Source: Candidatus Hodarchaeota archaeon (GTDB lineage Archaea; Asgardarchaeota; Heimdallarchaeia; Hodarchaeales; Hodarchaeaceae). From it: a DNA stretch of 32,631 nt. A program made the translations under genes and the position numbers. The notes under the pieces are model-generated. The model saw only the letters and a list, made by a program, of their open reading frames with translations, was not told the DNA's origin and did not search any database. Position 1 is the first letter of the stretch; each line of letters opens with the position of its first letter. This document shows, piece after piece, positions 1-32,631 of the stretch. Location of the stretch: assembly GCA_016839625.1 (NCBI GenBank), contig JAEOTY010000459.1, positions 1 through 32,631 of the forward strand, in the 5' to 3' direction.

Positions 1-1451
1 CTGACTGAGAGAAGAATTCCCATACCAGATCCTATAGCGCCAAGAAAATCTGCAAAAGCGGCTAGAACACCAATGAACAACCCTCCTAGCACCGCTATTG
101 TCGGAATATACATCTCTAATCTACGTTCAATTATCTTTTTACTTCTCCGCCATCCTGGCATTTGCATTCCAGATTGCAAAAACTGGCTTGCAACGTCACG
201 GGGACCCATCCCAGCAGTTTCTAACCACATCACAGAGAAAATCACTGACAGAACAATTAGAATGACAGCATAAATTAACGCACGAATAAAAGATAGTATG
301 AGGGTATTAGTCCCCCTAATATCAAAAACACCCAATTCTCCAATGAGTGATCGTGGTGGAGTAAGAAAATAAACAAGACCCCTAGTCGGAACATACTGAT
401 TAGAAGTGGGATCTAGCGTAAACGTTCCTAAAATTTGAACTAAAAGATTATTTGAATTTCCCCTACCAGTTGTACTCCATACCATTTGAGCGATGAAGTA
501 AATATCTGCGAAAACGGCAGAAGTTAGGATAACTGGGATATTCGACACGTAGAGTAATTTAATTGGATAGGTTGAACGAATACCCTTGTATTGTGCATAA
601 GAAATTGGGATTTCAATGCGCATTGATTCAAAGTAAATTACAAGGATAAAAATGACTATTGTAGCAATCACAGAAAGAATCGAGAGGGAAGGTAAATTCA
701 GTTGATCACTTTCAATTGGACTATAGCGGATAAACAATGCCCCGATTGCTGTAAAGAGATCTTGCTGTGTAATCCAAGCAAGAAAGGCTAGAACAATACC
801 ACGTGATGATTGTACGGTATATAGTTGATTCTCAGATATAGCTGGTCCTTCCCACACTGTCTGTATTGCAAATAATCCTTGAAAAATTTGCAACCCAACA
901 CCTCCAGCAATGAATAGAGAGATTCCTGACCCTAATCCCCACCCTTTCTGAATCATTTCATCAAGAAGTATGATGATTATGCCTGCTGCTAAAAGCTGGG
1001 CAATTATTGCCAATTGTTCAGGAAGTTCAAGATTAGTTCCATAAGTTCCTCCAATTAGAAACGCAGTTGCCTCGATGATTGTCATTAATACTGACATGAC
1101 TTTTTGTGCGCCAGTGTATAAAGATCTCTCTTCTGGATCACCCATATTCACATTAATTATCTTTGAGCCTACTAAAATCTGCATTATGAGTCCTGCAGTC
1201 ACAATTGGCCCTATTCCAAGCTCAGCCAATGATCCTTGTGTGGAAGCTGTTATTGTGCGCATAAATGCAAAAGGGTCAGCTTCTCCCAAATTAGTTCCAA
1301 TAATAGGAGTCGAGGCCATTACAAAGTAAATGACAAGAGCAGTAAATGTCCAAATTAATTTCTCATTAAAAAGAACCTCGCGAGTAGGTTTAACGACTTC
1401 TGGGGTTATTGACATAAATGGCTGTATGGCTTGAAGAAACCTAGAGGTCAT
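1..1451 (-). CDS. secY: Preprotein translocase subunit SecY (3' end cut by window edge)
   Basis: Central channel subunit of the Sec translocon in the cytoplasmic membrane, which exports and inserts proteins with SecE and Sec61beta. I translated this strand by hand. The ATG at 1451 opens 483 codons without a stop, starting MTSRFLQAIQPFMSITPEV. The amphipathic N-terminal segment with PEV is archaeal SecY/Sec61alpha-type; TM1 follows at about residues 31-47. The plug-region sequence GSLAELGIGPIVTAGLIMQ matches the family's LGIGPIVTAG signature, and GWGLGSGISLFIAGG and AAFADFLGAIGSGMGILL (TM10) are also typical. At 483 residues it has reached TM10, so only a few C-terminal residues lie outside the window. 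Its upstream neighbour is a divergent regulator gene, not ribosomal protein L15, so it is detached from the spc-type ribosomal operon on that side. The SD is weak (GAGGG about 8 nt before ATG). Confidence 0.95.
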   Translation of the reverse strand, partial: MTSRFLQAIQPFMSITPEVVKPTREVLFNEKLIWTFTALVIYFVMASTPIIGTNLGEADPFAFMRTITASTQGSLAELGIGPIVTAGLIMQILVGSKIINVNMGDPEERSLYTGAQKVMSVLMTIIEATAFLIGGTYGTNLELPEQLAIIAQLLAAGIIIILLDEMIQKGWGLGSGISLFIAGGVGLQIFQGLFAIQTVWEGPAISENQLYTVQSSRGIVLAFLAWITQQDLFTAIGALFIRYSPIESDQLNLPSLSILSVIATIVIFILVIYFESMRIEIPISYAQYKGIRSTYPIKLLYVSNIPVILTSAVFADIYFIAQMVWSTTGRGNSNNLLVQILGTFTLDPTSNQYVPTRGLVYFLTPPRSLIGELGVFDIRGTNTLILSFIRALIYAVILIVLSVIFSVMWLETAGMGPRDVASQFLQSGMQMPGWRRSKKIIERRLEMYIPTIAVLGGLFIGVLAAFADFLGAIGSGMGILLSV

Positions 1452-1806
1452 ATAATAACCCTCGAATAAGGATTTGGCTAAAACTGTAAGCAATACTAAT
1501 TTTGAGATAAGGTAGTATTGTGATAAACAGAGATCCTTGTTTCCACAACGGTGTCAAATCCACCATTATCACTCTTGATGGGAGTGTTTATGTTCTCGAG
1601 CGAATGTTAACTTGAGAATAACAACATTTACTGTTTAAATTCCTAGTTCAAGATAAGGTTAAAGATACAACTTGTCATTCCTTCTTTTTTTTCCCTTTTA
1701 TTATTTTATGGTACAATTTCCATACTTCCCTTGTAGTGTCGAAAATAGTAGTACAATTTTTTAACTAACAGAAAGTATATAAGATAGTAATCCTAATTCA
1801 GATACA
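1452..1806. other. Divergent intergenic region between secY and the winged-helix gene
   Basis: About 355 bp with no convincing reading frame or RNA gene. It holds the TATA promoter of the + strand gene (separate entry) and an imperfect inverted repeat, TTCTCGAG at 1593-1600 against CTTGAGAA at 1611-1618, with one mismatch and a 10-nt spacer. This could be a hairpin or operator; nothing else supports a role. I did not find a clear TATA box for secY. Confidence 0.5.
1774..1784 (+). promoter_or_regulatory. TATA box, probably giving a leaderless transcript
   Basis: AGTATATAAGA is a good archaeal TATA element. It lies about 25-30 bp before the ATG at 1807, and there is no SD sequence between them, so transcription would start at or near the start codon. 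Confidence 0.6.
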
Positions 1807-2574
1807 ATGGTGGGGTCAATTTTCAGTAGACGGACTAGAAAGAAACTTTTCGGTGTAATTTCTGTTATTCTCCTCTTTCTCTCTATTTTTCATTTTTTGT
1901 CCTTTACTCCCATTTATAGCTCAACTGATAGTGCACAAGTTGTAGTTTCTTCTGTGAGTCCATCTTATTATATTGAGTCAATGCAAAATCATTTTTTCCA
2001 AGATACTGATGCCCTCATTCAATTTAAGAAGATATTCAGACTAGAAATCGTATTAAATTTTCCGCTCGTTCTTCTTGGAAGGGCTTCAATTAAAAATCAT
2101 CAGACCAGAGACGCTGAAAAAGAGATCCCCGTAAATAGATCAATCCTTAAACACGCCATTGACCAATATCCAGGTATCACTCTTCGAGAAATACAACGAG
2201 TGACTGGACTGGCTATAGGGGTCATTCAATATCATCTAAAATATCTTGAAGCTACTGGAATCGAGACGTTTAAGTTGGGTAGATGTAAACACTTTTTTTC
2301 TAGTCAAAACCATTTTTCATCTAAAGAGAAAATGTGGTTGGCAGTTTTACAAAACAAGAATGTCAGAACTATCTTACAGTTCATAAAATCAAATAGTAAA
2401 GTATGTTTTCAGAAGGATATTGTTAACTTTACCGGAATTAATAAGGTAATGGTCTCCTATTATGTCAAACAACTTGAGAAATTTGGAATTCTTGATCGTA
2501 ATCATCGACAACTGCAAATCGCGGAAGATTATATTCCTATCACGGATCGGTTTCAAAATCTGAATAATCTTTGA
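1807..2574 (+). CDS. Membrane-anchored protein with two C-terminal winged-helix domains
   Basis: Probable one-component transcription regulator held at the membrane (255 aa). A basic N-terminus (SRRTRKKLF) precedes a strong TM helix at about residues 14-34. A roughly 40-residue loop follows, then a second, shorter hydrophobic stretch at about 76-91 (IVLNFPLVLLG) that would return the chain to the cytoplasm. Residues about 110-165 form a winged helix-turn-helix of the MarR/ArsR kind seen in archaeal membrane regulators (GITLREIQRVTGLAIGVIQY, HLKYLEATGI). Residues about 172-240 form a second one (CFQKDIVNFTGINKVMVSYY, VKQLEKFGIL). The gene is divergent from secY and has its own TATA box with an apparently leaderless ATG. 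A membrane protein gene follows after 21 bp and may be co-transcribed. The DNA target and signal are unknown. The same wHTH-wHTH arrangement recurs in the gene at 30942-32453. Confidence 0.7.
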   Translation: MVGSIFSRRTRKKLFGVISVILLFLSIFHFLSFTPIYSSTDSAQVVVSSVSPSYYIESMQNHFFQDTDALIQFKKIFRLEIVLNFPLVLLGRASIKNHQTRDAEKEIPVNRSILKHAIDQYPGITLREIQRVTGLAIGVIQYHLKYLEATGIETFKLGRCKHFFSSQNHFSSKEKMWLAVLQNKNVRTILQFIKSNSKVCFQKDIVNFTGINKVMVSYYVKQLEKFGILDRNHRQLQIAEDYIPITDRFQNLNNL

Positions 2575-2595
2575 AATTAAGTAAATGTGAAGTAA

Positions 2596-2994
2596 ATGGA
2601 AAATCAATCACGTTCGGAAAAGAAGACTCAATCAAAAGAGACAGTTAAGGTATTTGTTAGATTAGGAGTTTGTTTTTATCTGGGGCTATATTTAAGTTAT
2701 TTACTTTATTTAGCATTGCTTTTTACAATTACTCCCCTTTCTGAATATAATTCCATTCTATCTGTATTTATGTTTATCATTGGAGCCCAATTTATCATTG
2801 GTCCCATTTTAATTTGGATCGCCCTCGGTGCTTATTTTGTTCGTTTATGTGATCTCTCCAAGGTTCCGAAAGACACAACACTATACGAATGTATTACCTC
2901 ACCCACCCTTCAATATGGTCCATTAAAAGTAATAATCCCTGTTATAAGCGAAGAATACAATGAGAATCAAGTGGAAAAACAAGATAACTCTTGA
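2596..2994 (+). CDS. Small membrane protein, unknown function
   Basis: 132 aa. A charged N-terminus of about 20 residues is followed by two hydrophobic helices (about 24-50 and 58-85, the second containing IGAQFIIGPILIWIALGAYF). The polar C-terminal tail ends in a run of acidic and Gln/Asn residues. I do not recognise a family. It lies 21 bp behind the membrane-anchored regulator on the same strand, so the two are probably transcribed together. It could be a membrane partner of that regulator, but only proximity suggests this. Confidence 0.6.
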   Translation: MENQSRSEKKTQSKETVKVFVRLGVCFYLGLYLSYLLYLALLFTITPLSEYNSILSVFMFIIGAQFIIGPILIWIALGAYFVRLCDLSKVPKDTTLYECITSPTLQYGPLKVIIPVISEEYNENQVEKQDNS

Positions 2995-3155
2995 AAGGAT
3001 AGAGTAGTGATTTCCGCTCTATCCCCAGATTGTTCAGGTTACTTTGAAGAAAGGTTCAGAGGATTTTGAAATATCTATTTTGCTAATAATTCCTTCAATA
3101 GCTTCCTACCAACAGTTTCATAAAGTATTTAATATTGATAATCTCTTTTTTTTTT

Positions 3156-4505
3156 GTGAAACAGCAAGATCTCCTTTCATTACTACTCCTTTGTCTGTGT
3201 CTTCTAGATTTTCACGTCTTTATCATGGGTAATCCTATCAGTGTAGGGGGATCAATCCGCTCTTTACAGGATAGCAGATGGGAAGTAGATATAGGGGATG
3301 AAATGACGTTTGAGGTAGCTGAGATAGAGAATAATACTGGTCATACACTGGTAGACGACATTTATCAAGAATATTTTTTAGAGGAGGCGAGTAAAGATAT
3401 TTTTGGAAATACACAAATTTCGATAAGGATTATAGAGCTCGTTACTCTTGAAAATTGGACAAGAATTATTGAAATGATCGATTCATTTACTGGACCTGCA
3501 TTAGTTGAGCAGAAATTGTCTAATGAAACATGGAAATCAGTCAATAAGATAATTATTCCCTTCGCAGTCCCAGTAGGCAATTGGAAGCTATTGAATGAAT
3601 CATGGAACGAATTTCTAGTGAATCATTCGCAAATGTTCACTGATGTATGGGTTAATTATCAACATACTTGGGTAGGAGAAGAGCATTATAACGTTCGAAA
3701 AGAATCTTCAGAAGAGATTTTTGATCTTTCAATGACGTGGGAAGGTGGGAAAATGTATGGAAGTTTGCAGGGACTATTCCTTTCGATCACAAAAAATGGA
3801 AGTAAGGATCAGATTAGCTTTGCTCTTTCTCAGCCTCCAAAAGAAGAGCAAACACCTAGTACTGAAATTATGGTAATCTTTTCAATTATCCTTGCATTAT
3901 TATTCTTAGGAGGAGTATTCCTGGGTACTATTGTTTATGTATTCAAACAATTGAGAAGAAATACCCAATTAAAGGAATACAGAACTGAAGAAAGGATTAT
4001 TCCATATTATTCGGGGAAGCAGCAGGCTGATCTAAGTGAGGATTTAAGTGTCAGTGAGGGAAATACAATAAAAGGGAGATCAGAAAGTCAATTTAGAAGA
4101 AGTGAACATAAGTACAAATTTACTTGGTTAGTAGCCAATATTTTTACTTATTCTTTGGGGCTTCTAAGTTGGAATAACAACTTTTGGGCTCTATTTACAG
4201 TTGATTGGTTAATCCCGCCAATAGCCTTCATCATTCTGTTTATCCTATCGATAGGAATTAATGCATTATTAGCATATTATAAATATCGAAGTTTCAACCG
4301 AACGAATGAAATTTCTCCCTCTGTTTCGTTTTTTTTCGGATTCCTGGCGATCTTTTTAAGTGGCTTTGATCAAGTTTTGCTAAATATTCAATATCTTGGT
4401 GTGTTTTCATTATTTCTAATGTTCCTAGTTATTATCATAATTCAAGTGTTTTTTTATGTGATTTTTAATCCTTGGAGCGAGTTCAAAATGTCAAAGTATT
4501 TCTAA
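3156..4505 (+). CDS. Secreted-domain membrane protein, unknown function
   Basis: About 449 aa. I chose the GTG at 3156 because it gives a classical signal peptide (MKQQDLLSLLLLCLCLL) and lies about 25 bp after an AT-rich TATA-like element (TTTAATATT, 3128-3136). A TTG at 3135 in the same frame is the alternative. The next roughly 210 residues are extracytoplasmic, rich in Trp and sequons, with no recognised family. A TM helix (about 237-263, IMVIFSIILALLFLGGVFLG) is followed by a charged cytoplasmic loop of about 60 residues. About four more hydrophobic segments finish the protein. A run of ten T (3146-3155) just before the GTG is a possible slippage or sequencing-error site, so the exact 5' end is uncertain. 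Confidence 0.6.
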   Translation: MKQQDLLSLLLLCLCLLDFHVFIMGNPISVGGSIRSLQDSRWEVDIGDEMTFEVAEIENNTGHTLVDDIYQEYFLEEASKDIFGNTQISIRIIELVTLENWTRIIEMIDSFTGPALVEQKLSNETWKSVNKIIIPFAVPVGNWKLLNESWNEFLVNHSQMFTDVWVNYQHTWVGEEHYNVRKESSEEIFDLSMTWEGGKMYGSLQGLFLSITKNGSKDQISFALSQPPKEEQTPSTEIMVIFSIILALLFLGGVFLGTIVYVFKQLRRNTQLKEYRTEERIIPYYSGKQQADLSEDLSVSEGNTIKGRSESQFRRSEHKYKFTWLVANIFTYSLGLLSWNNNFWALFTVDWLIPPIAFIILFILSIGINALLAYYKYRSFNRTNEISPSVSFFFGFLAIFLSGFDQVLLNIQYLGVFSLFLMFLVIIIIQVFFYVIFNPWSEFKMSKYF

Positions 4506-4703
4506 AAATAATTTCTCTAAATATCTCTGACAGAGATTTTTCATGCTTAAACTTTCTACAACTCTTCTTTATAGATTACGGAGGGTTTACTGAAAAATCA
4601 CCATTAAATTTTGCCTTAATTTCTCAAATTTGATTGCATCAGTGAAAGGATTAATAAACTAATGATTTAGCAAGATACTAAATTGTTGCGGAATTGGTGA
4701 ATT

Positions 4704-5660
4704 ATGAATTTGGAGAAATATTGGGAGCTTTTACGAAAAGTGGATAAATTATATCAAGCTGGGAAGTACAAGGAAGTTATTGATTTTCTAGAAGACAAGC
4801 ATATTAAATATCCTTTTGGAAAAGCTGCTCTTGCTTATTCACGGATTTGTGCTGCAACTAAATTAGAGCAATATGATTTGTCAATTAAATTAATTCAAGA
4901 CATATTAGACGAGGGTGGATGGTATTCAGAGATTGTTTTAACACAAAGTCCGTCGTTGCAACCCCTTCAAGATATTCCCGAGTTTAAAAAATTGTTAAAT
5001 ATTAGTGTGGAGCGTTCTAAACAAGTCTCGGAGGAAGAACATGATATCACGGTTATTCCAGCTAATACTAGTCTTTCCTATCCTTTAATGCTAGCCCTGC
5101 ACGCTGGTAGTGGCTTTGTTGAAGAAGAATTTGAATCTTGGAAGACAATTGTTGACCAAGGTTATGTCTTGGGGATGCCTCGCTCAACAAATATATTCTG
5201 GTCAGGTCAGGACAGTGCTTATTGGCCAGATCACGAGTCCGCAGCTACTCAAATTAAAGCTTACGTAAACAAATTAAATCTAGATAATTCACTTGATCTA
5301 GAACGTACTATTGTTGGGGGACTTTCATCGGGTGCAGAACTCTCAATTTGGTTGGCATTATCTGGAGTTATTCCCGTGCGTCGTTTTATTGTCGTGGCTC
5401 CTGGCGGTCAGTGGATGAACGAACTCGACAAGTGGCAACCCTTAATCGAAGACACAAAAAATCGAGATCTACGGGGAATGATAATCTTAGGGGAGGATGA
5501 TGAAGCTGTTCCCCATGAGAGTATTCAAAAACTTGTCAAGATGTTGAATGATGGAGGTATTCCTTGCCAGTTTATTCAATATCCTGGCCTAGGTCATTGG
5601 TATCCACCAGATTTTGCTGATATACTGAGTTCTTTTATCAAAGACAGAAATCGCACATGA
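4704..5660 (+). CDS. Alpha/beta hydrolase (esterase-like) with helical N-terminal extension
   Basis: 318 aa. Residues 1-105 are helical and TPR-like (repeated YQAGKYKEVIDFLE-type pairs). Residues about 112-315 form an alpha/beta-hydrolase domain of the dienelactone hydrolase/phospholipase-carboxylesterase type. The nucleophile elbow is GLSSG with Ser208. The acid is Asp265 or Asp266 in ILGEDDEAVP, and the base is His298 in GLGHWYPP, so the triad is complete. HAGSG near residue 133 fits the oxyanion-hole strand. There is no signal peptide, so it is probably cytoplasmic; the substrate cannot be told. The start ATG has GGTGA just upstream. The next gene starts at or just after the stop, suggesting co-transcription with the TIGR04076 protein. 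Confidence 0.8.
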   Translation: MNLEKYWELLRKVDKLYQAGKYKEVIDFLEDKHIKYPFGKAALAYSRICAATKLEQYDLSIKLIQDILDEGGWYSEIVLTQSPSLQPLQDIPEFKKLLNISVERSKQVSEEEHDITVIPANTSLSYPLMLALHAGSGFVEEEFESWKTIVDQGYVLGMPRSTNIFWSGQDSAYWPDHESAATQIKAYVNKLNLDNSLDLERTIVGGLSSGAELSIWLALSGVIPVRRFIVVAPGGQWMNELDKWQPLIEDTKNRDLRGMIILGEDDEAVPHESIQKLVKMLNDGGIPCQFIQYPGLGHWYPPDFADILSSFIKDRNRT

Positions 5661-5705
5661 GTGATGATAGAATACCAAATAGCTATTGGTATAGGAGAGA
5701 TATTG

Positions 5706-6026
5706 TTGGAAAAGGTTAAAATCACGGTTATTAAAAAATTTAATCCGAAAGAAGTCTTCGGGCACGAAATTGTCAGACAAGACACTGGAAATACTATCCC
5801 AACTTGTAGTATGGAAGTAGGAAAAGAATACCTTGTGGAAGATCTTTATCAAATGCCTGATGATTTTTGTCCCCGAGTATGGTTTGACGCGCACGATCTT
5901 ATTTCCTTGTTTTTCTACAATGGTGATTTTGATTATCCCGAGCCTGGAATAACGTATATTCCATGTAGAGATGGGGTAAGACCAGTCATCTTTAAAATAG
6001 AAAAACTAAGACCAAAGACAAGATAA
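5706..6026 (+). CDS. TIGR04076 family protein
   Basis: About 106 aa from the TTG at 5706. The sequence begins EKVKITVIKKFNPKEVFG and continues through DDFCPRVWFDAHDL to a C-terminal IPCRDGVRPVIFKIEKL, which follows the TIGR04076 small-protein family closely. That family has no established biochemical role. The frame is open back to a GTG at 5661. I prefer 5706 (or the adjacent TTG at 5703) because AGGAGAG at 5693-5699 sits at SD distance and because homologues begin at the KVKITV strand. Three Cys residues (near TCSM, FCPR and PCRD) recall the conserved Cys of the family and could bind a metal; that is inference. It follows the hydrolase gene with no real gap. Confidence 0.7.
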   Translation: MEKVKITVIKKFNPKEVFGHEIVRQDTGNTIPTCSMEVGKEYLVEDLYQMPDDFCPRVWFDAHDLISLFFYNGDFDYPEPGITYIPCRDGVRPVIFKIEKLRPKTR

Positions 6027-6038
6027 GTTTTATGTTGG

Positions 6039-6395
6039 TCAGAGTACATTAGATAATGTATCTGCATCGCTTTTCCAGTATTCGTAGATTATTTTTTCAT
6101 CATTAGCATATTGGGCAAATTCATGTTCCAATTTGGGGGTAGAATCATAAATGCAAAGGACAAAACCTTTACCAGGTATTGATTGGGGTTTATTAGAAAG
6201 AGGAACCTTTGCGATATACAAATCGTGCTTGTCTAGAAGTGTTTTTCCGAGCTCAATCAATTCCTTTTTGTCATCTGAAAAAAATAAATATTTTCCTATC
6301 GTGCCATGGTTTGGTTTTTCCATTTCTAGAGCGATTTCTTGTTTATTCGTTCCTCCAACTGGGTTTATCAAATACATCCAACGTGGCATTGACAT
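6039..6395 (-). CDS. Small protein, unknown function
   Basis: 118 aa, starting MSMPRWMYLINPVGG, followed by an alternating alpha/beta pattern (GTIGKYLFFSDDKKELIELG, GFVLCIYDSTPKLEHEF, YANDEKIIYEYWKSD). No signal peptide or TM helix. The balanced composition and ATG start indicate a real gene, but I do not recognise the family. It converges with the TIGR04076 gene (13 bp between stops) and diverges from the SnoaL-like gene, with an inverted repeat in the shared promoter region. Confidence 0.6.
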   Translation of the reverse strand: MSMPRWMYLINPVGGTNKQEIALEMEKPNHGTIGKYLFFSDDKKELIELGKTLLDKHDLYIAKVPLSNKPQSIPGKGFVLCIYDSTPKLEHEFAQYANDEKIIYEYWKSDADTLSNVL

Positions 6396-6417
6396 CTAGC
6401 TACTTTTTTTTTATCAA

Positions 6418-6433
6418 TGATTCTTCAGAATCA
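6418..6433. promoter_or_regulatory. Inverted repeat in a divergent promoter region, possible operator
   Basis: TGATTCT-TC-AGAATCA is a perfect 7-bp inverted repeat with a 2-bp spacer, about 23 bp upstream of the minus-strand gene start at 6395 and 117 bp upstream of the + gene at 6550. The position suits a dimeric regulator acting on the minus-strand gene. There is no functional evidence. Confidence 0.35.
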
Positions 6434-6512
6434 ATGGTTTAAAATTTTCCTCAAAAAACCTCTGATCTATTTTAAAAAAAGTAGTACAACACGCAAGACA
6501 AAGAGGGGATAC

Positions 6513-6523
6513 ATTTATTAAAG
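6513..6523 (+). promoter_or_regulatory. TATA-like element for the SnoaL-like gene
   Basis: TTTATTAAAG lies about 27-36 bp before the ATG at 6550, with no SD between, consistent with leaderless transcription. Confidence 0.45.
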
Positions 6524-6549
6524 GTCTTGATCCCTTCTGTTCGATTCCC

Positions 6550-6930
6550 ATGAATACGAGAGATCCCAAAATAGTTGCTCTGTTGTATAATGAATACATC
6601 AACGCACGAAATTTAGAGGGTGTTATTGCCTTAATGGCAGAGAATTATCAGTTTATAGATAGTGAAAATCGGGTAGAGAATAAGGAACAGATGAAAACAA
6701 GCTGGGACGAATTCTTTACTGAGTATCCTGACTATATTAATAGCTTTCACACTGTTATTTCACGAGATAATCTTGTAATTTTGTTAGGTCATTCTGAATG
6801 CTCCCTACCAGTGCTTGATGGCCCTGCCATTTGGACGGCTAAAATTGAAAATGATCAGGTCGCTGAGTGGCGAATCTATCTCGACACTGAAGAAAATCGG
6901 AGAACATTGAATCTTAAAAAATATTACTAA
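6550..6930 (+). CDS. SnoaL-like / NTF2-superfamily protein
   Basis: 126 aa. It opens with the helical stretch typical of the fold (DPKIVALLYNEYINARNLEG, then VIALMAENYQFIDSENR). The KEQMKTSWDEFFTEYPDY segment and strands VISRDNLVILLGHSE and AIWTAKIENDQVAEWRIYLD follow in the order of the NTF2-like cone fold used by SnoaL and limonene epoxide hydrolase relatives. Many members are small-molecule isomerases, hydrolases or binding proteins, so the substrate cannot be assigned. It is a single-gene unit with its own TATA-like element. Confidence 0.7.
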   Translation: MNTRDPKIVALLYNEYINARNLEGVIALMAENYQFIDSENRVENKEQMKTSWDEFFTEYPDYINSFHTVISRDNLVILLGHSECSLPVLDGPAIWTAKIENDQVAEWRIYLDTEENRRTLNLKKYY

Positions 6931-7009
6931 TTTTGGGACAATTCAATAGAATACAAGAGGCGACTCACAAGTCCATTACTGGTTTTTGCCTTGTGTTCTA
7001 CTACTAAGT

Positions 7010-8566
7010 TTATTTTCTTCGTAAAAGCTTCAACAAGATGAATAATGACCCCACAATGACAATAGCTCCTCCACCAACCAAAAGGAGGTTATTTGAGATA
7101 AAATCTAATATCTCTTCTTCGCCAGTGGTCGGAGTTATTGATTCCGTTGTCGTAAGGGTCCCAGTGGAAGATTCTGCTTCAGTTGTTGGTTCTGGATTAA
7201 CTGTTACCTTAGTTGAAAAGGAGGCGGAGTTATCATCTTTGTCAAATAATGTGATAGAAAACAGATAGGTTCCGATACTCAACTTTCCTATATCGATTTG
7301 AGTCGTGCCATTTGTAAATCCCCCAGTCATTGAAAACGTGCCATTTTGGAACACATCATATTTCGTTGGGTTGTCGTCATAAGCGGTAAAATTAAGGGTA
7401 ACATTCTCATCACTTGTGAAAATTAATTCTGTTTGATAATCTGTAATATTAGGCTTTTTAAAATCAACGGGATCAACTAATGGGTAAAGATCTGAATTTG
7501 TTGAATCTATTTGAAAGGGTGTTTCTCCTATCCCATCATTATTGGTGTCATTTCCAGTATACCTGCTCCAGTAATTCCCCTTATTATTGTTGTAGAAAAG
7601 GTTGCCCAGAGTATCAACCGTAATATGATTAATAGTTGTTGATTGAGTGTAGAAGTTATTCATGAAAATGATATTGTTGTTGCTTTGAGAAAAAACGATA
7701 TTGGGAATATCACCATTAGAAAATCGGTTTCTAGTAATATTATTCGCGTCTGAATTATATACGCGTAATCCTTCCATTTCGTCATAAAATTTATTCCAAG
7801 ATATTTCTGCTTGACTAGTTTGTGACAATATCAATGATGATAAAGTACCATTTTCAAAGGTATTATTAGAAATGATTGGCGCAGATGAATCAGTTATTGT
7901 ATTATATTGATTACCCATAGGATCGAAATACATATTTGAATAACGAATATAATTCGACTGAAACCTTAATTTTATTGAGGTATATGCTATAAATGAATAA
8001 CTGTTACTATATGCAATTGTGTTATTTGTAAATTGAATGTTTTCTGTTGTGTGTAGGTCACATCCATAACTGTTGTTCGTTATTAAGTTAGAGGTTACCA
8101 CAATATCTTTTGAATTAGAAACAAGTAACCCCCTACCATAATTTTTGATTTCATTTTGGATTAAGGAAATATTGCTTGAATCAAGAATCAAGACTCCAAG
8201 GTTTGCTTTGTCCACAGAGGAGCTAAACAAGTTATTTTGTACAACGACATGTCGTTGAACATTTTTCAATTCAATAGAGGCAAAATTCATGCCTGTATAA
8301 CCTGAAATGAAATAATTTTCGATAATGTAGGGGTCATTTGCCGTCCCCGTTCCTGACCACCCCTCATTTTAAGCAGTTTGATTTAATGCTGTATCGCCAT
8401 TTATGTCAATGGGGTCATGGGGTGTATAAGTTAATCTCAAATTAGGATTCTTGGTGACGATCTGCTGCGGGTACACTAAAGCTCCTGAACCCATGAGAGA
8501 GATTTTGAAGAGAAATAAGCTGATCAGAGAAATTACGATGATTCTTGACAATAGTTGCTTTTTCAT
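7010..8566 (-). pseudogene. NosD-like right-handed beta-helix surface protein, interrupted by an in-frame TAA
   Basis: A single frame runs from the ATG at 8566 (MKKQLLSRIIVISLISLFLF, a clear signal peptide; an ATG at 8587 is also in frame) to the stop at 7010, broken only by TAA at 8369-8371 (codon 66). Before it the frame reads DINGDTALNQTA. After it, NEGWSGTGTANDPYIIENYF is the entry motif of NosD/parallel beta-helix proteins. Many beta-helix rungs with Asn ladders follow (NNTIAYSNSYS, ITRNRFSNGD, NIIFMNNFY). Then come a GNYWSRYTGNDTNNDGIG motif, an Ig-like domain (FTSDENVTLNFTAYDDN), a Thr/Glu-rich linker, a C-terminal TM helix and a KLLRRK tail. It was designed for the outer cell surface, anchored by the C-terminus. 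The downstream piece alone (from ATG 8290) lacks a signal peptide. TAA would arise from CAA (Gln) by one transition. An assembly error or real decay are both possible. Confidence 0.8.
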
Positions 8567-8708
8567 ATGTAAACCCACTTCAATCATTGATATTTGAGAG
8601 ATATTAAGATCAGTTCTAGATCAATTTCAATTATCTGAACTTTCATTTGATAAATATAACTATTCTGCTTTAATACTTCAGAGTATTTCATGTTTCTCTT
8701 AGATTAAA

Positions 8709-9416
8709 TTACCAAGGAACTTCATTACCTTCCCAATCATAAAATTTTCCAGTATTCGATAGGGTTGCAGAGTCAATTACTTTTATCATACCTGTGACAG
8801 AGGTATCAGGTTTCAATGGAGCTCGTTGAGTTCCCATATCTGTCCTAGCCCAGCCTGGATGAAGAATTAAAACAACAATCTAGTTTGTCTTTAAGTGATG
8901 AGCAAGAGCTTTTGAATACATGTTCAATGCTGCTTTGCTTGCATCATAACTGTATGTATTTGAACTGTTTTTGAGTGAAATACTGCCCATTCGACTAGAG
9001 ATATTAGCCACTTTCGGGTTATTTCCTTTTTTCAGTAATGGAAAGAACGTTTCCATTGTTAAAACTGGGCCGATAGTATTTATTTGGAACACTTTACTTA
9101 GATCTTCTGTATACAATTTCTCAAACGCATGATACCTGTTTTGACCACCAGAAATTACTCCCGCATTGTTTATTAGAAGATCTAAAGAAGAAAATAAAAA
9201 ATTGATTTGTGCAAACGCATTAATCATCGAATCTTGAGATGAAACATCGAGTTCCTGGATTGTTAATTTTTCTTCATACAGTTTTTTCAATTCTTGAAGT
9301 GCTTTAGCTTCTTTCGGGTTTCGACAGGTAGCGATAACCTCATCCCCTTTCTTTAAATACTGTCTAACGAATTCTAATCCTAAACCTCTATTCGCTCCCG
9401 TTATTAGTAATCTCAT
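8709..9416 (-). pseudogene. Short-chain dehydrogenase/reductase, interrupted by an in-frame TAG
   Basis: NAD(P)-dependent Rossmann oxidoreductase of the C-factor (CsgA)-like SDR group. Residues 7-14 (TGANRGLG) form the dinucleotide loop, NNAG is at 83-86, the catalytic Ser is in NISSRMGS (140-141), and the Tyr-Lys pair is Y157DASK161. The frame stops at TAG (8880-8882) after ALAHHLKTN. It continues in the same frame for 56 more codons: IVVLILHPGWARTDMG carries the conserved PGW-x-x-TDM motif, the rest reads SVTGMIKVIDSATLSNTGKF then YDWEGNEVPW, and it stops at 8709-8711. The full length of about 235 residues is normal for the family. The 178-residue product alone would lack the C-terminal substrate-binding part. 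It lies just upstream on the same strand of the beta-helix gene, which is broken in the same way. Confidence 0.8.
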
Positions 9417-9596
9417 CTTCTATTTCACTCTAAATATATAGAAATTTGTCTTTGTTTTTAACCAACACCCTTATTAATCCGCAATCTCAATTCTTGATTA
9501 TGTTTGTTGCGAATTTAATGACTTTAAGGAGCTCCAAAACCAATTTATGAAATCTCAAGCAAATGCTTATAATTTCAAATAAATGGATGTTAAGCC

Positions 9597-10457
9597 ATGG
9601 AAACCAAGAGTACTACAATTTGGAAAGAAAGTTTAGCTAGAAAAGGGCTTCTCATAGTTATTATGAGTTGGGTTATCCTAGCGACTGTTTTTGGCTTTCT
9701 TGACTTACAGATTTCGATTTTGGTTGTTGACAAGCAAGCTATTTGGGCACAATTCATTGCAGATTACGGTGAAATCCCTGGAATGATAGTTATATTAAGT
9801 TCTATTCTCATTCTTGATCGGAATAGACAAACTGTTGGTTGGAGGAAGAATATCCTTATTTCTCTTATGGTTCTAAGTATCTTGACCCTAATGATGTTTT
9901 ACTGGTTTGATATAATAGCGATTAAGAAGAATGATTTTCTTAAATCCTATCGTTACTTTTTTCTTCCTGTTATTGGGATTTTGCTTTTTTCTATTCAGCA
10001 GTTTTTGAAAAAAATTGATTCTAAACATTTTACCCAGATTGATAAGATGTCTCGAATTACCTTGATCTTAGCGATCATTAATCCTCTTCTTTTCGTTCAG
10101 ATCGTTAAGATAACCTGGGGTAGGGTAAGATTTAGAGACCTTACACCTGATTTTTCGAACTTCACTTCGTGGTTCATTCCTCAAGGAATTACTGGAGGAA
10201 GTTCATTCCCTTCTGGTCACACAGCTATGGGGTGGATGCTTCTTCCCTTAATCCTATTGACTTTAGATAAACAATCTAGGACACAACTCCTATTTTTGAC
10301 ACCTGTTATTGGTTGGGGGGTAATAGTTGCTGCTGGAAGGGTTGTAATTGGTGCCCATTATGCGTCCGATGTTCTATTTTCAAGCTGTTTCGCATTTGTG
10401 TCTTTTTTGTTGTTGTATAAACACTATTATTTTCAACATGAATTTAAAAAAGATTAA
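9597..10457 (+). CDS. PAP2-family membrane phosphatase
   Basis: 286 aa, about six TM helices. All three PAP2/acid phosphatase signature regions are present. These are K171 and R178 in KITWGRVRF (the usual following Pro is Phe), SFPSGHTA with His208, and GRVVIGAHYASD with Arg248, His254 (nucleophile) and Asp258; Gly replaces the usual Ser before Arg248. Family members remove phosphate from lipid phosphates or isoprenyl diphosphates at the membrane, so a role in recycling polyprenyl diphosphate or in ether-lipid phosphate removal is plausible. A TATA-like GCTTATAATT about 25-30 bp before the ATG and no SD suggest a leaderless message. A zinc-ribbon gene follows after 53 bp. Confidence 0.85.
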   Translation: METKSTTIWKESLARKGLLIVIMSWVILATVFGFLDLQISILVVDKQAIWAQFIADYGEIPGMIVILSSILILDRNRQTVGWRKNILISLMVLSILTLMMFYWFDIIAIKKNDFLKSYRYFFLPVIGILLFSIQQFLKKIDSKHFTQIDKMSRITLILAIINPLLFVQIVKITWGRVRFRDLTPDFSNFTSWFIPQGITGGSSFPSGHTAMGWMLLPLILLTLDKQSRTQLLFLTPVIGWGVIVAAGRVVIGAHYASDVLFSSCFAFVSFLLLYKHYYFQHEFKKD

Positions 10458-10510
10458 TGTTAAATCGAATATTGATAGTTAAGTCAAAACAAGGTATGAG
10501 ATGATTTGAT

Positions 10511-10747
10511 ATGAATATTAAGGAAATTAAATGTCCTAAATGCCAGTCTAATATGTTTGAAGGATGGATAATAGATTATTCAAGTGGAATTACTCAATCG
10601 AGGTGGATTCCAGGTAAACCTGAAAAGTCATTTTTGCATGGATTCAAACCCAAGAAAAAACAACAGCACCCAATTGAAGCTTTTCGATGTGAGAAGTGTG
10701 GTTATTTGGAATTATACGCTCAATCCATAGATATTCAAGAAAAATGA
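10511..10747 (+). CDS. Small zinc-ribbon protein
   Basis: 78 aa. CPKC (C8, C11) and CEKCG (C60, C63) form a two-knuckle zinc ribbon. The 48-residue insert carries GWIIDYSSGITQSRWIPG and a basic patch (FKPKKKQQH). The pattern resembles the DUF6487-type zinc-ribbon proteins, which I know only as a family of unknown function. It lies 53 bp behind the PAP2 gene on the same strand and is probably co-transcribed. Confidence 0.65.
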   Translation: MNIKEIKCPKCQSNMFEGWIIDYSSGITQSRWIPGKPEKSFLHGFKPKKKQQHPIEAFRCEKCGYLELYAQSIDIQEK

Positions 10748-10819
10748 TACATTCTTTCGATCATGAATCTTTGAACCAAAAAGAATTCACCAAGATTATG
10801 TTTTTGGTTCAATTACCAA

Positions 10820-11059
10820 TTAAGAAGCGATTTCCTTCCACTGGGTATTTCTCCATACAGATGCTTCGACCTGAAGTTCAGAGAGAGCTTTTTCTATTGT
10901 TACTTTTGGAGGATTCCCCTTGATTTTCCGTTTTTTATACCATGGAATACTCCGGAAGCGAAACCAATAACTATATTCATCATCCATTAATTTGGTGTCA
11001 ATCTGATTCTGAATTTCGTCATCAAAACCCTGAATGACCCACTCTTTCGTAATTCGCAA
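10820..11059 (-). CDS. Small protein, unknown function, uncertain 5' end
   Basis: 79 aa with a protein-like composition: EWVIQGFDDEIQNQIDTKLM, DDEYSYWFRFRSIPWYKKRK, then a helix VTIEKALSELQVEASVWR. The only start in frame is TTG at 11059. The frame stays open for about 14 codons further upstream without ATG or GTG and then meets TAA, so the true start may be lost or lie at TTG. It converges with the zinc-ribbon gene. No family recognised. It may be a decayed gene. Confidence 0.4.
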   Translation of the reverse strand: MRITKEWVIQGFDDEIQNQIDTKLMDDEYSYWFRFRSIPWYKKRKIKGNPPKVTIEKALSELQVEASVWRNTQWKEIAS

Positions 11060-11141
11060 TATATGATTAGAATCATTTGAAAGATAAATGAATTTACATG
11101 TTTAGGTAAATGGAATCTTGACTAAGGGCCTCCTGAGCAAG

Positions 11142-11495
<354 letters not shown>

Positions 11496-11531
11496 TTTTC
11501 AAATCACCTTTTTGTGCCATGTTTCGTAATA

Positions 11532-11559
11532 TGTGTATTTATACTTTATTGTATAAAGT
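11532..11559 (-). promoter_or_regulatory. TATA box with adjacent palindrome upstream of the amphi-Trp gene
   Basis: Reading on the minus strand, ACTTTAT-ACA-ATAAAGT (11559-11543), a perfect 7-bp inverted repeat, is followed directly by GTATAAATAC (about 11541-11532). The palindrome occupies the BRE position, so a protein bound there would compete with TFB/TBP. The TATA box is about 40 bp before the ATG, leaving a short leader that holds the SD. Confidence 0.5.
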
Positions 11560-11668
11560 TTTATTCTCTTATTCAAGCTCATACTGTCTTATAACCAAAT
11601 CAATCAATCATAATAATCGTGTAGGATGGATTTATACTGCAGAAAGGGGAGTAATAGACATTCAGCTT

Positions 11669-12190
11669 TTAACCGTACCGACCAGCTTCAAGCAGTATAT
11701 ATAGGAGAGTTATCGTTAATGTTGAAATTATAAAACCAAAAAACCACCATATTGAATAAATTATACCTAATGTGGTATTAATTCCGCTTAAATTGAAAGG
11801 ATCTTGGACTGGAGGAAAGAATGGGAGTACTAAAACGTACAATCCAATGGATGTACCAATTATTAAAATAAAACTTAGGACAAAGAGGAGGTTTACGACC
11901 CAATCTATTTCTCTTTCCTCATCCCAATTAAAAACGCGTTTTGCAAGCATTGGGGGAACAAGAGAGAGAACTATGATCAATATAATCACAACACTAATTA
12001 CTAGTACAGTGATGATACCCAATAGCATTAAATTTTCCAAGTATTCAGGATTAAGAAAAGTAGCTACAACAGATGAGAGAATAACAAGACCAAGATTGAT
12101 TAATAGAATAATAAAAATTATATCTATCCAAGTAGTTTTTGTCTCTGGTTCTATTTCATTATTTGTTTCAGAGGTTGTATTAGATTCCAA
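11669..12190 (-). CDS. Four-helix membrane protein, unknown function
   Basis: 173 aa. A Glu/Thr-rich cytoplasmic N-terminus precedes four hydrophobic helices at about 22-45, 54-83, 100-127 and 143-168. The loop PPMLAKRVFNWDEEREIDW between helices 2 and 3 is charged. No family recognised. The start is TTG at 12190: a stop lies six codons upstream, GGAG is at loose SD distance and there is no earlier ATG in frame. It is separated by about 140 bp from the next membrane gene on the same strand. Confidence 0.55.
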   Translation of the reverse strand: MESNTTSETNNEIEPETKTTWIDIIFIILLINLGLVILSSVVATFLNPEYLENLMLLGIITVLVISVVIILIIVLSLVPPMLAKRVFNWDEEREIDWVVNLLFVLSFILIIGTSIGLYVLVLPFFPPVQDPFNLSGINTTLGIIYSIWWFFGFIISTLTITLLYILLEAGRYG

Positions 12191-12332
12191 CTTTTCAGCT
12201 CTCCATTAGTCAATACATGATTTTAATGCAAATAAGATGATGTATAATTAATTACCTCTCCTTATGAAAACACCCAACAAGGTTTTTTTCAGAGTATCAA
12301 TACACTTACTCTATACTTACGGCGCTATTTGA

Positions 12333-12710
12333 TTATTCATCCCATTCTCTCTTGGCGAGAATGCCTCCGATTAGACCGAATACTCCGCCAAAGAAACAAA
12401 GCACAAACGCAAGTGCTTCCAGGCCTGATTCGAACCTCTCTACAATAAGAAACCACATGAATACATCAAAAGCGGCAAATCCTAGCGCCACGAAGCTCCA
12501 AGTTGCTGCTGCTGATGATTCACCCAGATATCGTCCAGTTTGAAATCTTCCCCGATACGAGAATACCGACATATCCATATCAGTAGCGGCAGTATATGTT
12601 GCAATCGCAGAGAAAGGAATGGGTATAGCAGTAAAGAGAACACCAATACTTCCAGGATTAAACACGAAGCTTGCTATCCAGCTTACAATCAATGTGACTG
12701 TAGCAAGCAT
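12333..12710 (-). CDS. Four-helix membrane protein, unknown function
   Basis: 125 aa from ATG 12710, preceded by GAGAGGAA at about 11 nt. Four hydrophobic segments (about 2-20, 24-42, 68-88, 97-117) are joined by a polar loop (MDMSVFSYRGRFQTGRYLGE), and the protein ends KREWDE. GC content and Ala/Gly use are higher than in its neighbours. The frame is open for 17 more codons upstream and reads like protein (EKRIIPEYDFTRGTQIL) before an in-frame TAG. The annotated start may therefore be too short, or the 5' end damaged. An ATT start at SD distance from AGGAG (12749-12755 region) is another possibility. No family recognised. Confidence 0.55.
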   Translation of the reverse strand: MLATVTLIVSWIASFVFNPGSIGVLFTAIPIPFSAIATYTAATDMDMSVFSYRGRFQTGRYLGESSAAATWSFVALGFAAFDVFMWFLIVERFESGLEALAFVLCFFGGVFGLIGGILAKREWDE

Positions 12711-12883
12711 TAAAATTTGTGTTCCTCTCGTAAAGTCATATTCAGGAATAATTCTCTTCTCCTAGGAGTTTATTTTCAAGGGAAATAGTGCCAATATCGG
12801 AATTGATATAAGTTCAATAGTACTAAAGATTCTTCCGATGAAGATTAAGATTTTGGTTATCTCACAGCAACAGAGCTTGATTC

Positions 12884-13333
12884 TCAATCATCTATTTTCA
12901 ATTCGAGATTGATCATATCACCTTTGTTGAATCCCATAGTGTCGAAAAATCGGAGTAGTTCCCAATCTCGCCAATTTACTAGCGTATACACAGTATCTAC
13001 ATCAACTTTTTTCATGTAATTCAGGAGTTCTTTCATCAATAGTCCACCGATGCCTTTTTTCTGAGAGGTTGGATCAACACCAATCGTATCAATCCATCCA
13101 ATATTTTCTGGTACACCATATTCCCAGCCACTTGCCTCACCAAAAACGAACCCGACAACTTTGCCCTCTATTTCCGCGACAAGTGAGGGCAAGGGTGATT
13201 TTTTTCCAGCCATCTCCACTTTTCTCTCCCAATAATCTGGTCGTCTCTCTCCGAGAACTTTAAAGTCTATCTCAATAATTCTCTCGAGATCTTCTTCCTT
13301 CATTATCCTTATAATCGGTTCTTGTACTGACAT
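12884..13333 (-). CDS. GNAT family N-acetyltransferase
   Basis: About 149 aa from ATG 13333. Transfers an acyl group from acyl-CoA to an amine; the substrate is unknown. Motif A is intact: TIGVDPTSQKKGIGGLLMKE with the QKKGIG pyrophosphate-binding turn. The preceding strand VVGFVFGEAS and the C-terminal WELLRFFDTMGF (motif B) fit the fold. An ATG at 13378 would add 15 residues. I prefer 13333 because AGGAAAGGA sits just upstream of it and the TATA element at about 13390-13402 would place the transcript start near or past 13378. Confidence 0.8.
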   Translation of the reverse strand: MSVQEPIIRIMKEEDLERIIEIDFKVLGERRPDYWERKVEMAGKKSPLPSLVAEIEGKVVGFVFGEASGWEYGVPENIGWIDTIGVDPTSQKKGIGGLLMKELLNYMKKVDVDTVYTLVNWRDWELLRFFDTMGFNKGDMINLELKIDD

Positions 13334-13497
13334 GGTTCCTTTCCTCTTCATCTTGTGATTCATTTTCTCACTTTCCATCTTAACTGGAGTTTATATTTAA
13401 AGGATTCAATGAATCAATAAAGATCTTTTTTAAAAGTATTCTCAATAGGAGATGTTAAATTTATAAAACTTCTATTCAAATGATCACACTAGAATTA

Positions 13498-13755
13498 TTA
13501 AACCCCCTTAAAAGAAAACATTTTTAAGAGTAAATTTGGTAATAAATCGTTAGAATCTATGACTAAGACGGGTCTAGTCCCAACGGGTGCAAAACCTCGC
13601 TCTTCGCATTCGTCCCAATAATGGGAAATGGTCAGGTGGGCAAACAATTTTGGTCTAGACATCCCAACCGAATCATTGTAGGTCATAATTGAAAGTAGAA
13701 GCATTAACACGCACTCCTGAAAATTTGTCTGACAAATGGACAGGATAGAGGGCAT
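13498..13755 (-). other. Weak open frame, possible decayed gene
   Basis: 85 codons from ATG 13755, with text such as LFAHLTISHYWDECEERGFA and TRPVLVIDSNDLLPNLLLK. The frame extends upstream past ATG for 13 codons (VTAARLYHLGPNP), then crosses a TAG at about 13798-13800 and continues with further protein-like text (SHLYSHEVIN) before another stop. No family recognised. Local GC is slightly higher than around it. This looks more like a remnant than an intact gene. The stretch 13756-13902 holds nothing else I can support. Confidence 0.25.
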
Positions 13756-13902
13756 AGGGTTAGGCCCAAGATGATAGAGTCTAGCAGCGGTAACGAGCTA
13801 GTTGATGACCTCATGTGAATACAAATGACTACATTTGATAGCGTTTGTGATAACCTATAAGATCTCTCCCTAGAGGAATTCAACAGTTAGAAGAGCAAAG
13901 AG

Positions 13903-14625
13903 TTAGATAATCCTGTTCTCTGAGGATATAACACTCACAACTTCAGGCAAGTATCTCCGTAAATACCTTCTATGGGTGATCACTTGAAGTGCAATCTGTT
14001 GAAACGCTTTGGTAATGTTTTTTCCTGTTTTTGCACTTGTTGGCAAATAAGAGATTCGAAACCGAAAGTTAGAGTAAGTAACTGAGGAGATTCCCTCTGC
14101 AACTCTTTGTAGTGATAAATCATCAATGTAACCCTCTTCTGTCTGTCTTAGGTCGATTTTATTGCCGAGGATTACAAATGGGATTGGTCCCCGTCCGTTT
14201 TGCTTCCATAGCTCGCTCACCCACTTAACAATGTGTGTCATAGAGTCTGGATTACTGACATCACAAACGATAAATGCTGCTTGAGCACCTCCATAATACA
14301 TTCGTCGGACGTTCTTGAATTTTGGCTGGCCAGCCAAATCCCAGACTTGAAATCGGATTTTTTTGGCTCTTATTGATTCTCGTGCTATTGTAAAATCTGC
14401 TCCCAATGTAGGCAGATACTCACTAGAAAAACCGTGGCCTAGGTATCGCTCCCTAATTGATGTTTTTCCCACGGCTCCATCCCCGATCAAGATTATCTTC
14501 ATTAAATACTCTTCTTGACTATTATCTTGGACAATACTGACATCTACAGGTCGGTAAGATGTGAGTGGATAGCTCGAGATGAAATATTCTAAAATTTCGG
14601 CCCAGTCTTCAGTCTTTCTTACCAC
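13903..14625 (-). CDS. Ras/Rab-like small GTPase with N-terminal extension
   Basis: 240 aa from GTG 14625. GTP-binding switch protein of the Ras superfamily, related to the many small GTPases of Asgard archaea. G1 is GDGAVGKTS (48-56), G2 is Thr73 in LPTLGAD, G3 is DLAGQ (96-100) with the catalytic Gln, G4 is NKID (155-158) and G5 is SAK (197-199). About 40 residues precede the G domain (RKTEDWAEILEYFISSYPL). The C-terminus is basic then hydrophobic (HRRYLRRYLPEVV) without a Cys for prenylation. Upstream of GTG the frame stays open and protein-like for about 25 codons (FWEPILTKEENR) to a TGA. A different frame starts at ATG 14707 or 14701 (MPMKKKLEKAETKTN) and would join it by a one-base shift near a T4 run, so the true start may be 14707 with a frameshift. 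Confidence 0.85.
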   Translation of the reverse strand: MVRKTEDWAEILEYFISSYPLTSYRPVDVSIVQDNSQEEYLMKIILIGDGAVGKTSIRERYLGHGFSSEYLPTLGADFTIARESIRAKKIRFQVWDLAGQPKFKNVRRMYYGGAQAAFIVCDVSNPDSMTHIVKWVSELWKQNGRGPIPFVILGNKIDLRQTEEGYIDDLSLQRVAEGISSVTYSNFRFRISYLPTSAKTGKNITKAFQQIALQVITHRRYLRRYLPEVVSVISSENRII

Positions 14626-15134
14626 TCGATTTTCTTCCTTTGTCAGGATAGGTTCCCAAAATGTTTGTTTTGGTTTCTGCTTTCTCCAATTTCTTTTTCA
14701 TAGGCATGGTATTACGAGATCATCCAATTACTTGGAAATACGTTTCCTTCCAGATCGTGTGTGAATAGATTATTCTTGAAAAATATTTAATTTTTTAGAA
14801 CATAAAGCTATCGAAATAGGAAGTCCAGCTTTTGCTCTTGATTGAATCTATCACACATGCCATTCAATGAAAAACCATTATACGAGTAAGCGGGGGAGAA
14901 ATTATGTAATAACTAAAGAAATGATAAATTATCAACACCGGAAAAATTGCTTGCTTCGACCTCCCAAAACTCGCCTAGAGTCACTTTTTAGTACAATTAT
15001 AGGTTGTTGTTTTTTATTTGTCATAGTAAGGAGAAAAAGAAAGATTAAACAAGATCTTTCATAAAAATACTCCTATTCTAAAATAATAAAATAAATTTTT
15101 TGAAAAAGGGTCAAAGAAGACCGAGGTTGTCAGC
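14626..15134. other. Gene-poor stretch
   Basis: About 510 bp with no supported gene, apart from the possible frameshifted 5' end of the GTPase up to about 14707 on the minus strand. A 65-codon frame on the + strand (14867-15064) has the composition of chance translation and no start signals. No RNA gene was recognised. Confidence 0.4.
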
Positions 15135-15278
15135 TTACTTTTTTATTTCCTTGATCTTTTTGTCTGCTTCCTTTTTCACTTGCTTTCCAACTTTTTTACC
15201 TTTTTCAGCAGTCTTTTTACCAATTTTTTCAGCATCTTTCTTCATTTTTTCTGCTTCTTTGCTTATTTTCTTGAACAT
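15135..15278 (-). CDS. 47-residue lysine-rich amphipathic helical protein
   Basis: ATG 15278 to TAA 15135-15137. The product starts MFKKISKEAEKMKKDAEKIG and ends KKEADKKIKEIKK; nearly half its residues are Lys. Ala, Ile, Val and Gly recur every three to four residues between K/E pairs, giving one long amphipathic helix, as in short LEA-like, apolipoprotein-like or nucleic-acid-binding coiled-coil peptides. AAAGGAG lies about 11 nt before the ATG. The regular K/E pattern and SD support a real gene. Function unknown; nucleic acid or membrane binding is inference from charge. Confidence 0.6.
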   Translation of the reverse strand: MFKKISKEAEKMKKDAEKIGKKTAEKGKKVGKQVKKEADKKIKEIKK

Positions 15279-15485
15279 TACTTCTTACTCTCCTTTATCT
15301 TGTCATTTATGGGTTCATTTTTTCTGCAACCAGTGTATTATTGCTATATTATATGAGAATTGATTTGCAGCTAGAACAATTAAGCATTTTGGTGATAACA
15401 TTGAGGAAGAAGTCAATCTTAGATTCTTGATTTGAACTTCTCATTCCCCAAAGAGTGTAGTTCTTTAGAAATTTTGTCTCCCAGT

Positions 15486-15764
15486 TCATTCTGTGATTTG
15501 TTTTGCTTCTTCACCTTGGATTCGAGATAAAAACTCCTCAGAATGACATTTAAGACGCTCTTCGTCAATTAGGCTGTGTAATTTCCCATGCTGTTCTATA
15601 TTTTGGGAGTCAGCCATATGTTCAAGTCTATGTTCTAATCCTTCCAATAAAATATGCTTTAACATACTCTCGGAAGAATTAAATCCCCAATCAAACAATT
15701 CAGAAGCTGATTTAAAGAAATCAACTAATTCTGTTGGTAAATTAATTTTAATATCCATTTTCAT
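15486..15764 (-). CDS. Small protein with ribbon-helix-helix-like N-terminus
   Basis: 92 aa. MKMDIKINLPTELVDFFKSA has the strand-then-helix form of RHH/CopG-type DNA-binding proteins, followed by a second helix SSESMLKHILLEGLEHRLEH. The remainder is charged and helical (IDEERLKCHSEEFLSRIQGE). No certain family. If RHH, it would act as a dimeric repressor, possibly of its own gene. ATG 15764 or 15758 may be the start; AAGG lies just upstream. A different frame running past the stop (QNELGDKISKELHSLGNEKF) also looks protein-like, so a frameshifted C-terminus cannot be excluded. Confidence 0.5.
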   Translation of the reverse strand: MKMDIKINLPTELVDFFKSASELFDWGFNSSESMLKHILLEGLEHRLEHMADSQNIEQHGKLHSLIDEERLKCHSEEFLSRIQGEEAKQITE

Positions 15765-16095
15765 CCTTTCCAGAATAATTTATATGTAATTAACAATTGT
15801 GAAGATATTCTATTAATAACTAGTCCTTCGATCTGAGTAAATTCATTTCTTCATTAATCATTACTTCAGCCTAGATACTTGAATTGGGACAATGCATTTA
15901 AGATATTTTTTTGAAATGATTGAATTCTTTACTTTTGAGATCTTTAATCTCCCTATCTCAACATTATTCTAATCAGGGTTTTTAGTCGGTTTAGAACCGT
16001 CTGATCTGTGAATGTAGGAGGTTTAGAGTAACTTTTTCTGTGAACAAATTATCTAGATATTCTTTAATAGATCTCTCTCTTTAGTTTGGTTGCAG
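15765..16095. other. Intergenic region with hairpin and orphan SD-like site
   Basis: About 330 bp. CGGTT-TAG-AACCG (15987-15999) is a perfect short hairpin, flanked by ATCAG (15972-15976) and CTGAT (16001-16005), which could close an outer stem. AGGAGG at 16016-16021 is a strong SD-like sequence with no start codon at a suitable distance. A TATA-like TCTTTAATA at about 16060-16070 probably serves the gene at 16096. The hairpin plus free SD could be a small leader RNA; no known riboswitch class was recognised. Confidence 0.35.
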
Positions 16096-16791
16096 ATGAT
16101 ATCTCCTCAAACAATTCTTCAAAATGAGTCTTTAACGTCAAACATTTCATTTGGAATCTTCCCTGAACATCGAAATGACATTGACGAATCTGTTATCCAA
16201 ACTTTCCTTGGTCTTTCAGAAAGTATGGTGCGGTTTACCAGAGGTAAACCCTTTACTAAAGAAACTATACAGTTATTACAGGAAAAATTGGGTAGCAGAC
16301 TTAATGGGAAACTCTATCCAGGAGGAAAAGACATTCTTTTCGCATGGAGCTTCCAATGTGGAAAGAAAAGGGTTGTCATAAAACCTTATTTCAATAAAGA
16401 TTTAGCAACTCTTGTCCTTCATCACTTAACTATAGATGAGTATGGAAGAGTCTTAACTGTAACTTTGAATCAAGCTCTTCAAGATCATATTATAATTGAA
16501 TTACCTCTAGTAATTGGATTTGCAAAGATAGCAACCTCATCTTACTCTATTCCAGTTTTAATAACCACAGAATCAACTGGAGAACCATTAATGAATTTTC
16601 CAAATGTGGTGGGCATGCTTGGGGATGTTTGTACGAGTTTGGCTAAGCGGGGATTCATTGTTGATCTCTATCCAGCAAATTGGCGAGTTAATCCCTCAGA
16701 ACCCGTATTAGTTTTGGAATATATCGATTTAATCAATTCAAACAAGATTAAAAACGTTAAAGAAAGGATCGCAAGCCTGGAACTTTTATAA
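16096..16791 (+). CDS. Divergent kinase-like-fold protein (APH/protein kinase superfamily pattern)
   Basis: 231 aa from ATG 16096 (TTG 16090 is in frame). No family is obvious, but residues line up with the kinase-like phosphotransferase core. VVIKP carries Lys96 (the ATP-contacting strand). PVLITTESTGEPL at about 143-155 resembles the hinge of aminoglycoside-phosphotransferase-like enzymes. D180-LYPA-N185 has the Asp-x4-Asn spacing of the catalytic loop, and Asp201 in LEYIDLI sits where the metal-binding Asp (DFG/IDW) is expected. The N-lobe is short and no glycine-rich loop is clear. It may phosphorylate a small molecule or protein, or be a pseudokinase. It stands alone on the + strand, apparently leaderless, converging with the TPR gene. 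Confidence 0.55.
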   Translation: MISPQTILQNESLTSNISFGIFPEHRNDIDESVIQTFLGLSESMVRFTRGKPFTKETIQLLQEKLGSRLNGKLYPGGKDILFAWSFQCGKKRVVIKPYFNKDLATLVLHHLTIDEYGRVLTVTLNQALQDHIIIELPLVIGFAKIATSSYSIPVLITTESTGEPLMNFPNVVGMLGDVCTSLAKRGFIVDLYPANWRVNPSEPVLVLEYIDLINSNKIKNVKERIASLELL

Positions 16792-16823
16792 GACCTTTTT
16801 TCGCTCCTCATTAATCCGAGAAG

Positions 16824-16841
16824 AACCTCCGTATTGAGGTT
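16824..16841. terminator. Hairpin between convergent genes
   Basis: AACCTC-CGTATT-GAGGTT is a perfect 6-bp stem between the stop at 16791 (+) and the end of the TPR gene on the minus strand, whose stop codon overlaps the right arm. T-rich runs lie before it (CCTTTTTTCG at 16795-16803) and after it. It may terminate or protect both transcripts. Confidence 0.4.
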
Positions 16842-17370
16842 ATTTTCCACCTGACTTTTTACGAAAGTGTATAGAGAGGGGTTTATTGTTTAAAGATTGG
16901 GCCATTATTGATGCTCTTTCAAAATACTCGTTGGCGATATCGCGGTTTCCTTGGCTGGCTTCAAAATCTCCTGTTGTACTATAGGCATAAAGTAATCCCA
17001 AGTTATCATCGAGTTCATTGAAGATTTGAATAGCTTCAATCAGATAATATCCTGCTTTTGATGTATACCCTCCTTTGTTGTTTAAAACCTTTCCTAGATT
17101 TACCAAGGAGAGTGCAAGAGCATTTTTATCAATTACCTGTTCCGATAAGGAGTGTGCTTCCTCAAAATGGGATTGTGCGCCGTCCAAATCGTTTAAATAG
17201 AAATAACAATCGCCAATAGCCATATGAGCATAAATAATAGCTTTTATGTTATTGATTTGTGTTGCACGTGTGAGGACATTTTGAAATGCAACAGAAGCTT
17301 GTTCATACTGGCGATTTCGAAAGAATTGCACCCCTTGATCTAGATAAAAATCTAAATCATCTAAATTCAT
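16840..17370 (-). CDS. TPR repeat protein
   Basis: 176 aa made almost wholly of tetratricopeptide repeats, about four and a half units. They are seen at about 7-40 (GVQFFRNRQYEQASVAFQNV), 43-80 (AHMAIGDCYFYLNDLDGAQS), 83-117 (LVNLGKVLNNKGGYTSKAGY) and 121-160 (YSTTGDFEASQGNRDIANEY), with the Gly/Ala/Tyr positions of the TPR consensus. No signal peptide or TM helix, so it is a cytoplasmic protein-protein adaptor. The partner is unknown. Confidence 0.8.
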   Translation of the reverse strand: MNLDDLDFYLDQGVQFFRNRQYEQASVAFQNVLTRATQINNIKAIIYAHMAIGDCYFYLNDLDGAQSHFEEAHSLSEQVIDKNALALSLVNLGKVLNNKGGYTSKAGYYLIEAIQIFNELDDNLGLLYAYSTTGDFEASQGNRDIANEYFERASIMAQSLNNKPLSIHFRKKSGGK

Positions 17371-17526
17371 GGAGAATTACCTATAAATTCCCTTTAAACC
17401 TTAGTTGATAAAACATTGGTTAATAAAATTTGTCGTTAAATTCAATTGACTTGTTCTCACAATATCGAAAATATATATTAATCTTAGAGATCACTAAATC
17501 GATTATCTTTTAACGAAAATGGAATC

Positions 17527-18525
17527 TTATCTCGTATCCCTGTTATTTGGTTCAATCCCCTGAAAGCCATCCACATATGAACGAGGATAAACTTCAAAAA
17601 TGTATTGTGTTCGAAATTCCAATTCGTAAAAGCCAAATTTTTTATAGAGTGCTAAAGCCTCTTCATTATTAGCCATAACACTTAATAGAATCATCTTACA
17701 TCCCTTCTCACGCAGTCTTTGGATTCCATATGTCATCAAAGCCTTTCCTATTCCACGGCGACGATGGCTAGGAAGAATTCCCAAAGAATTGATAGTCCCA
17801 ATAATTTTCTGTTCTGGATTGTTGGAAATATAGCAAATCCCAACCAGTTTATTTTTTTCAAAAGCAAAATGATGTTCAATATCATATATCTTTCGCAAAT
17901 GGTTGAAAAATTGTTTGACATTTTCCTCTGTATAGGGTTCAAACTCAAAAGCGTCACAGTGAGCTTTATTATAAAATGCAACATAACTGCTTAAATCATC
18001 TATATCCTTTTGTTTCCGAAGAGTGATACCAAGAGGGACTACTGATCGTGGAAGTAACGAAAAATCATCCAAACGCATCCACCAGCCATATTGAACTGGT
18101 TTTATCCCCCTTTCTTCGAGTTTCTTATTAAGGGGTGTGAAATTGGCCCTTGAGTAGAATCGAAGTTTAGGAGCAGCCTGTTTCTTCGCAAGATTCACAA
18201 TGGCGTCTAATAATTTCCCAGGAAGGTTCGACTTAACATATTCTGGTAATACAACATACGTGACTCTCCAAAAATCACGTTTTGAAGATTTACCTAGTCC
18301 AGCAAAACCGATTATGTTTCCTTGATTATCTTCTGCAATCAGAAAATCACGTGGAAAAACAGTTTGGTCATCTCTTGAAAATATTGCATCGAATTTTTCT
18401 TCAGTCAAATCTGTCTCTTCAGGAATCAAATAACTCCACATTTGTTTCCATACATATATGATACTAGATCGCTCAATAGTTTCATCTAATGGTTTAATCC
18501 GCATGATATTCGCTACTCTATTCAT
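17527..18525 (-). CDS. Tandem GNAT acetyltransferase (mycothiol-synthase-like layout)
   Basis: 332 aa with two GNAT domains. The N-terminal one (about 10-165) is divergent: VTYVVLPEYVKSNLPGKLLD stands where motif A should be, without the usual Gly-rich turn. The C-terminal one (about 170-320) is complete, with INSLGILPSHRRRGIGKALM (acetyl-CoA pyrophosphate loop RRRGIG) and VMANNEEALALYKKFGF. The arrangement of a degenerate first domain and an active second resembles mycothiol synthase and related two-domain GNATs. Substrate unknown. It lies 62 bp downstream of the membrane protein gene on the same strand. Confidence 0.8.
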   Translation of the reverse strand: MNRVANIMRIKPLDETIERSSIIYVWKQMWSYLIPEETDLTEEKFDAIFSRDDQTVFPRDFLIAEDNQGNIIGFAGLGKSSKRDFWRVTYVVLPEYVKSNLPGKLLDAIVNLAKKQAAPKLRFYSRANFTPLNKKLEERGIKPVQYGWWMRLDDFSLLPRSVVPLGITLRKQKDIDDLSSYVAFYNKAHCDAFEFEPYTEENVKQFFNHLRKIYDIEHHFAFEKNKLVGICYISNNPEQKIIGTINSLGILPSHRRRGIGKALMTYGIQRLREKGCKMILLSVMANNEEALALYKKFGFYELEFRTQYIFEVYPRSYVDGFQGIEPNNRDTR

Positions 18526-18587
18526 CTAAGTGATTAACAAAACTGAAGAGATAATCATTATTATTATTTGTTAATATCCCGCTCTAT

Positions 18588-19772
18588 CTATTCCCAGACG
18601 GGAGTGGTTGCTAACGATCCACAGATAGGACAAGGAAAATTAGGAATCTTTGAGCCTTTTGTCACAGTTTCAACTTTAAAAACATGGTAACAACGACCAC
18701 AAGCTATTTTCAACGTAACCTTGCGTTGTCTAGAGTCAATTGGTGTTCCACCACGCTTTCCGCCCGTTAATATATCAGTTGGAGGTGGATAGTTAAAAAC
18801 AGCCCCCCTACTTGCCATAACCGCGTTAATTTTGTGTCGAAAAGGTTGAGTGCTATTATCAAGCGCTTGAATAACACGCTCAGAAACACCCACCATGGCT
18901 AAAAGGTCGTATATCAAAACTACAAGAATTACAAGAACAAAAATCACAGCTAGAGAGAACACAAAAACCAACGGATTTGTTAGAATTAGATAAAATGGTG
19001 TCGGAATTGTCACAGGAAACAGTGATAGGGGAATAAACAACCCGTTTATTTGCATAATAAATATCTCGAAACTGTACTCTTTACCTGATTCCTCCCTTCT
19101 TGTTTCTATCCGCTGATTGAACCACCAAAAAGATTCAATCGCAAAACTGAGACATAAAGACCAGTAAAGATAATAAAAAAGGAAAATAATAGTGCTTTCA
19201 TTTACCTGAGTTAACCAACCACTTGGAAGTAATAGTAAAGCCAATTCAATTGAAATTATCAAAATTTGACTATAATCAATGATAAATCTTCGAATGAAAC
19301 TATCATATTGCCAGGTTTTCCTTATTGCTTGAAAGCCAATAATAGTGTAAAAGAGAAAAACAATCATCAAATCGACCCAAAGGACATCAATAATATCATT
19401 TGGTCTCACGGTTATTGAGAAAGGATATCCTTTTACAATTATAGAGAAAATGCTTTCGTTTACGACTAAAAATATTACAAAAGCGAGAATGACTAGCCAC
19501 ATCTGAAGAGCTTCAAGCAGGAGTTTGATTATTTTTTGTTCAACATCAATTTCCAGAATTTTAGACATTAGAATCCAGAATAACGTGGCAAAGAAAAGGC
19601 TAGAACCGACAACTGTGGTTAACTCAAAAAAATTAAGACCAATGGAGGATATGTCAGTGGAAAACTGCTCGCTAACACCAACAATCTCCAACAAACTTTC
19701 TAACAGGATATATGATCCGAATGCGATTGCACAGACTAACAACCACAGCTTAAATATGGTCCAAGCTTTCAT
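18588..19772 (-). CDS. Polytopic membrane protein with C-terminal zinc ribbon
   Basis: 394 aa with about seven TM helices in the first 290 residues (e.g. 8-28, 47-70, 83-105, 129-149, 193-216, 265-290). A cytoplasmic tail contains KINAVMASRGAVFNYPPPTD and a zinc ribbon, CGRC (C358, C361) and CPIC (C381, C384). It is a conserved-looking but unrecognised membrane protein; the ribbon suggests contact with nucleic acid or another protein on the inner face. It is close to the tandem GNAT on the same strand, and the two may be an operon. Confidence 0.65.
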   Translation of the reverse strand: MKAWTIFKLWLLVCAIAFGSYILLESLLEIVGVSEQFSTDISSIGLNFFELTTVVGSSLFFATLFWILMSKILEIDVEQKIIKLLLEALQMWLVILAFVIFLVVNESIFSIIVKGYPFSITVRPNDIIDVLWVDLMIVFLFYTIIGFQAIRKTWQYDSFIRRFIIDYSQILIISIELALLLLPSGWLTQVNESTIIFLFYYLYWSLCLSFAIESFWWFNQRIETRREESGKEYSFEIFIMQINGLFIPLSLFPVTIPTPFYLILTNPLVFVFSLAVIFVLVILVVLIYDLLAMVGVSERVIQALDNSTQPFRHKINAVMASRGAVFNYPPPTDILTGGKRGGTPIDSRQRKVTLKIACGRCYHVFKVETVTKGSKIPNFPCPICGSLATTPVWE

Positions 19773-19859
19773 TAAAAGCCAATCCCACCAAATAATCCTT
19801 TACTTGAGCATCATTATAAGAAGCTCTATATTTTTTTTATGATCTTTATTCTTCTTTCT

Positions 19860-20693
19860 TTAAAAAAATTCTTTAAGACTCATTTGTCTTTTTACATATT
19901 TATCAGCATCTTCAAAACCTTTCGCTTTGATGCTTTCAGTGGCGAGTATTCTTCGAATAGCAATAGCGTCATTGATAGCATACCCAGAAAATCTATTGTT
20001 TATGAGTACATAGACATCATCATAAATGTTACTGAGTTCTGCCAGCCTATGCACCCAATTTATTCTCTCCTTTTTTTTATCCAGAAAAAATTTTCCTAAT
20101 TTTTCATCAGGAATAATCATGCGATCTCCAAGAAGACGAATGTAATAGAGAGGACCGTCTTGATTCTGAAATTCTCGTGGAATGCCGAGTGTAGTCGTAT
20201 CAGCTAATGTGACAGCCTTTTCAACTAAAATATCTTTGAAATCGTCACTAAACCACGAATTGTCTCGGACCTCCAAAACAATATTTCCTGAAAAATGTGA
20301 GGCACATTTATCGAGAACCTGAGACAAAAAAGACACAGTTTCTGTAGTCTTGTGGAATCGTGGGGGAAATTGGATTAAGACCAATCTTAGCTTCTCTCCA
20401 AGTCTTTGCATACGGGAGAAAAATCTCGTAATTTTATGAGGTTTGAAGGTAGGACGTGATACATGAGTAACTTCCCTTGTAAGTTTAGCACTAAAAATGA
20501 AATCATCAGGAGTGACATGATACCATCTTCGAACCATTGATTCTGAGGGAATATGATAGAAGGTTGTGTTAATTTCATTTAGAAGAGAATATTGGCTGTA
20601 AAACTCAAGCTCATTCCCCACATGTCGTGGATAAAAGCTACCACGCCAATGGGCATATGACCATCCTGCTGTTCCTAGATAAATCATTTCCAT
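19860..20693 (-). CDS. DUF72 (YecE-like) family protein
   Basis: 277 aa. Family signatures in order: LGTAGWSYAHWRGSFYP at the N-terminus, EINTTFYHIPS, FIFSAKLTREVTH, LVLIQFPPRFHKT, LEVRDNSWF, then YYIRLLGD and VYVLINNRFSGYAINDA at the end. It is a TIM-barrel protein of unknown function, common in bacteria and archaea. The length is normal for the family. A TATA element (TTTTTATAAAG, about 20711-20721) lies 20-30 bp before the ATG, and no SD is present. It diverges from the epimerase-like gene. Confidence 0.9.
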   Translation of the reverse strand: MEMIYLGTAGWSYAHWRGSFYPRHVGNELEFYSQYSLLNEINTTFYHIPSESMVRRWYHVTPDDFIFSAKLTREVTHVSRPTFKPHKITRFFSRMQRLGEKLRLVLIQFPPRFHKTTETVSFLSQVLDKCASHFSGNIVLEVRDNSWFSDDFKDILVEKAVTLADTTTLGIPREFQNQDGPLYYIRLLGDRMIIPDEKLGKFFLDKKKERINWVHRLAELSNIYDDVYVLINNRFSGYAINDAIAIRRILATESIKAKGFEDADKYVKRQMSLKEFF

Positions 20694-20806
20694 GTGATTT
20701 TATTTTTACACTTTATAAAAAAGTTTCATCACTAAAATCATAATTCTAATTGTGAAAAGGGTAAAATCTTATTTATCTAATAAAATAAACTTGATTTGGA
20801 GGTTTA

Positions 20807-21253
20807 ATGTTGGTTGAAGAGACACCAGTTTTTTCCAAATTCTCCCAGATTGATCAAATTGGAATTGTAGTAAAAAATATGGAAAAAAATTTGAAGTTCT
20901 ACAAAAAATTGTTCGGAATAGAGCCTTTCTTAACCTTGGAATCCCCTACTGGTTCTACTATTGATTCTGCAAAGCTGAAGATTGGATTGTTCCAGTTAGG
21001 TGATGTACAACTAGAATTAATTCAAGTTCTTGAAGGCGAAACGATTCATTCCGAATTTCTCGAAAATAAAGGTGAAGGACTTCACCATTTAGGGTTCATT
21101 GTTGAAGATATAGAGGAGGAGTTGGTTAGACTCGAGAAAGAGGGAATCAAAATATTGGAGAGGGGGATAATTCAAGAAATGGTCAAGTTTGCTTATCTAG
21201 ATACTGAGAAGACTTTAGGTATTATTGTAGAACTTATTCAATTAACTCTGTGA
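20807..21253 (+). CDS. Methylmalonyl-CoA epimerase-like VOC protein
   Basis: 148 aa. The VOC-fold metalloenzyme pattern of methylmalonyl-CoA epimerase, which interconverts (R)- and (S)-methylmalonyl-CoA: FSQIDQIGIVVKNMEKNLKF, GDVQLELIQV, GEGLHHLGFIVEDI and GIIVELIQL. Of the expected metal ligands, Glu70 (or Gln68), His93/94 and Glu142 are in place. The first, normally His in DHIGIAV, is Gln17. That change argues for caution about the activity. A strong SD (GGAGG, 5 nt before ATG) fixes the start. No methylmalonyl-CoA mutase genes are in the window. A metallophosphoesterase gene follows after 40 bp but has its own TATA-like box. Confidence 0.75.
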   Translation: MLVEETPVFSKFSQIDQIGIVVKNMEKNLKFYKKLFGIEPFLTLESPTGSTIDSAKLKIGLFQLGDVQLELIQVLEGETIHSEFLENKGEGLHHLGFIVEDIEEELVRLEKEGIKILERGIIQEMVKFAYLDTEKTLGIIVELIQLTL

Positions 21254-21293
21254 GCATTTTTATTAAAATGTTTAATCCTAATTCATACTCATT

Positions 21294-22184
21294 ATGGGGA
21301 AATTTAAAATGCAAATCGGTTTGATTTCCGATATACATTCTAATTATCATGCTTTAAAGACAGTATTGCAATTTTTGGACGGAAAAATAGATGTATTGAT
21401 CTGTTTAGGCGATTTTGTTGGTTACGGTCCTCAACCACGAGAATGTGTTGATGTTTTCCTTGATTACTCTCTGTCTCATTTTTTTTGCCTTGGAAATCAT
21501 GATTTAGGGGTTCGTTTTAGATATAGCCAACACAAACAAGATCCCTCAGAGAAAGATTTCGAGATTTTAAAGACATTTAAGTTTCGGGAGTCTGCAGAAG
21601 TGATGTTGGATCGAAATGCTCAAGATATTCAGGAAGATCATTTTAAATTCCTTAAAAACCTCCCGTTTAAACAAATATTCCAAGTAGATCAAAAGAAAAT
21701 CTATATCACTCATGGAACTCCCTCAGTTAGAAGGAGAGAAAATGTTGGTAAGTATCTCTTGCCTCCTCCTCTACAAGAACCCAATGTTACCATTGATCGT
21801 TTGAAGCATGATAAAAAAGCGGAGAATGCTGACATAATAATGGTCGGTCATACTCATCGTCGATTTCTTATTAGGCGAGAGAAGTTTTTATCTTGGTCCT
21901 TAATCGAAGATATCCTCCAAAAAAAACAAACGAAGTTTCCACTACAGTATTCATTTGAAAATGACAGGATTATTCTCAACCCTGGCTCCATAGGCCAACC
22001 TCGTGATGGTACTGGTAATTCATCATTTTCTATTATTGATCTTGACAAGGAGATCGTTGAGTTTCACGACCTAGAATATCAAATGAATAATTTTTACAAA
22101 CTAACAAAGAAAAAATGTGTTCCTGAAGTACAAGACTCGAGTTTTTGGGCAAATAAATTTGGACACTTTTCGGAACAGACATGA
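21294..22184 (+). CDS. Calcineurin-like metallophosphoesterase (YfcE/MJ0936-like)
   Basis: 296 aa. The dimetal site is complete: SDIHSN (Asp13, His15), LGDFVGYGP (Asp40), LGNHD (Asn68, His69), ITHGTP (His140) and VGHTHRRF (His186, His188). NPGSIGQPRDG near residue 230 is the usual closing motif. This group hydrolyses phosphodiesters or phosphomonoesters in the cytoplasm. Residues from about 190 to 215 are an insertion (SWSLIEDILQKKQTKF). ATG 21294 is supported by a TATA-like TTTATTAAAA about 26-36 bp upstream; ATG 21309 is the alternative. Confidence 0.85.
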   Translation: MGKFKMQIGLISDIHSNYHALKTVLQFLDGKIDVLICLGDFVGYGPQPRECVDVFLDYSLSHFFCLGNHDLGVRFRYSQHKQDPSEKDFEILKTFKFRESAEVMLDRNAQDIQEDHFKFLKNLPFKQIFQVDQKKIYITHGTPSVRRRENVGKYLLPPPLQEPNVTIDRLKHDKKAENADIIMVGHTHRRFLIRREKFLSWSLIEDILQKKQTKFPLQYSFENDRIILNPGSIGQPRDGTGNSSFSIIDLDKEIVEFHDLEYQMNNFYKLTKKKCVPEVQDSSFWANKFGHFSEQT

Positions 22185-22399
22185 TAGGAGCAATGGTATT
22201 TATAGAAATTTACTTATAGAAAACCTATCGAATCAACTTATCTTAATAAATTTATTATATAGAGAGAACTAGGTTTTTATCAAAATGGTTGCATTAAATG
22301 CTATACAATGGATAAACATCAAATAATATAATCCCTCTCTTACTCCCTATCAGATGACAATTTACAGTTTTACATGTATAGTATTCCTGAGGTGTTTGA

Positions 22400-23824
22400 A
22401 TGAAGAATTATGATCTTATTGTGATAGGAACAGGCTCAGCAATGAACCTAGTGAGTCCATATTTGCAACAAAATCCATCTAGGAAAGTTGCGGTTATTGA
22501 AAAAGATGACCCTGGCGGTATTTGCTTAACCCGTGGTTGTATTCCTACAAAGATTTTACTCTATCCAGCAGAATTAGTTCGCGTGATTGAACACACCAAA
22601 CAGCTTGGAATTGATATTGAGATCAACAATGTTAATTTTCCTGAAATTATGGCTCGAATGCGTTCGCTGATTGATGAGGATATTGAAAACATAAGGGGAG
22701 GCCTTTCTCAAACGAAAAACATTGACTTTTATCCCACAGTGGCGGAATTTGTTGCCCCTTATGAGCTTAAAGTTGGAGATGAAATAATTACCTCAAAAAT
22801 GATTTTTCTTTGTACTGGATCAAAGCCTATCATACCTCCTATTGTTGGACTAGAAGAAATCGGTTATCATACCAGTGATACCATTTTACATATCAAACAG
22901 CTTCCGGAAAGCATGATAATTATTGGAGGAGGTTACATTGCTGCTGAATATGGCCACTTTTTCTCAGCGATGGGATCAAAAGTAACTATAATTGGAAGAA
23001 ATCCGCAATTCCTTCCCCAAGAAGAACCTGAAGTTTCAACCTTAGCAAAAAACGAACTAGAAAAGCATATGACGATTGTTACGGATCATGAAGCCATCAC
23101 AGCCAAAATAGACGGAAATTTCAAAAAAATTATTGCTAAAAAAAGATCTAATGGCGAATTGGTAAGTTTTTCTGCCGAGGAAGTTCTTATTGCCTCAGGT
23201 AGAGGCTCTAATAGCGATATTTTACACCCTGAGAAAGCTGGAATAGATTCTGATGAGAAAGGATGGATTAAAGTAAATGAATATCTCGAGTCATCTCAAC
23301 CAAACATCTGGGCCTTCGGAGACGCCAATGGAAGCCATCTTTTCAAACATGTAGGAAATTATGAGTCAATGGTTGTTTTTTATAACGCTATACTCAAAAA
23401 CAAAGTGAAAGTTGATTATCATGCCATACCCAGCGCTGTCTTTACTTATCCTGAAATTGCTAGGGTAGGTTTACGTGAAAAGGAAGCAATCGCTGAATAT
23501 GGGGAAGATAACATTATTATTGGTTATCAAAAGTACGAAGATACAGCAAAAGGAATGGCTATGGATGTAAAGGATTTTTTTGTCAAAGTAGTTCTAGATA
23601 AGAACAGACGAATTTTAGGAGCACACATCATCGGACCCCAAGCAAGTGTTTTGATCCAAGAAATTATCAATCTTATGTATACACCAGAGAGAAGCAGTAA
23701 TCCGATCTCTAGAGGCATGCATATCCATCCTGCTCTCAGTGAAGTTGTTGAACGAGCATTTGGTAGATTAATGCGACCAAAAGACTTTCATGCTCTTCTA
23801 GAGGGGATAGTTCATCACCATTGA
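22400..23824 (+). CDS. Class I flavin disulfide reductase (dihydrolipoamide dehydrogenase-like)
   Basis: 474 aa FAD/NAD-dependent pyridine nucleotide-disulfide oxidoreductase. Residues 10-15 (GTGSAM) form the FAD loop, with Met in place of the usual third Gly. The redox pair is C42-LTRG-C47 in GGICLTRGCIPTK. IIIGGGYIAAEYG is the NAD motif, WAFGDANG the second FAD motif, and HPALSE (His443, Glu448) the dimer-face acid-base pair. The layout fits dihydrolipoamide dehydrogenase or mycothione-reductase-type enzymes. No 2-oxoacid dehydrogenase or lipoyl genes are nearby, so the substrate is open. GAGGTG just before the ATG is the SD. It ends 15 bp before the convergent nucleotidyltransferase. Confidence 0.85.
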   Translation: MKNYDLIVIGTGSAMNLVSPYLQQNPSRKVAVIEKDDPGGICLTRGCIPTKILLYPAELVRVIEHTKQLGIDIEINNVNFPEIMARMRSLIDEDIENIRGGLSQTKNIDFYPTVAEFVAPYELKVGDEIITSKMIFLCTGSKPIIPPIVGLEEIGYHTSDTILHIKQLPESMIIIGGGYIAAEYGHFFSAMGSKVTIIGRNPQFLPQEEPEVSTLAKNELEKHMTIVTDHEAITAKIDGNFKKIIAKKRSNGELVSFSAEEVLIASGRGSNSDILHPEKAGIDSDEKGWIKVNEYLESSQPNIWAFGDANGSHLFKHVGNYESMVVFYNAILKNKVKVDYHAIPSAVFTYPEIARVGLREKEAIAEYGEDNIIIGYQKYEDTAKGMAMDVKDFFVKVVLDKNRRILGAHIIGPQASVLIQEIINLMYTPERSSNPISRGMHIHPALSEVVERAFGRLMRPKDFHALLEGIVHHH

Positions 23825-23839
23825 TCCACGAGCACGAGT

Positions 23840-24736
23840 TTATAGGTTTGCTAAGTTGGTAGCTATTTCTCTTTCTGCTCGTTGAAGATCCTTTGGGAAG
23901 TCGATATCGACCCAAAGATCTGGTGACACGATCTTTGTGTGAATTTTGTGACCTGAGAGAAGGAGACGTTCTATTGCAGCTGTGAAATATAATTCTATAA
24001 ATTCCTCCTCTCGTGCCATTTCTTTTAATGCTTCCTGTAAGTAATTAGCTCCTTTGTCACTGAATTTCGCAATACCAGTAAATTCGTATTTTGTTGAACT
24101 ATTTGGAATCTCTTTTCCTATATCAATCAAATACTCGTCTTCAAGAATAACTTTCTCAGCTTCGTTGTCGATAATAGAGGAAGTGACAGCAACTGATATT
24201 TCATTTTCATCGTTAATCAGGCTATTGATGATACTTTTTGGAAATAAAATATCACTATAAAGAATGAAAAGTGGACCATTCATTTCATCACTAGCAAACC
24301 ATGCACTAGCAAGAATATTCGATACAGTATAGAAGGGATTATAAATGTATTTTACTTCTCTTTTGAAATAATCTCTCATTTTCTTGTCTTGAAAACCAGT
24401 AACCAAGATTATTTCATTAATGCCACAAACGTGAAGAGTGTCAATCATATGACGAAGTATAGGTTTGTTTCCTACAGGAATTAATCCCTTGGGTAAATTT
24501 TGCGAATAAGGAAAAAGACGTTTTGATTTTCCTGCTGCTAAGATAATAGCTTTAATTCCACTATTCCGATATCCGGGGTTCTGTTCTAAGAATGTAGAAA
24601 GAAATTCTGTATCATTCGCTTCTGCTGGAGTAAGTCGTTTAATCATCTTTTGATAGACTTTGTTATTGACACGATAACTTTGTACAAGATAATAATATGT
24701 TTTTGATCCCGATTTAACCTTTTTAATGAAAACCAT
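23840..24736 (-). CDS. Sugar-phosphate/alcohol-phosphate nucleotidyltransferase with transposase-like N-terminal module
   Basis: 298 aa. Residues about 62-290 are an NTP-transferase domain. AIILAAGKSKRLFPYSQNLP, then KGLIPVGNKPILRHM, is the nucleotide-binding loop, LYSDILFPKSI carries the metal Asp, and LWVDIDFPKDLQRA ends it as in LicC-type phosphocholine cytidylyltransferases. Residues 1-36 (FIKKVKSGSKTYYYLVQSYR, then VNNKVYQKMIKRL) are unusual. They look like the small N-terminal strand module of IS1634-like transposases. It is divergent from a second enzyme of the same type (24866-25630), 129 bp away, and is part of the candidate headgroup gene group. ATG 24736 has only a weak SD. Confidence 0.8.
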   Translation of the reverse strand: MVFIKKVKSGSKTYYYLVQSYRVNNKVYQKMIKRLTPAEANDTEFLSTFLEQNPGYRNSGIKAIILAAGKSKRLFPYSQNLPKGLIPVGNKPILRHMIDTLHVCGINEIILVTGFQDKKMRDYFKREVKYIYNPFYTVSNILASAWFASDEMNGPLFILYSDILFPKSIINSLINDENEISVAVTSSIIDNEAEKVILEDEYLIDIGKEIPNSSTKYEFTGIAKFSDKGANYLQEALKEMAREEEFIELYFTAAIERLLLSGHKIHTKIVSPDLWVDIDFPKDLQRAEREIATNLANL

Positions 24737-24828
24737 AACTAACTATCCTGTTTTCCTACAAATATGTGTGAAAATATATCAATATTTTTAAATGTTTACT
24801 ACAGAATCACCAAAAACGCATCATAACA

Positions 24829-24838
24829 GTATAAAATA
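24829..24838 (+). promoter_or_regulatory. TATA box deciding the start of the second nucleotidyltransferase
   Basis: GTATAAAATA at 24829-24838 predicts a transcript start near 24857. That lies after the in-frame TTG 24839 and ATG 24848 but before ATG 24866, which also has AAGGAAG at SD distance. Confidence 0.55.
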
Positions 24839-24865
24839 TTGGAAAAAATGAAAGGAAGAAATATC

Positions 24866-25630
24866 ATGCAAGGAATTATAATCGCCGCTGGCCCAAGTTC
24901 AAGATTAAGGCCACTTACCGAAAACACGCCAAAAGCTTTGCTTGAAATTGAGGGTAAAACAATTCTGCAAAGAACATTGGAATGCTTACGTGGTTGTGGA
25001 ATTGACAATATCGCAATCGTCAGAGGATATCAGAAAGAACAGATAACTGTCCCAAACATAACTTACTTTGATAACGACAATTATGAAAGTAATAACATTC
25101 TCGAATCAATGTTCTATGCAGAAGAAGTCATGGAAAAGGGATTTATTTTTTCATATTGTGATATACTCTACAGTAAAGAGGTTGTTCAAAAACTATTGGA
25201 TTCTCCACACGATATTAACCTAATAGTCGATACTGCGTGGGCTAAACGATACGAGGGACGTACAGATCATCCAACGGATGAGGCAGAATTAGCATTAGTT
25301 GAAAATGGGTTAGTAACTCGACTCTCAAAATTTTTCAATCCAGATGCTGCTTATGGCGAGTTCATTGGATTAGCTAAGTTCTCGAAAAAAGGTGCCGAAA
25401 TTCTTCGTCGAAATTATTATCGTAGTAAGGAGAATAAAACATGCAAATTTGAAGGACGTTTTCACGACGCAACGAAATTTGAATTAGCATATTTAACAGA
25501 CATGATTCAAGAATTGATATTTCGTGGTTTCCCTGTACATTCAGTCGATATTGAAAATAATTGGGTGGAGATAGATACGTTACAAGATTACGAGTATGCA
25601 AAAAATATGATAATAAAGGGTATATTATAG
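24866..25630 (+). CDS. Nucleotidyltransferase, phosphocholine cytidylyltransferase-like
   Basis: 254 aa from ATG 24866 (start chosen from the TATA box and SD; TTG 24839 and ATG 24848 are in frame upstream). MQGIIIAAGPSSRLRPLTEN, then TPKALLEIEGKTI, is the NTP-binding loop with the catalytic Arg and Lys. FSYCDILYSKEV carries the metal Asp, and NNWVEIDTLQDYEYA closes the fold. The NNILESMFYAEE segment and the WVEID ending match LicC and inositol-phosphate cytidylyltransferase-type enzymes, which make CDP-alcohols from CTP. The exact alcohol phosphate is not readable. The organophosphate transporter gene follows after 31 bp, so both are probably one transcript. Confidence 0.8.
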   Translation: MQGIIIAAGPSSRLRPLTENTPKALLEIEGKTILQRTLECLRGCGIDNIAIVRGYQKEQITVPNITYFDNDNYESNNILESMFYAEEVMEKGFIFSYCDILYSKEVVQKLLDSPHDINLIVDTAWAKRYEGRTDHPTDEAELALVENGLVTRLSKFFNPDAAYGEFIGLAKFSKKGAEILRRNYYRSKENKTCKFEGRFHDATKFELAYLTDMIQELIFRGFPVHSVDIENNWVEIDTLQDYEYAKNMIIKGIL

Positions 25631-25661
25631 TTATCAAATATTATAAAAGGTGTTAAATTAG

Positions 25662-26984
25662 ATGAGCACAGTGGATAATGATGTAAAAGAAAAATGGCGT
25701 TATTGGCGAATACGTATTTTTGTTACAGTATGGGTAACGTACATGACCTATTATATAGGGAGAACGAATATTGGGATCGCAAAACCCTTTATATTGGCTG
25801 AATTTGGTATAGATACCGCGGTATTTGGTTTAGTAGGTTCAGCTATGTTTATCATGTACGCTATTGGCCAATTTGTTAATGGTGCACTAGGTGATAAATT
25901 AGGCTCAAGGCGATTAGTCAGTATAGGATTAATTGCCTCTGCTATCATAAACTTAGTATTTGGATTTGCTGATACAATATTTGGAGATTCTGCTTCCTTA
26001 GTTACCATGATGTTTGTATTATGGGGTTTGAATGGTTATTTTCAATCTATGGGCTGGGCCCCATCAGTTAAAACAGTAGCAAATTGGTATCCTCCTGAAA
26101 AAAGAGGAAGATGGTCAAGTTTCCTAGGAACCTCATATCAGATTGGAGGTGCTGTTTCATGGATTCTTGCTACATTGATAATCGTGACCATTGGTCTAGA
26201 TTGGAGGTTTTCTTTCTGGATAGCAGGTTTGATAATGCTTGCATCAGGAATTCATAACTATATTCGTGTAAGAAGCGCTCCAGAAGTAGTTGGACTGCCA
26301 ACTATTGAAGAAGAAAAAGCAGGAAAAACAGAAATCAAAGAAGTTCGTGAAGACACATATCTAGGATTAGACTATACCATTAAAAGTATTCTGACAAATA
26401 GAACAGTTTTATTTGCCTCATTTGGGTTATTTTGTCTAAACATTGTTAGATATGGTATTACTGAATGGTTACCTTATATCATAGCAGAAGGAGTAACTGG
26501 TAGTGACTTTTTCCCATTATGGAAGACCATAGCCTTTCCCATTGGAGGAACTATTGGTGCAATAACTTGTGCTTGGTTTTCGGATAAATATCTAGATAGA
26601 AGGAGGATGCCTTTGATAAGTGCTCTTTTCCTCTGTTTAGCAGCTTCATTGACAATTTATATGTTTTTACCACCGTTAGACTGGTTAATTGGCGCACCAT
26701 TACTTGTTGTAATAGGATTTCTTACTTTTGGACCACATGTATTATTAGTATCTACCATTCCAATGGAATTTGGAACTAGAAAAGCAGCTTCGACAGCAAC
26801 GGGATTCATTGATGGATGGGGATATGTAGGTTCAGCAATAACAACTTTTGGTTCTGGAGTCCTATTGTTCCTAGAGGAAGGACCAGAGAGTACGTTTCTT
26901 TTCTGGATAATAATGGCACTACTAGGTGGTTTAGTGCTTCTATTAAACTGGAAGAGTGTACCAGAAGAAAAAGAATACCTTTAG
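25662..26984 (+). CDS. MFS transporter of the organophosphate:phosphate antiporter (GlpT/UhpT) type
   Basis: 440 aa with 12 TM helices and a central cytoplasmic loop (about 205-225). The N-terminal RIFVTVWVTYMTYYIGRTNI and the segment GYFQSMGWAPSVKTVANWYP, then PEKRGRWSSFLG, follow GlpT and UhpT, whose substrates are glycerol-3-phosphate and hexose phosphates exchanged for phosphate. The second-half motif TRKAASTATGFIDGWGYVGS is also OPA-like. The protein sits in the cytoplasmic membrane. Its place directly behind a cytidylyltransferase suggests it imports the phosphorylated (or phosphonate) alcohol that the enzyme activates; this is inference. A strong hairpin follows 18 bp after the stop. 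Confidence 0.85.
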   Translation: MSTVDNDVKEKWRYWRIRIFVTVWVTYMTYYIGRTNIGIAKPFILAEFGIDTAVFGLVGSAMFIMYAIGQFVNGALGDKLGSRRLVSIGLIASAIINLVFGFADTIFGDSASLVTMMFVLWGLNGYFQSMGWAPSVKTVANWYPPEKRGRWSSFLGTSYQIGGAVSWILATLIIVTIGLDWRFSFWIAGLIMLASGIHNYIRVRSAPEVVGLPTIEEEKAGKTEIKEVREDTYLGLDYTIKSILTNRTVLFASFGLFCLNIVRYGITEWLPYIIAEGVTGSDFFPLWKTIAFPIGGTIGAITCAWFSDKYLDRRRMPLISALFLCLAASLTIYMFLPPLDWLIGAPLLVVIGFLTFGPHVLLVSTIPMEFGTRKAASTATGFIDGWGYVGSAITTFGSGVLLFLEEGPESTFLFWIIMALLGGLVLLLNWKSVPEEKEYL

Positions 26985-27001
26985 ACAAAAAAAAGAACTT
27001 C

Positions 27002-27043
27002 ATCCGATCTTTTTAAGGATATTATAATAACCAAAGATCGGAT
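27002..27043 (+). terminator. Long hairpin after the transporter gene
   Basis: ATCCGATCTTT (27002-27012) pairs perfectly with AAAGATCGGAT (27033-27043). Inside, GG/CC pairs and the palindrome TATTATAATA (27020-27029) extend the structure with a 4-nt bulge. It starts 18 bp after the stop at 26984. A T-run follows at 27057-27065. Probably a terminator or 3' stabilising structure. Confidence 0.6.
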
Positions 27044-27091
27044 CTAGTTCAATTTCCATTTTTTTCATAATCACCAGCATTAAATGGTGGT

Positions 27092-27126
27092 CTTATTCTC
27101 TTTTGAATAAGAAAAAAAGAAAAAAT
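27092..27126 (-). terminator. U-rich tract and hairpin after the GYD gene
   Basis: On the minus strand, downstream of the GYD stop, there are U-runs (TTTTTT and TTTTTTT) followed by the hairpin CTTATTC-AAAAGA-GAATAAG (27111-27092). Runs of U are the usual archaeal terminator signal. Confidence 0.45.
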
Positions 27127-27153
27127 GGAAGTGAAAAATATGGTTGAACTTTT

Positions 27154-27444
27154 CTATGGCAAATCCTTAAGAATTTCTCCTAATTCTTCAGCTGGAACTG
27201 CAACCAATGTTTCTGTTCTAACTGCTCCTCCAGCACCAACAGTTATCAAGGATTTCATCACTGCTTCGTTACTTGGGGCTTCAGCTATAACAATGAAATC
27301 ATACCTTCCCATAGTTAGGTAGAATTGTTTGATTTCTCCTCCAAATGACTTTGCAACTTCTTTGGCCTGCTCTAACCGCTTAGGTGAATCCTTCATACCT
27401 TTGACTCCCTCTTCAGTATATTTTCCTAAAATAATAAAATGCAT
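27154..27444 (-). CDS. GYD domain protein
   Basis: 96 aa from ATG 27444. It matches the GYD family (dimeric alpha-beta barrel fold): HFIILGKYTEEGVKGMKDSP, then VAKSFGGEIKQFYLTMGRYD (the GRYD equivalent of the GYD signature), FIVIAEAPSNEAVMKSLITV, and ETLVAVPAEELGEIL. No enzymatic role is established for the family. The start is set by a strong SD (GGAGGT, 27452-27457 region). It interrupts, on the opposite strand, the run of headgroup-like genes. Confidence 0.85.
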   Translation of the reverse strand: MHFIILGKYTEEGVKGMKDSPKRLEQAKEVAKSFGGEIKQFYLTMGRYDFIVIAEAPSNEAVMKSLITVGAGGAVRTETLVAVPAEELGEILKDLP

Positions 27445-27727
27445 TTTTCTTACCTCCAAGAGTAGTATAATTTAATCTACTCACGACTATTTAAATTCTT
27501 CTTTCTTTTTAACTACTAGAAGATTAATTGTATGATCGTGAGGCTCTCTCAAGCAGAAGCCAATTGAATATTCCCCCAAAATTATAGAAACATTGCAATT
27601 CCTTGTGGTTAATAGGCTAAACTTTTATGTTTTAATGAAATATTATCCAATACTGAATCTGTACGGAAAATCCTGATGAAATCGTCTGATACTTCCCAGT
27701 AATGATAATTAGAAAAAAGGATTAACC

Positions 27728-28423
27728 ATGTCGCTTCAAAAAATTCTCGCAATAGGAAAGTCAAACCCAGATAAGGGTCTCAAGGATTCTCACAAGAAAG
27801 AAGATATTACAATTCGATTCGCTAGAAGAGTGTCAAGACCATTGGTTGATTTGGTTGAACCTTATTCCTTTATTACTCCAAATCGCCTAACCTGGTTTGG
27901 ATTTTTTATTTACTTAATTGGTGCTGTAATTTTAGTGCTTGCCCAAGATAATATTTTCTTATTATTTTGCACTGGGTTTTGCATCTGGTTGGATAGTATC
28001 ATTGATGTTATGGATGGGGAGTTGGCTAGGAAGAAGGGAATGGCTAGCAAGAGAGGACGATGGCTGGATGATGTTCTTGGAGAATTTAAGGGATTTCCAT
28101 TCTGGTTAGCTCTGGGTCTCAATATCTCAAATGGCAACGGACAATTTACATTACAAATTTGGGGGTATCAAATGATGGGAAATACATGGTTTGTTATCTT
28201 CATACTATATGGTTTGTTGGCTTTTCTAGCTTTAAGCTCCCTACGTAGTACAGTTATTTTTAATGAACCACAGAATATTTCCTTTGGTCATGTATATATC
28301 GTCTGGATTTTTCTTACATTGAACCTCCTAGAACTATTGTTAGTTCTATTCACTCTTGGAGTAATATTGGGAACAATTTACACCCTATTTGAAAAGACCT
28401 TTCTCCCACAAGATGAAGCCTAA
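27728..28423 (+). CDS. CDP-alcohol phosphatidyltransferase family protein
   Basis: 231 aa membrane enzyme with about six TM helices. The family transfers a phosphoalcohol between a CDP-alcohol and a lipid or second alcohol. The signature D-x2-D-G-x2-A-R-x8-G-x3-D-x3-D is present as Asp93, Asp96, Gly97, Ala100, Arg101, Gly110 and Asp114. The last Asp, expected at 118 and thought to be the catalytic base, is Gly (Glu119 is next to it). TPNRLTWFGFFIYLIGA before it is the usual TPN-LT motif. AAAGGA before ATG 27728 is the SD. The methyltransferase gene follows after 33 bp. It may act with the cytidylyltransferases nearby. The missing Asp makes activity uncertain. Confidence 0.8.
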   Translation: MSLQKILAIGKSNPDKGLKDSHKKEDITIRFARRVSRPLVDLVEPYSFITPNRLTWFGFFIYLIGAVILVLAQDNIFLLFCTGFCIWLDSIIDVMDGELARKKGMASKRGRWLDDVLGEFKGFPFWLALGLNISNGNGQFTLQIWGYQMMGNTWFVIFILYGLLAFLALSSLRSTVIFNEPQNISFGHVYIVWIFLTLNLLELLLVLFTLGVILGTIYTLFEKTFLPQDEA

Positions 28424-28456
28424 CTTCAGCAGTTTCTAATTTCAAGTTGAGTAATA

Positions 28457-29134
28457 ATGTCCAAGGACTTGTTCGATGAAATAAATACTGATCAATTCAG
28501 AGAGAATTTTCTTAAATACACGAGAAAGGCTTTTCAAATGCTTCCTGAATTAGAAAAACCACGGATCCTTGATATTGGTTGTGGTTCGGGTGTTGTAACT
28601 ATTGAATTGGCAAAGTTGAGTGATGGTGAAATATTAGGAATAGATATTGACCAATTCGTCCTAGATACACTTAATAGAAAGATCAAAGAAGAAGGCTTTT
28701 CAGATCGAATAAAAAGTTTAAAATGCTCTTTATTTGAAATCGATTTCCCAGACAAAAGCTTTGAGATCGTTTGGGCAGAGGGACTACAATTCATTGATTT
28801 TGAAATGAGACTTAAAGAGTGGAAAAGGCTACTCACAACCAACGGATTTTTAGTTATTCATGATAGTATTAAAAACATGTCTGATAAACTTAGAATTATC
28901 CCTAGTTGCGGTTATAGACTAATCGAGTATTTTTTGTTGCCCGAGAATGCCTGGTGGGTAGAATATTATTGCCCTCTTGAAATTCGAATAATTGACCTAC
29001 GGAAGAAATACAATAATGATCCAGAAGCCTGTAAGACATTCAAAAAGTATCAGGATGAAATAGAAATGGCCAAAAAGAATCCTAAGGATGCTCGTTCAGT
29101 GTTTTATATAATGCAGAGGTTATCATCCAACTAA
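28457..29134 (+). CDS. Class I SAM-dependent methyltransferase
   Basis: 225 aa. Motif I is RILDIGCGSGVVTIELAK (38-45 is the glycine loop), motif II acidic residues are in EILGIDIDQFVLDTLNRKI, motif IV is SFEIVWAEGLQFID, and LLTTNGFLVIHDSIKNM is the post-motif strand. The C-terminal third, with YFLLPENAWWVEYYCPLEIR, is specific and probably binds the acceptor. Acceptor unknown. It is 33 bp behind the CDP-alcohol phosphatidyltransferase, so a lipid or headgroup methyltransferase is an attractive but unproven reading. A terminator hairpin follows. Confidence 0.8.
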   Translation: MSKDLFDEINTDQFRENFLKYTRKAFQMLPELEKPRILDIGCGSGVVTIELAKLSDGEILGIDIDQFVLDTLNRKIKEEGFSDRIKSLKCSLFEIDFPDKSFEIVWAEGLQFIDFEMRLKEWKRLLTTNGFLVIHDSIKNMSDKLRIIPSCGYRLIEYFLLPENAWWVEYYCPLEIRIIDLRKKYNNDPEACKTFKKYQDEIEMAKKNPKDARSVFYIMQRLSSN

Positions 29135-29193
29135 AAGAAGATTCGTGCACATTCTTATAAGCAGTAATCAAGAAATAGTTATGTTAGAAAAAA

Positions 29194-29220
29194 GAGAAGA
29201 GAGATTTACTCTCTCTTTTT
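29194..29220. terminator. Shared terminator hairpin between convergent genes
   Basis: GAGAGA (29199-29204) pairs with TCTCTC (29210-29215) around the loop TTTAC, with A/T and G-U pairs extending the stem into the T5 run at 29216-29220. It serves the + methyltransferase and overlaps the last codons (YKKRE) of the minus-strand surface protein. Confidence 0.6.
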
Positions 29221-30744
29221 GTAGTTCAACAACATCACAGAAATTATAGTGAAGACAAGAGGGATTAATGTAAAACCAGGCGTACTGCTAGCACTTGTAC
29301 TACTTGCTGTTGTTTCCTCTAGTTCCTCCTCTGCGATCGTCCAGAGACTAAAATGAGTTGTATTGCAATAAAGTGTATCCCCTTCTAACCACTGGTGTTT
29401 AGGTGCTTCCCATGCCTCAGAAGATTCATTGTAAAACATGAACTTAAGCTTTTCCATGTTTTTAACGCCCAATTGATTTTTCAGTTGATTTGTTAATGCA
29501 AAAGAAAAATTTGCTTGAATCTGAGCAGTATTGTTCATTTCGATAGCGATTGTTTGTGTACGAATGTGATGCTTTTGCTGTGTCATTGCTTTGGGTGATT
29601 TCTCGTACTCCGTAACAGAAATCTCAGAACTAAGATTTAATTTCAGTTGTAGGGAAAAACCGCTTTGTGTCTGGATTTGGTATTGATGACCAGCTTCAAT
29701 AGCAAACCCTGTGCCATTCTGGGAATTGAATGGTGTTCCTGGGGTAGGATTTTGTTGAGGAGTTTCTGTGCTTTCTGGTGATAGAATGGTCCAAATACTG
29801 AAATGAGTTGTGTTACACAGAACAGTAGCTCCTTCGGGGGTTATTTCAATCCAATTTTGATCAGCATATTGCCATTGAAACTTGGTAGTGTTATAGAATG
29901 CCCATTTGAAGGTTGACACATTGCCAAGACCAGCTATTTCTGTATTCGTATAGTTCCTAAATAAAGTTGCATTCATCGCAACAGTCCCATTAAGTTCTAA
30001 GTGCATGTACCGATTGACAGCACGAGTTTGGTTTGGCAACGGGCCTGTAGGATTGGTCTCTGATTCGTTGATCTGAAGCTTAACGCTTTCATTTGTCTGA
30101 ATTCGAATTTGATTTCCATTCATTGTTTTTATCTGAGATCGGTTTCCAGCTGTGATATTAATTTTTTCTCCGTTACCTGCAGTTATCCAAGACCCATTAG
30201 GATTACTGCTTTCTGGTGCGAGAATTGTCCAAATACTGAAATGGGTTGTGTTACACAGAACCGTTGCTCCTTCTGGTGTCATTTCAACCCAATTGTGATG
30301 AGTATATTGCCATTGAAACGTGGAAGTGTTATAAAACGCCCATTTGAAGGTTGAAACATTACCAAGACCAGATAGTTCACTGTTAGTATAGTTCCTGAAC
30401 AAAGTTGCATTCATCTCAACAGTCCCATTGAGTTCTAAGTGCATGTACTGATTAACAGCCCGGGTTTGGTTTGGTAACGGGCCTGTAGGGTTGGTCTCTG
30501 ATTCGTTGATCTGAAGCTTTACGCTTTCATTTGTCTGGATTCGAATTTGATTTCCTTTCATTGTTTTAAGCTGGGTTCTGTTTCCAGCTGTTATATTAAT
30601 TTTTTCTCCGTTACCTGCAGTTAACCAAGGCTCAGTAGGATTATTACTTATAGTTAAAGTAGTGTCAGCACCTACAGGAACCAAAAAGTTAATTCCAAGA
30701 AGACTGAAAGTAACTAAGAAAAAAATCAAACTATTTTTTTTCAT
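29206..30744 (-). CDS. Secreted Asn/Thr-rich surface protein with three ~146-residue repeats
   Basis: 512 aa. Signal peptide at 1-26 (KKNSLIFFLVTFSLLGINFL). Three repeat units follow. Units 1 and 2 (about 38-183 and 184-329) are nearly identical, each running from AGNGEKINITAGNR through NQTRAVN-YMHLELNGTV and GLGNVSTFKWAFYN to EGATVLCNTTHFSIWTIL. Unit 3 (about 345-480) is divergent but ends LYCNTTHFSLWTI. Many N-x-S/T sequons suggest heavy N-glycosylation. The C-terminus has a Thr/Ser linker, then TPGFTLIPLVFTIISVMLLN and YKKRE. This PGF, hydrophobic, basic order matches PGF-CTERM archaeosortase signals. It is probably an anchored cell-surface or S-layer-associated protein. Function unknown. 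Confidence 0.75.
   Translation of the reverse strand: MKKNSLIFFLVTFSLLGINFLVPVGADTTLTISNNPTEPWLTAGNGEKINITAGNRTQLKTMKGNQIRIQTNESVKLQINESETNPTGPLPNQTRAVNQYMHLELNGTVEMNATLFRNYTNSELSGLGNVSTFKWAFYNTSTFQWQYTHHNWVEMTPEGATVLCNTTHFSIWTILAPESSNPNGSWITAGNGEKINITAGNRSQIKTMNGNQIRIQTNESVKLQINESETNPTGPLPNQTRAVNRYMHLELNGTVAMNATLFRNYTNTEIAGLGNVSTFKWAFYNTTKFQWQYADQNWIEITPEGATVLCNTTHFSIWTILSPESTETPQQNPTPGTPFNSQNGTGFAIEAGHQYQIQTQSGFSLQLKLNLSSEISVTEYEKSPKAMTQQKHHIRTQTIAIEMNNTAQIQANFSFALTNQLKNQLGVKNMEKLKFMFYNESSEAWEAPKHQWLEGDTLYCNTTHFSLWTIAEEELEETTASSTSASSTPGFTLIPLVFTIISVMLLNYKKRE
29771..30646 (-). repeat. Two near-identical 438-bp tandem coding repeats
   Basis: The sequence starting CTTTCTGGTG at 29771 recurs at 30209, an offset of exactly 438 bp (146 codons). 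The units differ by scattered substitutions only, with no visible length change. This indicates a recent in-frame duplication, or homogenisation by gene conversion, and the region is prone to recombination and assembly collapse. Confidence 0.85.
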
Positions 30745-30941
30745 ATTAACACCAATTCATAAAATTAAGAAGTCAATTGAACAAAATTGACCAATATTTA
30801 ATATATTTGAGGAACACTTTTTTGGGAGGCTTACTAATTGAAAAAGAGATTTTTTTCATCTGTTAAATTAGGTTAATCTATTAATACAAAAATTGGACAA
30901 TTTAAATCTAATGTTTCGATGATCAACGACTATTTGATTAT

Positions 30942-32453
30942 TTAATTTGTCTTACTACGTCTACTAATCGCTTCTATCAAGAATTCTTTCTTGGTAAGAT
31001 TAAGGAAATAACGGTTGTTTTTGAACTCTATCAAGTTGATCTTCTGAAATTTCTTAGTATGATAACGAATTGACTCCTTAGAAGCCCCTAAATAATCCTC
31101 TAATGCATTAAGATCCCAAGAATTCATTTCTTGGAACGCTTTTGCAACTCTAAATCCTATCCCAGATATTATGGCAAAATAAATTTCTAAGAAATCTGGA
31201 TTGGGTTCATTTTTTAGTAAGAAAAAGATTTCATATTGACCGAATATCTTTCTTTTAATTAAGCTGAAATCCTCTAGCACTTGTAGGTGCCATCGAAGAC
31301 TCGATGTTCCCAAGTTTAATTCTCTTTTTAATTCACGAAAATGCATAAAATCTCGTTCTTCAAGTATATCGATAATTCTATTGCGGTATTGATTCTCAAC
31401 AACATCGTATTCATCTATTCTTCTTAGGATTGGGGGGAATATGATTTGCCCAATTAATAAGAGGGGAGTGAGAAAGAGAATTGAAAATAAATCACGGTCT
31501 TGGGGAATTTCGGTATCTTTGGGGTGTATAACCCATTTACTAATCATATAGGCTAGTCCAACAAGTAAAATGGACGCAGAGACAATTATTACCCCTGTTT
31601 GTACAGTTTCTTCCGAAATGTCAAACAACGACAGTAACGGGGGTTCGAGAGATTGTGTACTCTCTGAACTGGATTGAGGTTGGGAAGTTTCAGAAATTTC
31701 AATTTCCCCAGAGGTAATAACAGATGCTAAAAACTGAATAAAAGGAGTAAATGATGTATTGTATTCATTAAGTGATAAAGGAACAGCGAAGACGTATCCT
31801 TCTTGTTTCATAAATCCTGTGATTGTCGCTTGACCGTTAGAAGTAACTTGGCTTTCAGCAATACTGTAGGAATCATCAACTGCAGAAGTAATACCAAGAC
31901 TCCCTTGAACTTCTAAGGTTGAATTTTGTATAAACTGAAAAGGAACCTTTGTGAAAGTGTCATTCACGATAGTTAATGTTATGGTTCCTACATTATTACC
32001 AGTTGGCCATTCCTTCTGACTTGGACTCACATTTAAACCCAACAAAGTGTGGAAAGAGGTTGGAAAACGCCATATCTGGTGAGATATCATACAAAATACT
32101 CCACCGTTTTGGATGAATTGTTCAATGTTATCTATAAGTGTTTCATTAAACGGGGAACTGACCTGATTTAGAATCATTATTATTCGTGAGTAGGTACTCA
32201 GATAGTTTTGATCGAGGAATATATCATTTAAGTCTTCAGAAGTCCTAATGTCAATTATATCACCAGTCGAATTCAGATTTTGTTGTAAAGCCGCTGCTAG
32301 ATTATAATCAGCTGTATTTTCCGTAATAAAGAGCGTAGATTCCTCTTGAATGGGGACTCCTGATATTGATGTAGGATATGATCCAATGAAGAAAAAGACA
32401 AGAATAATTACAGCCATTAAGAATGATTTCTCTGGTATTTGCTTAAATTTCAA
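30942..32453 (-). CDS. Membrane protein with extracellular sensor-like domain and two C-terminal winged-helix domains
   Basis: 503 aa. Signal sequence or anchor at 11-30. The extracellular domain, about 35-280, has an early alpha/beta part (YSRIIMILNQVSSPFNETLI, then FIQNGGVFCMISHQI) like the type 1 glutamine-amidotransferase/DUF4350 fold, followed by a beta-rich part. TM helix at about 286-308. A second hydrophobic stretch (323-343, FLTPLLLIGQIIFPPIL) follows. wHTH 1 is at about 355-412 (MHFRELKRELNLGTSSLRWH, LQVLEDFSLI) and wHTH 2 at about 430-490 (DYLGASKESIRYHTKKFQKI). It is probably a one-component receptor coupling an outside signal to transcription. If 323-343 spans the membrane fully, the wHTH part would be outside, so it may be a membrane-surface helix. 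It is upstream of, and on the same strand as, the repeat surface protein. Confidence 0.75.
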   Translation of the reverse strand: MKFKQIPEKSFLMAVIILVFFFIGSYPTSISGVPIQEESTLFITENTADYNLAAALQQNLNSTGDIIDIRTSEDLNDIFLDQNYLSTYSRIIMILNQVSSPFNETLIDNIEQFIQNGGVFCMISHQIWRFPTSFHTLLGLNVSPSQKEWPTGNNVGTITLTIVNDTFTKVPFQFIQNSTLEVQGSLGITSAVDDSYSIAESQVTSNGQATITGFMKQEGYVFAVPLSLNEYNTSFTPFIQFLASVITSGEIEISETSQPQSSSESTQSLEPPLLSLFDISEETVQTGVIIVSASILLVGLAYMISKWVIHPKDTEIPQDRDLFSILFLTPLLLIGQIIFPPILRRIDEYDVVENQYRNRIIDILEERDFMHFRELKRELNLGTSSLRWHLQVLEDFSLIKRKIFGQYEIFFLLKNEPNPDFLEIYFAIISGIGFRVAKAFQEMNSWDLNALEDYLGASKESIRYHTKKFQKINLIEFKNNRYFLNLTKKEFLIEAISRRSKTN

Positions 32454-32631
32454 TTACTAACCTCGATGATCTACTCTCACGTATTCATTTGAGTTCTAAT
32501 TTTATGCTTATTTTTGATTATTGGATCACTTTTTTGGAACTTAACAATGATAATTTTTAAGAGAAATAAATGAGAAATGATTCATCAATCAGGCCTCTAC
32601 TTGAGAACTGAAATTTTTTAATTACAAGAGA
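32454..32631. other. Upstream region of the winged-helix receptor gene
   Basis: About 180 bp to the window edge, AT-rich. No reading frame or clear TATA box could be fixed. Confidence 0.4.

Follow-up and report, generated by a model that had tools for sequence, protein, structure and literature searches.

Three adjacent genes of an Asgard archaeon (a member of the archaeal group nearest to eukaryotes), designated as NT1, NT2, and OPA, form a conserved unit which probably works as a compact module for importing a phosphonate (a compound whose phosphorus is bonded directly to carbon) and activating it to CMP-phosphonate. The unit lies in a 32,631-nucleotide stretch of DNA from Candidatus Hodarchaeota archaeon (contig JAEOTY010000459.1), and this whole analysed stretch is further referred to as the window. 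According to the proposed mechanism the OPA-type antiporter would bring in a small phosphonate with phosphate leaving in exchange, NT2 would join it to CTP to give CMP-phosphonate and pyrophosphate, and a transferase encoded elsewhere would place the phosphonate on either a lipid or a surface glycan; NT1, another enzyme with the fold of NT2, may act on a related substrate or serve as a substrate-responsive partner. PEP mutase (PepM) is the usual marker gene for phosphonates. Since it was detected neither in the window's genome, where the absence is not absolute because the genome is 83% complete, nor in the Hodarchaeal genomes that carry NT2-OPA, an environmental source of the phosphonate is proposed.

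Locus Organization and Conservation

The following features were assigned in the window:

23840-24736, minus strand: NT1, nucleotidyltransferase of the PntC/LicC fold, 298 aa (PF00483/PF12804)
24557-24736, minus strand: N-terminal domain of NT1, 60 aa, conserved across the five NT1s and matching no family
24737-24868: NT1-NT2 divergent intergenic region containing a block like TTTTCCTACA-n-TGTGTGAAAA, conserved in a five-congener alignment (read by eye)
24869-25630, plus strand: NT2, predicted CTP:phosphonate cytidylyltransferase (PF12804)
25662-26984, plus strand: OPA, organophosphate:Pi antiporter-like MFS protein, predicted phosphonate transporter
27154-27459, minus strand: GYD-domain gene between OPA and PT (PF08734, 101 bits)
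27728-28423, plus strand: PT, CDP-alcohol phosphatidyltransferase homologue (PF01066)
28457-29134, plus strand: MT, class I SAM methyltransferase

All five genes whose families had been named in the first-pass annotation were recovered by profile matches, and the tight spacing it described for the cytidylyltransferase-transporter and phosphatidyltransferase-methyltransferase pairs corresponds to gaps of 31 bp (NT2-OPA) and 33 bp (PT-MT). A start of NT2 at 24839 is possible, the ATG at 24869 being likelier. A single five-gene operon was ruled out, because NT1 is divergent from NT2 on the opposite strand, the minus-strand GYD-domain gene, which is outside the module, intervenes between OPA and PT, and PT and MT are unlinked in relatives.

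The same NT1-NT2-OPA arrangement was found in 5 of the 12 genomes analysed for this Hodarchaeum-type genus, where NT1, its N-terminal domain, and OPA are confined to exactly those congeners which possess NT2. Among 117 related genomes OPA (E<=1e-40) is present in exactly the 6 with NT2 at >=70% identity (6/6 versus 0/111 of the remaining genomes; Fisher 3e-10, uncorrected for kinship). The association is beyond chance, and the unit consists of these three genes only: the neighbourhood, which had been suggested for a conservation check, is kept in relatives as far as NT1-NT2-OPA is concerned, whereas PT and MT lie on other contigs in the NT2-bearing relatives.

Phosphonate Genes at Related Loci

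Of the 31 loci whose NT2-clade gene is unfused, 16 have PEP mutase alongside, and other members of the clade are fused to it; the locus search was seeded partly with PepM-fused sequences and fused loci are therefore enriched, the count of unfused loci being less affected. Seven Lokiarchaeota share the order NT2-OPA-[PepM-NT]-FeADH-NTb, with Ppd next in view in six of them, and a Thermoplasmata MAG (L094) carries PepM-NT, Ppd, FeADH, NTb, OPA, and NT2. PepM and Ppd of locus L084 scored above the NCBIfam cut-offs (349 vs 320 and 421 vs 313, respectively). At a Chloroflexi locus two NT2s and a relative of NT1 occur with PhnD, PhnC, and PhnE (PF12974, 245 bits; TIGR02315 and TIGR01097, over cut-off), and an Anaerolineales locus contains NT2 with PhnD. 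The Lokiarchaeal operons have up to three NTs each, a redundancy which counts against the phosphonate reading.

Lokiarchaeota and one Hodarchaeum-type genome carry phosphonate-making operons, and five other genomes of that type show an apparent salvage version; no description of Asgard phosphonate operons or metabolism was found in the open-access literature searched. Phosphonate catabolism via C-P lyase was rejected, as no PhnJ was found in the 11 genomes searched. LicD, likewise not found in 11 genomes searched, was rejected as the acceptor transferase in this genus, and so was PF04464, whose weak own-genome match scores slightly better as a glycosyltransferase.

NT2 Clade, Fold, and Probable Substrate

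The NT2 clade received 100/99 support in the tree. When AF2 models were compared by Foldseek, PntC was the best PDB fold match of both NT1 (6pd2; model pLDDT 91.4) and NT2 and ranked above LicC, while LicC was the best PDB match of both by sequence. Models and alignments indicate that NT2 has the CTP loop and metal acids of the LicC/PntC-type nucleotidyltransferase fold, with K22, D98, E234, and D236 retained. The characterized PntC enzymes (Tde1415/6PD2 and Ari1348; PMC6697681) share these features and, at clade level, the association with PEP mutase; however, NT2 is about 24% identical to PntC, is paired with a transporter, and comes from a genome where PEP mutase was not detected. Among the options listed earlier for this locus, the PntC/phosphonate one is favoured by the PEP mutase-linked clade and the PntC fold. 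The inositol-type solute, also listed there, was rejected: archaeal IPCT/DIPPS systems do use nucleotidyltransferase and PF01066 families that are both present in the window, but IPCT and IPCT-DIPPS match NT2 more weakly than PntC and LicC, the window genes are separate, and PT is unlinked to NT2.

One residue which bears on the substrate is Tyr96, invariant across the NT2 alignment. It occupies the position of Glu104 of Tde-PntC, which contacts the AEP amine (PMC6697681), and the column of the choline-pocket Asp105 of LicC. In the same column a Lokiarchaeal NT clustered with PhnW has Glu, and the NTs of Lokiarchaeal FeADH clusters do not. In the PepM/Ppd/FeADH/NTb gene sets PepM is fused either to an NT2-type domain or to one of PF01467, the family which includes the CTP:HEP cytidylyltransferase of Fom1 (PMC6697681). 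Where Asgard gene sets are equivalent in other respects, PF01467-PepM fusions take the position of the NT2-type-PepM ones (G002 and G033 versus Lokiarchaeota). Fom1 is itself such a PepM-PF01467 fusion, although its superfamily is unrelated to NT2 and its product is a fosfomycin intermediate and not a surface group. Because Tyr96 replaces the amine-contacting Glu104 and because of these FeADH- and Fom1-type cluster parallels, 2-hydroxyethylphosphonate (HEP) or another non-amine phosphonate appears to be the likeliest substrate. Against HEP, Tyr96 is also present in an NT2-type domain fused to a Nitrospira PepM-like protein, beside a class-V aminotransferase.

It is possible, though rather unlikely, that the compound taken up and activated by NT2-OPA is an ordinary phosphate ester (phosphocholine, phosphoethanolamine, or glycerol-3-phosphate), which would become a CDP-alcohol by a lic-like route starting from an already phosphorylated compound. 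OPA antiporters normally carry phosphate esters, LicC is the first PDB match by sequence, and some NT2-OPA copies have genes for surface glycans close by and no PepM in view (L037, L039, and L087); nevertheless, PEP mutase, Ppd, and PhnDCE are linked to the NT2 clade in several phyla, the fold comparison places PntC above LicC, and Asp105 of LicC is replaced by Tyr. The lic phosphocholine pathway does resemble the module in proceeding from uptake through CTP activation to transfer onto the surface, and NT2 has the EID metal motif as in LicC, but that pathway imports choline and phosphorylates it afterwards, and no LicD was found in the relatives searched.

PT and MT as Neighbours of the Module

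The first-pass annotation read the five genes in order as uptake, activation, transfer, and methylation. Uptake and CTP activation agree with the NT2-OPA pair, while transfer and methylation by PT and MT are not supported, both genes being unlinked to NT2 in relatives. PT is present in 4 of the 5 congeners with NT2 and in 5 of the 7 without it, so its presence is uncorrelated with NT2, as is that of MT, whose neighbours are unrelated in every relative inspected. PT belongs to a paralogue family expanded in the genus, and one homologue, in the relative G003, adjoins a PF01467 cytidylyltransferase of its own. Despite scoring over the Pfam cut-off PT does not satisfy the D(x)2DG(x)2AR(x)8G(x)3D(x)3D motif, since the last Asp is Gly followed by Glu (GE); most PT paralogues of congeners have Glu in place of this catalytic residue.

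According to these facts PT and MT are probably merely neighbours of the module, and it is doubtful that PT (27728) transfers and MT (28457) methylates the activated group to complete a methylated lipid headgroup or solute. Their proximity and tight spacing in the window agree with such a full pathway, as do PF01066 proteins, although of other subfamilies, beside NT2-clade genes at other loci (L084, L085, L092, and L121) and the finding that, of the PF01066 proteins of this genome, the window PT alone reaches the E 1e-5 threshold in comparison with the Lokiarchaeal PF01066 protein (34.5 bits); however, the PTs of the Lokiarchaeal phosphonate clusters represent another subfamily (22-31 bits versus 170-243 within the genus family), in addition to the missing linkage and the replaced Asp. 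The proximity of PT and PepM in congener G002 was discounted as support for PT, because the PepM operon there splits a pair made up of an M48 gene and its neighbour, which are close without PepM in G001.

OPA Transporter

The best NCBIfam match of OPA is TIGR00881 (238.9 bits, under the 407.75 cut-off). Its R34 and R263 correspond to the anion-binding R45 and R269 of GlpT (1PW4), and both arginines are present in all homologues examined, while Q70 and Y159, constant in the NT2-linked subfamily, replace GlpT K80 and H165. The known 2-AEP permease AepP is a GlpT-related OPA antiporter (PMC8316502); its likeness to OPA is by description, and it is set beside AEP catabolic genes, whereas OPA stands beside a cytidylyltransferase. 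These data are consistent with OPA being a predicted phosphonate transporter that would act in import, a direction not readable from sequence.

The reverse, with OPA exporting a phosphonate, free or as a conjugate, and NT2 performing another step, for example, recycling of released phosphonate, is improbable. Antiporters are reversible, and OPA is found inside the phosphonate-making operons of Lokiarchaeota and the Thermoplasmata MAG, which is evidence against import; but the Hodarchaeal NT2-OPA genomes, with no PEP mutase detected, would therefore have nothing to export, and in Chloroflexi the equivalent place is held by PhnDCE, a system of importer type.

Least of all can it be expected that the NTs supply NDP-sugars to surface-glycan synthesis next to OPA as an unrelated sugar-phosphate importer, as the PF00483 matches and glycan genes near some Hodarchaeal copies (L035 and L037) might suggest. 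In the tree the relatives' nucleotidyltransferases of sugar type are placed outside the PEP mutase-linked NT2 clade, and the aligned ones have a DIG-type motif instead of EID; the sugar-1-phosphate specificity named earlier as grounds for refutation is thus not indicated for NT1-NT2-OPA.

Significance of the Module

The chemistry of PntC and LicC is already described, while the pairing of an importer with a cytidylyltransferase was not found in the literature searched. If the phosphonate explanation is true, uptake and CTP activation alone suffice for phosphonate headgroups, so that phosphonates may be present even where PEP mutase is lacking, and they may be passed on among members of sediment communities. 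As a more tentative extension, Hodarchaea might take ready-made phosphonates, probably HEP, which neighbours such as phosphonate-making Lokiarchaeota release, activate them to CMP-phosphonates, and decorate their own surface or lipids, which would be a salvage branch of phosphonate tailoring independent of PEP mutase. The add-on domains of the NTs might turn the enzyme into a regulator that responds to substrate and controls the divergent operon to which it belongs. The two enzymes of the module, both small and soluble, and its transporter are directly testable.

NT1 and the Divergent Intergenic Region

NT1 is sister to the Chloroflexi NT adjoining PhnDCE and two NT2s (support 97/90). Its N-terminal domain is genus-specific and is modelled with three beta strands and two short helices. 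Small N-terminal add-on domains recur in this nucleotidyltransferase group and differ from one another: that of NT1 is beta-rich, and NT2s of other phyla have several other kinds, one being possibly a C2H2 zinc finger. A DNA-binding identity of these domains was not adopted, because comparison with Pfam and PDB gave nothing significant apart from a weak zf-C2H2 hit in a single Chloroflexi protein (E=0.005).

The repeat search of the NT1-NT2 gap revealed no repeat common to all five congeners, and a palindromic operator was not accepted there, as promoter elements account equally well for the conservation; judging by the alignment, the conserved block in 24737-24868 may be either a promoter or an operator.

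Gene content and conservation of the unit

The window genome (4.83 Mb, 83% complete), among whose closest relatives are Candidatus Hodarchaeum mangrovi and further Hodarchaeota/Heimdallarchaeota MAGs, carries all five genes that the first-pass annotation had proposed as a candidate group for uptake, activation, transfer, and methylation of a CDP-activated, possibly methylated headgroup, and each was confirmed as described:

23840-24736 (-), NT1, PntC/LicC-fold nucleotidyltransferase, divergent from NT2
24869-25630 (+), NT2, PntC/LicC-fold nucleotidyltransferase; most likely start ATG 24869, matching the start in close relatives
25662-26984 (+), OPA, GlpT-type antiporter
27728-28423 (+), PT, PF01066 protein
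28457-29134 (+), MT, SAM methyltransferase

The tight spacing of both pairs was also verified (gaps of 31 bp from NT2 to OPA and 33 bp between PT and MT), and a minus-strand GYD gene lies between OPA and PT. Elsewhere in the window are a secreted protein of 512 aa that contains a nearly identical internal duplication and ends in a membrane anchor (29206-30744; no Pfam match above cut-off) and an acidic 117-aa protein with a long poly-Glu tract (11142-11495).

In the survey of 117 related genomes NT2 was found in four further congeners (the genus being represented by twelve genomes) at 71-76% identity and in one Lokiarchaeal genome at 70%, while OPA at E<=1e-40 occurred in exactly six genomes, namely the NT2-bearing ones. 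All five NT2-bearing congeners have NT1 divergent next to NT2 and OPA immediately downstream, and only they gave significant matches to the NT1-specific N-terminal domain. Homologues of PT (best copy per genome 43-50% identical) and of MT are each present in 9 of the 12 congeners, without correlation with NT2 and, in the NT2-bearing relatives, always on contigs other than that of NT2. The conserved unit is thus NT1-NT2-OPA, so that the proposed neighbourhood held for these three genes and failed for PT and MT, which are their neighbours in the window contig only.

Nucleotidyltransferases and transporter

AlphaFold2 models of NT1 and NT2 (pLDDT 91.4 and 92.8) both had PntC-AEPT as the best PDB match. 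NT1 keeps the active-site residues and bears an additional N-terminal domain (24557-24736). Varied N-terminal domains of 50-110 aa recur in the NT1/NT2 group (one type in L078, L080, L083, and L087; a second in L089-L091; a third in L094; C2H2-like in L088:7170-8201); several look by eye like small DNA-binding domains, and none matched Pfam or PDB significantly.

In a tree of 69 nucleotidyltransferases the NT2 clade (support 100/99) excluded the sugar-type enzymes of Asgard relatives; the five Hodarchaeal NT2s form a group (100/99) placed with Lokiarchaeal NT2-OPA copies (10 rows, 100/99), and a Chloroflexi enzyme beside PhnDCE is the sister of Hodarchaeal NT1 (97/90).

OPA is alignable with GlpT along its length, and both anion-binding arginines (R34, R263) are retained in every homologue examined; Gln and Tyr stand in place of K80 and H165 of GlpT, a feature that marks the NT2-linked subfamily. 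The 2-aminoethylphosphonate (AEP) permease AepP is a GlpT-related OPA antiporter (PMC8316502) and therefore provides a precedent for phosphonate transport by this fold.

Phosphonate context of the NT2 clade

A genome-wide search revealed 56 loci in Hodarchaeota, Lokiarchaeota, Bathyarchaeota, Aenigmatarchaeota, Thermoplasmata, Nitrososphaerota, Chloroflexota, Nitrospirota, Planctomycetota, and others, their contents being annotated by comparison with reference proteins. PEP mutase (PepM) was present at 16 of the 31 loci with an unfused NT2-clade gene, a count less affected by the query alignment, in which two PepM-fused sequences led to over-representation of fused loci. Seven Lokiarchaeota share the order NT2-OPA-[PepM-NT]-FeADH-NTb (Fe-ADH and second nucleotidyltransferase), followed by Ppd in six, the seventh contig (L080) stopping after NTb; a Thermoplasmata MAG (L094) has the same parts in a different order. 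PepM and Ppd of L084 exceed curated NCBIfam cut-offs, and the EDK-x5-NS motif is present in PepM proteins except those of Nitrospira. One Chloroflexi locus combines PhnD, PhnC, and PhnE with two NT2s and a relative of NT1, and PepM was not observed there over 17 kb; an Anaerolineales locus holds PhnD together with NT2.

Phosphonate biosynthesis operons with PepM fused to a nucleotidyltransferase, Fe-ADH or PhnW, a second nucleotidyltransferase, and sometimes PF04464 occur in many Lokiarchaeota (L078, L080, L081, L083-L086, L115, L116, L118, L119, L122-L126), mostly with Ppd in view. In Nitrospira and Nitrospirae (L096-L112) a PEP-mutase-like domain with EDN-x5-CS instead of the canonical motif is fused to the NT2-clade enzyme. 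Ppd-like genes belong to these loci, and those that were inspected also contain a gene for a class-V aminotransferase. Sulfatase/alkaline-phosphatase-superfamily genes, candidates for a phosphonate esterase or transferase, repeatedly adjoin NT2-clade genes in several phyla (L084:8299-9828 and L117:10746-11867, PF00884 confirmed; L088:4804-6156, by eye). An APS-kinase domain is fused to an NT2-clade nucleotidyltransferase in Scalindua (L093:9446-10774), and an APS-kinase gene lies near NT2 in a Lokiarchaeote (L039:14205-14753).

Each separately, phosphonate cytidylyl activation by PF12804 enzymes and phosphonate uptake by OPA permeases are already known; neither a dedicated importer-cytidylyltransferase unit nor Asgard archaeal phosphonate operons were found in the literature searched.

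Probable substrate

The 2-hydroxyethylphosphonate (HEP) is the expected product of Fe-ADH acting after Ppd. Glu104 and Glu196 of Tde-PntC are positioned for contact with the AEP amine, the corresponding LicC residues being Asp105 and Asp192 (PMC6697681). In NT2, unlike PntC, the Glu104 column holds Tyr96, invariant across the clade alignment. The Lokiarchaeal enzyme from a PhnW-transaminase cluster (TIGR03301, 437 vs 361 bits) has Glu in this column, where the FeADH-cluster enzymes show Tyr, His, or Asn. In congener G002 and related genome G033 PepM is fused to a domain of PF01467, the family including the CTP:HEP cytidylyltransferase of Fom1 (PMC6697681), and the gene sets also hold Ppd, NTb, and FeADH. 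From these residues and contexts HEP is a moderately supported candidate substrate of NT2, only moderately because Nitrospira NT2-type domains also have Tyr in the column and their clusters hold a class-V aminotransferase.

Final transferase and origin of the phosphonate

LicD was not found in the 11 genomes searched, PF04464 gave no convincing match as final transferase, and PF01066 enzymes are candidates for this role. Among such proteins of its own genome the window PT alone passes E 1e-5 when compared with the PT of the Lokiarchaeal cluster, but it has lost the last catalytic Asp (Gly-Glu instead), and its relatives lack linkage to NT2. The family is expanded in the genus (paralogues L046, L048-L054, L156), with this Asp mostly Glu, and one member (L053/L160) adjoins a PF01467 cytidylyltransferase.

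The window module is best read as a putative phosphonate salvage system for tailoring, because no PepM was detected in the Hodarchaeal genomes with NT2-OPA, the window's included, G002, the sole congener with PepM, lacks NT2-OPA, and C-P lyase PhnJ was not found in 11 genomes searched. The within-genus numbers are too small to prove exclusion between PepM and NT2-OPA, and several Lokiarchaeota of the other collection have both. In G002 the PF01467-PepM/Ppd/NTb/Fe-ADH operon (L156:2278-6581) separates an M48 peptidase gene from its neighbour; in G001 (L159) these two genes are about 700 bp apart and the operon is absent. The operon is an island whose gain or loss took place within the genus.
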